NCBI GenBank assembly: GCA_947630475.1
Contig: CANRHR010000009.1
Location: 1 to 64,000 of the forward strand
Source: an uncultured Clostridia bacterium
GTDB lineage: Bacteria > Bacillota > Clostridia > Lachnospirales > CAG-274
Reading direction: 5' to 3'
Length of the DNA stretch: 64,000 bases
Both the position numbers and the translations under genes were made by a program. Below, piece by piece: positions 1-64,000 of the stretch. How positions within the stretch are numbered: position 1 is the first letter of the stretch; each line of letters starts with the position of its first letter. The notes beneath the pieces are model-generated. The model was given only the letters and a program-made list of their open reading frames with translations. It was not told the origin of the DNA and made no database searches.

Positions 1-140
1 CTTATTTTCCATTTTTCCAACTTGGCTGTTGTTTGAATCTTAGGGTCGCATCTTAATTCTTCATTAATTGCTTGAGTTTTTATTTGATTATTCGATTTTC
101 AAAGTTCAAATACATCTGTTAATCACATAACAGCTTAATT
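1..140 (-). other. possible leader of an rRNA operon or other highly expressed transcript running off the left edge
   Basis: No convincing ORF is visible here. Read leftward, the stretch just downstream of two tandem sigma-A promoters contains a TTTGAACTTTGAAAA-like block followed by an AT-rich, repeat-poor leader. Blocks of the CTTTGAAAA type are familiar from precursor rRNA leaders and spacers of Firmicutes. The inference is an rRNA operon beginning beyond position 1, but no mature rRNA sequence is in the window, so this stays tentative. Confidence 0.3.
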
Positions 141-169
141 ATAATATCAAAAAAATTTTTCTTTGTCAA
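141..169 (-). promoter_or_regulatory. leftward sigma-A promoter (proximal)
   Basis: On the minus strand TTGACA (164-169 on plus as tgtcaa) is followed after 17 bp by TATTAT (141-146), with an overlapping TATAAT. This is a near-consensus sigma-A promoter firing toward the left edge. No gene start follows within the window. Confidence 0.6.
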
Positions 170-203
170 CACATTTTTTAAAATAAATTAAATATTTTGC
201 CGT

Positions 204-233
204 ATTATAAATAATCGTCGTTTCTGTTTTCAA
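204..233 (-). promoter_or_regulatory. leftward sigma-A promoter (distal)
   Basis: Minus-strand TTGAAA (228-233) and TATAAT (204-209) are separated by 18 bp, about 60 bp upstream of the proximal promoter. Tandem promoters in AT-rich DNA are typical of rRNA operons, which fits the leader suggested at 1-140. Confidence 0.45.
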
Positions 234-392
234 AATTACTTGATTTATTAATAGCAGCATTATATCATAAATATCAAAAATAAATATTTTTTATTTTTTT
301 GAATAAAACAATTTCCTTTAGCCATAATAATTATTGCAAGGAAGATACAGTAATCTGATTTGCAAATAAATTATTTAAGGAGATTATTTAAA

Positions 393-548
393 ATGGACAA
401 AAGAAGTGATAACAGAAATTCAAGAAACACAGACAAAAGAAGCGAAAACAACAATGTTGAATTTTCAAGCGAGTTAAACAACGAAACAAACAAGAAATCC
501 GACAAAAATTCCGAAAAGGAATCTCAGCACAACTCAGGCAACAATTAA
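393..548 (+). CDS. small Asn/Ser/Lys/Glu-rich protein, possibly spore-associated
   Basis: A 51-residue, very hydrophilic protein starting at ATG 393, chosen because a TTAAGGAG ribosome binding site sits 7-8 bases upstream; an in-frame start at 360 has no such site. The sequence is almost free of hydrophobic residues apart from one VEFSSEL block followed by ETNKK. That block loosely recalls the EFASET motif of gamma-type small acid-soluble spore proteins, but there is no internal repeat and the match is too short to name the family. No signal peptide or membrane segment. It is a single-gene unit ended by a strong hairpin at 578-625. Confidence 0.6.
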   Translation: MDKRSDNRNSRNTDKRSENNNVEFSSELNNETNKKSDKNSEKESQHNSGNN

Positions 549-577
549 CACAGTACCAAGCTTTATATTATAAGCTT

Positions 578-625
578 TTGCCAATTTGCTTGTTTTAAAA
601 GAACAAGCAAATTGGCAATTTTTTT
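578..625. terminator. intrinsic terminator shared by convergent genes
   Basis: A perfect 17-bp stem (578-594 with 602-618), 7-base loop, then seven T on the plus strand. It ends the small protein gene at 393-548 and can also stop leftward transcription of the lipoprotein gene. Confidence 0.85.
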
Positions 626-637
626 ATTCGCCTTAAA

Positions 638-2653
638 TTAAGCCGCTGTAAATTTATTTGAAAGTGAACCTACCGTAACCGTATATTCTTCACCTTTTGT
701 CATATTTGGGCTGCTTAATATAACAAAGCCAAAATCCTGATCGGGGGTGTAGCTTATAACAACATTTCCGGCGCTGTCTGTAAGTGTAATTTCAGTGCCT
801 GCCGTCTGGTTTCCCGTTGTAAGAGTAATTATGCCCTGCTGTGATGAGCTGAACGTCTGAGCCATCTGCACTGCTCCTGTTCCTATAAATGTTCCTCCGG
901 TTATATTGGCGCTTTCGTCATAATCAAGAACTGAAGTATCCCCCTGTGTAGGCCCTGAAACAGTTATTGTACCGCCTGAAATATTCAATGTACCGTTAGC
1001 ATCTATACCATCACCAGAAGCATTTATATATATATTTCCGTTTTCAATATTTATACTTCCTTTATCAGAATTTGCAAAATCATCAGCTCCGCTTAAATCT
1101 CTTCCTCCTGCCGCATTTATGCCGTCATCAGAAGCTTTCAAATTAATTTCTCCGCCCAAAATATTAATTTTAAGGCCTTCCAAAGCTTCATAGCTTTCTG
1201 TTATATTAATTGTTCCCGATGCAACAGACAATTCATCATCGGCATGAAAACCGTCATCTCCCGAAGCTATATCAAATATTCCACCTTTAACATTCACAGA
1301 AGTATTTGAATGTATACTGTCATCGGCAGAATTTATATTAAAGCTTCCGTTTTCAATTAAAATTCCGCTTTGGGCTTTTATTCCCTTTTTGCTGACACTT
1401 TCCTGCTCTGTGGCATTTACTTCATTATTCATCTGAAATTCTTTCATTGGCTTCATATTATCGTTTGGCTGTATATTACTGTTTGATTGTATATCACCGT
1501 TTGATTGTATATTACCGTTTGGCGGCATAGTGCCTTCACCAAAACGATCGGCTGGCAGCTCAGCGTTATTCCTATTCATATGAGTATTTCCGTTTGAAGG
1601 CCTTGCTCCAAAACGTGAATTTTCATCGGCTGAAAATTCTTTCAATTCGGTGTTTTGCTGAATCTCAGTATTGTTTGGATTAGCATTATTTGGAGCAATA
1701 TTATTTGAATCAGTATTATTTAAATCGGAAAATCTTCTTGCTCCCATTTGATGAAAGCCGCCAATTAATTTATTGTTTTTAACCTCAGCATTTACACTTC
1801 CTCCGCCTGACGTAATGTCAAAACTTCCGTTTTCTATCTGAAGATATGCACCTGCGCTTATACCGTCGTTTGCCGAAGAAATATTAAAACTTCCGCTGTC
1901 AATATAAATATATCCAAGGGAGCTGTCATCAGAATTTTCCGCATGGATTCCATCTTTTTCCGAGCTGATTGTCATTGAAGAATTTGCAATTCTTATGCTG
2001 TCGTTTGCATCTATTGCATCTGATGCCGAATTAACAGTATAATATCCTCCCGTAAAAACAAGGTCGTCTTTTGCCACAATTCCTCCGCCTGCCGGAGAGC
2101 TTATTTTTAAATTGCCCGAACCGTTAAGCGTTAAATCCTGCTTTGAAAAAATAACCGCATCTATATTGTTTTCATCTATAGCCTCAAAACTTCCGCCGTT
2201 TGAAAGAGAATTGTCCGTATCGGCAGCTAGGGTAATAAAAACTTTATCTGCCTGCAAAACATAAATTGGGGCTGATGTTTTGCTTGTTATTGATGCATTA
2301 TTCAAAACTATATGTATTTTATCCGCTTTATCGGCATTTACAATAATCATGCCATCGTTAAGCGTTCCCGAAACAACATAAACGCCCTCTTCGGATATGG
2401 TAATTCTGCCATCCGATATATTAACGCTTTTGCTGTCACATTCAGCGGCATCGCCGTTTAAGTTTATCAAAACGCTGTTTGTTTCATCATAGCCTACCTC
2501 ATAATCTCTGTCACTGAACATCTCCTCTTTATTAACATAGCTTGCTTCCGCTGCATATTCGCTGCTGTTGGTTTCGGCAGTAAATGCTTTGCTGGCGCAG
2601 CCGTTTAACATCATAATCATTACAATAGCCACCGGAAATATTTTAAACTTCAT
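638..2653 (-). CDS. carbohydrate-binding-domain-like (DUF4353) beta-helix lipoprotein
   Basis: 671 residues. An N-terminal signal ends in a lipobox (LNGC, Cys about residue 19), so the protein is probably lipid-anchored outside the membrane. The body is made of short degenerate repeats with N-S/N-A-D-D-x-I-x-A/S spacing (for example SDAIDANDSI, ADDSIHSNTS, GDGIDANGTL), the pattern of a right-handed parallel beta-helix and of the DUF4353 carbohydrate-binding family. Residues about 300-410 are an Asn/Pro/Gln-rich low-complexity linker (repeated NxN and GNIQSN units). Start has AAAGGAG upstream. Last gene of the VTC-DUF4956 operon, 18 bp after DUF4956. Binding to sugars is a family inference; the actual ligand is unknown. 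Confidence 0.85.
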   Translation of the reverse strand: MKFKIFPVAIVMIMMLNGCASKAFTAETNSSEYAAEASYVNKEEMFSDRDYEVGYDETNSVLINLNGDAAECDSKSVNISDGRITISEEGVYVVSGTLNDGMIIVNADKADKIHIVLNNASITSKTSAPIYVLQADKVFITLAADTDNSLSNGGSFEAIDENNIDAVIFSKQDLTLNGSGNLKISSPAGGGIVAKDDLVFTGGYYTVNSASDAIDANDSIRIANSSMTISSEKDGIHAENSDDSSLGYIYIDSGSFNISSANDGISAGAYLQIENGSFDITSGGGSVNAEVKNNKLIGGFHQMGARRFSDLNNTDSNNIAPNNANPNNTEIQQNTELKEFSADENSRFGARPSNGNTHMNRNNAELPADRFGEGTMPPNGNIQSNGDIQSNSNIQPNDNMKPMKEFQMNNEVNATEQESVSKKGIKAQSGILIENGSFNINSADDSIHSNTSVNVKGGIFDIASGDDGFHADDELSVASGTINITESYEALEGLKINILGGEINLKASDDGINAAGGRDLSGADDFANSDKGSINIENGNIYINASGDGIDANGTLNISGGTITVSGPTQGDTSVLDYDESANITGGTFIGTGAVQMAQTFSSSQQGIITLTTGNQTAGTEITLTDSAGNVVISYTPDQDFGFVILSSPNMTKGEEYTVTVGSLSNKFTAA

Positions 2654-2671
2654 ATTAATTTTCTCCTTTCA

Positions 2672-3367
2672 TTAAAGCTCTGCTGCGGTTGTTTCCTGTT
2701 TTGAAACCGTAATTTCAAGATTGCCGTTTCTGCAGCGCAGTTTATCTATTAATTCTTTTTCTGAGGAAGCTTTTTTAAGCACTATATTATATGTAAGGCG
2801 AAACATACTTCCCATATTTGTTGTTTTAACATAAGTAAGTTCATAAGAATCTGTGTATTTTAAAAATATATCGTCAAATACGCCCGTATAATCTAAATCC
2901 TCCGGTATTGTAATATTAAACGTTTTATATACAGCCGAATTTTTTTTATATCCAAAATCAAGCCTGTTGTAAAGCATAAATACCGCGCATAAAACAACGG
3001 TAAACAAAAAAGCATACCCAAGATAACCCATGCCCGAAATCAAACCGGAGCCCATAGCCAAAAATATTGTTCCTATCTCTTTTGCCGTGCCAGGAACAGA
3101 GCGAAAACGAACCAGACTGAATGCTCCTGCAACAGCTACGCCTGCCCCTATGTTTCCATTTACCATCATAATAACAATACAAACCACAGCCGGAAGTATA
3201 GCAAGCGTTACAACAAAGCTTTTGGTATATCTTGTTTTATACATATAGCTTAATGCTATAATAAGGCCTATCAAAAGAGAACAAACTATACATAACAAAA
3301 AATCACCGACACTTATCACCGTTGTTAAATTAGAATCAAATAACCCTTTAAACACTGAATCAGGCAT
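2672..3367 (-). CDS. DUF4956 membrane protein
   Basis: 231 residues with about four to five N-terminal hydrophobic segments (residues about 15-145, including a GNIGAGVAVAGAFSLVRFRS stretch typical of DUF4956) and a soluble C-terminal domain of about 80 residues. Function is not known for the family. The start overlaps the end of the VTC gene by 8 bp and has GGAGGAG in front, so the two are translationally coupled. Across Firmicutes DUF4956 is commonly found beside VTC-domain proteins, suggesting that the two work together at the membrane. Confidence 0.85.
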   Translation of the reverse strand: MPDSVFKGLFDSNLTTVISVGDFLLCIVCSLLIGLIIALSYMYKTRYTKSFVVTLAILPAVVCIVIMMVNGNIGAGVAVAGAFSLVRFRSVPGTAKEIGTIFLAMGSGLISGMGYLGYAFLFTVVLCAVFMLYNRLDFGYKKNSAVYKTFNITIPEDLDYTGVFDDIFLKYTDSYELTYVKTTNMGSMFRLTYNIVLKKASSEKELIDKLRCRNGNLEITVSKQETTAAEL

Positions 3368-4079
3368 TTATACACTCCTCCTTCAAATTTGGAAATATTA
3401 AAGATTCATAAGCAGTACCGTATTTTGAAAACGATGTTTTGTAAATATGATTTTGAGAAAGTACGTGAGCCATCCACATAGGAATAGCGCCCGAACACTT
3501 TATTTCCATAAGCGTTGCGTCTTCTTCAATAAGGGGAGTTCCCCACACATCGGATTCAAGAGATATATCGGCACGACGGCACAGAATATTTTCATCAAAT
3601 GTAACCCTAAAATCATCACCGTCAAGAGAGTAATACGCTTCACGCTCGTAAGTAAGAAAAACCACAGGATGAAGCTCATCATAATAATCAAGAAAATAAT
3701 CTATTTCATCAGAAATTTGGCTGCACTTTTTGCAGTGTTCATTTCCGCAGACCCATTGCATTGCTTCTTTTTCCGGAAGAGAAAGCCTGCGCTTATATAC
3801 CACAGATTGGTACTTTTTTTTCAGCTCCACAAAAACAGGGCTTTCGGAGCTTGCCTGACTGTAGCTTCGTATTCTGAGTTTTTCTTTATATGCAGGCTTT
3901 TCTATAGAATGACGAACAAGCCTGTAATTATTTGTATCGAAATATATATTTCTAATCGTAGTTCTTCCGTATTCATCTAATGCCATTTTAGATTTCATAG
4001 CATTTAAAATAATATCCTTTTGTTTTTTTGTTATTATATATTTAAGCTCATAGCGTTTAAAAACTGATTGATATGACAT
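3360..4079 (-). CDS. VTC-domain polyphosphate polymerase family protein
   Basis: 239 residues, a single VTC/CYTH-like tunnel domain. Charged residues expected to line the tunnel are visible in order: RYELKY near residue 9, YKEKLRIRSY, VELKKKY and YKRR, TYERE, FRVTFDE, MEIK, and a C-terminal SKYGTAY. In yeast Vtc4 such residues polymerise ATP gamma-phosphate into polyphosphate; bacterial homologues are annotated as polyphosphate polymerase domain proteins, and the activity here is inferred. First gene of a three-gene operon (VTC, DUF4956, beta-helix lipoprotein), divergent from a two-component system across 140 bp. RBS AGGAGGG. Confidence 0.85.
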   Translation of the reverse strand: MSYQSVFKRYELKYIITKKQKDIILNAMKSKMALDEYGRTTIRNIYFDTNNYRLVRHSIEKPAYKEKLRIRSYSQASSESPVFVELKKKYQSVVYKRRLSLPEKEAMQWVCGNEHCKKCSQISDEIDYFLDYYDELHPVVFLTYEREAYYSLDGDDFRVTFDENILCRRADISLESDVWGTPLIEEDATLMEIKCSGAIPMWMAHVLSQNHIYKTSFSKYGTAYESLIFPNLKEECINA

Positions 4080-4219
4080 ATATAACGCCCTCCTTTTATA
4101 AATATTGTATCAGCGAAACCTTAAATCAACTAAAAAAAATAATAAATTTTTTTAATTTTAATATAGTAAGTAAATTTATGATATAATAAAACAGACCATA
4201 AACAAAGGGGGAAATTTTT

Positions 4220-4894
4220 ATGAGAATTTTACTTGCCGAAGATGAACGCCCGCTGGCAAGGGCAATAGTTAAAATATTTGAAAAAAACAATTACTCGGCA
4301 GATGCCGTATATAACGGCGAGGACGCTCTTTCCTATATAGAATCGGGAAATTATGACGCTGCCGTTTTGGATATTATGATGCCTAAAATGGATGGCATTA
4401 CCGTACTTAAAAAACTCAGGGCAAAAGGAAATTTAATTCCTATCCTTATGCTTACGGCAAAATCAGATGTTGACGACAAGGTATTAGGGCTTGACAGCGG
4501 AGCAAACGACTATCTTACAAAACCGTTTGATTCAAAAGAGCTTCTCGCAAGAATAAGAGCAATGACACGAGGCAGCTCCAATGTCGATTCAAAATTGATT
4601 CTCGGCAATATATCCTTAGATAGGGCAAGCTTTGAGCTATCCTCTCCCAACGGAGAATTTCGCCTTACAAACAAAGAATTTCAAATGATGGAGCTTTTAA
4701 TGCTTAATCCGGGCAGCTTAATACCGTCAGAACGTTTTTTAGAAAAAATATGGGGCTTTGATACCGATGCAGAAATTAATGTTGTTTGGGCATACATATC
4801 CTACTTGAGAAAAAAGCTTAATTCTCTTAATTCAAATATTTATATTAAGGCATCACGAAATGCAGGATATTCTTTGGAGGAATCAAATGATTAA
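4220..4894 (+). CDS. OmpR-family response regulator
   Basis: 224 residues. Receiver domain (about 1-115) with the acidic pair in LAEDE, phosphoacceptor Asp in LDIMMPKMDG and the conserved Lys in LTKPFD; winged-helix DNA-binding domain (about 125-222). The following histidine kinase starts inside its last codons. The gene is divergent from the VTC operon and shares its 140-bp intergenic region, so that operon is the most likely target. RBS AAAGGGGG. A TATAAT at 4182-4187 may be its -10 box. Confidence 0.93.
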   Translation: MRILLAEDERPLARAIVKIFEKNNYSADAVYNGEDALSYIESGNYDAAVLDIMMPKMDGITVLKKLRAKGNLIPILMLTAKSDVDDKVLGLDSGANDYLTKPFDSKELLARIRAMTRGSSNVDSKLILGNISLDRASFELSSPNGEFRLTNKEFQMMELLMLNPGSLIPSERFLEKIWGFDTDAEINVVWAYISYLRKKLNSLNSNIYIKASRNAGYSLEESND

Positions 4895-6119
4895 AAAGCT
4901 AAAAATCAAATTTGTCATTTTATCTATGTCTTCTTTATTTGTATTGCTTTCTGTTGTCATAATAGGAATGAATATCATAAGCTACAGCAGCATTGTAAAT
5001 GAAGTTGACGATATACTTTCAATATTATCCAAAAACAAAGGTCTTTTTCCCAATTTCGGCATGGGAAAAGACAGAGGTCTTCCGCCTCATATGTCGCCTG
5101 AGCTTCCTTACGAATCAAGGTATTTTTCTGTTGTATTTGACGTATACGGCAATCTTATACAGACAAATACAAGCAGAATAGCCTCTGTTGATACGTCAAC
5201 AGCTGTAGAATATGCTAAAACTGCGCTTAAAAGCTCAAAAGAGCATGGATTTTTAAATAATTTCAGGTATGCAAAAAACTTTGAGGGAGGTTTTGTTCGC
5301 ATCACTTTTCTTGACTGCGGAAGAAAATTAGATGCCTTTAAAATCTTTCTTTTTGCAGGAATAATAATGGCATCGGCAGGCTTTTTTATAGTATTTTTTG
5401 TAATTTTATTTTTTTCGGGAAAGTTTATAAGACCCATAGCCGAAAGCTATGAGAAGCAAAAACGCTTTATAACGGACGCAGGCCACGAAATAAAAACGCC
5501 TTTAACGATTATCGGCGCAAATGCCGAGCTTTTAGAAATGGATATAGGTGAAAACGAATGTTTAAACGATATACGCCAACAGATAAAGCATTTAACAAAT
5601 CTTACTAACGACTTGGTATATCTTGCAAAAATGGAAGAAAGCGAAAATTCTCTTCAAATGATTGAATTTCCGCTTTCCGATACAGTATATGAAACGGCAG
5701 TTTCTTTTAAAGCTCCTGCCCAAACAGGCGATAAGCAGCTTGAATTGAATATAGAACCTTTGCTTTGCATAAAGGGCGATAACAAAGCAATAGAACAATT
5801 GGTATACATAATTTTGGATAATGCTTTTAAATACTCGCCAAAAGGCGGAATAATACGCATAAATCTTTATAAACAGAACAAAGGCATTTATCTTAATGTA
5901 AGCAACACAGTAAAAACAGAGCTTACAAATGAAAATTTGCGCCATATATTCGACCGTTTTTATCGCACAGATCAATCCCGAAATTCTGAAACCGGCGGTC
6001 ACGGTATAGGATTATCGATGGCAAAGGCAATAGTAACTGCTCACGGCGGCAAAATACAAGCCTTGACAAATGAGGACGGCTCATTTTGCATTAATGTTTT
6101 TCTGCCTGTCCAAAGGTAG
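4887..6119 (+). CDS. sensor histidine kinase
   Basis: 410 residues from ATG 4887, chosen for the GGAGG six bases upstream; this overlaps the response regulator stop by 8 bp. Membrane segments at about 10-32 and 150-175 flank an extracellular sensor region of about 115 residues with no recognised fold. Then come the DHp helix with phosphoacceptor His (GHEIKTPL), the N box (DNAFKYSPKGG) and the G box (GGHGIGLS). It should phosphorylate the regulator just upstream; signal unknown. Confidence 0.92.
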   Translation: MIKKLKIKFVILSMSSLFVLLSVVIIGMNIISYSSIVNEVDDILSILSKNKGLFPNFGMGKDRGLPPHMSPELPYESRYFSVVFDVYGNLIQTNTSRIASVDTSTAVEYAKTALKSSKEHGFLNNFRYAKNFEGGFVRITFLDCGRKLDAFKIFLFAGIIMASAGFFIVFFVILFFSGKFIRPIAESYEKQKRFITDAGHEIKTPLTIIGANAELLEMDIGENECLNDIRQQIKHLTNLTNDLVYLAKMEESENSLQMIEFPLSDTVYETAVSFKAPAQTGDKQLELNIEPLLCIKGDNKAIEQLVYIILDNAFKYSPKGGIIRINLYKQNKGIYLNVSNTVKTELTNENLRHIFDRFYRTDQSRNSETGGHGIGLSMAKAIVTAHGGKIQALTNEDGSFCINVFLPVQR

Positions 6120-6123
6120 AAAC

Positions 6124-6873
6124 TTAATCTTCCGCCTTATTGTCAGCTTCAGCTTGATTTGCATTTTGTTCTTTTTGTTTTTGTTCTTGTTCTTCCTGTT
6201 CCTTTTCAAGCCTGTGCTTTTCTTCCAATATATTTTTGCCGTCGGCTGAAATATCGGAATCCATTTCGGGAGCATATTTTTTAAAAATCCTCATTATCAT
6301 AAAAGATGTTAAATATGCATATGCTCCCGGAACCAAAAACAGCGATATTATAGGGTAAACATAAAAGCATATAAAAATTGAGGCGCAAAACAACGCAAGG
6401 CAAGTAATTGTTGTAAAAATATGCTTATTTGCCATATAAAAAGCTGTTTTGAAAATATCAAAAAGCTTCATCTTAAAACGGGCAATAATCGGAAATACAT
6501 AAAAAGATGTAATTATAATCTCCAATGCCAAAACATATTGAAGCATTAGCGCTATGTTCCATATTCCGGAAGCCGAACGTATGTTAAGATTATAAATATT
6601 AAAAAAAATTATAACGCCGGCGGCTGTTAAAATTATGCCGGCAGCGCCAGCTTGTATAAGATTGCCAAAAAAGCTTTTTATAAAATCCTTTGTTACATAG
6701 CCTTCATGCTGTGATATAAGCCTTGTTGAAACATAATAGAGCGCAGTTGTTGAAGGCCCCAGCGTAATAACGGGCAGGCTGAATATACACCAAAAAACAC
6801 TTAAGATCATTAAATCGCATAATATTGTGCCATACTTAAAAAACGGCCCGTCCAATCTAAAAAATCCGCCCAT
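6124..6873 (-). CDS. YesL-like DUF624 membrane protein
   Basis: 249 residues. N-terminal motif of the DUF624/YesL family (RLDGPFFKYGTIL, then LPVITLGPST) and about five hydrophobic segments over residues 20-190. The last 45 residues are a very charged K/E/Q tail (EEQEQKQKEQN), unusual in length. Family members often sit beside carbohydrate transport operons in Firmicutes, but no such operon is near. Convergent with the histidine kinase (4 bp apart), with its own RBS (GGGAGG). Confidence 0.8.
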   Translation of the reverse strand: MGGFFRLDGPFFKYGTILCDLMILSVFWCIFSLPVITLGPSTTALYYVSTRLISQHEGYVTKDFIKSFFGNLIQAGAAGIILTAAGVIIFFNIYNLNIRSASGIWNIALMLQYVLALEIIITSFYVFPIIARFKMKLFDIFKTAFYMANKHIFTTITCLALFCASIFICFYVYPIISLFLVPGAYAYLTSFMIMRIFKKYAPEMDSDISADGKNILEEKHRLEKEQEEQEQKQKEQNANQAEADNKAED

Positions 6874-6976
6874 TTTATTTCCTCCCTTATTTGCAACATT
6901 TATATAACTTTAACATATTAATATAGTTATAACAAGATTAATTTTATAATAAATTTTAAAAATTTATTATAAGCTC

Positions 6977-7006
6977 AATGCCGCCTATAAATATAAAAGC
7001 GGCATT
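6977..7006. other. short hairpin in the leader of the SpoIID-like gene
   Basis: Perfect 8-bp arms (aatgccgc 6977-6984, gcggcatt 6999-7006) with a 14-base AT loop, ending about nine bases before the ribosome binding site at 7027. No T-run follows, so it is not a terminator for this gene; it could affect ribosome access or stop leftward transcripts. Confidence 0.4.
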
Positions 7007-7026
7007 GTTGTAAAATGGAGGTTTTT

Positions 7027-8289
7027 ATGATAAAAGCAATGGAGCTTCAAAATTCAAGGGGAATGTTAAAAGTTGGAGTTTTCAGCCTAAGCATTGCAAA
7101 ACCCATAAGCTATGCAAATGTCAGGATTTTCAATTATAATAATGACGGCACAAGGAATGTTATCCTTATAATGGAAACAAGTGTTGACGGAATAACGGAA
7201 ACAGTTTCTCTGTCTGCTCCTCCCATCGAATATTCCCTCTCTCCGAATATGCCCAAGCCATTTAGCGAATATGACGTTGAAATAACAGCGGATGGCTTTG
7301 AAAGTGCGCTGATAAACAATGTTCAGATTTTTTCCGAACAGACGGCTATTTTAAATGTCAACTTAAATCCTTCAATATCGACAAATTACAACCAAGAGAT
7401 TATAAACATATTTCCTCCTAGATTATGGGGTAATTATCCTTCTAAAATTCCGGAACAGGAAATTAAACCTATTCCAGATGAAAGTGAATTTGCTGTATTG
7501 GATCAAATAGTTATACCCGAATATATAGTTGTTCATGACGGAAATCCAAACGATCCGTCAGCGCCAAATTATTATGTACCATTTAAAGATTATATCAAAA
7601 ACGTTGTATCAAGCGAAATTTACTCAACCTGGCCCGATGCTGCAATAAGAGCGAATGTACTCGCCGTTATATCATTTACTTTAAACAGAGTATTTACCGA
7701 GTGGTACAGAGGAAAAGGAAAAGCATTTACCATAACTTCATCAACGGCTTATGATCATTTTTTTGTATATGGCAGAAATACTTACGAAGAAATAAATCTC
7801 ATTGTTGATGAAATGTTTACCACATATATCAAAAGATATGGCTCAAGACAGCCTTTATTTGCACAATACTGCGATGGAGTAAAAGTAAACTGTCCAAATT
7901 GGCTCAGCCAATGGGGCTGTGTTGATTTAGCCGAAGCAGGCTATTCGGCCATAGATATTTTAAGATATTATTACGGAAATGATATTTATCTTGAAAATGC
8001 ATCAAGGGTAAGCGGAGTTCCCATATCATACCCCGGAACAGCTTTAAGGCTTGGCTCGGTTGGAAATGATGTAAGAACCATACAAAATCAGCTTAACCGA
8101 ATTGCCGACAATTATCCGTCTATAAACAAGGTAAAAGAAGATGGAATTTTCGGCGCACAAACAGAAGAAGCGGTATTAAAATTTCAGCAAATTTTTAATC
8201 TTACGGTTGATGGAATAGTAGGATTTTCAACATGGTATCAAATTTCAAACATTTATGTAGCAGTTTCAAAGCTTGCCGAGCTTAGATAA
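7027..8289 (+). CDS. SpoIID-like protein with C-terminal peptidoglycan-binding domain
   Basis: 420 residues from ATG 7027 (TGGAGG five bases upstream; the ATG at 7015 would lie over this site). Residues about 1-115 look like a carboxypeptidase-regulatory/PEGA-type beta domain. Residues about 180-300 resemble SpoIID, the spore lytic transglycosylase: YIKNVVSSEIYSTWPDAAIR matches the region carrying the catalytic Glu, and PLFAQYCDG follows. The C-terminal 70 residues are a PG_binding_1 domain (LRLGSVGNDV, DGIFGAQTEEAVLKFQ). No signal peptide is seen. A role in spore cortex or septal wall remodelling is inferred. Confidence 0.7.
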   Translation: MIKAMELQNSRGMLKVGVFSLSIAKPISYANVRIFNYNNDGTRNVILIMETSVDGITETVSLSAPPIEYSLSPNMPKPFSEYDVEITADGFESALINNVQIFSEQTAILNVNLNPSISTNYNQEIINIFPPRLWGNYPSKIPEQEIKPIPDESEFAVLDQIVIPEYIVVHDGNPNDPSAPNYYVPFKDYIKNVVSSEIYSTWPDAAIRANVLAVISFTLNRVFTEWYRGKGKAFTITSSTAYDHFFVYGRNTYEEINLIVDEMFTTYIKRYGSRQPLFAQYCDGVKVNCPNWLSQWGCVDLAEAGYSAIDILRYYYGNDIYLENASRVSGVPISYPGTALRLGSVGNDVRTIQNQLNRIADNYPSINKVKEDGIFGAQTEEAVLKFQQIFNLTVDGIVGFSTWYQISNIYVAVSKLAELR

Positions 8290-8347
8290 AAGCATCAAAA
8301 AATCCGATAAGCCTTTTTCAAAAGTAAGTATAAGAATACCATCACAT

Positions 8348-8382
8348 TTAAAAAGTCCCTCTCTTTTTAAGGCGAGGGACTT
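8348..8382 (-). terminator. terminator of feoAB
   Basis: Nine-bp stem (aagtccctc 8353-8361, gagggactt 8374-8382). Read on the minus strand it is followed by a short T-run, so it fits the end of feoB; on the plus strand only AATTAATT follows. Confidence 0.7.
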
Positions 8383-8400
8383 AATTAATTAGCTTAAATA

Positions 8401-10542
8401 TCAAAAAACAAACTGAAAAATTTTTGATGCGCAAGTAATTATAAAACATATAATGCAGCCCAAAACAGTTGGAACCAAAAACGAAATCAAAGTCCATTTA
8501 AAGCTTTTTGTTTCCTTTTTTATTGTCATAAGAGTTGTTGAGCAGGGCCAATGCATAAGAGAGAAAATCATTGTGCAGGCAGCTGTAAGCCACGTCCACC
8601 CATTATTAAGCAAAATACATTTAAGCTCTTCAATACTTTGATAATCCCTTAATCCCCCTTCTGAAAGGTAAGCCATAAGAATTATAGGCATAACGATCTC
8701 GTTAGCAGGAAGCCCCAATATAAATGCCATTAATATCACTCCGTCAAGCCCTATAAGCTTTGCAAAAGGATCTAAAAAATTCGATACATAATATAAAAGC
8801 GCAATGTCATTATAACAGATATTGGCAAGCAAAAATATAATTGCTCCGGCAGGAACTGCCGCTATTACCGCCCTTGCCAAAACAAACAGCGTTCTGTCCA
8901 AAACCGAGCGTACAATAAGCTTTGCTATCTGAGGCTTTCTGTAAGGAGGAAGCTCCAACGTAAAATTTGAGGGAACTCCTTTTAAAATTGTTAAGGAAAG
9001 CAGCTTAGATGTAAAAAAAGTCATTAATATTCCAAAAAGTATAACCATTGTTAAAATAACGGTTGAAACAAATGAAGAATCGGCTGCTCCGACCGATACA
9101 AAAAACATTGTTATAATCGCTATAAGCGTTGGAAATCTTCCGTTGCAGGGTACCATAGAATTTGTAATAATCGCTATAAGCCTTTCTCTTGGCGAATCAA
9201 TAATTCTGCAGCCCACAACGCCTGCCGCATTACAACCAAAACCCATAGCCATTGTCAGAGATTGCTTTCCGCAGGCGCTGCAGCATTTAAAGCATTTATC
9301 AAGATTAAAAGCAATCCTGGGCAAATATCCCAAATCCTCCAAAAGAGTAAATAACGGGAAAAAAATAGCCATAGGAGGCAGCATTACCGCAATAACCCAA
9401 GAAACAACCTTATATATTCCCAAAATAAAAAAGTCCGTTAAAAATTCGGGCATATTTATATATTCAAAAAAACTCCAAAGCTTAAGTTCCAAAGCCGAAA
9501 ACATATTTGAAAGCAACGCCGATGGATAATTTGCCCCCTTAATCGTTATCCAAAATATTACAGCCAAAAGCATAAGCATAATAGGAATACCTGTATATTT
9601 TCCCGTAAGTATTTTATCTATCTTATATTGTTTTGTATTATAATCGGATTTTTTATAGCTTACCACCAATCGAGCTGTTTTTTCCGCTTTTTTTATGATT
9701 TGCGATATTGTTATATCCGAAACCGATGCCTTATTAAAGCTTTGGGTTAAATCTTTTCTTAATTGAAGCACAAGCAATTTTAACTCTTCGTCCTTAGACA
9801 GATCAAAACCCAAAAAATCCGAAATTGCATTGAGCATACTTTTTTCGCCTTCTATAAACTTAAGGCTAAGCCATTTCAAATTTATATTTTTATTAATTTT
9901 AGGCTTAATTATTTCCTCGGTTAAAATTATGGCATCAGCCAGCTCTTGCGAATAAATAATTTCCTGTTCGGCTGTTTCTGTTTTATATACTTCATTTAGC
10001 AGCCTTTCCTTTAGCTCCTCCAAACCTATACCTTTAACGGCAGAGGTTAAAACAACAGGAACATTTAAAAGTTTTTCAAGCAGATGTGAATTTACAACTA
10101 TGCCCTTTTTTTCAGCTTCGTCTATCAAATTAATGCAAATTATTGTTTTGGGAACAACCTCTTTTATTTGAAAAACAAGATTTAAATTTCTCTCTAAACA
10201 AGATGCGTCACAAACAACAATTGCGGCGTCGCAGCCCGAAAAACATATAAAATTTCTTGCTGCCTCTTCTTCCTTTGAGCAGGTGTAAAGAGAATATGTC
10301 CCGGGTATATCTGCAAGTGTAAATTTTTCTCCTTTATAAATAAAACTTCCGCAGGCATTTGCAACAGTTTTGCCCGCCCAGTTTCCCGTGTGCTGCTTAA
10401 GCCCTGTAAGAGCATTAAAAATACTGCTTTTTCCAACATTTGGATTGCCTGCCAAAGCTATCAATTTGCCTTGATTTTCAGGGTTTAATATAATATCTTT
10501 TTCATTTGCGCCAAAACCTGTCGATGAAGACGTTAATCCCAT
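8401..10542 (-). CDS. feoB: ferrous iron transporter FeoB
   Basis: 713 residues. N-terminal G domain with G1 GNPNVGKSS, G3 DIPGTY and G4 NLID, then the helical NFeoB domain, then two Gate repeats and about nine to ten membrane segments with the conserved GCNAAGV and CNGRFP motifs. It imports Fe2+ under anoxic conditions. The start is two bases after the feoA stop and uses GGAGG within the last feoA codons. Operon with feoA; the DtxR-type gene across the gap is the likely regulator. Confidence 0.97.
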   Translation of the reverse strand: MGLTSSSTGFGANEKDIILNPENQGKLIALAGNPNVGKSSIFNALTGLKQHTGNWAGKTVANACGSFIYKGEKFTLADIPGTYSLYTCSKEEEAARNFICFSGCDAAIVVCDASCLERNLNLVFQIKEVVPKTIICINLIDEAEKKGIVVNSHLLEKLLNVPVVLTSAVKGIGLEELKERLLNEVYKTETAEQEIIYSQELADAIILTEEIIKPKINKNINLKWLSLKFIEGEKSMLNAISDFLGFDLSKDEELKLLVLQLRKDLTQSFNKASVSDITISQIIKKAEKTARLVVSYKKSDYNTKQYKIDKILTGKYTGIPIMLMLLAVIFWITIKGANYPSALLSNMFSALELKLWSFFEYINMPEFLTDFFILGIYKVVSWVIAVMLPPMAIFFPLFTLLEDLGYLPRIAFNLDKCFKCCSACGKQSLTMAMGFGCNAAGVVGCRIIDSPRERLIAIITNSMVPCNGRFPTLIAIITMFFVSVGAADSSFVSTVILTMVILFGILMTFFTSKLLSLTILKGVPSNFTLELPPYRKPQIAKLIVRSVLDRTLFVLARAVIAAVPAGAIIFLLANICYNDIALLYYVSNFLDPFAKLIGLDGVILMAFILGLPANEIVMPIILMAYLSEGGLRDYQSIEELKCILLNNGWTWLTAACTMIFSLMHWPCSTTLMTIKKETKSFKWTLISFLVPTVLGCIICFIITCASKIFQFVF

Positions 10543-10543
10543 T

Positions 10544-10792
10544 TTATACCTCCAAGGTGTTTATAATTATCTTTGATGAGATATCATTCCTAAGAGCAAT
10601 TACGGCTCCTCTTATCAGATAAGCCCCGGGATCTCCCCATGGGCTTTTTAATATACATTCTATATTTGTGCCCTCTATAATCCCTAAATCCTGAAGTCTT
10701 CGTTTTATTTCACCGCAGAGCTTTAAAGATTTTACTGTGGCTTTATCTCCCACAGAAATAGAATTTAACGAAATTTCTTTATTATCATTCAT
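10544..10792 (-). CDS. feoA: ferrous iron transport protein FeoA
   Basis: 82 residues, one SH3-like FeoA domain (SISVGDKATV, LQDLGIIEGT, ALRND). Small cytosolic partner of FeoB. First gene of feoAB, transcribed away from the DtxR-type regulator. Confidence 0.95.
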   Translation of the reverse strand: MNDNKEISLNSISVGDKATVKSLKLCGEIKRRLQDLGIIEGTNIECILKSPWGDPGAYLIRGAVIALRNDISSKIIINTLEV

Positions 10793-10831
10793 AAAAATCC
10801 TCCCAACAAATATATATTAGTAATAAGCTTT

Positions 10832-10925
10832 TTAACCAACACGGAAATTACTCCCTGCCTTAATACAGTAAAAATCTTGAATAATTAAGTTGGTTATTAA
10901 TAAGCGGCGTAAGCAAAGGTTATAA
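10832..10925 (-). repeat. dispersed repeat family A, degenerate copy (reverse orientation)
   Basis: Outer arms TTAACCAAC (from 10832) and GTTGGTTA (ending about 10897), followed by AAGCGGCGTAAGC, the reverse of the family's GCTTACGCnG block. The inner hairpin is not conserved, so this is a weak member. It lies in the feoA/regulator promoter region. Confidence 0.4.
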
Positions 10926-10935
10926 ATTTTAGAAT

Positions 10936-10951
10936 TTTTCCCTAAGGAAAA
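10936..10951. promoter_or_regulatory. candidate operator between feoA and the DtxR-type gene
   Basis: Dyad TTTTCC-CTAA-GGAAAA, with weaker extension by AGAAT and ATTCT on either side. Its position between divergent feoA and a metalloregulator makes it a candidate metal-responsive operator. It is not a clear match to the published DtxR or MntR consensus. Confidence 0.35.
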
Positions 10952-11012
10952 TCATTCTATATGGATATACTATGTCAATAAAATCACAGTGTTACAGACA
11001 GGAGGGATTTTT

Positions 11013-11438
11013 ATATCTGAAAATAAATACAGGACCCAAAAGGGATATGCTTTAAACAGAGCCGACAGATTTAGCTGTGTTATGGAAGATTATATAGAAA
11101 TGATCTATCGCCAAAGCAGCAAAAAGGGATATGCAAAAACAGGTGAAATAGCCGAAGCATTAAATGTAAACGCATCTTCGGCAACAAAAATGATATGCAA
11201 ACTTAAATCGTTAGGGCTTGTGGACGGTGAAAAATATGGAATTATACAACTTACAGAAAACGGAAAGAAAAAAGGTGAATTTTTATATAAAAGACATAAT
11301 ATAATTTACAGTTTTTTTTCAAAGCTGACGGGAGAAGATGTTGCGCTTGAAAAAATAGAACAGATAGAACATTTTATAGATAATAAAATGCTTAACAGTA
11401 TGGAAAAATTTATTGAAAATCATAATGACAAGCCTTAA
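11013..11438 (+). CDS. DtxR/MntR-family metal-dependent regulator, probable AUA start
   Basis: About 141 residues. Winged-helix domain (MEDYIEMIYRQS, TGEIAEALNVNASSATKMI, LGLVDGEKYG) and dimerisation domain (LYKRHNIIYSFFSKL, IEQIEHFID); no C-terminal SH3 domain, as in MntR. No ATG fits the N terminus. The only strong ribosome binding site (AGGAGGG, 11000-11006) is six bases before ATA 11013, giving SENKYR as the first residues; a GTG at 10989 lacks a site upstream. The start is therefore set at ATA with reserve. Likely controls feoAB. Confidence 0.85.
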   Translation: MSENKYRTQKGYALNRADRFSCVMEDYIEMIYRQSSKKGYAKTGEIAEALNVNASSATKMICKLKSLGLVDGEKYGIIQLTENGKKKGEFLYKRHNIIYSFFSKLTGEDVALEKIEQIEHFIDNKMLNSMEKFIENHNDKP

Positions 11439-11452
11439 ATCAGATGATAAAA

Positions 11453-11794
11453 GCTGTGAGCAAGTCTATAAGCCGAGTTCTGTATTTGACGGTCATCTAT
11501 CTTGGCGAATCGTTGCCGAAACGCTCTTGCGAACCTTGCCTGAAGCCGGACGAGCAGCCCTTTAATGCTTCAAAATCGTTCTTGCTCCGAATGGGGTTTA
11601 CAGAGCCCCCGATGTTGCCAGCGGGGCGGTGAGCTTTTACCTCGCCTTTCCACCCTTACCCGAAAAACGGGCGGTTTATTTCTGTTGCACTTTCCTTAGA
11701 GTCGCCTCCACCGGCCGTTAGCCGGCATTCTGCTCTGCGGAGCTCGGACTTTCCTCATACCTTAAGGTATGCGACCGTCCGGCTTACTCACAGC
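11453..11794 (-). ncRNA. rnpB: RNase P RNA (bacterial type A)
   Basis: 342 nt on the minus strand, 5' end near 11794. Universal blocks are present in order: GAGGAAAGTCCGAGCTCC, GTGCAACAGAAA, GGGTGGAAAGGCGAGGTAA, AGCTCACCG, CAGAACTCGGCTTATAGA. The ends pair as GCTGTGAG with CTCACAGC. The catalytic RNA of tRNA 5' maturation. Convergent with the DtxR-type gene, 14 bp away. Confidence 0.95.
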
Positions 11795-11800
11795 ATATGT

Positions 11801-11829
11801 ATTTTAACATATATTAACAATATGGTCAA
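11801..11829 (-). promoter_or_regulatory. rnpB promoter
   Basis: Minus-strand TTGACC (11824-11829) and TAAAAT (11801-11806) with exactly 17 bp between, seven bases before the rnpB 5' end. Confidence 0.8.
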
Positions 11830-11853
11830 TTTTTATTTTTTAGGATTAAAGAT

Positions 11854-12792
11854 TTAATGCCTTTTCAGCTCAAATTCAATGAGCCTGTCGATAAGACCTC
11901 CAAAGCCTATACCCGAAACATATGCTGTTTTGGGTATTAGGCTGTGAGCAGTAAGCCCCGGCAATGTATTAAGCTCAATAACATAAACCTGCTCTTCCTT
12001 AACAATCATATCAACAATGCCATATCCGCTGCATTTTAAAACCGTAAAAGCTTTTTTTGCAATTTCTTTAATCATAGTCTGCTGAAATTGAGGAAGAGTT
12101 GAAAAATCTATTTTGGTTTTATCATCTTTATATTTTGCATTATAATCATAAAATCCGCCGTCTTTTGTTGTAATATCCAAAACAGACAAAACCTCAAGAG
12201 AATTTTCGTTTTCTATAACTCCACAGGTTATTTCTCGTCCGTCAATATATTTTTCTATAAGGATATCGCTGTCATATTTTCCCGCTTCTTTAACAGCATC
12301 ATCAAGCATACTCAAATCATCCGCTATCGATATGCCAAGGCTTGATCCTCCCCTGTTGGGCTTAACAACAACAGGAAATCCCATTTCTTTAACAGCCTCG
12401 TTATATTTTTCTTCGGGATCATCTTTTTTTATAAGTATATCATCGGCAACAGGTATATAATTGCTTCTCATAACAGTTTTGCTAAGCGCCTTATCCATGC
12501 AAAGCGCGCCGGATAAAACCCCGCTGCCAAGGTATTTTATTCCCAAACATTCCAAAAGCCCCTGTACAACGCCATTTTCTCCATCTCCGCCATGCAGTGC
12601 GCTTAAAACTATATCGGGGGATAAATTGATAAGCTCCTTTACCCAGTCACTGCTTTTATTTACAGGAACTTCTAAAATATAAGTATTATATTTATCCTTA
12701 TTTATAGAGTTTAAAATATTTTCTTTTGATTTGAAAGATACATCTCTTTCTGCGGAGCTTCCTCCAACAAGGATACAAAGATTTATTTTCAT
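11854..12792 (-). CDS. ddl: D-alanine--D-alanine ligase
   Basis: 312 residues from ATG 12792, chosen for GGAGG six bases upstream; an earlier in-frame ATG lies before the site. ATP-grasp ligase that makes D-Ala-D-Ala for peptidoglycan in the cytosol. Visible motifs: GGSSAERDVSF, LHGGDGENG, VVKPNRGGSSLGI, EKYIDGREITCGV, ELNTLPGLTAHSLIPK. Length is normal. Single gene between rnpB and the GalT-like gene, with a family A repeat upstream. Confidence 0.96.
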   Translation of the reverse strand: MKINLCILVGGSSAERDVSFKSKENILNSINKDKYNTYILEVPVNKSSDWVKELINLSPDIVLSALHGGDGENGVVQGLLECLGIKYLGSGVLSGALCMDKALSKTVMRSNYIPVADDILIKKDDPEEKYNEAVKEMGFPVVVKPNRGGSSLGISIADDLSMLDDAVKEAGKYDSDILIEKYIDGREITCGVIENENSLEVLSVLDITTKDGGFYDYNAKYKDDKTKIDFSTLPQFQQTMIKEIAKKAFTVLKCSGYGIVDMIVKEEQVYVIELNTLPGLTAHSLIPKTAYVSGIGFGGLIDRLIEFELKRH

Positions 12793-12826
12793 TTTATGCC
12801 TCCGACATATCAACGCTATTTATATG

Positions 12827-12899
12827 GATATCAATACTTCTCGCTGTATATACTAATCAACGAAATATCCGCCGTCCAAAGGACAGCCTTATTGGTTTA
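12827..12899 (+). repeat. dispersed repeat family A, copy 1
   Basis: Begins GATATCAATACTTCTCGCTGT and ends TTATTGGTTTA; contains TAATCAAC, an inner hairpin GTCC-AAA-GGAC and the outer partner TTGGTTTA. Its last bases supply the stop codon of the GalT-like gene (minus strand). Confidence 0.55.
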
Positions 12900-13814
12900 A
12901 ATCTCAACATCTCTGAGAATTTTAGCTGCGTTTTCCGGAAAAGTTGAGCTTATAAAGCTGCCCGTTGAAAATTCAAAGCCTGCCATATGGCCTATTCTCG
13001 GTATAATCTGAATGAAAAAATGCATAAAATCATCACCCATTCCATCCGGTGTTGAATAAAAACAGATATTATAGCAAATTCCTTCATATATTTTTGAAAG
13101 CCTTTCGATACAATGCTTTAAAATAGGCGCAAGGCTTTTAATCTCATTATCGGTTAAATATTTAAAGTTATGTATGTGTCTTTTCGGCATTATGTGCATT
13201 TCATATGAAAACTTAGCATCATAAGGACAAAATGCAATAATTTCATCATTTTGCTCAATTATTCTCTCATCAAATTCTAAATTGCAAAAATAACATTTAC
13301 CAGTTTCCTTTTTATAATTTTCAAGTCTTTCAAGCATTTGAATATGCTTTGTCGGCACAACAGGCAGCCCTGTAATCTGCCAATGAGAATGTGACTGAGA
13401 AGCGCCTGCATCCATGCCTTGATTTTTAAAAATTTGAACAAAGCTTAATCGACTGTCTTTTTCAAGCTCCGATGCTCTGTATTTTAAAACATTTAAAAGC
13501 TTTTCCATATGCTCATAAGAAAACATACTAAGCCTCTGCTCATGGTCAAGTGTGTCTATAACAACATCATGCACGCTGAAAAGCTCCTCGGAAGGAGTTA
13601 AATAAGGATATTTATTCGGGACTATCCTTATCTGATTATCTTCGGTTGCAAATACTCTTTTTGGAGTCATATATTCATTTTCAAGACAAAACGGACAAAC
13701 CTCCTTTGGAGTGTGCCTAATATTAATTTTTTTAAAGCTGTGAGGTCTTTTTGCTCTTTCTTCCGCATAAAAAACATATTCGTCAGTTAAAAAACATTTT
13801 CTCATCATAATCAT
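12897..13814 (-). CDS. GalT-like HIT-superfamily nucleotidyltransferase (DUF4931-type)
   Basis: 305 residues. HIT-superfamily fold with the HxHxQ active-site signature (SQSHSHWQ, about residue 152), a CPFC pair near residue 40 and CYFC near 185 that may bind zinc, and a second His-rich segment (MPKRHIHNF). These match galactose-1-phosphate uridylyltransferase relatives, but the protein is shorter than classical GalT and has no gal genes beside it, so the substrate is uncertain. Several ATGs lie close together (13814, 13808, 13805); GGGTG before them best fits 13808. Confidence 0.75.
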   Translation of the reverse strand: MIMMRKCFLTDEYVFYAEERAKRPHSFKKINIRHTPKEVCPFCLENEYMTPKRVFATEDNQIRIVPNKYPYLTPSEELFSVHDVVIDTLDHEQRLSMFSYEHMEKLLNVLKYRASELEKDSRLSFVQIFKNQGMDAGASQSHSHWQITGLPVVPTKHIQMLERLENYKKETGKCYFCNLEFDERIIEQNDEIIAFCPYDAKFSYEMHIMPKRHIHNFKYLTDNEIKSLAPILKHCIERLSKIYEGICYNICFYSTPDGMGDDFMHFFIQIIPRIGHMAGFEFSTGSFISSTFPENAAKILRDVEI

Positions 13815-13845
13815 TTCACCCGCTTATTTTCATAATTAAAAATAA

Positions 13846-15438
13846 TTAACCGCTTATAAACCATTTTTGAATATCTGTAAGAGAATTATCCGATGTTGGA
13901 GAACCCTCCGCATAAACATTTTTGTTTGTCAAAACTATAGAATCTTTAAACAATATTCCTATAAAAGGAAGCTGATCGGCACAGTATTTTTGTATTTCAC
14001 ACATATATTTTTTATATTCTTCTTCTCCAACCGCTTCGCACGCCTGCCCCAACAGCAGATCCATATTTTCGTCAGAATAATTTGTATAATTTATACCTGC
14101 GCCGCTTGTCGAATATGATGCAAGCAGACATCTTAAATCAGGGGTTGAAGAAAGCTTAACCCCTCCGACAAACATATCGAAGCTGTTTTCATCAAGGGCT
14201 TTTTTATATTCATCAAACGGCATCTTAATCACCGTAACTTTCATGCCGATCTGATTTAAACAATTGGCAATAAGATTTGCGCTTTCACATCTTTCGTTAT
14301 TGTCCTCATTCACTATAAGGCCAAATGCCAAAGCATCACTGCTAAAACCGCTTTGAGCAACAAACTGCGCCGCATTCTGCAAATTGTATTCATAGAATGT
14401 AAGCTCGTCCTTACAGCTCAGCCACGAATTGGGGTTTACGGGAACAAGGCTCTGCACAGCGTTTGAAAGATATATGCTCTCTGTTATTTCGCTTGAAGGA
14501 AGAGCGCAGGCAATCGCTTTTCTTACGTTTATATTCTGAAAAACAGGATTATTAAAATTATAACCCAAAAATTCAAAGCTGTTTGTATTCACTCTCACTG
14601 ATTTCGCATTCTCTAAATTATTAAACTTTCCCCATTGGGAAACATCTACAGTAATGACATCTGTCACCTCCTGCTCAAAAGCATATAAATCTGTTTCATC
14701 ATTATCGGTAATTATAAATTCAACGCTGTCTATATAAGGCGTTCCTTTAAAGTTAGAGCTTTTTGTCAATGTCATCTTTTTGACGGTATCATAGCTTTCA
14801 AACTTATAAAGACCGCTTCCCATAGGCTTCATATTTAAATCTTCATCTGTTTTTTTTGAATAATAATGTTTCGGTATAACAGGAAAACATAAATTATACA
14901 TACAAGCCCCATATGCTCCGGAATATCTTATAACCAATGTTGAAGAATCCAATGCCCTGAAGCTTTCAAGATTTGTCATAGTTCTGCTGTAAAAAGACGT
15001 TGGATTTGCCTTTATTGTATCCAAAGAATAAACCACATCCTCGGCGGTAATTCTTTCGCCATCCTGCCAAAGAGCATCTTGGCGCAAATTTACGGTAAGT
15101 TCCAGTCCGTCTGATGAAAGCGAATAACTTTGAGCAATATTAGGAACTACTTTGCTGTTTGTATCAATATAAAAAAGCGGCTCAAAAATAAGCTTTAACG
15201 CTCTGTCAACAGTAACGTCGTCATTTATAAGAGGATTAAGAGTTTTGGGTATTCTCATAGACATTTTAAGAGTCCCTCCGTTTTGCGGTGAAGGCTTATC
15301 CTTCGTTTCCTGTTCATCATCGATCTTTAGGATCTGCTCCAATGCAGATTTTTGTGATTTTTGCTCATTATTCAAATTATTTTCACAGCCTGCCAAAACA
15401 AACGGCAGCAGACAAAAAATTATAATTTTTTTAACCAT
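13846..15438 (-). CDS. peptide/nickel-type ABC transporter substrate-binding lipoprotein
   Basis: 530 residues from ATG 15438 (GGAGG upstream). Signal peptide with lipobox VLAGC, an Asn/Gln/Lys-rich linker, then an SBP_bac_5 domain (TLNPLINDDVTVDRAL, QSYSLSSDGLELTVNLR, WQDGERITAEDVVYSL). It binds oligopeptides or similar ligands outside the membrane. No permease or ATPase gene is nearby, so its transporter partners lie elsewhere. Overlaps the upstream transglycosylase gene by 8 bp, an odd pairing that suggests an uptake role linked to wall turnover (inference). Confidence 0.92.
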   Translation of the reverse strand: MVKKIIIFCLLPFVLAGCENNLNNEQKSQKSALEQILKIDDEQETKDKPSPQNGGTLKMSMRIPKTLNPLINDDVTVDRALKLIFEPLFYIDTNSKVVPNIAQSYSLSSDGLELTVNLRQDALWQDGERITAEDVVYSLDTIKANPTSFYSRTMTNLESFRALDSSTLVIRYSGAYGACMYNLCFPVIPKHYYSKKTDEDLNMKPMGSGLYKFESYDTVKKMTLTKSSNFKGTPYIDSVEFIITDNDETDLYAFEQEVTDVITVDVSQWGKFNNLENAKSVRVNTNSFEFLGYNFNNPVFQNINVRKAIACALPSSEITESIYLSNAVQSLVPVNPNSWLSCKDELTFYEYNLQNAAQFVAQSGFSSDALAFGLIVNEDNNERCESANLIANCLNQIGMKVTVIKMPFDEYKKALDENSFDMFVGGVKLSSTPDLRCLLASYSTSGAGINYTNYSDENMDLLLGQACEAVGEEEYKKYMCEIQKYCADQLPFIGILFKDSIVLTNKNVYAEGSPTSDNSLTDIQKWFISG

Positions 15439-16015
15439 AATTACCTCCAAGCAGCTTGAAAATAAATTCGTATATCCTTTTGCTTGAATTAACCTTCTCT
15501 ACATATCTGCTCGTTTCTTCAAACGGTATGTTATCAAGGCTTTCACCTGTTTTTGAATATCTTTGGTCGTTTATCCACTTTGAAACATTTCCGCTTCCGG
15601 CATTGTAAGAAGCTATAACGAGTGTCAAATCCGAATTATATTCTCTCATCAGCCTGCTTAAATACCAACAACCTATTTCTATATTGATTTCAGGTTCTTT
15701 AATTCTTTCATAGCTGTAGTTTTCTATACCTATTATTTCTCCCGCCCAGTCCGCAGTAGGCTTCATAAGCTGCATAAGACCGCTGGCGCCTTTGCCGGAA
15801 ACCGCCTCTTCGTTAAAATGGCTCTCTGTATTTATAACCGCCATAACAAGGGCAGGCTCAAGCTTATATTTAAGAGAATATTTTTTTACCGTATCCAAAT
15901 GCTTTAATGGATACAGCTTAAAAAAGACAGCCGCCGAAAATGCGGCAAAAGCAATAACACATAAAATAACAAACAAAATCTTAAGCGGTTTTTTTAAGCT
16001 AAAAGCATAAAACAT
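15431..16015 (-). CDS. membrane-anchored lytic transglycosylase (SLT domain)
   Basis: 194 residues. N-terminal transmembrane anchor (about 12-33) and an SLT/Slt70-like domain with the catalytic Glu in NTESHFNEEA, then SGKGASGLMQLMKPTA and ASYNAGSGNV. Cleaves peptidoglycan glycan strands outside the membrane. It is tightly linked to the coaE-polA genes upstream and overlaps the substrate-binding protein downstream. Confidence 0.93.
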   Translation of the reverse strand: MFYAFSLKKPLKILFVILCVIAFAAFSAAVFFKLYPLKHLDTVKKYSLKYKLEPALVMAVINTESHFNEEAVSGKGASGLMQLMKPTADWAGEIIGIENYSYERIKEPEINIEIGCWYLSRLMREYNSDLTLVIASYNAGSGNVSKWINDQRYSKTGESLDNIPFEETSRYVEKVNSSKRIYEFIFKLLGGNYG

Positions 16016-16029
16016 ATATTTTCTCCATT

Positions 16030-16647
16030 TTAACGGTATATCCGATTTAAAATTTCATCTATCTTTAAATATAACCCTGTTTTATCTTCATCGGAATTAT
16101 CCAATATTTCATTGGAAAATTTTTTTAAAATTTCAAAACTTGTTTGGTTATTAAATCTTTCTTCAGTTTTTTTTCTCGAAATACCATCTCTTTTTGTAAT
16201 CCTTTCTATTCTTTTTTCGTAATCGGCGCAAACAAGCCAAACAAAGTCGCAGCTTTTATAAAGCCCTGTTTCTATAAGAAGCGGCGCATCTATAACAATA
16301 TAATCATATTCTGTGCAGCCTTCAGTTATTTCATTTTTAATCGATAAAATTTCCTCAATAATTTTTTTATGAGTTATTTCATTCAGTCTTTCAAGCTTTT
16401 GAGGATCATTAAAAACAATCGAAGCCAGTTTTTTTCTGTTTATCGAGCCGTCACTGCTTAAAATATCATAGCCAAACTCAGATACGATTTCATTATAACA
16501 TATTTTGCCGGGTTTTGTAAGATAATGTGAAATTTTATCTGCATCTATTATAAAAGCTCCTTTAGTTTTTAAATATTGGCATATTGTGCTTTTCCCTGAG
16601 CCGGAGCTTCCTGTAATTCCTATTGTTTTAATTTTATTTTGCTTCAT
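16030..16647 (-). CDS. coaE: dephospho-CoA kinase
   Basis: 205 residues from ATG 16647, inside the end of polA (14-bp overlap) with AAGGAG nine bases upstream. P-loop GSSGSGKSTI, DADKI and the Leu-rich lid (IDAPLLIETGLY) define CoaE, the last step of coenzyme A synthesis. The polA-coaE order is common in Firmicutes. Confidence 0.95.
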   Translation of the reverse strand: MKQNKIKTIGITGSSGSGKSTICQYLKTKGAFIIDADKISHYLTKPGKICYNEIVSEFGYDILSSDGSINRKKLASIVFNDPQKLERLNEITHKKIIEEILSIKNEITEGCTEYDYIVIDAPLLIETGLYKSCDFVWLVCADYEKRIERITKRDGISRKKTEERFNNQTSFEILKKFSNEILDNSDEDKTGLYLKIDEILNRIYR

Positions 16648-19288
16648 ACCAGTTTGCTCCTTCGTGAACATCTATATCCAAGGGTACTTTCAATTTTACG
16701 GCATTTTCCATTTCAGAGCTGAGAATTTCATAAATTTTATTTATCTCGCTTTTATGTGCCTCAATTAAAAGCTCATCATGAACTTGGAGAATAAGACGAG
16801 ATTTAAGCTTTTCTTTTTTAAGCCTGTTATAAACCTTAACCATGGCTATTTTTATAATATCGGCTGCGCTGCCCTGAATAGGCATATTCATAGCCACTCT
16901 TTCGGCGGCATTTTTTTGAATAAAATTTGAAGAATTTATTTCGGGAATAAATCTTACCCTGTTAAAAATAGTTTTGGTATAGCCTGTCTGCCTTGCTTCT
17001 TCTATAACACCATCCATAAAGCTCTTAACATTGGGATATTTTTCAAAGTAACCGTCTATATATCTCTGAGCTTCTTTTTTTGTTATGCCAAGATCTTGAC
17101 TTAAGCTGAATGCCTGCTTGCCGTAAATTATACCGAAATTAACCGCCTTTGCTCTGCTTCTTTGTATAGGGGTTACATCTTCAAAGGCAACATTAAAAAC
17201 CTGAGATGCCGTAAGCCTGTGTATATCCTGTCCTTCGTTAAAGGCATTTATCAGATTTTCATCATTTGCAATATGTGCCAAAACTCTAAGCTCAATCTGA
17301 GAGTAATCTCCATCTATAAAAACATAATCTTCATCGGCAGGCTTAAACACTTTCCTAAGCCTGTGCCCAAGCTCAATTTTTATGGGTATGTTTTGGAGAT
17401 TGGGATCTGTGCTGCTTATTCTGCCAGTTGCGGTAACGGTTTGATTAAAGGTTGAATGTACTTTGCCGCTGTTTTCATCTCTTACGCTTAAAAGACCGTC
17501 TGCATAGGTGGATTTAAGCTTTGTATAGGTTCTGTACTGCATGATCTTTGATACAATTTCATCGCTGTCTTTTATTTTTTCCAAAATATCTGCGGATGTA
17601 GACCAGCCTGTTTTTGTTTTTTTGCCGCCCCTTAAGCCAAGCTTTTCAAACAAAATTTCACCCAGCTGTTTTGGTGAATTTATATTAAACTCCTCCCCTG
17701 CCAGCCAATAAATATCCTTTGTAAGTTCATCTATTTTTTTCTCAAGCTCAAGCTTATAATTTAAAAGCTCTTCTTTATCAACATATATTCCGGCATCTTC
17801 CATATCGGCAAGCACAAAAATAAGCGGCTGTTCAATATTAAAATAAAGCTCAAGCTGATTATTTTTGCTTAACATATCTTCCATTTTTTTATATGCCCTA
17901 AAAGAAACATCGCATTGAATACAGCATTGATTTAAAAAATCACTTTCCGGAAGTTCCTTAAGAGATTTTTTAGATTTTCCTTTTCCTAAAATTTCTTCTT
18001 GAGAAGGATATTCCTCATCAAGAAATTTGTTAGCTATTATATCATAATCATAGCTTGGCTTTGTTGCGTCTATAAGATAGCCTGCAATCAAAGTATCAAA
18101 AGCAAGATTGTTAAGTTTAATTTTATGCTTATTTAATATTGCAATATCTTTTTTTGCATCATGAATTATTTTTGGGTTTTCTCCCTCATATATATCTTTA
18201 AAAAATGAAAACAGCTTTTTTTCGTCTATCTCGCCTGCCGAAACAAACACTGCCCTGTTATCGTCATCGGAAACGGCTATCCCCAAAACTTCGTTATTTT
18301 CGGCAACAATTTTAAGCCCCAATGCAGCAAAGGGATTAAGCTGATTTAAAAAATTTTTAAGCTCACTTTCGGTTTCTATTTTTCTGTAATTGCAAACCTT
18401 ATTCTCATTCAAGCTGCTTTCTTTTGGAGAAAATCTTGTCAAAATTGATTTAAAATCATTATCTTTAAATATAGAATATGCTTCTTCATTAAATATATCA
18501 TCTGCTAAGGCTTCACCTTTGTTAAATTCAATAGGAGCATCAGTTACAATTGTAACAAGAAATTTGCTTTCAAGAGCTTGATCTTTAAATTCAATTATAT
18601 TTTGCGATGCTCTTTTGGGTTTAATGTTTTGGGCATTTTCAATAGCATTTTCAACGCTTTTATATTGGCTGATAATTTTTACAGCCGTTTTTTCTCCTAT
18701 CCCGGGAACTCCCGGAACATTATCGGAGCTGTCGCCCATAAGCGCCTTAACTTCTATAAACTCCTTTGGCGTTACGCCATAGATATTAAAAACATCCTCT
18801 GCAAGATAATCTTCTACTTCAGTTTTCCCACTCTTTGTTTTGGGTATTCTTATTTTGATTTTATCGGTTGCCAGCTGCAGAAGATCTCTGTCACCGCTTA
18901 TAATAACAGGTATAATTCCCTCTTTATCAGCCTTGCTTGCAAGAGTGCCTAAAACGTCATCGGCTTCATAACCTTCAAGCTCATATATTTTTATTTTCAT
19001 TTTTGTCAATACCTCTTTTATAAGAGGAAGCTGAACCTTCAGCTCATCGGGCATACCCTTTCTTGTGCCTTTATAGGCTTCAAATTTAATATGTCTGAAA
19101 GTAGGCTTGGGCAAATCAAAAGCAACGCCTATATAATCAGGCTTTTCCTCTTCATAAAATTTAAAAAATATATTTAAAAAACCATAAACGGCATTTGTAT
19201 AAACGCCCTCTTTATTTGTTAAAAGAGGCAAAGCATAAAAGGCTCTGTTTAAAATACTGTTTCCGTCAATGAGCATTAACTTTTCCAA
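16634..19288 (-). CDS. polA: DNA polymerase I
   Basis: 884 residues. TTG start at 19288 with GGAGG seven bases upstream; the next ATG is too far from the site. Domains: 5'-3' exonuclease (1-about 290; DGNSILNRAFYA, GDRDLLQL, GDSSDNVPGVPGIGEKTA), a 3'-5' exonuclease-like domain (about 310-480), and polymerase with motif A DYSQIELRVLAH, motif B RSRAKAVNFGIIYG and motif C QVHDELLIE. The proofreading motif I acidic pair is missing (AALGLKIVAE instead of D-x-E), so proofreading is probably lost, as in Bacillus-type enzymes. Confidence 0.97.
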   Translation of the reverse strand: MEKLMLIDGNSILNRAFYALPLLTNKEGVYTNAVYGFLNIFFKFYEEEKPDYIGVAFDLPKPTFRHIKFEAYKGTRKGMPDELKVQLPLIKEVLTKMKIKIYELEGYEADDVLGTLASKADKEGIIPVIISGDRDLLQLATDKIKIRIPKTKSGKTEVEDYLAEDVFNIYGVTPKEFIEVKALMGDSSDNVPGVPGIGEKTAVKIISQYKSVENAIENAQNIKPKRASQNIIEFKDQALESKFLVTIVTDAPIEFNKGEALADDIFNEEAYSIFKDNDFKSILTRFSPKESSLNENKVCNYRKIETESELKNFLNQLNPFAALGLKIVAENNEVLGIAVSDDDNRAVFVSAGEIDEKKLFSFFKDIYEGENPKIIHDAKKDIAILNKHKIKLNNLAFDTLIAGYLIDATKPSYDYDIIANKFLDEEYPSQEEILGKGKSKKSLKELPESDFLNQCCIQCDVSFRAYKKMEDMLSKNNQLELYFNIEQPLIFVLADMEDAGIYVDKEELLNYKLELEKKIDELTKDIYWLAGEEFNINSPKQLGEILFEKLGLRGGKKTKTGWSTSADILEKIKDSDEIVSKIMQYRTYTKLKSTYADGLLSVRDENSGKVHSTFNQTVTATGRISSTDPNLQNIPIKIELGHRLRKVFKPADEDYVFIDGDYSQIELRVLAHIANDENLINAFNEGQDIHRLTASQVFNVAFEDVTPIQRSRAKAVNFGIIYGKQAFSLSQDLGITKKEAQRYIDGYFEKYPNVKSFMDGVIEEARQTGYTKTIFNRVRFIPEINSSNFIQKNAAERVAMNMPIQGSAADIIKIAMVKVYNRLKKEKLKSRLILQVHDELLIEAHKSEINKIYEILSSEMENAVKLKVPLDIDVHEGANWYEAK

Positions 19289-19310
19289 AACAATACCTCC
19301 AAATGTATTT

Positions 19311-19547
19311 AAAATTAAACTTCGTTTAATTTAGACTGTCAATAAACCTAAATTTTGTTGAGTTTATAAGTTTTTAGGAGCGTCGCAGACATCAAATCCG
19401 CAGGTGGAAATCGCATTTTTGCCGAGGAAAAAGGCGAGTTTCAAGGCTTTTAAAGCCGCCGGAATGAGCCTTTTGTTCATCTGTTTAACTTCGAAAAAGT
19501 CCGAATGGACTTTTTCGAAAGTCAAAATTAAGCGAAGTTTAATTAAA
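19311..19547 (+). repeat. structured repeat family B, copy 1
   Basis: A core at about 19372-19520 matches, in opposite orientation, the segment at 29813-29953: shared blocks GCGTCGCAGAC, AAATCCGCAGG, GAGGAAAAAGGC, GTTTCAAGG and TCGAAAAAGTCC. Hairpins are GGCTTTTAAAGCC and TCGAAAAAGTCC-GAAT-GGACTTTTTCGA. The outer ends (19311-19333, 19525-19547) are AT-rich near-inverted repeats, each also a palindrome around CTTCG/CGAAG. No ORF. It occupies the polA-htpG gap; nothing else is visible there except the htpG terminator. Confidence 0.7.
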
Positions 19548-19635
19548 TTTTATTTTCAAATATTATATTACCTTAAATTTTAAATAAAATAAAGACCTAA
19601 CAAAAAAATATCTTAAAAATCAATTTTTATAAATT

Positions 19636-19678
19636 AAAAAACGTTCCCTCGGCATAGAAGCCAAAGAAAACGTTTTAA
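19636..19678 (-). terminator. htpG terminator
   Basis: Arms AAAAACGTT (19636-19644) and AACGTTTT (19669-19676) with an inner GGC/GCC pairing; followed on the minus strand by a run of T. Lies four bases after the htpG stop. Confidence 0.75.
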
Positions 19679-19681
19679 AAT

Positions 19682-21592
19682 TTACTCCCCTATAAGCATT
19701 TCAAGAATTTTGTTGCTTCTTTCTATAAAACCTGTCATTTCATCAACATCAAGCGGCTTATGGCTCATTACAGCCAAATCATATATCTGCCTGCATATCA
19801 TTTTTGTTTCTTCTTTTTTATCTTCATTATCTTTAAGCTTAATTAAAAGCTTAACGACATTGTTATTTGAGTTAAGTATCAATGTTTGTTCAACAGGCAT
19901 GGCGCCCATATTCATGCCATAAAGCTCGCTCATTTCCTGCATTCTTCTTGAATGTTCACTAAGCTGGATAACACCGGATACGCCATCTGCCTTAAGAGCC
20001 TCAACGTTAATTTTAAGATTTTGGTTTTCAAGATTATCTTTAAAAAGCTTTTCAAGCTCTTCTTTTATCTTGTCATTGTCTTCTTCGGCTTCTCCTTTTA
20101 AAACATCGGCTATATCGGCATCAATTCTTGCAAAGCTTACGGAGTTGTTATACATTTCAAGCACTGATACATAAGGATTATCAAGCCTGCTTGTTAAAAT
20201 AACAGCCTCCATACCGTTATCTTTAAACATTTTTATATACTGAGCCTGCTGCTGCTCATTTGTTACATAAAAGACCTTGTTTTCATGCTTATCTTTATTT
20301 CTTTCAAGATATTCGCTTAGAGTAACATAATCATCTGATGTTGTTTTAAACAACAAAGAATCCTTTACTTTATCGTAAAAATCCTTTTCTCTCAAGCAGC
20401 CGTATTTAATAAATTGGCTTATATCATCCCAAAATTTTGTATATTGTTCTCGTTCCTTTTTAAACAGGCTGTTAAGCTTATCGGCAACCTTTTTTGTAAT
20501 ATAGCTGCTCATTTTAGTTACATAGCCGTCATTTTGAAGAAAGCTCCTGCTTACATTAAGAGGAAGATCCGGACAATCCAGCGCTCCTTTTAAAAGAAGC
20601 AAAAATTCCGGTATTACCTCTTTTATATTGTCTGCTATAAAAACCTGATTATTGTAAAGCTTAACCTGTCCTTCTATCGACTCAAGCTCATGCTTTAATT
20701 TCGGAAAATACAGTATTCCTTTAAGCCTAAACGGATAATCCATATTAAGATGAATCCAAAACAACGGATCGTTAAAATCGGTAAACACCTGATGATAAAA
20801 CTCTTTATATTCCTCATCCGTACAATCTTTAGGCTGTTTAAGCCAAAGAGGATTTGTTTTGTTTATAGGCTTCTCCTCTTTATCCTGCTCATCGTTTACA
20901 ACATCATCTTCTTTATTTTCTTCGGCTTTTTTTGCTTTTTCCTCCGCCGCCTTTTTTATTTGCTCAAGGTCTTCAAAAAATATTTCTATCGGCATAAAAT
21001 AGCAATACTTTGTAAGGATTTCTCTAAGCTTAAAAGCATTTAAAAATTCCTTTCCGTCTTCGCCTACATATAAAGTAACGACAGTTCCTCTTTCGGCTTT
21101 ATCGCTTTCTCCAAGCTCATATTCTATGCCGCCGTCACAAACCCAGCTTGCCGCCTCTGCGCCCTCTTTATAAGAGAGTGAATCTATTCTAACCTTATCG
21201 GCAACCATAAACGCCGAATAAAATCCCAAACCGAAATGGCCTATTATATCGCCGCCGTCATCCATTTTGTCTTTATATTTGTTAATAAAATCATTTGCTC
21301 CGGAAAAAGCGATTTGAGTTATATATTCTTTAATTTCATCGGCAGTCATTCCTATACCGTTATCGATAACCTTAATTGCCGAATTTTCTTTATCCAACAC
21401 AACCTTAACGCTGTATTTTACATTATCTTCAACATTCGCCTCTCCCATAGAAACAAGCTTTTGGAGCTTTGTTATGGCATCGCAGCCGTTTGAAACCAAC
21501 TCTCTTAAAAAAATATCGGAATCCGAATAAAGCCATTTTTTTATAATAGGCAAAATATTTTCGCTGTTAATTGACAAATTACCCTTTTGCAT
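19682..21592 (-). CDS. htpG: molecular chaperone HtpG (Hsp90)
   Basis: 636 residues. GHKL ATPase domain (ELVSNGCDAITKL, VIDNGIGMTADEI, IGHFGLGFYSAFMVADKV), a charged linker (about 210-245), the middle domain with LPLNVSRSFLQ, and the C-terminal dimerisation region ending without an EEVD tail. ATP-dependent cytosolic chaperone. Single-gene unit with a consensus promoter and a CIRCE operator upstream, so HrcA control is expected. Confidence 0.97.
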   Translation of the reverse strand: MQKGNLSINSENILPIIKKWLYSDSDIFLRELVSNGCDAITKLQKLVSMGEANVEDNVKYSVKVVLDKENSAIKVIDNGIGMTADEIKEYITQIAFSGANDFINKYKDKMDDGGDIIGHFGLGFYSAFMVADKVRIDSLSYKEGAEAASWVCDGGIEYELGESDKAERGTVVTLYVGEDGKEFLNAFKLREILTKYCYFMPIEIFFEDLEQIKKAAEEKAKKAEENKEDDVVNDEQDKEEKPINKTNPLWLKQPKDCTDEEYKEFYHQVFTDFNDPLFWIHLNMDYPFRLKGILYFPKLKHELESIEGQVKLYNNQVFIADNIKEVIPEFLLLLKGALDCPDLPLNVSRSFLQNDGYVTKMSSYITKKVADKLNSLFKKEREQYTKFWDDISQFIKYGCLREKDFYDKVKDSLLFKTTSDDYVTLSEYLERNKDKHENKVFYVTNEQQQAQYIKMFKDNGMEAVILTSRLDNPYVSVLEMYNNSVSFARIDADIADVLKGEAEEDNDKIKEELEKLFKDNLENQNLKINVEALKADGVSGVIQLSEHSRRMQEMSELYGMNMGAMPVEQTLILNSNNNVVKLLIKLKDNEDKKEETKMICRQIYDLAVMSHKPLDVDEMTGFIERSNKILEMLIGE

Positions 21593-21675
21593 TTTAAAAC
21601 ATCTCCTATAAAAATATTTCCTAAAATCAGCAAGAATTGTCTTTCTAAAGACACAAACTCACTCATATGTTAATT

Positions 21676-21703
21676 ATTATAATACAATAAATAAAAAAGT
21701 CAA
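21676..21703 (-). promoter_or_regulatory. htpG sigma-A promoter
   Basis: Minus-strand TTGACT (complement of 21698-21703) and TATAAT (about 21676-21681) separated by about 16 bp, about 85 bp before the htpG start. Confidence 0.75.
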
Positions 21704-21710
21704 GAAAAAT

Positions 21711-21737
21711 TTAGCACTCACTTAAAAAGAGTGCTGA
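21711..21737. promoter_or_regulatory. CIRCE element (HrcA operator)
   Basis: TTAGCACTC (21711-21719), nine-base spacer, GAGTGCTGA (21729-21737): one mismatch from the CIRCE consensus TTAGCACTC-N9-GAGTGCTAA. It ends about eight bases upstream of the htpG -35 box. The other neighbour, spoIVA, is normally under sporulation sigma factors, so the operator most likely serves htpG. Confidence 0.85.
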
Positions 21738-21837
21738 TAATTTAAAAAAGAAATACATAGCGGCGGCATATATCATATTTTTATACATATAATAAACGTA
21801 TCCATATATTTTTACATTTTATTAAGGAGTGACAAAT

Positions 21838-23316
21838 ATGAACAGCTTTGACATATATAAGGACATAGCACAAAGAACAGGAGGAGATATATACATAGGC
21901 GTGGTAGGTCCTGTAAGAACAGGCAAATCAACATTTATAAAAAGGTTTATGGATCTTTTGGTAATCCCAAATATGGAAAACACATACAGCAGGGAAAGGG
22001 CTAAAGATGAACTGCCCCAAAGCGCCGCCGGAAAAACTATCATGACAACCGAGCCAAAATTTATTCCCAATGAAGCGGTTGATATTTCTCTTGATGAAAA
22101 TATAAAATTCAAGGTTAGGATGATAGATTGTGTAGGTTATCTTATTGACGAAGCAACGGGACATTTGGACGGTGACAATCCAAGGATGGTATCAACGCCT
22201 TGGTTTGAAGAAAAAATTCCATTTTCACAGGCGGCTGAAATAGGAACAAAAAAAGTAATAAACGATCATTCAACAATAGGCATAGTTATAACAACAGACG
22301 GCTCTGTAACAGATATCTCAAGGCAGAGCTACGTTGATGGCGAACAAAGAGTAATAGCGGAGCTTAAACAGATAAACAAGCCCTTTGTAATTCTTTTAAA
22401 CACAGCAAAGCCGTTTAACTCCGAAACAGAGCAATTAAGAGAGTCATTAGAGCAAAAATATAACGCACCTGTTATAAGCGTAAACTGCGCTCAGCTTAAA
22501 AGCGAAGACATAACCTCTATTTTGGAGGGCATACTTTATGAATTTCCTATAAGAGAAATAAAACTTAATATGCCGAAATGGGTAGAAACCCTTTCACCAT
22601 CTCATTGGCTTAAAAAAAGCCTTATAGAGCAGGTTAAAAGCTCTTCAGCCGATATCTGCAAATTAAGCCAAATAAAAGACGCTGTAGCAACACTTGCCGA
22701 AAACGAATACATAAAAAAATCATACTTAGATAAAATCAATTTGGGATTAGGCTCAGCCGATGTGGAGATAAATCTCAAGGATAATTTATTTTACAATGTT
22801 TTAAGCGAAACCACAGGAATGGATATAGACAGCGAATATCAGCTTATATCCACAATAAAGGTTTTAAGCAAAGCAAAAAAGGAATATGACAAAGTTAAAT
22901 ACGCCCTTGAGGAAGTAAAAAGAAAAGGCTATGGAATCGTAACGCCTATGCTTGATGAAATGGAGCTTGAAAAACCCGAAATGATAAAGCATGGCAGCAG
23001 ATACGGAGTTAAAATTAAAGCAACAGCGCCAAGCTTTCATATGATAAGGGCAGATATTCAAACTGAGGTAGCGCCCATAGTAGGCTCGGAAGAACAAAGC
23101 CGAGAGCTTGTAGATTATTTGAGCGAGCAATATGAAAGCGACAGCGGCAAAATATGGGAATACAATATTTTCGGAAAAACTCTTTCAGAGCTTGTAAATG
23201 ATGGGCTTCAATCTAAGCTTTACAATATGCCCGAGGATGCAAGACTAAAATTTCAGGAAACCCTGCAAAAGATCATTAATGAGGGCAGCGGCGGTTTGAT
23301 ATGCATTATGCTTTAA
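21838..23316 (+). CDS. spoIVA: spore coat morphogenetic ATPase SpoIVA
   Basis: 492 residues from ATG 21838 (AAGGAG eight bases upstream), the same length as the Bacillus subtilis protein; a GTG at 21829 overlaps the site. Walker A GPVRTGKST, Walker B region MIDCVGY, and the conserved C terminus (GSGGLICIML). SpoIVA polymerises with ATP hydrolysis on the forespore outer membrane and forms the coat basement layer. Single gene with its own terminator. Confidence 0.97.
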   Translation: MNSFDIYKDIAQRTGGDIYIGVVGPVRTGKSTFIKRFMDLLVIPNMENTYSRERAKDELPQSAAGKTIMTTEPKFIPNEAVDISLDENIKFKVRMIDCVGYLIDEATGHLDGDNPRMVSTPWFEEKIPFSQAAEIGTKKVINDHSTIGIVITTDGSVTDISRQSYVDGEQRVIAELKQINKPFVILLNTAKPFNSETEQLRESLEQKYNAPVISVNCAQLKSEDITSILEGILYEFPIREIKLNMPKWVETLSPSHWLKKSLIEQVKSSSADICKLSQIKDAVATLAENEYIKKSYLDKINLGLGSADVEINLKDNLFYNVLSETTGMDIDSEYQLISTIKVLSKAKKEYDKVKYALEEVKRKGYGIVTPMLDEMELEKPEMIKHGSRYGVKIKATAPSFHMIRADIQTEVAPIVGSEEQSRELVDYLSEQYESDSGKIWEYNIFGKTLSELVNDGLQSKLYNMPEDARLKFQETLQKIINEGSGGLICIML

Positions 23317-23351
23317 CTTTTTATATTAAAATAAATTTTGCCTAAGCCAAA

Positions 23352-23384
23352 AAAAGAGTGTCATTTACACTGTGACGCTCTTTT
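23352..23384 (+). terminator. spoIVA terminator
   Basis: Twelve-bp arms AAAAGAGTGTCA and TGACGCTCTTTT (one mismatch) ending in a T-run, about 35 bp after the spoIVA stop. Confidence 0.8.
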
Positions 23385-23566
23385 TCTGTCATTTTATAAA
23401 AAGTTTACATTCTTGTCGTTTAAAATTTTTTATTTAATTTAAATAGAGGAATAAATATTACATTTTTGGGATAAACATTAATTATAAGAAAATATTGACA
23501 AGCCCGAATAAGGCAGTCCGATACCGATAGCTGCATTCGGAAAAACATACCAAAGGAGGCAAAGCT

Positions 23567-23833
23567 TTGAAAAATATTTTAGCTTTAGTACTTAACAAAT
23601 TAAGGGAAGAAAAAAACAGCGATAACGCAGAAAAGGATGAGATCATAAAAACAGTTGACAGCTTAAAGGATGAATTAAACCAAATTCAATGCCGATTAAA
23701 TTATACTACCGAACCTCTCCTTATTGAAAGCGTAATATATGAAATAAAAGCAATCCAAAAGAAATATGAGTTTTATATAAAGATCTGTAAAGAAAAGGGC
23801 TTTGCGGCAAAAGGCTTCGGAAAGCTTTCATAA
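23567..23833 (+). CDS. YaaL-like DUF2508 protein
   Basis: 88 residues, TTG start at 23567 with AAGGAGG seven bases upstream. Mostly alpha-helical and charged, with no membrane segment; the ...AKGFGKLS end and the position directly before bofA match the YaaL (DUF2508) family. Function unknown. The yaaL-bofA pair usually follows recR in Bacillota, but recR is not here. Confidence 0.8.
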   Translation: MKNILALVLNKLREEKNSDNAEKDEIIKTVDSLKDELNQIQCRLNYTTEPLLIESVIYEIKAIQKKYEFYIKICKEKGFAAKGFGKLS

Positions 23834-23849
23834 GGGGGGGTAGTAAGCT

Positions 23850-24110
23850 GTGAACTCAGAGCAGATAATAGGCTGGATGATTGCAGGCTGCATATTATTT
23901 ATTGTTTTTATGATATTTTCAAAACCTGCCAAGCTTTTAGCAAAACTATGCCTTAACGGAATTTTAGGGGTATCCGCTTTATTTATAGGCAATTTCATTC
24001 TTGCGCCAACCGGATTTGCAGTTGGCATAAATCTATTCACCGCTGTTTTTACGGCTGTTTTGGGAATACCCGGTGTTTTATGCTTATATTTTTTCAAATT
24101 CATTATTTAA
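23850..24110 (+). CDS. bofA: BofA, inhibitor of pro-sigma-K processing
   Basis: 86 residues, GTG start at 23850 after an unusually G-rich site (AAGGGGGGG, nine bases away). Two to three membrane segments and the family end NLFTAVFTAVLGIPGV. In Bacillus BofA holds the SpoIVFB protease inactive in the forespore outer membrane until coat assembly. Operon with the DUF2508 gene (16 bp apart). Confidence 0.88.
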   Translation: MNSEQIIGWMIAGCILFIVFMIFSKPAKLLAKLCLNGILGVSALFIGNFILAPTGFAVGINLFTAVFTAVLGIPGVLCLYFFKFII

Positions 24111-24137
24111 GATAATCAAAGGTTTTCAGCCAAAAAA

Positions 24138-24165
24138 TAGAGCCATCGCTTAGGTGATGGCTCTA
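24138..24165. terminator. bidirectional terminator
   Basis: Ten-bp arms TAGAGCCATC and GATGGCTCTA with A/T flanks on both sides, between convergent bofA and the PepSY protein gene. Confidence 0.8.
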
Positions 24166-24195
24166 TAAAATATTTATATATTTATACAGACAGAA

Positions 24196-25050
24196 TTAAT
24201 CTCTGTCCATATCCCAAGAGATAATTTGACCGTCCGATGCGCTTATCTCCGCTGAATATTCAATATTTCCCTTATAAAATTCAATCTCATAAACAAGATT
24301 GCCATGCTCATTGTCAAGCTCTATCTTGCCGAATCTTACTTCACTTGCCGTAAGGCCTGCTTTCTGCAAAGCTATTTCTTTTGCTTGCTCTTCTGAAATT
24401 TGCTGATTTGAGCCTGTGTTATTTTGCTGCTGTGGAACATTATTTAATAAATTGCCTTCATTTTCAACCTTCCAAGAAACTATCTGACCGTCTGACACGC
24501 TTACTTCAGCCGAATATTCAGTATTTCCCTGATAAAACTCAATATCATAAACAAAAACGCCATGCTCATTGTCAAGATTTACTTTGCCGAATCTTACTTC
24601 ACTTGCCGTAAGGCCTGCTTTCTGCAAAGCTATTTCTTTTGCCTGCTCTTCTGAAATATCAAGCGGTATTGCTGTAACTTGTGTGGTATTGCCGCTTAAA
24701 GAACCTCCTGCGCTTGTATTGTCAGATGTATTGTTTATATCTGCAACAGATGTTTGATTTTCGCTTTTAAGCTCTATTTTGTTTGTGCTTGCATCCCAAG
24801 ATACGGATTTGCCCATAATCTCGCCTATTGCACGTATAGGCAGATATGTTGTGCCGTTATACAAAACAGGATCAACAATATCTCCATTTGCATTTTTAAA
24901 AATCTGCTTCTGACCATCGATTAAAACCGTAATATCCGGACGAAGCTCGGCTGAAATTTTAGTTATTGACGTTGCCGCACATGCGCCTATTGTAATACAT
25001 ACCGCACAAAGACAGAATACCATAAGCGTTGCCAAAATTTTCTTTTTCAT
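24196..25050 (-). CDS. exported protein with stalk (copper-amine-oxidase N-like) domain and two PepSY domains
   Basis: 284 residues from ATG 25050 (AAAGGAG nine bases upstream). Signal peptide about 1-27. Residues about 35-85 hold the stalk-type domain (VLIDGQKQIF, LYNGTTYLPIRAIGEIMGKSVSWD), followed by a Ser/Thr/Asn linker and two PepSY domains at about 132-199 and 218-284. The first 25 residues of both PepSY units are identical (ISEEQAKEIA...VRFGK) and their DNA (24199-24399, 24454-24657) is also nearly identical, a recent tandem duplication. PepSY often inhibits peptidases; the role here is unknown. Confidence 0.82.
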   Translation of the reverse strand: MKKKILATLMVFCLCAVCITIGACAATSITKISAELRPDITVLIDGQKQIFKNANGDIVDPVLYNGTTYLPIRAIGEIMGKSVSWDASTNKIELKSENQTSVADINNTSDNTSAGGSLSGNTTQVTAIPLDISEEQAKEIALQKAGLTASEVRFGKVNLDNEHGVFVYDIEFYQGNTEYSAEVSVSDGQIVSWKVENEGNLLNNVPQQQNNTGSNQQISEEQAKEIALQKAGLTASEVRFGKIELDNEHGNLVYEIEFYKGNIEYSAEISASDGQIISWDMDRD

Positions 25051-25123
25051 TTTAATCAGCTCCTTTTTAAAAATATATAACATATCAATTTACTATAGAT
25101 TATAAAGCAATAAAATGCTTATG

Positions 25124-25765
25124 TCAATAAGCTTTTCTGCTCATTATAACCTTTTCGAGCTTTTTTTTGACCCTTTGAAGAGCATTGTCAATAGCTTTTT
25201 CATCTTTATTTATTATTTTGGCAATTTCCGCATAGCTTCTGCCGTTTAAATACAAAGATAAAACTCTGCACTCCAGCTTGCTCAGCGCAGATTCAATATT
25301 GCTTTCTATAAAACGGACCTCTTCTTTATCGATTATAAGCGCTTCGGGGTTGCTGATTCTGTCGGCGCAAAGCATCTCCATGTAAGTTGCCTCATTTTCA
25401 TTATTGTTTATCTCTCTGTTTAGGGATAAATAAGAATTAAGCGGTATATGCTTTTGTCTTCCCGCCGCCTTTATTGCGGTGATAATCTGTCTGTTTATGC
25501 AAAGAGCCGCAAAGCTGCAAAAGCTGTTATTTTTATCCGTGCTGTAATCTCTTATCGCCTTGTAAAGACCGATCATTCCCTCTTGTATAATATCTTCTTT
25601 ATCGGAGCCTATTATAAAATAAGGCTTTGCTTTTATTTTAACCAGCTTTTTATATTTTTCTATAATATACTCCAAGGCTGTGTTGTCATCGTTTTTTATC
25701 AGGCTTAAAAGCTCATCATCACTTAAATTAATGTATTTATCGTATAAATTAGGCGCTGTTTCCAT
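25124..25765 (-). CDS. sigH: RNA polymerase sigma-H factor
   Basis: 213 residues. Region 2 (EYIIEKYKKLVKIKAKPYFIIG, DKEDIIQEGMIGLYKAIRDY) and region 4 (LSKLECRVLSLYLNGRSYAEIAKII) of the SigH/Spo0H subfamily, which drives early sporulation genes. It ends the cysE-cysS-mrnC-rlmB-yacP-sigH block in the same order as in Bacillus subtilis. Ten bp after yacP. Confidence 0.94.
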   Translation of the reverse strand: METAPNLYDKYINLSDDELLSLIKNDDNTALEYIIEKYKKLVKIKAKPYFIIGSDKEDIIQEGMIGLYKAIRDYSTDKNNSFCSFAALCINRQIITAIKAAGRQKHIPLNSYLSLNREINNNENEATYMEMLCADRISNPEALIIDKEEVRFIESNIESALSKLECRVLSLYLNGRSYAEIAKIINKDEKAIDNALQRVKKKLEKVIMSRKAY

Positions 25766-25774
25766 TTTATCAGC

Positions 25775-26284
25775 CTACTTTCTTCTCATTTCTTCAAACC
25801 ATGCCCTTGTTTTGGGATCAAGATTATCTAAAAAGGTGTTATTCTTTATCGGCTTTAATTCCTCTATTTTTTCTTTTATTTTTCTTTGGGTAAGTTTTAC
25901 ATCCTCCAAAAGCTCTCTTGCCGAAACTCTGACTGCTCCGCCGCCCATAATTATTATCTGCTCAAGCCCGTCGGAGGTCGCCACCTTAACCCTGTAATTT
26001 TTGTTAAGAGTTTTTGTCGTTCTTTCTATGTAATTATCTGCGGTTTCCGCCTCTTTTGTATATACAACAAAAATATTGTCATAGCAAATAACGCTTCCTG
26101 TACCGCCCTTAACCTTGTGAGCATCAAAAACGACAATTATATTTATTTTTTTCACTCCCTGATAATTAGACAATATGTTTATCAGCTTATCTCTTGCCTC
26201 TTCAAGAGAAGACTGTGCCAATTTTTTAAGCTTGTCCCAACCAAATATTATATTATAACCGTCAACAAGCAAATATTCATCTAT
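25775..26284 (-). CDS. YacP-like NYN-domain RNase, probable AUA start
   Basis: About 169 residues, NYN/PIN-like nuclease fold: LLVDGYNIIFGW near the N terminus, VVFDAHKVKGG, VATSDGLEQ. YacP (Rae1) cleaves mRNA within the ribosome in Bacillus. The family start is (M)DEYLLVDGYN. Here that position is ATA 26284, six bases after GGAGGTG (26297-26291); the ATG at 26299 overlaps the binding site itself. I therefore place the start at ATA, while the ATG cannot be excluded. Lies between rlmB and sigH. Confidence 0.85.
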   Translation of the reverse strand: MDEYLLVDGYNIIFGWDKLKKLAQSSLEEARDKLINILSNYQGVKKINIIVVFDAHKVKGGTGSVICYDNIFVVYTKEAETADNYIERTTKTLNKNYRVKVATSDGLEQIIIMGGGAVRVSARELLEDVKLTQRKIKEKIEELKPIKNNTFLDNLDPKTRAWFEEMRRK

Positions 26285-26307
26285 AATGTTCACCTCCATT
26301 CGTATTT

Positions 26308-27093
26308 TTATGATCTTCTTTGTTTTATCGCCTCATACATAATAACTGCTGCGGCAACAGAAGCATTTAATGAAGATATTTTTCCATACATGGGAACCCT
26401 TAAAGAAAAATCGCATTTTTCTTTAACAAGTCGGCTTACTCCCTTGCCCTCGCTTCCTATCACAACTGCAAGAGGGCCTTTTAAGTCGGCTTTAAAATAA
26501 TCCTCGCCGTTCATATCGGCGCAGGCTATCCAAAGCCCTGCCTTTTTTAAATTTTCAATTGCTGACGCTATATTGCCGACTCTTGCAACAGGAACATATT
26601 CGGCAGCGCCTGCCGAAGCTTTAACGGCAGCAGCCGTAAGGCCTACCGCTCTCCTTTTCGGTATGATAACGCCATTTGCTCCGCAGGCATCCGCAGTTCT
26701 TATTACAGCGCCAAGATTATGAGGATCTGTTATTTCATCCAAAATAATAACAAACGGATCTTCGTTTTTCTCTTTTGCATTTGCCAAAATATCGTCAATA
26801 TCACAGTATTCATAAGCCGGACAAACGGCAATAACACCTTGGCAGTTATTGGAAAGGCTCATTCTTTCAAGCGCCGCCTTATCTATTTCATTAACAATAA
26901 TGCCCTTTTCGGCTGCCTTTGCGGCAATAACCTTAAGACTGCCTTCAATTTCGCCTTTTTTTAAAAATATTTTATCTATGGCTCTGCCGTTGTTTAATGC
27001 TTCTATAACAGAATTTCTGCCCTCAAGACGAAATTCTTTATCATACTCTGATTTTAATAAATCATCTTTTTTATTTTTATAGTTATTTTTCAA
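26308..27093 (-). CDS. rlmB: 23S rRNA (guanosine-2'-O)-methyltransferase RlmB
   Basis: 261 residues from TTG 27093, chosen because AGGAG lies seven bases upstream inside the end of mrnC (11-bp overlap). N-terminal L30-like substrate domain (LEGRNSVIEAL), then the SPOUT knot with ILDEITDPHNLGAVIRTADA, VIGSEGKGVSRL and SSLNASVAAAV. Methylates a guanosine in 23S rRNA. Confidence 0.95.
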   Translation of the reverse strand: MKNNYKNKKDDLLKSEYDKEFRLEGRNSVIEALNNGRAIDKIFLKKGEIEGSLKVIAAKAAEKGIIVNEIDKAALERMSLSNNCQGVIAVCPAYEYCDIDDILANAKEKNEDPFVIILDEITDPHNLGAVIRTADACGANGVIIPKRRAVGLTAAAVKASAGAAEYVPVARVGNIASAIENLKKAGLWIACADMNGEDYFKADLKGPLAVVIGSEGKGVSRLVKEKCDFSLRVPMYGKISSLNASVAAAVIMYEAIKQRRS

Positions 27094-27511
27094 TTCCGTT
27101 CTCCTCTGTACAAATTTTAAACAATTCAATTATTCTCTCATTTTTGCCGCATAAGTATAAATACCCAAAAAGAGCCTCAAGCCCCGTTGCATGTCTGTAA
27201 TCGATAACAGAGGCATTTTTTGCTTTTGAAAAGCTCTTTGCATTTCTTCCTCTTTTTAAAACCGAGCGTTCTTCTTCATTTGATGCCGACATAAGCTTAT
27301 CAAACATTTTAGCCTGATTTACAGCGCTTACATAATTCTTTGCTTCTTTATGAAGACGGTTAACGGGGCAGTTTGCTTTTTTTATTATCATTGTTCTTAC
27401 AAGCATATCAAAAACACTGTCGCCGATGTAGGCAAGCGTTAAGGGAGAATACTGATCGGGGTTTATTTTTTTATCAAAAGAATCGTTTATACATTCAAAA
27501 AAATTTTTCAT
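27083..27511 (-). CDS. mrnC: Mini-ribonuclease III
   Basis: 142 residues, RNase III catalytic domain without the dsRNA-binding domain: LTLAYIGDSVFDMLVR and the second acidic motif GLEALFGYLY. MrnC matures the ends of 23S rRNA. Between cysS and rlmB as in Bacillus subtilis. Confidence 0.95.
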   Translation of the reverse strand: MKNFFECINDSFDKKINPDQYSPLTLAYIGDSVFDMLVRTMIIKKANCPVNRLHKEAKNYVSAVNQAKMFDKLMSASNEEERSVLKRGRNAKSFSKAKNASVIDYRHATGLEALFGYLYLCGKNERIIELFKICTEENGIEK

Positions 27512-27517
27512 AGGTGT

Positions 27518-28918
27518 TTAACCTCTGCTCCAACGTACTCCTGACGGAGTATCTTCAAGTATAATTCCTCTTTGTTTAAGCTCATCTCTTATTTTGTCGG
27601 CTTTTGCCCAATCTTTATTTTTTCTTGCAAGCTGTCTTTCTTCAATCAGAGCTTCTATTTCCTGCGTTTCGGGGTCTGCCTGTACATCTGTAAATTTTAT
27701 ACCCAAAATATCGCAAAGGGATTCAAGCTCATTTAAAATACTTTCAACAAAAGCCTTTGAGCTGTTTTCATTTATGGTAACATTTGCAAATTTTACAATT
27801 TCAAAAACAGCCGTTACCGCATCGGCAGTATTAAAATCATCATCCATTGCAGTTTCAAACATAATCCTAAATTTATCGGAATTTAAAAGCAAAGTCTTTT
27901 CTTCTTCACTCATGTCTTTATTTTCAGCGTTTTTTAGTATAAAGCTTATGTTTTTATGGCAGTTTTTAATTCTGTCAAGTCCGTTTCCTGCGGCATAAAC
28001 AAGCTCTCTGCTAAAATTGATGGGGCTTCTGTAATGACCGCTTACAATAAAGAAGCGAATAACATCATATGCAACCTCAGAAACAATTTCTCTCAGTGTA
28101 AAGAAATTTCCCTTTGATTTTGACATTTTTTCATTGTCTATATTTATAAAGCCATTATGAAGCCAATATCTTGCAAACTGCTTTCCGTTTGCCGCCTCGC
28201 TTTGCGCAATTTCATTTTCGTGATGAGGAAAAATCAAATCTTCCCCTCCTGCATGAATATCTATGGTATCGCCCAAATATTTTTTTGCCATAACCGAACA
28301 TTCTATGTGCCAGCCCGGTCTTCCGTCGCCCCATGGTGATTTCCAAAAAGGCTCTCCCGGTTTTTTAGGTTTCCATAAAACAAAATCCATAGGATTTTTT
28401 TTATTTTCATCAACCTTTATTCTTGCCCCTGCCTCAAGCTCATCTATATTTTTTCCGGAAAGCTTTCCGTAATCTTTAAATGATTTTGTATCATAAAAAA
28501 CACTTCCGTCAACAACATAAGCGTTGCCTTTGTCAATAAGAGTTTGAATCATATCTATAATGCTGTCCATCTCTTGGGTAACTCTTGGGTTATATGTTGA
28601 TTTTTTAACATTAAGCCCTTCTGCATCTGTCAAAGCCTCTTTTATATATCTTTCGCTTATTGTGTTCATATCTGTATTTTCTTCGTTTGCTCTTTTTATT
28701 ATTTTATCATCAACATCTGTAAAGTTTTGAACATAAGTAACCTCATAGCCCTTATATTCCATATATCTTCTTATTGTATCAAAAATAACATATGGTCTCG
28801 CGTTTCCTATGTGAATATAATCATAAACGGTAGGCCCGCACACATACATTTTAATTTTATTTTCTTCTAACGGAACAAATTCTTCCTTTTGTTTTGTTAA
28901 AGTATTGTAAAGCTTCAT
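27518..28918 (-). CDS. cysS: cysteinyl-tRNA synthetase
   Basis: 466 residues, class I synthetase. HIGH-type motif YIHIGNARP, KMSKSKGN, zinc-ligand Cys in YVCGPTVYD, and a C-terminal DALR-like region (ARKNKDWAKADKIRDELKQRG). Charges tRNA-Cys. Six bp after cysE in one transcript controlled by the cysteine T-box. Confidence 0.97.
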   Translation of the reverse strand: MKLYNTLTKQKEEFVPLEENKIKMYVCGPTVYDYIHIGNARPYVIFDTIRRYMEYKGYEVTYVQNFTDVDDKIIKRANEENTDMNTISERYIKEALTDAEGLNVKKSTYNPRVTQEMDSIIDMIQTLIDKGNAYVVDGSVFYDTKSFKDYGKLSGKNIDELEAGARIKVDENKKNPMDFVLWKPKKPGEPFWKSPWGDGRPGWHIECSVMAKKYLGDTIDIHAGGEDLIFPHHENEIAQSEAANGKQFARYWLHNGFINIDNEKMSKSKGNFFTLREIVSEVAYDVIRFFIVSGHYRSPINFSRELVYAAGNGLDRIKNCHKNISFILKNAENKDMSEEEKTLLLNSDKFRIMFETAMDDDFNTADAVTAVFEIVKFANVTINENSSKAFVESILNELESLCDILGIKFTDVQADPETQEIEALIEERQLARKNKDWAKADKIRDELKQRGIILEDTPSGVRWSRG

Positions 28919-28924
28919 TTTATA

Positions 28925-29599
28925 TTAATCCTCCTTTGCTTTTGCCGCTTTTAGCTCTGCTATGGCATCTTCAAGCTCATATACTCTTTTTCTCAGCTCA
29001 TCAAATTCAATTTCGACAGGATCCGGTATTCTTATCTGATCAAGGCAATCGGCAGGATTATCTACATCACAATTTGCACAGCCGCCGTATCTTTTTACAG
29101 ATCTTGCAGGTATACCTACAACAGTGCAATTTGATTCAACATTTTTTAAAACTACCGAACCTGCTCCCACTTTAACATTGTCACCTATTTTTATAGGGCC
29201 TAAAACTTTGCTTCCCGAACCTATCAAAACATTATTGCCTATGGTAGGATGTCTTTTTCCCGTTTCCTTGCCGGTTCCTCCCAAAGTAACGCCTTGGTAT
29301 ATAATTACATTATCGCCAATTTCGCAAGTTTCTCCTATAACCACGCCCATACCATGGTCAATAAAAACACCGTTTCCTATAACGGCTCCGGGATGGATCT
29401 CAATTCCTGTAAGCCATCTGGAAAATTGAGAAATCAGCCTTGCGGCAAAAAACATTTTTTTAATGTATAATTTATGAGCTATTCTATGATTTAACAGCGC
29501 CCAAAAGCTTGGATATAAAATAACCTCTATTGTGCTGTGAAGGGCGGCATCCTTTTTTTTAATGGTTTTAATTTCGCTTTTAATACCCAAGTTGTTCAT
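28925..29599 (-). CDS. cysE: serine O-acetyltransferase
   Basis: 224 residues. Helical N-terminal domain ([21 protein letters not shown]) and a left-handed beta-helix of hexapeptides ([36 protein letters not shown]) ending in a Cys-bearing tail. Makes O-acetylserine for cysteine synthesis. The ATG at 29599 touches the AAAGG site directly; an in-frame TTG at 29590 has better spacing and may be the true start. First gene after the T-box leader. Confidence 0.95.
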
Positions 29600-29614
29600 C
29601 CTTTCAAAATGGAT

Positions 29615-30053
29615 AAAAAAACTTCATCTCAATTTAGAGACGAAGTTTTATCCGTGGTTCCACTCTAATTAGGAGAAATCTCCCTCTTTATCGGCTTTAA
29701 CGCAGCCAAAACGCAGCAAACTACTAAAATTCATCCGCCGAGCTTAGAAATGCACTTCATAATCCATTTGCAGTAAAGACGATTTCAGCATTGATAATAT
29801 CAATTTACATATTCTCGAAAAAGCCCAGCCGGACTTTTTCGATAGCAAACAGAGGTATAAAAGGTTCGTTCCTGCGGGCTAAAGCCCTTGAAACTTGCCT
29901 TTTTCCTCGGCGGAAATAAATTCCGCCTGCGGATTTAAAGTCTGCGACGCTTTAAGTATATCAAAAAAACAAATTTTTTGATATACTGACATTGATAACA
30001 TCAATTCGTCTTTTCTCTGTAAAGAAATGGAAAATTACTCTTTTCCTCATCGC
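29615..30053 (-). promoter_or_regulatory. T-box riboswitch, cysteine specifier, with a repeat inserted in stem I
   Basis: Minus-strand leader of cysE-cysS. Stem I starts GCGATGAGG at 30053 with the AGAGTA motif; the lower helix CCATTT/AAATGG and upper helix AAAGACGA/TCGTCTTT can be paired by eye. The specifier loop holds TGC (29752-29754), a Cys codon. The T-box sequence AGAGTGGAACCACGG is at 29652-29666, followed by the terminator hairpin (29620-29630 with 29637-29647) and a T-run. The apical part of stem I is interrupted by about 184 bp of repeat family B between 29806 and 29989. Confidence 0.9.
29789..30006 (-). repeat. structured repeat family B, copy 2, flanked by 17-bp direct repeats
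   Basis: Core 29813-29953 is the reverse complement counterpart of the copy at 19372-19520. Direct repeats CATTGATAATATCAATT (29789-29805) and CATTGATAACATCAATT (29990-30006), one mismatch, flank the insert. Internal hairpins include GGACTTTTTCGA with its partner, GGGCTAAAGCCC, GGCGGAA/TTCCGCC and an AT-rich perfect 14-bp hairpin at 29955-29987. Confidence 0.75.
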
Positions 30054-30262
30054 TTTTATACTATTATATAGCTTAAACTTTATTTTTGCATATGTCAATA
30101 GAATAGAAATTTTTTATAAATTCTTTGTTTAATTTGTTAAATTTGCCTTAAAGTAAATATCTTATATTGATTTAGCTGAATTTTTAATGATTGCGCTTTT
30201 TTTGCATTTCAAAATGTGATAATATACTTATAAACAGATTCGATTTATTAAGGAGGCAAGCT

Positions 30263-32839
30263 ATGGCAGCATTTGAAAGAATATTATCCGGCATACCCGA
30301 TATGGATATAACGCTTGACAACATAAGGCTTGGCGACAACGTAGTATGGCAGGTTACAAATTTAGATGAATTTAAAGTTTTTCTTAAGCCATATGTAAAT
30401 CAGGCTATTAAAGACAAAAGAAACATAGTTTATATAAGATTCGCTTCTCATGAGGCTCTTCTTGAAGAACAAGACGGTCTTAAAATCATACATATTGAGC
30501 TTTCTCACAGATTTGAAACCTTTACCGTTGAAATACATCATCTTATTGAAGAACAAGGGCGTGACGCTTTTTATGTTTTTGATTGTCTTTCGGAGCTTCA
30601 GACGGCATGGTCAACAGATTTAATGATGGGCAACTTTTTTAAAGTAACCTGTCCATTTTTGTTTAAAATGGATACCGTTGCATATTTTCCTTTGATAAGA
30701 GGAAAACATTCCTTTAAAGCTATCGCAAATATAAGAGATACCTCTCAGCTTCTTCTTGATGTATACTCAGACTCAAGCTGCATATATTTGCGTCCTCTTA
30801 AGGTATGGAACAGATATTCCGAGTCAATGTTTCTTCCCCATTGCTACAACAAAGCTGGCAATACTCTTAAACCTCTGACAGACGGCGTTAAAATAAGCCG
30901 ATTTTATCAGCTTATGAATATTGAACAGTCCTCAAGCGACAATCTAAATATTGACAGTTGGGACAGATTTTTTTCTTCAACAGAGCAAAATTTCAGACAA
31001 GGCTTTGATGTCAGCGAACAATGCGGCAGAATATGCAATATTATGATGTCAAGAGATGAAAAAATACGAAAATTAATAAAAGCCAATTTTACGCCTGAGG
31101 ATTATTTTCAGGTAAGAAGCCGCATGATAGGCACAGGAATGATAGGCGGAAAAGCCTGTGGAATGCTTTTGGCAAGAAAATTAATTGAAAATAAAAATCC
31201 AAATTTATATAAAAAATTAGAGCCTCATGATTCTTATTACATAGGCTCAGATGTTTTTTACTCTTACATAGTATATAATAACTATTGGGATATAAGGGTA
31301 AGACAAAGAACCAAAGAAGAATATTTCAGCCTTGCCGATGAATTTGCCAAAGCGCTTAGAAGCGGCAAATTCTCGGATACTCAAAGGGAAGAATTTTGCC
31401 GTATGCTGGATTATTACGGACAAAATCCTATAATAGTGCGTTCAAGCAGTATCCTTGAAGACGGCTTTGGAAATGCCTTTGCCGGAAAATATGAATCGGT
31501 TTTCTGCATAAATAAAGGAAGCCTTGAACAAAGACTTGAAGAATTTGAAACTGCCGTAAGGACAGTTTATGCCAGCTCTATGAGCAAATCCGCTCTTGAT
31601 TATCGTTTAAGAAGAGGCCTTGAAAGCAGAGATGAACAAATGGCTCTTCTTGTACAAAGGGTTTCGGGTTCACGCTATAAAGATTTATTTATGCCCTGCG
31701 CCGCAGGTGTCGGCTATTCTTACAGCCCCTATCGTTTTTCCGATAAAACAGATCCCAATATGGGTATGCTCCGTCTTGTAATGGGGCTTGGCACAGCAGC
31801 GGTAGATCGTACGGAGGGTTCTTATCCGCGGCTTATAAATCTTGATAAGCCAAAAATGACTCCGCCTTCAAACGGTAAAGATAAAAATCGTTTTTCTCAG
31901 CGAAAAATAGATCTTATAAATTTAAGCTCAGCCTCATTAGAAAGCAAAGAAACATCTTGGCTTGAGAACAAAATTCCTGCTTATTTAAAAAAAGCTTTGC
32001 TTGAGCATGATTATGAAGCCGAGAGATTTTTTTCCGAAATGGGTAAAAAAAGAGATATTTTTTATATATCATGCCATGGCTTAGTTAATAATTCCGAACT
32101 TATGAATGATATGAAAGATATGATGCTTCTTATTCAGCAGCAGTACCAATATCCCGTTGATATAGAATACACAATAAACTTATCCGAAAATGGAGATTAT
32201 GTAATAAATCTTCTTCAATGCAGACCTCTTCAAGTGGCTGATGATAAAAAAGAAATTAAAATACCCGAAATTTCAGATAAAGAAAAAATATTTTTGGAAT
32301 GTCACAATGCTTCGATGGGATTATCTGAAGCAATAAAAATGGATTATATTGTTATGGTAAATCCTGTAGAATATTACAATATGAAATATAACGATAAATA
32401 TAAAATTGCAAAAATTCTGGGAGAGCTTAATTGGCATTTTAGAAGCGCCGGCAAGCATCTTATGCTTTTGGTTCCCGGAAGAATCTGCACTTCATCGCCT
32501 GAATTGGGCGTCCCCACGGCATTTTCCGAAATAAGCAGCTTTGATATGATCTGTGAGATATCTGAAAGCAGAGTTGGATATATGCCGGAGCTTTCCTACG
32601 GAAGCCATATCTTTCAAGACATGGTTGAAGGAAAAATTTTATACTCGGCAGTTTTTGAAAACGAAAAAACACCTATATTTAAACCAGAAAAAATTACGAA
32701 TCTTCAAAACATCATAACAAAATACAGCTCTATGGGAGATGAGCTTAAAAACATTATAGGTCTTTATAATGTATCGGAAAAAGATTGTTTTGTATACCAT
32801 GATATGAAAGCGGAGCATTTGCTTTGCATAATAGGATAA
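30263..32839 (+). CDS. PEP/pyruvate-binding (PPDK N-terminal-like) protein
   Basis: 858 residues from ATG 30263 (AAGGAGG upstream; codons before it lack a site). Residues 1-about 260 form a domain I do not recognise, with a Walker-B-like YVFDCL. Residues about 315-665 are the ATP-grasp domain of PEP synthase/pyruvate phosphate dikinase: GTGMIGGKACGML, VRSSSILEDGFGNAFAGKYESVF, LGTAAVDRT, INLLQCRPLQ. The end carries PGRICTSSPELGVPTAFSEI and GSHIFQDMVEG. The phosphohistidine and TIM-barrel domains of true PEP synthase are missing, so it is not a complete dikinase. Single gene; function unknown. Confidence 0.82.
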   Translation: MAAFERILSGIPDMDITLDNIRLGDNVVWQVTNLDEFKVFLKPYVNQAIKDKRNIVYIRFASHEALLEEQDGLKIIHIELSHRFETFTVEIHHLIEEQGRDAFYVFDCLSELQTAWSTDLMMGNFFKVTCPFLFKMDTVAYFPLIRGKHSFKAIANIRDTSQLLLDVYSDSSCIYLRPLKVWNRYSESMFLPHCYNKAGNTLKPLTDGVKISRFYQLMNIEQSSSDNLNIDSWDRFFSSTEQNFRQGFDVSEQCGRICNIMMSRDEKIRKLIKANFTPEDYFQVRSRMIGTGMIGGKACGMLLARKLIENKNPNLYKKLEPHDSYYIGSDVFYSYIVYNNYWDIRVRQRTKEEYFSLADEFAKALRSGKFSDTQREEFCRMLDYYGQNPIIVRSSSILEDGFGNAFAGKYESVFCINKGSLEQRLEEFETAVRTVYASSMSKSALDYRLRRGLESRDEQMALLVQRVSGSRYKDLFMPCAAGVGYSYSPYRFSDKTDPNMGMLRLVMGLGTAAVDRTEGSYPRLINLDKPKMTPPSNGKDKNRFSQRKIDLINLSSASLESKETSWLENKIPAYLKKALLEHDYEAERFFSEMGKKRDIFYISCHGLVNNSELMNDMKDMMLLIQQQYQYPVDIEYTINLSENGDYVINLLQCRPLQVADDKKEIKIPEISDKEKIFLECHNASMGLSEAIKMDYIVMVNPVEYYNMKYNDKYKIAKILGELNWHFRSAGKHLMLLVPGRICTSSPELGVPTAFSEISSFDMICEISESRVGYMPELSYGSHIFQDMVEGKILYSAVFENEKTPIFKPEKITNLQNIITKYSSMGDELKNIIGLYNVSEKDCFVYHDMKAEHLLCIIG

Positions 32840-32867
32840 TGTTTAACTATAATTTAGGCTTTATTTA

Positions 32868-32901
32868 CAGTAAAAACACCGCTTAAGCGGTGTTTTTACT
32901 G
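32868..32901. terminator. bidirectional terminator
   Basis: A perfect 17-bp palindrome of arms (ACAGTAAAAACACCGCT and its complement) with internal A and T runs. Ends the PEP/pyruvate-binding protein gene and overlaps the 3' end of the convergent gene at 32896. Confidence 0.85.
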
Positions 32902-33351
32902 TTTGCTGTTTTTTTCATATTGTTCAAGTATATAACTCTTGTTTGCTTTTAATGCTTTTATGTTGGGAGATAATCCGTTTAAAACTGAAGGTGCAAAAAT
33001 TTGTCTGTTTCTTTCTTCTTTTACCCTTATTTTAACATCGATATCCACAACCAATCTTATCTTTTCCTGAAGCTTTAATATTCTTTCTCTGTAAAGCTTT
33101 CTGTTTTTATTAAGCATACCGTTAAAAGATTCGAATGTAGATATAAAAACTGTGTCTATTTTAAGTATTTCATCAATAAGCTTTTGCTTTTCTTCTGCGG
33201 CTGAGCTTAAATATTCCTGTCTTTGTTCCCCCTCAAGGGTTTTAACAAAAAGCTGCTGATTTTCCGTTATATTATATATTTGATTAAGGAGCTTTATTTT
33301 TTTATCTACAGATCTTTCTAAAATATCAAGCTTTACTTCAATTTCATTCAT
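32896..33351 (-). CDS. hypothetical coiled-coil protein (FlgN-like in size and composition)
   Basis: 151 residues from ATG 33351 (AAGGAGG eight bases upstream; a GTG at 33360 is in the site). Almost wholly alpha-helical, rich in K/E/I/L heptads, no Cys, no signal or membrane segment. In length and pattern it recalls FlgN/FliT-type flagellar chaperones, but no flagellar gene is nearby, so this is only a resemblance. Confidence 0.6.
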   Translation of the reverse strand: MNEIEVKLDILERSVDKKIKLLNQIYNITENQQLFVKTLEGEQRQEYLSSAAEEKQKLIDEILKIDTVFISTFESFNGMLNKNRKLYRERILKLQEKIRLVVDIDVKIRVKEERNRQIFAPSVLNGLSPNIKALKANKSYILEQYEKNSKQ

Positions 33352-33399
33352 TTTATGCACCTCCTTAATAAAAAATGCTGCGCTTGCTGCGTACTAATA

Positions 33400-34242
33400 T
33401 TAAAAGAAAGAATTTAGCGCAAAATATAAAATAACCAATATGCCAAGAATAATTCTGTAATAACCAAAAACCTTAAAATTATTTTTTTTGATATAAGTCA
33501 TCAAAAACTTAATTGCAAATATTGAAACAAAAAAGCTGACCGCAAGGCCTGTAATCATAATTATACTCTCATTGCCACCAAAGGCAAAGCCAAACTTCAT
33601 AACATATTTAACAAGTTTTAAAAGGCTTGCTCCAAACATAATGGGTATTGCCAAAAAAAATGTATATTCTGCGGCAACAAATCTTGAACAGCCTATAAGA
33701 ATACCGCCTAATATTGTTGCGCCCGATCTCGATGTTCCGGGTATCAATGACAAAACCTGAAAACATCCTATAGCAGCCGCTGTCTTATATGTAAGGCTAT
33801 TAAGGCTGTTAATTTTGGGATTTTTGCCCTTATTGTAATTTTCAACAACTATAAAAAGAATACCATAAACAATGAGTGTTATCGCAACAACCAAATAATT
33901 ATTAAATTTTTGTTCTATAAAATCATCAAATAAAAAGCCTATAACAGCCGCCGGAATACAACCGACTATAACCTTAAGCCATAAATCAACGGTTTCTTTT
34001 TTTTCTTTTATGCTTTTTTTTGGAGAAAACGGATTAAGCTTATGAAAATAAAGCAATACAACAGCCATAATAGCGCCAAGCTGTATTATAACAAAAAACA
34101 TATTTTTAAAGCTCTCGTCAACATTAAGCTTAATAAATTCATCAACCAAAATCATATGTCCCGTACTGCTTATAGGCAGCCATTCCGTAATACCCTCAAC
34201 AATGCCTAGAATAAAAGCCTTTATAATTTCAAATAAAATCAT
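33400..34242 (-). CDS. uppP: undecaprenyl-diphosphatase (BacA/UppP)
   Basis: 280 residues from ATG 34242 (GGAGG upstream). Polytopic membrane protein with the catalytic Glu-rich motif [21 protein letters not shown] and the second motif [10 protein letters not shown]. Recycles the C55 lipid carrier of cell wall synthesis and gives some bacitracin resistance. Single gene between the coiled-coil protein and ylmC-like genes. Confidence 0.95.
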
Positions 34243-34305
34243 TTTTACCTCCAATTTATCAGAGCATATCATTTTCTGATTGTGCTTATAAAATTTTCCG
34301 CCTTT

Positions 34306-34581
34306 TTATCTTTTATCCGGCTTTTCTGTAATAAAATTTTCACAAACCTCAACCAAAATAATATCATCGCCTATTCTTTTGATATTTTCCCAGCATATAA
34401 CATATTCTCTGTCACAGCCGAAAATTCCCCAAATCCTGCCCGGGGCTGCAATAATTATCTTTAAAATGCGTCCGCAGGCAATATCAAACTCAATATCACT
34501 GACAAAACCAAGCCGACGCCCATCGGCAATATTTATAACCTCCTTTTGTTTAAAATCAAAAAGCCTTAATCCACATTCCAT
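34306..34581 (-). CDS. YlmC/YmxH-family PRC-barrel sporulation protein
   Basis: 91 residues. PRC-barrel-like fold with LFDFKQKEVINIADGRRLGFVSD and the C-terminal WENIKRIGDDIILVE block typical of the YlmC/YmxH family. Members are linked to sporulation in Bacillus and Clostridia; the molecular role is unknown. Confidence 0.85.
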   Translation of the reverse strand: MECGLRLFDFKQKEVINIADGRRLGFVSDIEFDIACGRILKIIIAAPGRIWGIFGCDREYVICWENIKRIGDDIILVEVCENFITEKPDKR

Positions 34582-34634
34582 AATGTCACCCTATATTTTT
34601 TATTATTATATGGATAAGGCTTTTTTTATATTTC

Positions 34635-35441
34635 TTATTTTTTTATAAATCCTATTATATCAAGCCAATTTAAAAATAAGCTTCTCCACTGCCGGGCGCC
34701 ATTAATATTTTCAGCCATACCCAAACCATGTCTTCCTTGGGGGAATATATGAAGTTCAAATGGGATATTTTTTTCTTTAAGCGACTCTGCCATCTCAAGG
34801 CTGTTTATAACAGAAACGCTTTTATCCTCAAATGTATGCCAAATAAATGTAGGCGGCATATCACAGCTTACATTTTTTTCAAGAGAAAGCTTATAGCTTA
34901 AATCAGAATTTCCGTCTAAAAGATTTTCTCCGCTTCCCTTATGCGCATAATCCTCACACAAGCTTACAACAGGATAACAAAGACAAAGCATATCAGGCCT
35001 TGCGCTTATATTATCTGTTTCATCACAGTAATATTCAAATTCATTATAATGCTGTGCAACGCAGCCTGCAAGATGCGCTCCTGCCGAAAAACCCATAATT
35101 CCTATTTTATCATCAAAAATACCGAATTTTTCGGCATTTTTCCTTACATAGCGCACTGCCCTTTTTGCATCGCTAAGCCCTGCCGGATGTTTGTATGGAT
35201 ATACTCTGTAATTTACAACAAATGCGTTTATTGAACAGCTATTAAGCCATAAAGCTACATTTTTGCCCTCATGCACAGCCCTGTGATTATAACCCCCGCC
35301 CGGGCAAATCACAACAGCACTATGCTTTTTTCCGTCTTTAATTGTATAAGCATCTATCGAGGCTGTGTTTTCGTTATATTCGTTTTGAAATTTTTCATTA
35401 TAAAAAGGTATTTCATTTTCCCAAAGCCTAATATTTTCCAT
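34635..35441 (-). CDS. alpha/beta hydrolase, probable acetyl-esterase
   Basis: 268 residues, alpha/beta-hydrolase of the acetyl-xylan-esterase/BD-FAE type. Oxyanion motif CPGGGYNHRA, nucleophile Ser in GFSAGAHL, Asp region TFEDKSV and His in GRHGLGM form a full triad. No signal peptide, so it acts in the cytosol, probably removing acetyl groups from imported sugars (inference). Confidence 0.85.
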   Translation of the reverse strand: MENIRLWENEIPFYNEKFQNEYNENTASIDAYTIKDGKKHSAVVICPGGGYNHRAVHEGKNVALWLNSCSINAFVVNYRVYPYKHPAGLSDAKRAVRYVRKNAEKFGIFDDKIGIMGFSAGAHLAGCVAQHYNEFEYYCDETDNISARPDMLCLCYPVVSLCEDYAHKGSGENLLDGNSDLSYKLSLEKNVSCDMPPTFIWHTFEDKSVSVINSLEMAESLKEKNIPFELHIFPQGRHGLGMAENINGARQWRSLFLNWLDIIGFIKK

Positions 35442-35456
35442 AATACGCCCTCCAAA

Positions 35457-36329
35457 TTAAAGCGTAAGTATCTCATAACCATTTTCCGTAACCAAAACAG
35501 TATGCTCCCATTGTGCAGAAAGACTGTTATCCCTTGTAACAACAGTCCAATCATCATCCAAAACCTTACAGCTAAAGCTTCCTTCGTTAATCATAGGCTC
35601 AACCGTAAAAACCATTCCCGGAACCATAATCATTGTCTTTGCCTTTGTTCTGAAATGCTCAACCGTAGGCTCCGAATGGAAATCAAGCCCAACTCCATGG
35701 CCGCAAAGCGCCCTTACAACACCGTATCCATATTCATCGGCAATATCATTTATAACATTTCCTATGTTGCCAACAGGCTCATAAGGCTTAATAGCTTTAA
35801 TTCCCTCTTCCATACACTCTTTGGTTACTTTTACAAGCTTTTTTGCGTTTTCACTTACATCTCCTATCATATACATTCGGCTCATATCCGAATAATATCC
35901 GTTCAAAATTGTTGTGATATCAACATTTATTATATCTCCGTTTTTTAAAATATCTTTATCAGATGGAATACCATGACATATAACATTGTTAATCGATGTA
36001 CAGCAGCTTTTCGGAAATCCATTATAATTAAGGGTTGCCGGAATTGCGCCTGCCTCTGCCGTAAGCCTGTCAACAAGCTCATTTATCTGCTCTGTCGAAA
36101 TGCCCTCTTTTATAAATCCATCCAATTCGTCCATAATTTTTATCGAAACAGCAGCACTTTTTCTTATTCCGTCAATTTGTTCTGCGTTTAATATAAGGCT
36201 TTTATCAGGAATTTTATAACCCTGTTTTTTTAAAGGCAGCAAAATTTCTTCATCTATTCTTTCGTGACACTGCTTATATTTTCTTCCGCTTCCACACCAG
36301 CATTTATCATTTCTTCCCAATTTAAACAT
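35457..36329 (-). CDS. map: methionine aminopeptidase with N-terminal SEC-C zinc motif
   Basis: 290 residues. SEC-C motif at residues about 5-22 (NDKCWCGSGRKYKQC), then a type I MetAP domain with metal ligands in NVDITTILNGYYSDMSRMY, GHGVGLDFHSEP and TVEPMINEG. Removes the N-terminal Met of nascent proteins; the SEC-C motif is thought to help ribosome or partner binding. It overlaps the DUF2161 gene by 8 bp. It appears apart from the ribosomal operon where many bacteria keep map, so a second copy elsewhere is possible. Confidence 0.93.
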   Translation of the reverse strand: MFKLGRNDKCWCGSGRKYKQCHERIDEEILLPLKKQGYKIPDKSLILNAEQIDGIRKSAAVSIKIMDELDGFIKEGISTEQINELVDRLTAEAGAIPATLNYNGFPKSCCTSINNVICHGIPSDKDILKNGDIINVDITTILNGYYSDMSRMYMIGDVSENAKKLVKVTKECMEEGIKAIKPYEPVGNIGNVINDIADEYGYGVVRALCGHGVGLDFHSEPTVEHFRTKAKTMIMVPGMVFTVEPMINEGSFSCKVLDDDWTVVTRDNSLSAQWEHTVLVTENGYEILTL

Positions 36330-37032
36330 CTTTATTTCTTACCTCTTTTCTGTAAAATTCAACCAATTCACTTAAATCTTTATCCTCCAAGGCATTTAAG
36401 CCGTCTTTGCTTAATATATAAATCCCCCTTCCCGCTTTATCAAACCAGCCGTAAAAATTTGTACGAAGAATAGATTCCGGCTTTTGAGCCGATGAAAGCT
36501 CCCTTGCCATTTTGGTTGTAAGCTCTCCGAATTTTTCTGCAAGGCAGGCAATTTCAACCGAACTTTCTCTGTATGCCGTTATAATTTTTTTGCTGCTTTT
36601 TGCTCCTCCCAGATTAAAGTCCGTTTTTCGGCTGTTAAACTCTTTTAATATTATTTTTCTTTTATTGTTATTTTTCACTTTACCGCTTTCAGGCTCAAGG
36701 ACAACGTCCACAGGCTTAAATTTGCTTTCAACCCCTACCGTAATAAGGCCCACCTTTATTTCTTTCAAAAGTTTAAGCATCATTTTAACGTTTTTTTCCT
36801 TAAAACTTTTAGGCCTCGGAATGACCGCATAAACATAAGGCGTAAGTGATTTTCTTTCCAAAACCTGATATACAAGCTTAAGATTAAAGCTTTTTTTAAG
36901 CTCTGCTATCAAAAGGACATCAGCCTTAACCGCCGCCAAATCACAGCCTTTAACCTCAGCCTTAACCTCAAAGCCGTTTTTTTCAAAAAATTCCTTTATG
37001 GGAATATAAAGCTCGGTTTCCGCCTTAATCAT
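36322..37032 (-). CDS. DUF2161 protein with PD-(D/E)XK nuclease-like core
   Basis: 236 residues. N-terminal 130 residues show the nuclease pattern E-x(n)-D-x(n)-E-x-K (KGCDLAAVKADVLLIAELK). The C-terminal part (about 165-225) looks like a winged helix (LAEKFGELTTKMAREL, RTNFYGWFDKAGRGIYILS). DUF2161 members are predicted nucleases or phosphodiesterases; none of the activity is shown here. Overlaps both neighbours (map and pepP) by 8 bp, so it is translated together with two peptidases. Confidence 0.8.
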   Translation of the reverse strand: MIKAETELYIPIKEFFEKNGFEVKAEVKGCDLAAVKADVLLIAELKKSFNLKLVYQVLERKSLTPYVYAVIPRPKSFKEKNVKMMLKLLKEIKVGLITVGVESKFKPVDVVLEPESGKVKNNNKRKIILKEFNSRKTDFNLGGAKSSKKIITAYRESSVEIACLAEKFGELTTKMARELSSAQKPESILRTNFYGWFDKAGRGIYILSKDGLNALEDKDLSELVEFYRKEVRNKDV

Positions 37033-38275
37033 CGGCTCTGTTCTCCCTCATAAAATTTTCTATATCTTCAACAGATTTAATCATATTTTCTGATAAAACC
37101 TCACAGCCATATTCGGTTACAACTACATCATCTTCAATTCTTATGCCTATTTCCTCTTCTTCTATATAAAGCCCCGGTTCAACCGTAAGCACCATACCCT
37201 CTTTAAGCACTCCCTCGTTGTGCCTTCCTACATCGTGCGTTTCAAGCCCTAAAAAATGACTTACTCCATGGTAATAATATTTTAAAATTTCATCATCATT
37301 TTCAATAAGGCCTATTTGCTTAAGCTCTTTTATATAAAATTTCTTAAGGCTTTCATTAAGACTTTTAAACTCAATACCCGGCTTAATAATGCTTATTATC
37401 ATTTCCTGAGCCCTTAAAACTATGTTATAAATCTGCTTTTGTCTTTCAGTAAATCGTCCGTTTACAGGAAACGTCCTTGTTATATCACCGCTGTAATATC
37501 CGTAAGATGCACCCACATCAAACAGTATAAGGTCATTTTCTTTTGTCTTTGCGCTGTTTTCGCTGTAATGAAGAACAACGGCATTTTTGCCCGAAGCGGC
37601 TATACTTGTAAACGCCTTATCCCTAACTGCATTTTTTTTAAGAACATAATCAAAATAAGCCTCTATTTCATATTCATACATTCCTGCTTTTGAATGTTTC
37701 ATCATCTCATATATACCTTCGCAGGTTATATCTATAGCCTTTTTTATATTTTTAATTTCCTGTTCATCTTTTATTGTTCTAAACTCCGATAAAACAGTAT
37801 AAATATTTTTAATTTTAATATACGGATAATTTTTTATTATATTTTGAGCCATATCAAAATCAGGCGAAGAAGCTTTAAAATATCGATTTTCAAGATTAAG
37901 ATAAATATTTTCAATTTTTTTATTGAAAATGATCGATGAGATTTCTTCTTCAAATTCATCTAAATATTTTATATTTTCAATATTTGTTTTTTCTCTGCAT
38001 TCTTCTTTTTTTATGACAGGTCCAACCCATTTGGCCTTTATTTCATCAAAACGCTCGATAAACAAAATTTCTTCTTTGTCTTCTTCGTTTTTTATCATAA
38101 CCAATATAAGCCGTTGATTATCAAGCCCGCTGAGATAATAAAAATTTCTTTCCGGAGAAAAGGGATAAAACTCATCTCCCCTTTTAACAGGCGCTTCGCC
38201 TGCAAAAAAAACGGCTATACTGTTATCGTCAATTTTATCAAACAGGCTCTTTCTTCGCTTAAAAAAAATATTCAT
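37025..38275 (-). CDS. pepP: Xaa-Pro aminopeptidase (M24B)
   Basis: 416 residues from ATG 38275 (GGAGG upstream). N-terminal AMP_N domain (about 1-130) and pita-bread M24 domain with ligands in LILFDVGASYGYYSGDITRTFP, HGVSHFLGLETHDVG, TVEPGLY and IRIEDDVVV. Releases N-terminal residues before Pro, or acts on related dipeptides. First gene of pepP-DUF2161-map. Confidence 0.93.
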   Translation of the reverse strand: MNIFFKRRKSLFDKIDDNSIAVFFAGEAPVKRGDEFYPFSPERNFYYLSGLDNQRLILVMIKNEEDKEEILFIERFDEIKAKWVGPVIKKEECREKTNIENIKYLDEFEEEISSIIFNKKIENIYLNLENRYFKASSPDFDMAQNIIKNYPYIKIKNIYTVLSEFRTIKDEQEIKNIKKAIDITCEGIYEMMKHSKAGMYEYEIEAYFDYVLKKNAVRDKAFTSIAASGKNAVVLHYSENSAKTKENDLILFDVGASYGYYSGDITRTFPVNGRFTERQKQIYNIVLRAQEMIISIIKPGIEFKSLNESLKKFYIKELKQIGLIENDDEILKYYYHGVSHFLGLETHDVGRHNEGVLKEGMVLTVEPGLYIEEEEIGIRIEDDVVVTEYGCEVLSENMIKSVEDIENFMRENRADD

Positions 38276-38306
38276 TATTGCCTCCAAGATTATATTATAA
38301 GTCAAA

Positions 38307-38400
38307 GATATTCATTCCGCTCACGCTATATACTCATAACGACGGCTTCTGACGAAGTATCCGCCGCCTAATAAGCGAGGGTCTTACTCAGTCAATGAAA
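38307..38400 (+). repeat. dispersed repeat family A, copy 2
   Basis: GATATTCATTCCGCTCACGCTATATACTCATAACGACGG, then the TTC-TGAC-GAA hairpin, TATCCGCCGCCTAATAAGCGAGGGTCTTACT. Sits between dut and pepP, ending four bases before the dut stop. The second half matches the copy at 62188-62238. Confidence 0.75.
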
Positions 38401-38403
38401 TTA

Positions 38404-38838
38404 TTATATTCCTGTGCTGCCTATACCGCCACGGTCTTTATTGCCTAATATGTCTGTCTGCTCAAAAATAATTTTAGGCTGATGACGCATAATTCTAAAC
38501 TGACATATTCTGTCATTTTTATGAATTACAGTATCTCTCAATGCATATGCGGGAAATTTCCACTCATCGTTATCCCCACAGTAGCTTTCATCGATTATGC
38601 CCATATGATTTGTCTGTATGATACCGAAATTTTTAAACGTAGAGCTTCTTGGAACAATATGCGCCTCATATCCTGAGGGAAGCTGAGCGGCAATACCCAA
38701 AGGTATAAGTTTAAATTCTCCCTTTTTCATTTCTGTATCGGCTGCCGAACGAAGATCTATCCAGTCGGATACGCCATCAATATATTTAAGCTTTTCTATA
38801 TCATCGGTTAAATATTTAATTTTTATTATCTCGTGCAA
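38404..38838 (-). CDS. dut: dUTP diphosphatase
   Basis: 144 residues, TTG start at 38838 with AAGGAG eight bases before it. Trimeric dUTPase motifs: [32 protein letters not shown], and the C-terminal RGGIGSTGI arm. Removes dUTP and supplies dUMP. An insertion of a few residues ([12 protein letters not shown]) is a variant seen in Clostridia. Lone gene between two gaps. Confidence 0.93.
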
Positions 38839-38927
38839 AGCTTACTCTCCTTTCAAATACAGCAATCAAAGAGTTAATGATATTTCTGAATATTCATAAC
38901 TAGCTGTTTCTTAAAAAACTGTTATTA

Positions 38928-38964
38928 AAAATAACCCCCATTTTTAAATTAAATGGGAGTTATT
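38928..38964 (-). terminator. pnp terminator
   Basis: Arms AATAACCCCCATTT (38930-38943) and AAATGGGAGTTATT (38951-38964), one mismatch, with T-run on the minus strand, about 20 bp after the pnp stop. Confidence 0.8.
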
Positions 38965-38984
38965 AATAAGATTGGTTTTATTTT

Positions 38985-41090
38985 TTATAAAGCATCTTTT
39001 CTGGAAAGGTTAATTCTTCCCTGCTCATCTATTCCTGTAACCTTAACAAAAACCTCATCTCCGGGCTTAACAACATCCTCAACTTTGTTAACTCTTTCTT
39101 TTGCAAGCTTGGATATATGCACAAGACCTTCCTTTTCGGGAGCAATTTCAACAAAAGCGCCAAAATTCATAATTCTTGTAACCTTGCCTTGATATATCCT
39201 GCCTACCTCGGGGTCATTTGCTATAGCCTCAATCATAACGACTGCCCTGTCGATTTTGCTTTGATCTCCGGATAAGACAAATATTCTTCCGCCATCTTCG
39301 GTATCTATTTTATCAACTCCCGATTCATCAAGTATTCTGTTTATGGTTTTTCCTCTTGAACCTATAACCTCAGACATTTTATCGGGATTAATCTGAACAA
39401 AAGCAATTTTAGGCGCATATTTTGACAGATTTTCTCTGCTGGCAGGGATTACCTTAAGCATAACTTCATCAAGTATATAATTTCTTGCAATATGAGTATT
39501 TGCAAGAGCCTGTTTTATAATTTCCGGAGTAAGACCGTCAATTTTAATATCCATCTGAATTGCCGTAATTCCTTCATGAGTACCGGCAACCTTAAAATCC
39601 ATATCTCCAAAAAAGTCCTCAAGGCCCTGAATATCGGTTAAAAGTACAAAATCATCATCCGTCTGGCCTGTAACAAGACCAACCGATATACCCGCAACAG
39701 GGCGTTTGATTGGCACACCGGCTGCCATAAGTGATAACGTTGAGCCGCATACGCTTGCCTGAGATGTAGATCCATTGGAGCTTAACACCTCCGAAACGAG
39801 CCTAATTGCATAAGGGAATTCTTCCTCACTAGGTATAACCGGAACAAGCGCCCTTTCAGCCAAAGCGCCATGACCTATTTCTCGTCTTCCCGGTCCTCTG
39901 GAGGGCTTTGTTTCTCCCACAGAATAGCTTGGAAAATTATAATGATGGATATATCTTTTTATAACCTCTGATTCATCAAGCCCGTCAAGCCTTTGCACAT
40001 CAGCCATAGAACCTAATGTAGTAACGGTAAGCACCTGAGTTTGTCCTCTTTTAAACAATGCTGAGCCATGGGTTCTTGGAAGAATATCTACCTCTGCGCT
40101 TAACGGTCTTATCTGATCAAGTCTTCTGCCATCAGGGCGCTTATGATCTTTAAGGATCATTCTTCTTACAGTTTCTTTTTCGTATTTATAAATAGCTTCT
40201 CCGATGGCTGATACATAAGCCTCTTCATCTTCACCGCAAAAATCAGCCATAAGCTTTCCTATAACTTCTTCTGTAAGGGCTGACATTTTTTCATCTCTAA
40301 CCTGCTTCATATCGGTAAATACAGCTTCTTCCATTTTTTCGGCAGGTATAGCTTCTTTTATTGCATTATATAAAGATTCTTCAACTTTATGCTCTTCATA
40401 AGAATGTTTTGGCTTTCCGACCTCAGAAACTATATTTTCGATAAACTCGGCAATCTTAACATTTTGGCTGTGGCCGAACATAATAGCCTCATACATTGTT
40501 TCATCGCTTACCTCTTCCGCCCCTGCCTCAATCATCATAACCTTATTTTTCGTTGAAGCAACAGTAAGCGAAAGCTTGCTTTTTTCCCTTTGAGAAGCTG
40601 TCGGATTTATAATAAATTCACCATCGACAAGACCCACGCTGACTGCTCCGGTTGGTCCGTTAAAAGGAATATCGGATATTGAAATGGCGATTGAAGAGCC
40701 GATCATTGCCGCAATCTCCGGGCTGCAGTCCTGATCAACAGACAAAACCGTAGCCACAAGACCTACGTCATTTCTGTAATCTTTCGGAAACAAAGGTCTT
40801 ATAGGTCTGTCTATAAGTCTTGAGGTAAGTATTGCTTTTTCGGTAGGCTTTCCCTCTCTTTTAACAAAGCCTCCCGGTATTTTGCCCACAGAATATAATT
40901 TTTCCTCATAATCTATGCTTAGAGGGAAAAAATCGATTCCTGCCCTTGGCTTTTCGGATGCGGTAACGGCAACAAGCACCACTGTTTCGCCATAGCGTAT
41001 AATAGCGGCGCCGTTTGCAAGCTCTGCAACACGACCGATTTCAACAGATAATTCACGACCTGCAAGATCCATAGAATATGTTTTATACAT
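38985..41090 (-). CDS. pnp: polynucleotide phosphorylase
   Basis: 701 residues from ATG 41090 (AAAGGTG six bases upstream). Two RNase PH domains (DFFPLSIDYEEKLYSVGKIPGGF; RRLDQIRPLSAEVDILPRTHGSALF), KH domain (PDKMSEVIGSRGKTINRI) and S1 domain (GKVTRIMNFGAFVEI). Degrades RNA 3' to 5' with phosphate. Last gene of the rimP-pnp block. Confidence 0.97.
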   Translation of the reverse strand: MYKTYSMDLAGRELSVEIGRVAELANGAAIIRYGETVVLVAVTASEKPRAGIDFFPLSIDYEEKLYSVGKIPGGFVKREGKPTEKAILTSRLIDRPIRPLFPKDYRNDVGLVATVLSVDQDCSPEIAAMIGSSIAISISDIPFNGPTGAVSVGLVDGEFIINPTASQREKSKLSLTVASTKNKVMMIEAGAEEVSDETMYEAIMFGHSQNVKIAEFIENIVSEVGKPKHSYEEHKVEESLYNAIKEAIPAEKMEEAVFTDMKQVRDEKMSALTEEVIGKLMADFCGEDEEAYVSAIGEAIYKYEKETVRRMILKDHKRPDGRRLDQIRPLSAEVDILPRTHGSALFKRGQTQVLTVTTLGSMADVQRLDGLDESEVIKRYIHHYNFPSYSVGETKPSRGPGRREIGHGALAERALVPVIPSEEEFPYAIRLVSEVLSSNGSTSQASVCGSTLSLMAAGVPIKRPVAGISVGLVTGQTDDDFVLLTDIQGLEDFFGDMDFKVAGTHEGITAIQMDIKIDGLTPEIIKQALANTHIARNYILDEVMLKVIPASRENLSKYAPKIAFVQINPDKMSEVIGSRGKTINRILDESGVDKIDTEDGGRIFVLSGDQSKIDRAVVMIEAIANDPEVGRIYQGKVTRIMNFGAFVEIAPEKEGLVHISKLAKERVNKVEDVVKPGDEVFVKVTGIDEQGRINLSRKDAL

Positions 41091-41180
41091 AATTTTCACC
41101 TTTCAAATTTTAACTTTATATTTTGACACCGCTTATCTGTTAAGTCAAGTTTAAATTCAACTGCCTGCGCTGATTGTCAA

Positions 41181-41270
41181 TTTCGTACTTTGCTTATGCT
41201 GTGTACTTATGGCCAACCAAACTGCACGCCTGCCTTTTAAGAGCGGCATAGTTTTTATCAGTGGTCAGAT
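41181..41270 (+). repeat. dispersed repeat family A, degenerate copy 3
   Basis: Contains CGTACTTTGCTTATGCTGTGTACTTATGGCCAACC, matching the family's left module, with a weak outer partner around GTGGTCAG. Fills most of the rpsO-pnp gap. Confidence 0.5.
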
Positions 41271-41316
41271 CAGCGTACGCAGAAGCTTTCAAACCGAATC
41301 TTAACAGTAAAACATA

Positions 41317-41359
41317 TAAAAATAATGAGCGGAATAATCCGCCCATTTTCGGCATTATT
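41317..41359 (-). terminator. rpsO terminator
   Basis: Outer arms AATAATG and CATTATT, inner GCGGA/TCCGC, followed on the minus strand by TTTT. It overlaps the rpsO stop codon. Confidence 0.7.
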
Positions 41360-41615
41360 ACTTTCTTAAGCCTAAAGCTGCAATAAGCTCACGATATTTA
41401 ACAATATCCTTGGTTTTGATATAATTTAAAAGACCTTTGCGGCGACCTACCATTTTAAGCAGACCTCTTCTTGAATGATGATCTTTTTTATGCTGCTTTA
41501 AATGCTCTGTAAGATGATTGATTCTCTCTGTAAGCAAAGCCACCTGAACTTCAGGAGAGCCTGTATCTTCAGGGCTTCTGCCGAATTGTGCGATAATTTC
41601 TTTTTTTTCTTTCAT
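41358..41615 (-). CDS. rpsO: 30S ribosomal protein S15
   Basis: 85 residues, all four helices of S15 ([46 protein letters not shown]). Binds 16S rRNA early in 30S assembly. Between ribF and pnp as in most Firmicutes; RBS CGGAGGA. Confidence 0.97.
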
Positions 41616-41700
41616 TTTAAAATCCTCCGAATAATAATATTAATACGCCCCAAGCGCTAAGAAACGGTTGGAGATACCAATTTCCGAGAACGCCGGATTA
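41616..41700 (-). promoter_or_regulatory. rpsO leader, candidate S15 autoregulatory RNA
   Basis: On the minus strand the leader carries GGCGTTCTCGG and a GCGCTTGGGGCG stretch just before the ribosome binding site and can fold into short hairpins. S15 commonly represses its own mRNA through such leaders. I cannot match it to a specific described class. Confidence 0.3.
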
Positions 41701-41827
41701 CATACATTTTTATTTTACCATACAATATTATAAATTACAATACTTATGTTCTAATTTTTACAAAAATCATCAATCTAAAACTTGCTGTAATTTTTATTGA
41801 TAACAATACGCAAATTTTTTAAAAAGC

Positions 41828-42745
41828 TTAATTGCTTAATAGGTTAAAAACTGTATTTTTATCTTTAGCTATCTGCTCTTTAAGCTCATTTATATTATTA
41901 AACTTTTTTTCGCCCCTTATCCATTCATAAAACAAAACTCTTATTTCTTCACCATAAATATCTTTATCAAAATCGAATAAATAAGTTTCGACTGTTCTGC
42001 GAGTTCCGTTTACGGTAGGATTTTTGCCTATATTGGTGATACTTTTAAATGTTTTGCCGTTATAGATTGTCTTTGTAGCATAAACTCCGTCCTCCGGCAA
42101 AAGTTTTTGTTCGTCACATACAATATTTGCTGTAGGAAATCCTATAGTTTTTCCTATTTTTCTGCCATGGCAAACCTCACCCATAACAAAATACTCCTTG
42201 TCAAGCAACTGATTTGCCTGTTTAAAATCCTTATTTTTAATACACTGTCTTATTCTGGTGCTGCTTACCCTTTCGCCCTGAGATTTAACGGCTGAAATTT
42301 TAACAGTTTCAAAGCCAAGCTTTTCACCGTATCGCCTAAGCATATCAAAATCACCCTGCCTGTTTTTTCCAAAGCAGTAATCTTCTCCCACAACCAATAC
42401 CTTAAGTTTAGTTTGTTCATAAAGCATTCTTATAAAAGAATCGGCATCAAGCTGAGAAAATTCTTTTGTAAAAGGGTATTGTATCAGCACATCTATTTCA
42501 TGCTGATTTAAAATAAACTTTTTTTCTTCCTGAGTAAAAATAGTATAAAATTTATTTTCAGCTCTTACAACAGAAACGGGATGAGGATAAAAAGAAAAAA
42601 CAACACTTTCAAGATTTTGCTCAAAAGCATATTTTTTAACCGTTTCTATAAGCTTTAAATGTCCTTGGTGAATACCGTCAAAATTGCCTAGGGTTACGGC
42701 ACAGGGACAATTCTGCTTAATATTTTCATCAATAATCGTTTTCAT
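41828..42745 (-). CDS. ribF: bifunctional riboflavin kinase / FAD synthetase
   Basis: 305 residues. N-terminal FAD synthetase with nucleotide-binding GNFDGIHQGHLKLI and SSTRIRQCI; C-terminal riboflavin kinase with GRKIGKTIGFPTANI and the NPTVNGTRRTVETYL segment. Makes FMN and FAD. In the usual truB-ribF-rpsO order. Confidence 0.96.
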   Translation of the reverse strand: MKTIIDENIKQNCPCAVTLGNFDGIHQGHLKLIETVKKYAFEQNLESVVFSFYPHPVSVVRAENKFYTIFTQEEKKFILNQHEIDVLIQYPFTKEFSQLDADSFIRMLYEQTKLKVLVVGEDYCFGKNRQGDFDMLRRYGEKLGFETVKISAVKSQGERVSSTRIRQCIKNKDFKQANQLLDKEYFVMGEVCHGRKIGKTIGFPTANIVCDEQKLLPEDGVYATKTIYNGKTFKSITNIGKNPTVNGTRRTVETYLFDFDKDIYGEEIRVLFYEWIRGEKKFNNINELKEQIAKDKNTVFNLLSN

Positions 42746-42840
42746 TTTTTTCTCCTATTATAATCAACGCAAATCAACTATTAGCCGCAAAAACTGCCTG
42801 CCCTTTTGGGATTATAAAGCTAATTATTGTGGAGCAAAAA

Positions 42841-42932
42841 ATACTTGCGCTCCGCTTACGCTGTGTGATCTTAACCAACGGCTTTTTGATAAGCCCTGCG
42901 CATATATATGCGAGTTTTCCTTAGTTGATTAA
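42841..42932 (+). repeat. dispersed repeat family A, copy 4
   Basis: ATACTTGCGCTCCGCTTACGCTGTG, outer arm TTAACCAAC, hairpin GGCTT/AAGCC, second hairpin CGCATATATATGCG, outer partner GTTGATTAA. The right end encodes the last codons and stop of truB on the minus strand. Confidence 0.7.
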
Positions 42933-43823
42933 CATAGCAAGAGGCTTAATAAAACCGTCACCGAATCTATATAATCCGATAAGCCTGCTTTTTTCATCAT
43001 AAACAAATAATTTTTCATTTTCCTTAGCGTTTAAGCCGCCTATTATAAAGGCTGTACTTATTTTATTTCCGTTTAACAAATATTTATCGGCTTTTGAGGA
43101 AATTTTTATTTTTTTGATATCGGGAAAAATATTTTCCGGGCTTAAAATAAAATCGTCAAATCTTCCTTCAAGAGCCAATTTTTTTATTTCTTCAAGCCTT
43201 AAGCTTTTTTCGACGGAAAACTGTCCGCTTCTCGTTCTCAAAAGCTCTGACATAAAGCCGCCGCAGCCAAGTTTTTGTCCTATATCACTGCATAAGGTTC
43301 TTATATATGTACCCTTTGAACAAAGCACTCTCATTTTAAGTGAAACAGGGCTTAAAAACTCAATTATTTCAATTTCATATATAACAACAGCTCTTTTTTC
43401 TCTTTGTATCTGAATACCGCTTCGGGCAAGCTCATAAAGTCTTTTTCCGTTTACCCTCACAGCCGAATACATAGGCGGAAGCTGAAAGATCTCCCCTTTA
43501 AAACTCATAACAGCTTCTGTTATCTCATCTTTAGAAAAATCAACATTCTTTTTTGAGATTATTTCGCCGCTTTTATCCTGAGTTGTTGTTTCAATGCCCA
43601 AACATAATTCAGCGATATACTCTTTAACATCACTCATAATATAATCGGCAAGCTTTGTAGCTTTTCCCACACATATCGGCAAAACTCCTTCGGCATCAGG
43701 ATCCAGCGTACCGGTATGTCCTGTTTTGGCTTTATTAAGGGTCTTTCTTACAATATTTACGACATCGTGAGATGTAAATCCCTTTTCTTTGAAAACATTT
43801 ATAACTCCGCAGTATTCTTTCAT
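42921..43823 (-). CDS. truB: tRNA pseudouridine-55 synthase
   Basis: 300 residues. Catalytic Asp in HTGTLDPDAEGVLP, then KEYIAELCLGIETTTQD and KGTYIRTLCSDIGQKLG. Makes psi-55 in tRNA. Its final residues (LIN) and stop lie in a family A repeat. Four bp after nrnA. Confidence 0.96.
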   Translation of the reverse strand: MKEYCGVINVFKEKGFTSHDVVNIVRKTLNKAKTGHTGTLDPDAEGVLPICVGKATKLADYIMSDVKEYIAELCLGIETTTQDKSGEIISKKNVDFSKDEITEAVMSFKGEIFQLPPMYSAVRVNGKRLYELARSGIQIQREKRAVVIYEIEIIEFLSPVSLKMRVLCSKGTYIRTLCSDIGQKLGCGGFMSELLRTRSGQFSVEKSLRLEEIKKLALEGRFDDFILSPENIFPDIKKIKISSKADKYLLNGNKISTAFIIGGLNAKENEKLFVYDEKSRLIGLYRFGDGFIKPLAMLIN

Positions 43824-43827
43824 TTTA

Positions 43828-44787
43828 TCAATTCTTTTTCAATTCTTTTTTAATCTCATTAACTATAGTTTCAACGGCATAATCAACAGAGCCTGTTATG
43901 CTTGCTCCGGCAGCAAGCTTATGACCGCCGCCGTTATATTTAACAGCAACAGCGCTTATATCCAATTCCTTGCTTCTCATGCTTATTTTTTTTGTTCCGT
44001 CCTCTTTTTCATAAACAAAAACAGAAACGCTTACTCCAACAAAATTAAGAAGATACTCTGAAATACCATCCAAATCATTATAATCAGCCTTACATTCGTT
44101 TATTATTTCATCTTTTGTAAGGTAAGACCAGCAAATTTCTCCATCTATAACATATCTTCCAAGCGCCTTAAGGAAAACGGCTGTTTGTTCTTTGCTGTGG
44201 CTGTATAAAACATCCGTTTGAATTTTTGAAAAATCAATTCCCAAACTTATAAGCCTTGCCGCCGCTTCAAGTGTGGCAGGAGAAGTTGATTTATGCTTAA
44301 ATGCGCTGGTATCGCTTACAATGCCTGTATAAAGAGCCTCTGCAATGCTTTCATTCAAAACGCAGAAATTTTTTATTATATCATAAACAACCTCACAGGT
44401 TGAAGAGCTGTCCGCAAGCACGATATTATAATCGGCAAAATTCTTATTACTTATATGATGGTCGATACACATTGTTTCAGCTGCTCTTTTAAAAACACTC
44501 TCCGCCCTGCCTAATCTATCCGGGCTGCTGCAGTCAAGGCTTATAAAAAGCTGCGGCTCAAGACTGTCGTAATCTTCCTTAAAAATATATTCTTTACCTT
44601 TTATAAAGCTATATTTGCAGCTATAGTCCTCCAGAAGAACAATAGGCTTTTTGCCCATAATAGCCAAACATAAAGCCAAACCAAGCGATGAACCTACAGC
44701 ATCGCCGTCGGGATTTGTGTGACTGCCTATCACAATATTGTCATATTTTGAAATTAATTCATATATCTGCGGTGAATTTGTCTGCAT
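43828..44787 (-). CDS. nrnA: DHH/DHHA1 phosphoesterase NrnA
   Basis: 319 residues from ATG 44787 (GGGGG seven bases upstream; an earlier ATG overlaps the site). DHH domain ligands in GSHTNPDGDAVGSS and CIDHHISNKNF; DHHA1 motif YNGGGHKLAAGASI. Bifunctional nano-RNase and pAp phosphatase. In the rbfA-nrnA-truB order of Firmicutes. Confidence 0.95.
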   Translation of the reverse strand: MQTNSPQIYELISKYDNIVIGSHTNPDGDAVGSSLGLALCLAIMGKKPIVLLEDYSCKYSFIKGKEYIFKEDYDSLEPQLFISLDCSSPDRLGRAESVFKRAAETMCIDHHISNKNFADYNIVLADSSSTCEVVYDIIKNFCVLNESIAEALYTGIVSDTSAFKHKSTSPATLEAAARLISLGIDFSKIQTDVLYSHSKEQTAVFLKALGRYVIDGEICWSYLTKDEIINECKADYNDLDGISEYLLNFVGVSVSVFVYEKEDGTKKISMRSKELDISAVAVKYNGGGHKLAAGASITGSVDYAVETIVNEIKKELKKN

Positions 44788-44814
44788 ATAATAACCCCCG
44801 ATCATTTAGTTAAT

Positions 44815-44888
44815 GATATTTGTATTCTGCTTACATAACCAACGACAAGTATCCACCGCCTAACAGGCGGAAACTTACTTGTTGTTAA
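44815..44888 (+). repeat. dispersed repeat family A, copy 5
   Basis: GATATTTGTATTCTGCTTACATAACCAACGACAAGTA, hairpin CCGCC-TAACA-GGCGG, then ACTTACTTGTTGTTAA. Outer and middle arms pair (AACCAAC..., CAAGTA/TACTTG). The right end encodes the last codons and stop of rbfA. Confidence 0.75.
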
Positions 44889-45225
44889 GTTCATCAATAA
44901 GCTTTGACATTTTAATGCTGTACTCAATAGAATCATCAAGAATAAATTTAAGCTCCGGCGTATTTCTCAAATTAATTCTTTCGGCGAGAGTTTTTCGTAT
45001 AAAGCCTGCCGCATTTTTAAGCCCCTGCATAACATCCTGCTTTTGATCGTCATCACCCATAACGCTCACATAAAGCTTGCAGTATTTAAGATCGCTTGTT
45101 GTTTCAACCTTTATAACGCTTGTCATTGCGCCGACTCTGGGATCTTTCAATTCTCCTCTCAAAATTTCGGAAACTTCTTTTTTTATCTCGTCATTAATTC
45201 GGATCATTCTTGTGTTATTTTTCAT
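44875..45225 (-). CDS. rbfA: ribosome-binding factor A
   Basis: 116 residues, KH-like RbfA fold (RINDEIKKEVSEILRGELKDPR, VMGDDDQKQDVMQGLKNAAGFIR). Helps mature the 16S rRNA 5' end. The C terminus (NNK) is encoded by a family A repeat. Confidence 0.95.
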   Translation of the reverse strand: MKNNTRMIRINDEIKKEVSEILRGELKDPRVGAMTSVIKVETTSDLKYCKLYVSVMGDDDQKQDVMQGLKNAAGFIRKTLAERINLRNTPELKFILDDSIEYSIKMSKLIDELNNK

Positions 45226-45282
45226 AAGTCCATCACCCTTTTAAAGTGTTTTTTAAGTCTTTATATTCACAAGCCAAGCCCT

Positions 45283-47469
45283 TTAGCGTTTTATTTCCTC
45301 CATAGTAAACGCTTCAATAATATCCCCTTCTTTAATATCGTTAAATCTGCTAAATGAGATTCCACATTCATAGCCTGAGCTTACTTCTTTTACATCATCC
45401 TTAAATCTTCTTAAGGTGGCAGGCTCTCCCTCATATACAACCTTTCCGTCTCTTATGATTCTAACCTTTGAGTTTCTCATAAGCTTGCCATCAGTCACAT
45501 AGCTGCCGCCTACAGAGCCGACACTTGATATTTTAATAATCTGTCTGATTTCGGCATGACCTATTATTTTTTCTTCATAAACAGGATCCAGCATACCTTT
45601 CATAGCCGCTGTAATATCCTCAATGGCATTGTAAATAACCCTATAAAGCCTTATATCAACATCCTGATCCTCGGCAACGGATTTTGCCGATGCTTCGGGC
45701 CTTACATTAAAGCCTATTATAATTGCATTTGAAGCGCTGGCAAGCATAACGTCAGACTCCGTTATTGCGCCTACGCCGCCGTGAATAGTGTTTATCCTTA
45801 CCTCATCGTTTGAGAGCTTTTCAAGGCTTGCCCTGACAGCCTCAACGGAGCCATGAACATCCGCCTTTATAACTATATTAAGCTCCTTAACGTTTCCTGA
45901 TTGTATTTGTGTAAACAAGTCATCAAGAGAAACCTTTTGATGAGTTTCTTTTAGCATATCGACTCTTCCCTTTGCAACAACAGATTCAGCCGCCTGTCTT
46001 GCCTGCTTTTCATTATCGGCAACATAAAACATATCTCCTGATGTCGGAACTTCGCTTAAGCCTAAAATTTCAACAGGCATAGATGCACCTGCTTTTTTAA
46101 CCTTGTGTCCCTTATCATTCATCATAGCCCTTATTCTGCCATATGCACATCCGGCTACAATAGGATCGCCAACCTTAAGCGTTCCGTTTTGAACAAGAAC
46201 CGTTGCAACGGGGCCTCTTCCTTTATCGAGCTGAGCTTCAATAATAGTTCCCCTTGCTCTTTTGTTAGGGTTAGCCTTAAGCTCTTTCATCTCTGAAACA
46301 AGAAGTATCATTTCCAAAAGCTGCTCTATACCCTCTTTGCTTACGGCTGAAACAGGAACACATATAGTATCGCCGCCCCAATCTTCAGCCAAAAGCCCGT
46401 ATTCAGTAAGCTCCTGTTTAACTCTGTCGACATTTGCACTTTCCTTATCTATCTTATTTATCGCAACAATTATATCTACATTAGCCGCCTTTGCATGGTT
46501 AATTGCTTCTATTGTCTGGGGCATAACTCCATCGTCAGCCGCAACAACCAAAATAGCAATATCCGTAACCTGAGCGCCTCTCATACGCATTGCCGTAAAT
46601 GCTTCATGCCCCGGGGTATCGAGAAATGTTATGGTCTTTTTATCTATAGATACGGTATATGCGCCTATATGCTGAGTTATTCCTCCCGCTTCTTTCGCTG
46701 TAACGCTTGAATGTCTTATAGCATCAAGAAGTGATGTTTTTCCATGGTCAACATGACCCATAACAACTACAATAGGAGGCCTTTCAACCATATCCTCTTC
46801 ATTATCTTCTTCTTCCTTAAATGCTTCCTCAAGCAGATCTATTTCCTGCGCCTGCTCGGCTATAACATCAAAATCTTCACAAAGGGCAGCCGCAATAGCA
46901 TACTCTATCTCCTGATTTATACTTGCCATAATACCGCTTTTCATCAGGCGTGTCATAATTTCGGAGGTATTTTTTTCAAGCTTTTCGGCAAGCTCCTTAA
47001 CCGTAACCGTTTTGCCCAACTGTATTGTTTTAATATCGTCCTGCTCTTCTAATTTATTAATATCAGCCACTTCTTTCTCCGATTTTTCAAATTTATTTTT
47101 ATTTTTCTTTCCTTTTTTATTTTTCTTTTTACCCTCTGTCAATCCCTGCTGTGCAGGCTTTTCTTCACCGATTTCTGAACTTGCGCCTTTATCGTCCAGT
47201 TTATTATTGTCTTTTTTTGTTTTATTTTCACTGACATTTTGCTTTTCGTCTTTTTTAGGGCTTTTATCCGATTCGGCTTTTACTTTATCAGGTTCGGAAG
47301 ATGTACTTTCCTCCGATGTATAAAGCTCTAAAACGGTATTTACAATTTCATCATCTATTGCGCTCATATGTGTTTTAACCTCAACGCCAAGCTCCTTAAG
47401 CCTTTCTATAAGCTTTTTGCTGTTAATGCCGAGGGTTTTAGCCAATTCGTGTACTCTTGTTTTAGCCAA
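45283..47469 (-). CDS. infB: translation initiation factor IF-2
   Basis: 728 residues. TTG start at 47469 gives the family N terminus (M)[10 protein letters not shown] and lies six bases after AAGGAGGTG; a GTG at 47478 overlaps the site. IF2_N domains, a K/E/N-rich linker (about 60-140), the G domain ([26 protein letters not shown]), and domains II-IV. Directs initiator tRNA to the ribosome. Confidence 0.97.
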
Positions 47470-47529
47470 TCGCCGCACCTCCTTAATAAAGTCTGCTTTA
47501 AAATGTAAAATATAAATCAGTTAGTAAAT

Positions 47530-47590
47530 GATATTTGTACTTACGCTATGCTTCGTACTAATAACAGACGGCTTCTTACTAAGCCTTTTA
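47530..47590 (+). repeat. dispersed repeat family A, copy 6 (short)
   Basis: GATATTTGTACTTACGCTATGCTTCGTACTAATAACAGACGG and hairpin GGCTT-CTTACT-AAGCC; the right module is missing. It ends at the stop codon of the ylxQ-like gene. Confidence 0.65.
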
Positions 47591-47902
47591 AATAAAACAA
47601 TCCACATCTATAAGTTCTTTTATTTTTTCGGCAAAATTTGCATTGCATACAGCTATAACAGCTCTGCAATCCTTACCGATAGAATGTCCGAGTTTCTGCA
47701 TATCCGAACATACGGCAGTGGGTACATTATAATAAAAAGCCTTTTTTTTAAATTTTTCTTTTGTATTATTCGCCGCATCCTGTGCAATTATAATTAAATA
47801 TGCCCTGGATGCTCTAAGCGCCTTTTCCGCCGAAAGCTCTCCCGAAACAAGCTCTCCTGCTCTTTGGCACAATGAAAGCATAGATAAAAATTTTTTATTC
47901 AT
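47588..47902 (-). CDS. ylxQ: L7Ae-family ribosomal-like protein YlxQ
   Basis: 104 residues, L7Ae/L30e fold (LSLCQRAGELVSGELSAEKAL, LIIIAQDAANNTKEKF). RNA-binding; K-turn binding is known for relatives. Overlaps ylxR by 8 bp and precedes infB. Confidence 0.9.
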   Translation of the reverse strand: MNKKFLSMLSLCQRAGELVSGELSAEKALRASRAYLIIIAQDAANNTKEKFKKKAFYYNVPTAVCSDMQKLGHSIGKDCRAVIAVCNANFAEKIKELIDVDCFI

Positions 47903-48167
47903 TACAGTTTAACAACTCACCTTTTAATTTTTCATAAACTTCTTTTGGCACAGGGCTTTTAAAAGAATGTTCCAAGCCTTTGGATTTATGCGCTCTTTCA
48001 AGGCAATCAAGATTTTTGCAAATATAAGCTCCTCTTCCGGATTTTTTGCCTGTAGCATCAATTGAAAACTCTCCGTTTTCATTTCTTACAATACGAATAA
48101 GCTCTTTTTTATTTTTCATTTCCTGACAGCCCGTGCATTTTCTAAGGGGAATTTTTCTTTGCTTCAT
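47895..48167 (-). CDS. ylxR: YlxR/RnpM-family RNA-binding protein
   Basis: 90 residues, DUF448/YlxR fold (RKCTGCQEMKNKKELIRIVR, GRGAYICKN). In Bacillus the homologue (RnpM) affects RNase P; here the link is by family only. ATGA overlap with nusA. Confidence 0.92.
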   Translation of the reverse strand: MKQRKIPLRKCTGCQEMKNKKELIRIVRNENGEFSIDATGKKSGRGAYICKNLDCLERAHKSKGLEHSFKSPVPKEVYEKLKGELLNCNE

Positions 48168-49333
48168 AATATATTCTCTCCTGCCTGCTGCTGTCCGTTG
48201 TAATCATCAAAAGCATAATCGGTTTCTTCATTATTATTTTCTTTTTCTTTAATAAAAACCTCTTCATCGGAAAAATCAATAAAATTTGTCGCTCTGGCTT
48301 GAGCTTCGCTTTTAATATCGATCTTCCAGCCTGTAAGCCTTGCGGCAAGCCTTACATTCTGACCTTCTCTGCCTATCGCAAGTGAAAGCTGATTATTTGG
48401 AACAACTACCCTTGCGCTCTGCTCATTTTCATTTTCGCTAAGCTCAACTGCAATAACCTTAGATGGCTTAAGCGCCTGAGTAATAAATTTTCTCGGATCC
48501 TGATTCCACTCTATAATATCAATTTTTTCTCCCTCAAGCTCATTTACAATAACATTTACTCTGCTTCCGTTTTGCCCTACGCAAGCCCCAACAGGGTCTA
48601 CATCGGGATTTTTGGAATAAACGGCCATTTTTGTTCTGGAGCCTGCCTCTCTTGAGATGTTTTTAATTTCTACAGTTCCGTCAAAAACCTCCGGAACCTC
48701 AAGCTCAAAAAGTCTTTTTACAAGCTCGTAGTGAGTTCTTGACACAGTAACCTGAGGGCCTTTTGTTGTCTGCTTAACTTCAAGAATATAAACCTTTATT
48801 CTGTCGTTAAAATTATACTTCTCTCCCGGTATCTGCTCTTTAAAAGGAAGAACTGCATCAAGCCTTCCAAGCGAAACAATAACATTCTTATGCTCTGTTC
48901 TCTGAACTATTCCCGTATCTATATCTCTTTGCTTTGTTATAAATTCATTATAAAGCTTTTCTCTTTCCGCCTCTCTGAATTTTTGAACGACAACCTGCTT
49001 AGCGGCCTGAGCTGAAATTCTGTTTAAATCCTTTAAAACAATAGGAAACGGCACACTATCACCCAATACATAAGATGGATCCAATTGCCTTGCCTTTTCA
49101 AGCGATATTTGATTTTGCTCATTTTCCTCCTGCTCAACTACCTCTTTAAGCGCAAAAACGGAAATATCTCCGCTTTGGCGGTTAATATCAACTTTAATAT
49201 TCTGAGAAGTTCCAAAATTTTTTTTACAGGCTGAAACCAAAGCATTTTCAATAGCTGTAAATATTATCTCTTTATCAATACCCTTTTCTTTTTCAATAGA
49301 TCTTAAAGCGTTAAGCAGCTCTTTGCTATCCAT
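48164..49333 (-). CDS. nusA: transcription termination/antitermination factor NusA
   Basis: 389 residues. N-terminal RNA-polymerase-binding domain, S1 domain (DTGIVQRTEHKNVIVSLGRLDAVLP), two KH domains (VGACVGQNGSRVNVIVNEL, LAIGREGQNVRLAARLTGWKIDI). An acidic Asn/Glu tail ends the protein without acidic repeats. Acts on RNA polymerase pausing. A hairpin ahead of rimP may let it regulate its own operon. Confidence 0.97.
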   Translation of the reverse strand: MDSKELLNALRSIEKEKGIDKEIIFTAIENALVSACKKNFGTSQNIKVDINRQSGDISVFALKEVVEQEENEQNQISLEKARQLDPSYVLGDSVPFPIVLKDLNRISAQAAKQVVVQKFREAEREKLYNEFITKQRDIDTGIVQRTEHKNVIVSLGRLDAVLPFKEQIPGEKYNFNDRIKVYILEVKQTTKGPQVTVSRTHYELVKRLFELEVPEVFDGTVEIKNISREAGSRTKMAVYSKNPDVDPVGACVGQNGSRVNVIVNELEGEKIDIIEWNQDPRKFITQALKPSKVIAVELSENENEQSARVVVPNNQLSLAIGREGQNVRLAARLTGWKIDIKSEAQARATNFIDFSDEEVFIKEKENNNEETDYAFDDYNGQQQAGENIL

Positions 49334-49378
49334 TTTTTATTATATCCTCCTAAACCTTCAGCCAAATAAGCTCTTGTT

Positions 49379-49843
49379 TTAAAGCTCAACTGACAATCTG
49401 CAAACAGAAACGTCTTTTTTATCAAAGCTTAGCTCTTCTCCATCCTGCAAAAAAATTACAATCTTGCCGTCAATAAGCCCTTTAAGGCTCCCGCTGAACT
49501 GCTTTATTCCGTCAACAGGCTTATAAAGCTTTACATCAACGTTTCTGCCCTTATATTTTTCATATTCAAAATCCTTTTTCAAGGCTCTGTCAATACCCGG
49601 CGAGCTTACCTCAAGGATGTAGGCAGGCTCAATAAAATCCTCGGCATCAATCTTTTTTTCTGCAAAACGGCTTAAAAGCTCACAGTCATCAATAGAGAAG
49701 CCTCCCGTTTTATCGGCATAAATTCTCAAATAATAAACAGACGCCTCTTTTACAAACTCCACCTCAACAAGCTCAAAGCCGTTTTCTTCAATAAAGGGAG
49801 TAATTATTTCCTCAACCCTTTTAACAATTTCTTTAGCCTGCAT
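49379..49843 (-). CDS. rimP: ribosome maturation factor RimP
   Basis: 154 residues from ATG 49843 (GGAAGG site six bases upstream); codons further upstream are within the leader hairpin. RimP N domain (NGFELVEVEFVKEASVYYLRIYADK) and C domain (ISSPGIDRAL-like VSSPGIDRALKKDFEY). Needed for 30S maturation. First gene of the nusA operon. Confidence 0.95.
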   Translation of the reverse strand: MQAKEIVKRVEEIITPFIEENGFELVEVEFVKEASVYYLRIYADKTGGFSIDDCELLSRFAEKKIDAEDFIEPAYILEVSSPGIDRALKKDFEYEKYKGRNVDVKLYKPVDGIKQFSGSLKGLIDGKIVIFLQDGEELSFDKKDVSVCRLSVEL

Positions 49844-49860
49844 AGCATCCTTCCTTTCAA

Positions 49861-49892
49861 TATAAAACAAGAGTGGGTCAAAACCCACTCTT
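49861..49892 (-). terminator. hairpin terminator (attenuator) in the leader of rimP-nusA
   Basis: Ten-bp perfect arms (49869-49878 with 49883-49892), four-base loop, then GTTTTATA on the minus strand. It lies between the proposed promoter (49918-49946) and the rimP start (49843), so transcripts must read through it. Confidence 0.75.
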
Positions 49893-49917
49893 CAATCATC
49901 AGCATCAAGCTTATTAT

Positions 49918-49946
49918 ATTTTAGCATTAAACCTTAAATTTTGCAA
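49918..49946 (-). promoter_or_regulatory. candidate promoter of rimP-nusA operon
   Basis: Minus-strand TTGCAA (49941-49946) and TAAAAT (49918-49923) with 17 bp between; an overlapping TATAAT is also present. Confidence 0.55.
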
Positions 49947-50042
49947 TACCTAATTAATCAATATTTTAAATATTTTACAAAAGCTGATTATTTTTTCAAA
50001 GCTTTGTAATTGGATTTAATCCGCCTGCTTAATACGGCGATT

Positions 50043-50867
50043 TTATGCGTCAATTACTGTTTTTGCCATATTAATCATTTCTTCTTTATCAAGATCGGTG
50101 TTAAATGCCAAAATATTATACTGCACATTTCCGTCGTACCAAATTAAAGACTGAAGCTTATCGGTTTCAATTTCCTTTGTGCCGTAGGAAATATCCAATC
50201 TTCCCTCGTCCTTAAGCTTTTTTTCTTCATCTGTCAGCATATTTTCTATGTTCTTCTCTTCACAATCCGGAGGGAAGCATTTCATCAAAGACCAAGAATA
50301 ATTAAGCTCTATTGCATTATATTCGCTTTTTTCGTATTTATCGGAATCAAAGCTTTCCGTATATGCTTTATCTATATTGTTGCAAAACAGGGATATGGAA
50401 TTATTTTTATTTCCGTTTTTATCCGCATATCTGAATATAACCTCTTTTGTTTCCACAACCTTTTCTCCGCTGGCGTCTTCTCCTGTTGATTCTGCAAAGC
50501 TAACTTTATCGAAGCTGTATTTATCCGATAAATTTTTAACATATTTCGGGCAAAAGCCGGCTTCTTTTTCAATTTGAGCCTCTGACGGAAATTCATTTAT
50601 ATCATCAGTATGATAAGAATGAGATACCCATCTGTCAACCCTTGATGAAGCCGCAATACAAGTTAATGTTGCAAAGCATAAAACGCATATGGCTGAAACT
50701 GCAATAATTTTCTTTTTCATATTAAATCCTCCATAATTTGAATTTTTTAAATATATTTTTTCTTTAATTTCTTCAAGCATATCATCAGATGCAAATACAT
50801 TATCTGTTTTGCTGTGCAAAGCTTTTTTTATTTTCTTATCTATTTTTTCATATTCTGATTGTTTCAT
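50043..50867 (-). CDS. probable anti-sigma factor (membrane)
   Basis: 274 residues from ATG 50867 (GGAGGAGG upstream), overlapping the end of the ECF sigma gene by 20 bp. Cytosolic N terminus of about 48 residues, one membrane segment (KKIIAVSAICVLCFATLTCI), and an external domain of about 200 residues that I do not recognise (recalls DUF4367/4179-like sensor domains). Its position right after the sigma gene suggests that it holds that factor at the membrane. Confidence 0.7.
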   Translation of the reverse strand: MKQSEYEKIDKKIKKALHSKTDNVFASDDMLEEIKEKIYLKNSNYGGFNMKKKIIAVSAICVLCFATLTCIAASSRVDRWVSHSYHTDDINEFPSEAQIEKEAGFCPKYVKNLSDKYSFDKVSFAESTGEDASGEKVVETKEVIFRYADKNGNKNNSISLFCNNIDKAYTESFDSDKYEKSEYNAIELNYSWSLMKCFPPDCEEKNIENMLTDEEKKLKDEGRLDISYGTKEIETDKLQSLIWYDGNVQYNILAFNTDLDKEEMINMAKTVIDA

Positions 50868-51423
50868 TTTTTGAACCTCCTCCAATATCATAAAAATTAA
50901 TTAAGCTTTCTTTTAAAATTGCTCTTGCCCTATGAAGCCTTGATTTAACCGTTCCCTCAATACAGCCTAAAGTTTTTGATATTTCCTTTATCGATAAATC
51001 ATTAAAATAAAACAAAATAACAGTTGTTTTTAATTTTATATCAAGTTTTTCAATCTCGGAATAAATAATTTCATATTCCTCATTTTTTAAATAATCCTTT
51101 ATTGATTTATCTATGCTTTGGGCATCAAACCTTTCATAAATATTTTCAACGGGGGTTACTTTTTTATCTTTTTTTGCGCAGCTCCATGATGTTCTTGTTA
51201 AAATTTTATAAAACCACGGCTTAAAGCTTTGAGAGTTTTTCAGCGAATTTATATTAAAATAACATTGTATAAAGGTTTCCTGAACTGCATCCTCCGCCGT
51301 ACATAAATTTCCGGTTATAAGATATGCCGTTCTTAGGGCAATATTTTTATAGCTGTTAAAAAGCTCGTCAAAAGCTTTTTCATTGCCGCTTTTAATTTGT
51401 TTTATGATTTCGGATTCATTCAA
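50848..51423 (-). CDS. ECF RNA polymerase sigma factor
   Basis: 191 residues. Sigma-70 region 2 (AFDELFNSYKNIALRTAYLITGN, EDAVQETFIQCYFNI) and region 4 (TVILFYFNDLSIKEISKTLGCIEGTVKSRLHRAR). Extracytoplasmic-function type. Coupled to the membrane protein downstream, its likely anti-sigma factor; target genes not visible here. Divergent from spoIIE. Confidence 0.92.
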   Translation of the reverse strand: MNESEIIKQIKSGNEKAFDELFNSYKNIALRTAYLITGNLCTAEDAVQETFIQCYFNINSLKNSQSFKPWFYKILTRTSWSCAKKDKKVTPVENIYERFDAQSIDKSIKDYLKNEEYEIIYSEIEKLDIKLKTTVILFYFNDLSIKEISKTLGCIEGTVKSRLHRARAILKESLINFYDIGGGSKNETIRI

Positions 51424-51513
51424 TTTTTATTCCTCCTTTAGGTGCACCTATAAATAAGAGGACGCTTAGATAAAAAAGGTTCATTAAATTTAAATTTTTA
51501 AAATTTTTATTTT

Positions 51514-51572
51514 AAGCTGCTTCGTCAGAAACCGTCGGTTATGAATACTCAGCACAGCGGAGTACAAATATC
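51514..51572 (-). repeat. dispersed repeat family A, copy 7 (reverse, short)
   Basis: On the minus strand: GATATTTGTACTCCGCTGTGC, TATTCATAACCGACGG, TTCTGACGAAGC. Nearly identical to the left half of the copy at 60397, truncated after the hairpin. Lies in the gap between the ECF sigma gene and spoIIE. Confidence 0.8.
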
Positions 51573-51698
51573 ATAAATATTTTAATTTTTTGTCAAAACA
51601 AGAGGTGATTTTTTAATCATGCAGAGCATAAAACCGACAAAACTTATAAATTCTTTTTTATATAATATGTTTAAATATATAATAAGGAGGAATATTAA

Positions 51699-54059
51699 AT
51701 GGACAGATCAACAGCAAAGCGTATAATAAAATCCAAACCGGCATTTACGCCGTTAATTCTTAACAAAGCGCTTCTGGCATTTATTTCATTTTTTATGGGA
51801 CGAGTTGTTATATTTCAAAGCTTAAATCCCATTGTTCCCGCTTTTATGGGCTGTATGTGCTTTTCGGGCGCAAATTTTTACATAAGTGTTTTATTCTCTT
51901 TTATAGGTCTTTTAACAAAATCTGATATAAATTGTTTTATAAAATATATGATATTTATGGCTGTTATGCTTATAATTAACATAGCTGTGCCAACATCAAA
52001 AAGAGAAAAAGGCTTAACTTTTAAATCTGCGGCATCGGCGATTATTATTTTAATCTCCGCCCTTATTTTTGCCGCCATAAACAGCTTTTCTCTTTATTAT
52101 ACCATACTTGCGGTGCTTGAAAGTATTTTAACGTTTTCCATCGCTATGGTTTTGGATAAGGGGGTAAATATTATTTCCAAAAAAAATCTGCTTATTGCCT
52201 CTATGCCCGATAGAGAAGATATAATAAGCATAAGCCTAATTGCGGGCTCTGTTATTGCAGGAGCATCGGATTTAAGCCTAAGCGGCATATCTGTAAGCAT
52301 TATGCTTTGCTCTGCAATATCGATTATAATAACCTATGTTTACGGCGGCTCTGCCGGAGCGGCTGCTTCGGCTATGATAACATTGATTATGGCTGTATCT
52401 TCATACTGTCCTTTTGAGTTAATGTGCATATTTTCATGCGCTGCAATTTTTTCATCTGTAAATAAGAATCTTAAAAAGATTTTTTTTGCCGCCGTTTACA
52501 GCTTTATATGTCTTATATTAACTATTTATTTAAAAAAATCGTTATTGATAAGTGAAAATATTTATGCCTTTTTAACGGCGGTATTGATTTTTATGCTTGT
52601 TCCCGTCAAAAAACTTGAAAATATGACAAAAGCTCCCACAAATGCCGATGAATACATATCAGAATTAAAGGCCGTAACGATAAACAGATTAGATAATTTT
52701 TCATCATCATTTGCAAAGCTTTCAAAAACCCTTTCAGATTTATCAAAAAAAAGGACAATTGCAGAAAAAAAAGAGGTTTCTTCAATTATAGACGATGTTG
52801 CGGCGCAGCTTTGCATAAAATGCAGTATGAAAAACTTTTGTTGGGAAAATAATTTTTATTCTACCTACCAAACAATTTTTTCAATACTTTCTGTATGTGA
52901 GCAAAAAGGCTTTGCCAATGAAGATGACATAGGTGACAGCTTTATTAACTCCTGCATACAAAAGGATAAATTTATATCAACAATAAACAGAATGTATGAA
53001 ATTCACAAAACAAATATGGCTTGGCAAAACAAGCTCAACGAAAGCAGAGAGCTTGTCAGTCAGCAGTTAAACGGTGTATCGTCAATAATAAATCAGCTTT
53101 CAGATGAGCTTTCCTTAGGATTAAGCTATAAAAGCAGATTAAGCGAAAGGGTGCGTATTGCTCTTGAAGAAAAAGGCATTTATGCAAAAAATGTCATTGT
53201 ATCCGAAAACAAATTCAATCAAAATGAAATAATAATAAAACATTCCCCCTGCTACGGATGCAAAAAATGCGAAAAAACAATTATTCCTATTTTAAATTCG
53301 GTATTAAAAAAAAGATTTTGTAAAGAATACTCTCAATGCATAACCTCCAAGGAAAACCGACAATACATATGCACTCTTCGTCTTGAGGAAGAAAAAAGAT
53401 TTGGCATTACACCTGCCGTAGCCGGAATAAAAAAAGACGGAAGCCCAAAATCCGGCGACTGCACAGCTTTTATTCCTCTGCCCGATGGCAGGTATCTTTT
53501 GGCATTATCAGACGCAATGGGCTCCGGCATACAGGCACAAAAGGAATCAGCCGCCGCATTGGAGCTTTTTGAAGATTTTATAGGAGCCGGATTCAGCAAG
53601 CAAACAACCGTAAATATGATAAATTCCGTATTAATTTTAAAATCTTCAAGAGAAAGCTTTTCAACTTTGGATGTATGTACAATAGATCTGCGCAAAGGTG
53701 AAGCGGAATTTATAAAAATAGGCGCCGCAACATCATTTATAAAACGAAACGCAGTTACAGAAATAATTAAAAGCAGCTCTCTTCCCGTAGGAATACTGGC
53801 TGCCGTTGAGCCGGAAACATCAATAAAAAAGCTTTCCGATTCGGATATTATTGTTATGGTAAGCGACGGAGTTTTAGATTCATCGCCAAACACGGAAAAT
53901 AAAGAAAGCTTTATAATTTCAATTTTAGAAAATACATCTTCCTCCTCTGCCGGTGAAATTGCAAATGAAATATTAAAGATTGCCTCAGAAAATTCAAACG
54001 GAAAGATAAACGATGATATGACTGTCTTGGCAGCAAAAATTTTTGAAAGAAAAGCTTAA
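51699..54059 (+). CDS. spoIIE: stage II sporulation protein E (PP2C phosphatase)
   Basis: 786 residues. About ten membrane segments in residues 20-310, a cytosolic middle region with Cys clusters (KCSMKNFCW, CYGCKKCEK), and a C-terminal PP2C domain (GDCTAFIPL, LALSDAMGSGIQAQKESA, ISDGVLDS-type VSDGVLDSS). Dephosphorylates SpoIIAA to free sigma-F and works at the polar septum. RBS AAGGAGG. Single gene. Confidence 0.96.
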   Translation: MDRSTAKRIIKSKPAFTPLILNKALLAFISFFMGRVVIFQSLNPIVPAFMGCMCFSGANFYISVLFSFIGLLTKSDINCFIKYMIFMAVMLIINIAVPTSKREKGLTFKSAASAIIILISALIFAAINSFSLYYTILAVLESILTFSIAMVLDKGVNIISKKNLLIASMPDREDIISISLIAGSVIAGASDLSLSGISVSIMLCSAISIIITYVYGGSAGAAASAMITLIMAVSSYCPFELMCIFSCAAIFSSVNKNLKKIFFAAVYSFICLILTIYLKKSLLISENIYAFLTAVLIFMLVPVKKLENMTKAPTNADEYISELKAVTINRLDNFSSSFAKLSKTLSDLSKKRTIAEKKEVSSIIDDVAAQLCIKCSMKNFCWENNFYSTYQTIFSILSVCEQKGFANEDDIGDSFINSCIQKDKFISTINRMYEIHKTNMAWQNKLNESRELVSQQLNGVSSIINQLSDELSLGLSYKSRLSERVRIALEEKGIYAKNVIVSENKFNQNEIIIKHSPCYGCKKCEKTIIPILNSVLKKRFCKEYSQCITSKENRQYICTLRLEEEKRFGITPAVAGIKKDGSPKSGDCTAFIPLPDGRYLLALSDAMGSGIQAQKESAAALELFEDFIGAGFSKQTTVNMINSVLILKSSRESFSTLDVCTIDLRKGEAEFIKIGAATSFIKRNAVTEIIKSSSLPVGILAAVEPETSIKKLSDSDIIVMVSDGVLDSSPNTENKESFIISILENTSSSSAGEIANEILKIASENSNGKINDDMTVLAAKIFERKA

Positions 54060-54126
54060 GGCAAACATTCAGCCGCCAATTTTAATGATTTTTTATCTTT
54101 AATGATAAAAATTTTTTAATTTGACA

Positions 54127-54154
54127 TTACAAATTTAACAGTATAGTGTATAAT
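54127..54154 (+). promoter_or_regulatory. candidate promoter of the MATE exporter gene
   Basis: TTACAA (54127-54132) and TATAAT (54149-54154), 16 bp apart; an upstream TTGACA at 54121 is too far for this -10 box. The family A repeat lies between it and the gene. Confidence 0.45.
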
Positions 54155-54186
54155 ATGATTATGAAAAAACAGAGCGTACATCAAAG

Positions 54187-54270
54187 GATATTCGTATTCC
54201 GCTTACGCTGCATGCTTATAACCAACAATAAGTATCCTCCTAACAGGCAGGAGCTTACTTGTTGGTTAAA
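54187..54270 (+). repeat. dispersed repeat family A, copy 8 (complete)
   Basis: GATATTCGTATTCCGCTTACG, then the nested structure TAACCAACA/TGTTGGTTA outside, AAGTA/TACTT in the middle and a small TCCTCC-TAACAGGC-AGGA inner hairpin. One of the best copies; located in the leader of the MATE gene. Confidence 0.8.
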
Positions 54271-54293
54271 ACAAACTGCAAAGGAATAAAAAA

Positions 54294-55628
54294 ATGTTTA
54301 ATCGAAAAAACAAAATATTTTACACTAAACTTATCTTTATCGCACTGCCCATAGTGCTTCAAGAATTTTTAAATTCTTCGGTAAATATGATGGATACTTT
54401 TATGATTGGAAGATTAGGCGAACAGCCCGTTGCGGCGGTAGGTCTTGCCAATCAGATTTTTTTTCTTTTTAATCTGCTTAGCTTTGGCATAAACAGCGGC
54501 GCCGCTATTTTTATGGGTCAATACTGGGGAAAGGGAGATATAAAAAATATACATAAAATAATGGGTATAAGCTTTATGCTTTGTCTTTTTTGTTCATTCA
54601 TTTTTTTTGTTTGCGCAAATATAATTCCAAAAACAATTATGGGAATATATTCAAAAGATGAAGAGGTTATTAAAATTGGCGTAAATTATCTTAAGGTTGT
54701 GGGGATAAGCTATTTTTTTATGTCAATAATACTAACCCTTAACAATTCACTTAAGGTTATAGGAAAAACATACTTTCCTATGATAACTACATTTATATCT
54801 CTTATGAGCAACATAGCTTTTAATTATTTGTTTATATTTGTGTTTAAATTAGGGGTTACAGGCGCTGCTTACGGCACAGTATGCGCAAGAACCATAGAGC
54901 TTTTATGCATCATATTTTTTATATTAAGATTTAAAATACCCGTTTTAACAAAAATTAAAAATTATTTTTCATTTGATTTTAAATATCTTAGGTGGTTTTT
55001 AGCGGCAGCGGTGCCTGTTATTTTAAATGAATTTGCGTGGGCGCTTGGCACAACCGTATATAATATTGCGTATAAATACAGCGGAACAAATGCGCAGGCA
55101 GCTATACAGATTGTTTCAACAATTCAAAATCTTTTCGTTGTTGTCGGTATGGGAATAGGCTCCGGCTGTGCAATTATGATCACAAACACCCTTGGCGCAA
55201 AGGATTTTAAAAAAGCAATATATTATTCAAGAAAGTGCCTTGTTATTTCTGTTTTGACCGGCGCTTTCATGGGCATTGTGCTTATGCTTTTATCAAATTT
55301 TATTATCTCTTTGTTTGATGTAAACGATATTGTAAAAAAATACTGCAAACTTATGCTATATATGGTAAGTATAGGAATATCTTTAAAAAGCTTTAATTTT
55401 GCCGCAATAATAGGTGTTCTCAGAAGCGGCGCAGATACAAAATTTTGCCTTTTTGCCGATCTTTTAACCGTATGGTTTATAGGCATACCTATGGCATTTT
55501 TAGGCTCTTATTTTCTGCACCTGCCAATATATATAACATTTTGCCTTGTCTATCTAGAAGAAGCAGCCAAAATATTTATATGTCTTCCCAGAGTATTAAA
55601 AAATAAATGGGCAAAAACAGTTATTTAA
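54294..55628 (+). CDS. MATE-family efflux transporter
   Basis: 444 residues, about 12 membrane segments in two MatE halves (residues about 15-190 and 235-425). IALPIVLQEFLNSSVNMMDTFMIGRLG and PVILNEFAWALGTTVYNIAY are the paired family signatures. Probably exports drugs or metabolites with Na+ or H+; substrate unknown. Confidence 0.9.
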   Translation: MFNRKNKIFYTKLIFIALPIVLQEFLNSSVNMMDTFMIGRLGEQPVAAVGLANQIFFLFNLLSFGINSGAAIFMGQYWGKGDIKNIHKIMGISFMLCLFCSFIFFVCANIIPKTIMGIYSKDEEVIKIGVNYLKVVGISYFFMSIILTLNNSLKVIGKTYFPMITTFISLMSNIAFNYLFIFVFKLGVTGAAYGTVCARTIELLCIIFFILRFKIPVLTKIKNYFSFDFKYLRWFLAAAVPVILNEFAWALGTTVYNIAYKYSGTNAQAAIQIVSTIQNLFVVVGMGIGSGCAIMITNTLGAKDFKKAIYYSRKCLVISVLTGAFMGIVLMLLSNFIISLFDVNDIVKKYCKLMLYMVSIGISLKSFNFAAIIGVLRSGADTKFCLFADLLTVWFIGIPMAFLGSYFLHLPIYITFCLVYLEEAAKIFICLPRVLKNKWAKTVI

Positions 55629-55679
55629 TACTGCATTTGATAATAAAATATATGTATATGACATTAAGGAGAATCTTTT

Positions 55680-56885
55680 ATGGATACAAGCAGAGAAGAA
55701 AATTGTGCCAAAAAAAATAGCAGCTATAAAAAGGGCGTATTAAGCGGTATTTTAATTTCTCTAATTTTTTTTCTTATTTTTAATTTATGTACAAATTTAT
55801 ATTACAGGTTTATAAAAAAAGAGATGTCAACAAATTATAAAATATCTAAAATTATAAAAACAATCGATAAAAATTACGCAAACGAATATAAGCCCGAAAT
55901 GCTCGAAGAGGGAATATATTCCGGAATAGTAGCCTCTCTCAACGATAAATATTCATATTATATGACTGAAGAGCAATTTAAAGATTTTATGGACAGCACT
56001 AACGGTACATATGTAGGCATAGGCGTTATTATAAGAGCAGTTGAAAATGAACTTCGTGTTTTGTATGTTTTTGAAGACTCTCCCGCACAGGCAGGCGGCA
56101 TAAAAGCAGGAGATTTTATAAAAGCTGTGGATTCTGTTTCCGTTACCGCGGATAATTACAATGAAATAATAAAAAAAATAAAAGATGAAAAAAATATGCA
56201 TACAACAATTACAGTATATAGAGAAAGTGAAAATAAAGAAATAGAAATTAAAATAGATAAAAACAAAATAGATGTGCCTACGGTTTCACATAAAATGCTT
56301 GAAGATAATATAGGTTATATTATGATAAGCAAATTTGAAGCAGTTACGGCAAAACAATTTGATAATGCCTTTAATTCACTTACAAATGACGGCATGAAAG
56401 CGCTTATTATAGATTTGAGAGATAATCCCGGAGGGCTTTTAAACGTTGTAACGGAAATAACAGACAAACTCGTTCCAAAAGGCTATATAACATATACCGA
56501 AGATAAAAACGGCGAAAAAAAATATCTATATTCCGATGAAGATTGCTTTTCAAAGCCTTTGGTCATACTTGTTAATGAAAACAGCGCTTCTGCCTCAGAG
56601 GTCCTTTCGGGGGCTGTTAAGGATATGGGGGCAGGAAAGCTTGTCGGAACAAAAACATTTGGCAAAGGCGTTGTTCAAACAATATTTAAGCTTGGCGATG
56701 GAAGCGGCATGAAGCTTACAGTTGCAAAATATTATACCCCAAGCGGAGTATGCATCGACGGAATAGGAATTGAACCGGATTATAAGGTTGAATTTGATAA
56801 AGATTTTGATTTTAAAAATTTAACCGAAGAAAATGATGTTCAGCTAAAAAAGGGAATAGAAGTTATAAAAGGAATGCTTTCTTAA
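55680..56885 (+). CDS. ctpA: carboxy-terminal processing protease (S41)
   Basis: 401 residues. One N-terminal membrane anchor (about 18-42), a PDZ domain (GIGVIIRAVENELRVLYVFEDSPAQAGG), and a tail-specific protease domain with catalytic Ser in ENSASASEVLSGAV and Lys in GTKTFGKGVVQT. Acts outside the membrane. The gene symbol follows the family. RBS AAGGAG. 51 bp after the MATE gene and perhaps cotranscribed with it. Confidence 0.9.
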   Translation: MDTSREENCAKKNSSYKKGVLSGILISLIFFLIFNLCTNLYYRFIKKEMSTNYKISKIIKTIDKNYANEYKPEMLEEGIYSGIVASLNDKYSYYMTEEQFKDFMDSTNGTYVGIGVIIRAVENELRVLYVFEDSPAQAGGIKAGDFIKAVDSVSVTADNYNEIIKKIKDEKNMHTTITVYRESENKEIEIKIDKNKIDVPTVSHKMLEDNIGYIMISKFEAVTAKQFDNAFNSLTNDGMKALIIDLRDNPGGLLNVVTEITDKLVPKGYITYTEDKNGEKKYLYSDEDCFSKPLVILVNENSASASEVLSGAVKDMGAGKLVGTKTFGKGVVQTIFKLGDGSGMKLTVAKYYTPSGVCIDGIGIEPDYKVEFDKDFDFKNLTEENDVQLKKGIEVIKGMLS

Positions 56886-56941
56886 ATTTTAATAAACCGA
56901 AAAAAAATTTTATATAATATGTGGAATAAGTTTTTTATAAT

Positions 56942-56982
56942 ACGGCTGCCGCCAAAAATTATAAGCGGCAGCCGTAATTTTT
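56942..56982 (+). terminator. ctpA terminator
   Basis: Perfect 11-bp arms ACGGCTGCCGC and GCGGCAGCCGT followed by AATTTTTT. Confidence 0.85.
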
Positions 56983-57106
56983 TAATTGCTGAATAACTGT
57001 GTTGAAAGATATCTGTCGCCGGAATCAGGAAGAAGAACAACAATATTCTTTCCTGCGTTTTCGGGTCTTTTGCAAGTATTTCGGCTGCTTTTAAAGCAGC
57101 ACTCAT
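56982..57106 (-). pseudogene. cysK: remnant of the 3' end of a cysteine synthase gene
   Basis: Only about 40 codons remain. One frame reads [14 protein letters not shown]; a one-base shift near 57062 then gives [25 protein letters not shown] and a stop, the typical C terminus of CysK (O-acetylserine sulfhydrylase). The rest of the gene, including the PLP lysine, is absent. Upstream is only a short spacer to malQ. Confidence 0.75.
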
Positions 57107-57136
57107 CTAAAAAAGAATGGCTTTGTTAAAAATCGT

Positions 57137-58765
57137 TTATTTTTTTAAATTTTTATCAAGATTTACAAACTTCATAGATTCATTTCTGTTATAAAGCTCA
57201 TTTAAGTATAATAAGCCGTTTTCAATACCTTCGTTTATTGAGCCTTCTTTCATCCTAAACTGCCAATTTCCATCGGCAACCCCCGGAGTATTCATTCTGG
57301 CTGAAGTATCAAGCTTTAACAAATCCTGTACAGGAATTACGGCATAGTCGGCTGTTGAAGAAAAGGCAAGCCTTATCATATCCCATGCTATATCCTCACC
57401 GGAAATATTTAAATAACGTCTTATATAATCCTTTGATTTTTCATCAAGCTCATTATACCAGCCTACTGTTGTATCATTGTCGTGAGTCCCTGTATAAACA
57501 ACAAAATTTGAGTTTGTGTAATTATGCGGAAGATATGCATTTTTACTTGTATCGCCAAAAGCGAATTGAAGAATCTTCATTCCGGCAAGCCCAAGCTCAT
57601 TTCTAAGCTGATGCACCTCTTCATTTAAGTCTCCTAAATCTTCGGCTATAATTGAAAGTTCGCCTAAGCTTTCTTTAATTTTATCAAAAATTTTTCTTCC
57701 CGGGCCTTTTTTCCATTCTCCGTTAACAGCGGTTTTTTCTCCGTAAGGAATTGCCCAATAGCTTTCAAATGCTCTGAAGTGATCTATTCTTAATATATCA
57801 ACTATATTAAGCATAAAACGAACCCTGTCGATCCACCATTTATAATCCTCCTTTTCATGCTCCTGCCAAGCATATAAAGGATTTCCCCAAAGCTGACCGG
57901 TCTGTGAGAAATAATCCGGCGGAACACCGGCAACCTCTGTGGGATAGCCCTTTGAATTAAGGCAAAACAGTTCTCCTCTGCTCCAAACATCAGCGCTGTC
58001 AGCTGCAACAAAAATAGGAATATCGCCTATAATTTTAATTCCTCTCTCATTGGCATAATTTTTAAGTTCGTGCCATTGGCTAAAAAATTCAAACTGACAA
58101 AATTCGTAAAATTCCACTTCATCTTTAAGTTTATTTTTCCATTTTGCAACCGCAGATTTTTTATGCTTTGCTATGTCGCTTTCCCAACTGTTAAAGCACG
58201 CTCCGTAAAAGCAGTCTAAAACAGCATCTTCTGTCATAGTCTTTAAATTTGCTTTTCTGTAAGCCTTAAGTTCGGCAGGCTCAAATTGATTTTTTCTTTC
58301 GTTTATATAATAATTTTTTATTGAAACAAAAAGACAATAATCCTCAAGCCAATTTTTGTTTTCTTCTTTAAAATTTTTAAATCCTTCCTTAAGCTTTTTT
58401 TCTCTTTTGCTTTTAAAGCCCTTAAATGCTTTCCTTAAAATATTATTTTTAAATTCTATAACCTTTCCGTATTCAACTTTTTCTTCAGAAAAAGATGGAA
58501 TATCTTCCAAATCGCTTTCTTTAATAAATCCTTTTTTCTTAAGAATATCAGGGCTGATTAAAACAGGATTTCCTGCGAAAGTAGAAAAACTTTGATAAGG
58601 CGAATCTCCAAAACTTGTCGGCCCAAGCGGAAGCACCTGCCAAATACTTTGGTTGCTTCTTGAAAGGAAATCGACAAAATCATAACTGCCCTTTCCTAAA
58701 TCGCCTATTCCATATTTTGACGGCATAGAAGTTGGATGCGCCAAAACACCGCTTATTCTTTCCAT
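57137..58765 (-). CDS. malQ: 4-alpha-glucanotransferase
   Basis: 542 residues from ATG 58765 (GAGGAGG upstream). GH77 fold: SPYQSFSTFAGNPVLISP, GDIPIFVAADSADVW, LRIDHFRAFESYWAIP (nucleophile Asp), IAEDLGDL (acid/base), YTGTHDNDT. Transfers glucan chains in maltodextrin or glycogen use. Slightly longer than usual, with an extra C-terminal tail. Confidence 0.95.
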   Translation of the reverse strand: MERISGVLAHPTSMPSKYGIGDLGKGSYDFVDFLSRSNQSIWQVLPLGPTSFGDSPYQSFSTFAGNPVLISPDILKKKGFIKESDLEDIPSFSEEKVEYGKVIEFKNNILRKAFKGFKSKREKKLKEGFKNFKEENKNWLEDYCLFVSIKNYYINERKNQFEPAELKAYRKANLKTMTEDAVLDCFYGACFNSWESDIAKHKKSAVAKWKNKLKDEVEFYEFCQFEFFSQWHELKNYANERGIKIIGDIPIFVAADSADVWSRGELFCLNSKGYPTEVAGVPPDYFSQTGQLWGNPLYAWQEHEKEDYKWWIDRVRFMLNIVDILRIDHFRAFESYWAIPYGEKTAVNGEWKKGPGRKIFDKIKESLGELSIIAEDLGDLNEEVHQLRNELGLAGMKILQFAFGDTSKNAYLPHNYTNSNFVVYTGTHDNDTTVGWYNELDEKSKDYIRRYLNISGEDIAWDMIRLAFSSTADYAVIPVQDLLKLDTSARMNTPGVADGNWQFRMKEGSINEGIENGLLYLNELYNRNESMKFVNLDKNLKK

Positions 58766-58837
58766 AGTGTTTTTCCTCCTCAATATATAAATTTTTAATT
58801 GCTGATTTATAGTCAAGCAAAAATATTTTTTATAATC

Positions 58838-60184
58838 TTAATTTTCCGTTATTTCATTTACATACAAAGTAACTGATTTATTGTTTCCTATAAAGTCGGA
58901 GCTTTTAAATTCATTTTCACATTCCGTATCGGTAAAAAGCTTATAATTGTCGCCTAAAACCATAACAATGCTGTCTTTATTTACGCTGAATGTTTCGGAA
59001 TAATTCTTTTGCTTATTTTCAACCGTAAAAAGCTTAGAATCACTTTCGCCGACAGACTTAAGCTTTGTTAAAAAGCTTGGCTGAGCGAATGAAAAATCAT
59101 AGCTAATCTCAGGAACATTGTTAAGCTTAATATTTGATATATATGAATTGATAAAACCAAGTCCTCCAAAATCAGAATCAAAAACAGAGCCTGCATTGTT
59201 GTCAAAGCTGTCCAAAACATTTATATATGTTATAAGACGTCCTTTGTTGTTTTCGTATACGGTTTTTGATTCATCTTCAATATAAATTTCTGTTCCGCCG
59301 TTAAATTTAATATAGCATACATTGTATTCATTTTTTTTAGAATAAATAACCGTAAGAGTATCTCCGTTATTATCCTTATAACTTAATGAAACCTTTTTGC
59401 CATTTTTAAAAGCATCCTTTGCCTTTTGAAGCTCGTTGCTGTCGGGCTGTTCTTTATTAACGTTGTTATTGTCATTATTATTGTTATTATCATTTGTTTC
59501 TTTATTATTTGAAGTTTCTTTCTCTAAGGCTTCATTAAATAACGGTCTTTGAGTTTCACTTAAGCCCATAACCTTTGCCGCAAGAGAAGAAAACTCAGCT
59601 CTTGTAATGTTGGCGGCGGGGTTAATCATATTTTTATCATCACCGTGTATATAACCCTTATCTGATAAAAATCTTACGGCATTAAGCGCATAATCGGAAA
59701 TTTGATCTGTATCGGAATACTTAAGCTCAAAATCAGAAGAAAAATCAAAATTAGTCTTACCATAACCTATAACTCTTTGCATTATGCAAAACATTTCCTG
59801 ACGTGTAACAGGAGCTTCCGCTCTAAAAGTCATATCGCTGTAACCCGTTAAAATATTTTTTTCATATGCCCAAGCTATGTACGGAGCATAATATCTATTG
59901 TTGTCAACATCTTTAAAAAAGGCTACTCGGTCTTCCGGATCCACATTAAGCATACGGCATACAGTTACCGCAACCATGCCTCTTGTAACGTATACATCAG
60001 GTTCAAAGCGGCTTTGAGTAATCCCCGTAAAAATACCTGCATCGGCAAGCTTTTGAATATCATCCCTTGCCCAATGATAATTTATATATTCAAACTCATA
60101 TCCGAATGAATCGAGAGTTAATGCTGACATAAGAATAAAAGCCGATAAAGAAGCTGAAATAATTTTATAAATAATATTTTTCAT
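58838..60184 (-). CDS. S-layer homology domain protein
   Basis: 448 residues from ATG 60184 (GGAGG upstream). Signal peptide about 1-28; three SLH repeats in residues about 32-205 (HWARDDIQKLADAGIFTG, APYIAWAYEKNILTGYSDM, NAVRFLSDKGYIHG). An Asn-rich linker (NNNNDNNN) leads to a C-terminal domain of unknown function. SLH repeats bind secondary wall polymers, so it is a cell-surface protein. Confidence 0.9.
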   Translation of the reverse strand: MKNIIYKIISASLSAFILMSALTLDSFGYEFEYINYHWARDDIQKLADAGIFTGITQSRFEPDVYVTRGMVAVTVCRMLNVDPEDRVAFFKDVDNNRYYAPYIAWAYEKNILTGYSDMTFRAEAPVTRQEMFCIMQRVIGYGKTNFDFSSDFELKYSDTDQISDYALNAVRFLSDKGYIHGDDKNMINPAANITRAEFSSLAAKVMGLSETQRPLFNEALEKETSNNKETNDNNNNNDNNNVNKEQPDSNELQKAKDAFKNGKKVSLSYKDNNGDTLTVIYSKKNEYNVCYIKFNGGTEIYIEDESKTVYENNKGRLITYINVLDSFDNNAGSVFDSDFGGLGFINSYISNIKLNNVPEISYDFSFAQPSFLTKLKSVGESDSKLFTVENKQKNYSETFSVNKDSIVMVLGDNYKLFTDTECENEFKSSDFIGNNKSVTLYVNEITEN

Positions 60185-60396
60185 AGTAAAAATCCTCCAA
60201 TAAAACAAAAACTATCCTTAGACAGCATAATTTTATCATTTGATTCAAATTTAGTCAACATATTATAGATTTTCGTTTATAAAATCTCAATGCATTTACA
60301 GGCATTGACGCTTATTTTAAAGAATGTTATAATAAATTTTACAATATAAATGAAGTAAATTTTTCTGCTGATATATAGATATATAATAAAATCAAT

Positions 60397-60470
60397 AATA
60401 TTTGTACTCCGCTATGCTATGTACTATAACCGACGGCTTCTGACGAAGCCTAAGAGTCGTAGTCGGTTAA
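60397..60470 (+). repeat. dispersed repeat family A, copy 9 (complete)
   Basis: TTTGTACTCCGCTATGCTATGTAC, outer arm TAACCGAC, hairpin GGCTTC-TGAC-GAAGCC, outer partner GTCGGTTA. Fills the gap between the divergent SLH and rhomboid genes (60209-60509); apart from this the gap holds only AT-rich DNA and no clear promoter. Confidence 0.8.
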
Positions 60471-60509
60471 ATTGGTTATGAATATGCAGCATAAGAAAAG
60501 GATAAAGCT

Positions 60510-61628
60510 ATGGATTTAAACTTTTATAAAAATCTAATAAAAAATCTTCTTGAAGATGAATATTATATAATAAAAAGCTGCTGTGACGGCAGTGAAATAA
60601 ACGAAAAAAGCCGATTTTCAGCTATGTTTAAACAAATCGGAAGCGTTTTTAATTTTATATATATAATCAGGCTTGGCGCATTAAAAAGCGATATAAGCCC
60701 TATTATAGAGTCATTCAAAACAAACAGCAGATTAACATCAGAAAGATACAATATAAGAAACGCCGTTTCCGTTTTTATTTTTATAGGAAATAAAGAGAAT
60801 ATAACAAATGAAGTTTTGTTTATTTGTGAAAAAGACGATTTTAGCGCAAATAACGAATTTATGAATATAAAATGGATAGTCGATGAAGAAAGTCAAAAAC
60901 TTATAATTAAAGGCAGTCAGCCAAATAAAATATATGGAATAGAGAAAGCCATAAAAAAGAGCTTTGAAAGCGGTTCGGCTGAATTTGACAATCTTTCACA
61001 GGCCCTAAAAAATAATAACGAAAATAAAAAATCATATATTAAAAGTGAAAAAATAACATTAACTCTGTCATTAATATTAATTAATATCATAATTTTCTTT
61101 ATAATGGAGCTTTACGGAGGAAGCGAAAATATTTATAATCTTATAAAATTTGGGGCTATCGTTCCGGAGCTTATAATAAACAAAAAAGAGTATTTTAGGC
61201 TGCTAAGCGCAATGTTTATTCATATAGGCCTAATTCATTTAACATCAAACTGCTTTTCTTTGCTTATACTCGGGATAAGGGTTGAAAGATATTACGGAAA
61301 AATTCCTTATTTAATTATTTATATTTTCTCCGGATTAATTTGCTCATTATTCAGCACCTTTTTAACCTCAACCGTATCCGCAGGGGCAAGCGGAGCTGTT
61401 TTTGGGCTTAATGCATCTGTTTTAAGCTATACATTTTTTAAGAAAAAATCCATGGCAGGCATAGATCTTTATATGATAGCTATTATGATTATTTTGGGCT
61501 TTGGGGTTGGCTTTATGTCGCCAAACATAGATAACTTTGGTCATATAGGCGGATTTATAGGAGGCCTTATATCTTCATCACTATATTTATTTATAGAAAG
61601 AAAAAGAGGAAAACAAAATGCTGACTGA
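60510..61628 (+). CDS. rhomboid-family intramembrane serine protease
   Basis: 372 residues. A cytosolic N-terminal region of about 180 residues of unknown fold, then about seven membrane segments. Catalytic Ser in GASGAVFGL and His in GHIGGFIGG, with the HLTSNC His/Asn motif. Cleaves membrane proteins within the bilayer; substrate unknown. Overlaps the UDG-like gene by 11 bp. Confidence 0.92.
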
Positions 61629-62178
61629 TTTATACAATGACATGATAAAAAAAAGCCAAAACAAATTTCCGAATAGAAAAATTGTTTTGGGAGAAGGCTT
61701 AATAAACTCAGAAATAATGCTTATAGGCGAAGCCCCCGGCGGTGAAGAGGAAAAGCAAGGCAAACCGTTTGTAGGCAGCGCAGGGAAAAATCTTAACGAA
61801 TTTCTTAAAATATTGGCTCTAAAAAGAGAAGATATATTTATATCAAATGTTGTAAAGATAAGGCCATTTAAATTAAGCCCTAAAACAGGCAAGCCTATTA
61901 ATCGTGCGCCAAATAAAGAAGAGCTTGATTTTTTTATTCCATATCTTATAGATGAAATAAATAAGGTGGCGCCGAATATTGTTGTTACATTAGGCAATAC
62001 CGCTCTAAGAGCGGTATTGAATAAAAGCAGCGCCGTTATAGGCGATTATCACGGAAAAATTACTCAAAATGATATGCTTAAGATTTTCCCTTTGTATCAC
62101 CCTGCATCAATAATTTATAACAGAGCTCTTAAAAATGTTTATGAAGAAGATTTGATAAAGCTTAAAAAATTAATCTGA
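61618..62178 (+). CDS. uracil-DNA glycosylase family 4-like protein lacking iron-sulfur cysteines
   Basis: 186 residues. Family 4 motif 1 [29 protein letters not shown], and the C-terminal HPASIIYN motif. Classical family 4 enzymes hold a 4Fe-4S cluster with four Cys; this protein has no Cys at all, and [11 protein letters not shown] stands where a CRPP segment is usual. It may remove uracil from DNA without a cluster. Start ATG 61618 within the rhomboid gene end. Confidence 0.85.
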
Positions 62179-62187
62179 TTATTTAAA

Positions 62188-62238
62188 CGACAAGTAAGCA
62201 TGCCGCTTATTAGGCGATGGTCTTATTCAGTCGATAAA
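62188..62238 (+). repeat. dispersed repeat family A, partial copy 10 (right module)
   Basis: CGACAAGTAAGCATGCCGC, TTATTAGGCGATGGTCTTATTCAGTCGATAA; matches the right half of the copy at 38307-38400. Lies between convergent genes. Confidence 0.6.
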
Positions 62239-62259
62239 CAAAAGCTTTAATTTAAAATT

Positions 62260-63174
62260 TTATTTTATCTCATCAAGGCTTTTAAACTCATATCCCAACT
62301 CTCTTAAGCTGTCTATAATATCGGGCAAAGCCTCGGTATTGGATTGGCTTACGGCATGAAGAAGAGTTATGCAGCCGTTATGATATCTTTTCATAACAGT
62401 ATTGTAAGCAGCTTCCTTTCCGGGCTGATCATCAGTGAGCCAATCACGATAAGCAAAACTCCAAAATATAGTTTTGTAACCAAGACCCTGTGTTACGGCA
62501 AGGGTCCTTTCACTGTATTCTCCCATAGGCGGTCTGAATACCTTAGGCATATCCTTACCCGTAACCTCTTTAAAATAATCAGCCGTATCCTTAATCTCTT
62601 TTCTCAATTCATCATCGGTTAAATCGGGTGAGCTTAAATGTCTTACCGAATGATTGCCCACAACATGACCTTCGTCAACCATTCTCTTGATTAAATCCTG
62701 ATTACTTTCTATATAGGATTTTGTAACAAAAAAAGCTGCAGGTACATTCTTTTCTTTAAGAACATCAAGTATTTTTGATGAATATCCGTTTTCATAACCT
62801 TCATCAAATGTAAGATAAATAACTTTGTCATCTGTTGTTCCCACATAATAAGCATTATATTTATTTAAATCCACCTTTTCTGATGCGGTAGGCTTTATGT
62901 GCTCATCATTGGGATTAAAATACCAACCGAGCTTCTCATTTGATAAACCTTTTGCATCAACTATAATTTCCGTTGCTTCTGTTGTTTCTTCTTCAGATTC
63001 TTCCGTACTCTCTGAGTAATCTTTATCATCGCTTGTCTGTTCCTGAGATGCCTCTTGTGATAATTCTTGTGATGAGATTTCATCCAGCGGCTTATCAAGC
63101 GCATTTTCTTCGCCGCAGCCTGAAAGTGCCATTGTTAAAGCGCTGATAATAATTGCCGTTGCTTCTTTAAGCAT
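62260..63174 (-). CDS. polysaccharide deacetylase lipoprotein, PdaA-like
   Basis: 304 residues. Lipobox LSGC, an acidic Ser/Glu linker (about 30-75), GWYFNPNDEHIKP as in PdaA, then NodB motifs: TFDEGYENG, GNHSVRHL, RPPMGEYSE, and the final LLHAVSQ. Homologues deacetylate N-acetylmuramic acid on the way to the muramic delta-lactam of spore cortex. It probably follows prfA in one transcript. Confidence 0.9.
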   Translation of the reverse strand: MLKEATAIIISALTMALSGCGEENALDKPLDEISSQELSQEASQEQTSDDKDYSESTEESEEETTEATEIIVDAKGLSNEKLGWYFNPNDEHIKPTASEKVDLNKYNAYYVGTTDDKVIYLTFDEGYENGYSSKILDVLKEKNVPAAFFVTKSYIESNQDLIKRMVDEGHVVGNHSVRHLSSPDLTDDELRKEIKDTADYFKEVTGKDMPKVFRPPMGEYSERTLAVTQGLGYKTIFWSFAYRDWLTDDQPGKEAAYNTVMKRYHNGCITLLHAVSQSNTEALPDIIDSLRELGYEFKSLDEIK

Positions 63175-63198
63175 AAAACAACCTCCTTTTTAATCTTT

Positions 63199-64000
63199 TT
63201 AATCTTCACCTGTTTTAAGTTTTTCCGCCTGTTCGGCTGTAATAAGAGTATCTATAATTTCATCAAGATCGCCGTTAATTATAGAGTCGATTTTTTGTAA
63301 AGTAAGATTTACTCTATGGTCGGTAACTCGTCCTTGAGGATAATTATAGGTTCTTATTTTTTCGTTTCTGTTGCCCCTTCCAACCTGACTTTTTCTTTCA
63401 GAGGCAATTTCATCATGCTGCTTTTCCGTTTCAAGCTCATAAAGCTTGCTCATAAGCACCTTAAGAGCTTTTTCTTTATTTTTGAGCTGACTTTTTTCAT
63501 CTTGGCATGAGATAACTATCCCTGTCGGAATATGAGTAAGACGAACAGCCGAATCAGTTGTATTAACACACTGACCGCCGTTTCCGGATGCTCTGAAAAC
63601 ATCAAATTTACAATCATTCATATCCAGCTTAACATCCACCTCCTCAACTTCCGGCAATACAGCTACAGTTACTGTAGATGTATGTATTCTGCCTTTTGAT
63701 TCGGTTGCCGGCACTCTTTGTACTCTGTGTACTCCGCTTTCATATTTAAATCTTGAATAAGCGCCCGAGCCGGAAATCATAAATACAATCTCCTTAAAAC
63801 CTCCCGCATCACTCGGATTTGTGTTCATAAGCTCAACTTTCCAGCCCTTATTTTCTGCATATTTGCCATACATTCTAAAAAGATCTCCGGCAAAAATTGC
63901 GGATTCATCTCCTCCTGCTCCGCCTCTTATTTCAATTATAACATTTTTTTCATCATTCGGATCCTTTGGGAGAAGCAGAAGCTTTAATTCATTTTCGATA
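63199..64000 (-). CDS. prfA: peptide chain release factor 1 (5' end cut by the window)
   Basis: Partial: the frame is open to the right edge, giving 267 residues from within domain 2. Visible are [39 protein letters not shown] and the catalytic GGQ in [18 protein letters not shown]1 ends translation at UAA/UAG. The Cys after GGQ is a slight change from the usual His. Confidence 0.95.

Follow-up and report, generated by a model that had tools for sequence, protein, structure and literature searches.

The 64,000-nucleotide stretch of DNA analysed here (the window) belongs to a genome of 2.18 Mb in 48 contigs (G000) and carries, on its reverse strand, a T-box leader followed by cysE and cysS (Table 1). 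As in the cysteine-type T-boxes of Rfam family RF00230, the leader combines an AGAGA/UGxRA stem I with a TGC specifier, a T-box sequence and a terminator, with cysE-cysS downstream. Unlike them, it holds within the apical loop of stem I a 184-nt segment, very probably a mobile element, and a second copy of a palindrome. The insert splits the RF00230 match into two pieces of 61.1 bits (29830-29633) and 17.9 bits (30059-29859), neither of which reaches the gathering score of 93.

Table 1. Features of the interrupted cysE-cysS leader, its insert and the second copy of the repeat in the window
Feature	Coordinates	Strand	Basis
cysE-cysS T-box leader, stem I apex interrupted	29600..30060	-	Rfam RF00230 in two pieces; motifs; orthologous leaders aligned
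CCATTT, 5' strand of middle stem I helix; partner AAATGG 29769-29764	30025..30030	-	sequence, folding
AGAGA, intact; first of the two pentamers in the interdigitated T-loop motif	30014..30018	-	sequence; consensus per PMC7583486
AAAGACGA, 5' strand of apical helix	30006..30013	-	sequence, folding
Palindrome copy 1 (putative target-site duplication), AATTGATGTTATCAATG	29990..30006	-	sequence, genome search
Putative miniature IS1182-type element, 184 bp, no ORF	29806..29989	-	family of about 70 copies; termini common to IS1182 elements
Perfect 13-14 bp hairpin GTATATCAAAAAATTTGTTTTTTTGATATAC at element 5' end, peculiar to the T-box copy	29956..29986	-	comparison of copies
Conserved motif GCGTCGCAGAC...ATCCGCAGG-hairpin-CCGAGGA, common to several genera	29904..29950	-	comparison of copies
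Element 3' hairpin TCGAAAAAGTCC-GGCTGGGCTTTTTCGA, similar to the subterminal hairpin of IS1182 ends	29815..29842	-	comparison of copies
Palindrome copy 2 (putative target-site duplication), AATTGATATTATCAATG	29789..29805	-	sequence, genome search
TGAAA, intact; second pentamer of the T-loop motif (consensus UGxRA), adjoining the insert on its 3' side	29783..29787	-	sequence
TCGTCTTT, 3' strand of apical helix	29775..29782	-	sequence, folding
Specifier codon TGC (Cys)	29752..29754	-	context GAAGTGCATT conserved among orthologous leaders
T-box sequence AGAGTGGAACCACG (antiterminator)	29653..29666	-	sequence, orthologous leaders
Intrinsic terminator AACTTCGTCTC-TAAATT-GAGATGAAGTT with U run	29615..29650	-	sequence, folding
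cysE, serine O-acetyltransferase	28925..29599	-	TIGR01172 and NF041874 above cut-off
cysS, cysteine--tRNA ligase	27518..28918	-	TIGR00435, 604.8 bits
Second window copy of the repeat, upstream of polA	19311..19544	+	element at 19332-19523, flanked by the palindromic copies AAAATTAAACTTCGTTTAATT and AAAATTAAGCGAAGTTTAATT

A T-box leader with an interrupted stem I

The original prediction held that the specifier, antiterminator motif and terminator are kept, and all three were found in the leader; the TGC specifier fits the regulated genes. Both pentamers of the stem I apex, which follow the AGAGA and UGxRA consensus (PMC7583486), are also present, with the spacing between them enlarged by the insert. 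In the alignment of orthologous leaders, the position of TGAAA is taken by GCTGAAA, GCTGTGA or similar. The apical helix pairs AAAGACGA (30013-30006) with TCGTCTTT (29782-29775). A promoter and terminator scan of the leader called no terminator and missed even the T-box terminator itself, so it is uninformative on premature termination within the insert. Elsewhere in the window, a PepSY-domain gene (24196-25083) contains two 186-nt direct repeats (88%) at 24214-24657, a domain duplication.

The predicted direct repeat around about 184 extra bases was recovered as CATTGATAATATCAATT at 29789-29805 and CATTGATAACATCAATT at 29990-30006, identical at 16 of 17 positions and separated by 184 bases. 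A search of the whole genome for the 17-mer with 0 or 1 mismatch returned only these two flanking copies. The repeat is itself palindromic (ATTGAT-nnn-ATCAAT), a property that becomes informative in light of the repeat family described below. Against the Rfam 15 families, the window gave only the T-box pieces (E up to 1), and the related elements examined had no match at or above the gathering score; for want of an Rfam match, we rejected the idea that the insert is a known RNA, HEARO-like or other.

In relatives, the orthologous cysE T-box leaders have short apical loops that contain neither the insert nor the palindrome, as in L104 (GGGACA-TATATGCTGAAAT-TGTCCC), rather than a long native apex, and the ten other T-boxes of the same genome lack the element. 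A native, lineage-specific expansion of the T-box apex, with no mobility involved, is hard to credit and has a very low probability: T-boxes do bear many insertions of unknown origin (PMC7583486), and one cysE leader from another family of the order (L117, G040) has an unrelated stem I apical expansion of about 70 nt, but the sequence inserted here recurs as a repeat of 70 copies that has the ends of a transposon and duplicated flanks. Within the L117 expansion, the distal-loop motif recurs twice in partial form, as TTGGTGAAAG and TTGGGTGGGAG.

A repeat family between duplicated hairpins

The core of the insert had been noted as identical to a repeat upstream of polA, and the match was found there (Table 1). 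A search of the genome with this core gave at least 40 scored matches, and the core pattern with up to 3 mismatches occurred at 68 places, against 0 for the reversed-pattern control. The family, of about 70 copies, is therefore spread over the whole genome and not confined to leaders. A repeat family of this size can mislead short-read assembly, and the genome is in 48 contigs; yet the sequences on either side of the insert are complementary halves of one stem I (the apical helix and CCATTT/AAATGG), and each flanking 17-mer has the other as its only match in the genome. We consequently regard misassembly at the repeat as extremely improbable.

When the copies were aligned in register, many elements were seen to sit between two copies of a hairpin specific to the locus, for example AAAGCCTGCCGTTTTTAACGGCAGGCT, then CAGACTGTC...TCGACATTC, then AAAGCCTGCCGTTTTTAACGGCAGGCT again. 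A direct repeat abuts both ends in 32 of the 57 copies with both ends located, including the T-box copy, compared with 2 of 675 control pairs made of flanks from different copies; the other 25 of 57 have no flanking repeat by these criteria. All but one of the 32 repeats form hairpins of 5 bp or longer (33% of control segments do so), with a median stem of 9 bp and a median repeat length of 26 nt (range, 17-35), and most are terminator-like. Since the 17-bp repeat of the leader is palindromic, the T-box copy obeys the rule of its family, namely that the target duplication is a whole hairpin, and it is this property that identifies the probable insertion mechanism.

Terminators are likely the usual targets, because only 9 of the 67 copies that could be classified lie between divergent genes, among them the T-box copy, as against 28 between convergent and 30 between tandem genes. 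We looked for other copies interrupting known structured RNAs and found none, only neighbors: copies adjoin a THF riboswitch and tRNA pairs, which are left uninterrupted (L050:1666-1765, L062:1616-1783, and L002:1943-2119).

By the family rule, the ancestral T-box would have held a target hairpin, and the expected pre-insertion site reads AAAGACGAATTGATnTTATCAATGCTGAAATCGTCTTT; the genus is represented by one genome, and the loops of relatives have no palindrome. An alternative is that the palindromes are part of the element, with no target duplication and a native apical loop as short as in relatives. Consistent with it, the relatives' loops have few bases before GCTG, and the loop reconstructed here is about 12 nt longer. 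This alternative is nevertheless improbable, given that the flanking repeats of the 31 other copies vary by locus and are nearly all local hairpins, and that the 17-mer is absent elsewhere in the genome, with or without the element.

Relationship to IS1182 transposons

Terminal inverted repeats of the TCAGACTGTCAAAAA class are common to these miniature elements and to elements of related genomes that encode PF13751/NF033551 transposases. The proteins of loci L151 and L153 are IS1182 transposases, scoring 417 and 400 bits, respectively, with NF033551 (cut-off, 270) and carrying PF05598 and PF13751. At L151, a 23-bp hairpin (CCGCCGCATTATAAATGCGGCGG) occurs three times with zero mismatches, in the order hairpin-IS1182-hairpin-MITE-hairpin, the IS1182 element lying between copies 1 and 2 and the MITE between copies 2 and 3. 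This tandem arrangement links the two elements through a shared target and a shared mode of duplication. The whole arrangement lies at L151:1361-3186, and its IS1182 element looks intact.

The same core is present in 24 of the 48 genomes of the bacterial family, and a query from a second genus gave weak matches also in one other family of the order. Copies in other genomes have the same ends and, again, duplicated hairpins. PF13751 transposases exceed the cut-off in 15 of the 48 genomes, and several of them lie between TCAGACTGTCAAAAA-class ends, beside hairpins. In G000, neither PF13751 nor NF033551 was found. A mobile MITE would be expected to share its genome with a transposase, which a stranded one does not need; the elements here may thus be stranded, unless the assembly happens to lack the transposase gene.

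The insert, 184 bp long, has no transposase gene and is one of about 70 copies in its family. From these features, the ends shared with IS1182 elements and the tandem case at L151, we therefore call it a putative IS1182-type MITE. The original prediction of a mobile element inside a riboswitch is thus supported, and the present analysis adds to it the type of element and the nature of the repeat, a duplicated hairpin. Both the mobile identity and the hairpin duplication are well supported, and we hold them with high confidence.

The nearest known systems are IS1272 and TnSha1. Like the present family, they involve an IS1182-type transposase and target inverted repeats, often terminators, without sequence specificity (PMC5678879, PMC4923244). 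IS1272, a member of the IS1182 family, removes the stem-loops that it targets without duplication (PMC5678879, PMC4923244); in these systems the stem-loop is deleted or replaced with no target duplication, whereas the present family duplicates the whole stem-loop. Moreover, the present element is a MITE of 184 bp and encodes no transposase. Stem-loop replacement is not what we observed, as 31 of the 57 copies with both ends located have the hairpin repeat on either side. Whole stem-loop duplication is the outcome that Wan et al. modelled as "pathway b" (PMC5678879), and the present family fits it. In the literature searched, which is a part of the whole, we found no report of whole-hairpin duplication by IS1182-type transposition, only of deletion. 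The roughly 30 natural cases collected here, together with the tandem IS-MITE with three identical hairpins, thus represent whole-stem-loop duplication by this type of transposition.

The family is also reminiscent of pneumococcal BOX, RUP and SPRITE and of other bacterial MITEs, which are short, structured, non-coding interspersed repeats that can join transcripts, according to the covered text of a MITE review (PMC10969869). In that text, riboswitch-like roles are only speculated upon, IS1182 is not mentioned and whole-hairpin duplication is not described. No described case of a MITE or transposon insertion inside a riboswitch was found in the literature searched.

Proposed insertion route and function of the interrupted leader

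We propose the following overall explanation, which we consider very likely: the insert is an IS1182-type MITE, non-autonomous, whose targets are DNA hairpins and whose insertion duplicates the entire hairpin. Support for it in the sequences consists of the TCAGACTGTCAAAAA-class ends shared with IS1182, the locus-specific flanking hairpins and the same layout at the T-box. The target would have been a small palindrome in the apical loop of stem I, just 5' of the TGAAA pentamer, and repair would have copied this hairpin to both sides of the element. The two copies, which can pair because the duplicated unit is a hairpin, would then do so, making the element an extra arm of stem I without displacing the apical helix or either T-loop pentamer. 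Duplicating a hairpin instead of cutting it would explain why such insertions are tolerated: a duplicated terminator still leaves a terminator on each side, and the arm of a riboswitch can pair anew.

When stem I is folded alone, the minimum-energy structure contains the apical helix, pairs the two 17-mers and places the element past them as a branched domain. The energy penalty for imposing both stem I helices tested is 0.8 kcal/mol whether or not the insert is present. In the unconstrained full-length leader, other pairings are favored over stem I, by about 6 kcal/mol when the insert is included and about 5 kcal/mol when it is left out, so folding energies are weak evidence. Stem I is predicted still to close, with the repeats pairing into an extra arm. 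It had been proposed that removal of one repeat copy and the insert restores a closed stem; the apical helix exists as claimed, but excision is not needed, since closure is predicted with the insert as well.

The T-box copy is the most divergent of the 52 aligned copies (nearest neighbor, 81%), and its ends are degenerate, with 3 mismatches each. It also has the most stable fold of the 52 (-71.4 kcal/mol versus a mean of -57.9 and an SD of 7.1), partly because of the perfect hairpin at its 5' end; a top rank of one in 52 is only suggestive. At 29956-29986, this end has turned into a hairpin unlike that of other copies, perhaps by a template-switch mutation.

An old insertion with all T-box motifs intact suggests that the leader has been kept under selection. 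We think that the leader probably still senses uncharged tRNA-Cys, possibly with altered affinity for the elbow. It could instead be that the insertion broke tRNA sensing and left a decaying T-box, in which the terminator alone, or some other signal, determines read-through into cysE-cysS. The insert does adjoin the elbow-binding motif, whose disruption cuts tRNA affinity up to 60-fold (PMC7583486), and its strong hairpins could misfold or stall transcription. We judge this loss of sensing rather unlikely: the copy looks old (81-89% identity to the others), yet the leader has kept both pentamers (AGAGA and TGAAA) intact along with its specifier, T-box sequence and terminator, and the predicted cost of closing stem I is the same with and without the insert. 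The leader offers a test case for whether a mobile insert of 184 nt beside the tRNA elbow-binding motif can be tolerated, or even adopted, by a complex riboswitch.

A further reading is that the element is a structured RNA with its own function and that the T-box copy was adopted as an extra regulatory domain, giving a naturally composite riboswitch. It rests on a nearly invariant 47-nt motif and on covarying helices, and we consider it improbable. Over 52 copies, the consensus fold is -35 in the sense and -25 in the antisense orientation, and paired columns hold 120 G-U versus 23 A-C combinations. Two-sided pair changes occur, such as C-G/A-T and A-T/G-C at columns 91-132 and 92-131. Because the G-U count stems largely from a few columns and the copies share ancestry, this signal is a lead and not proof. 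The first 47 nt of the element are nearly invariant across genera, while the remainder has been replaced. The motif at 29904-29950 and its homologues in L119-L148 may represent an unrecognised RNA or a protein-binding site.
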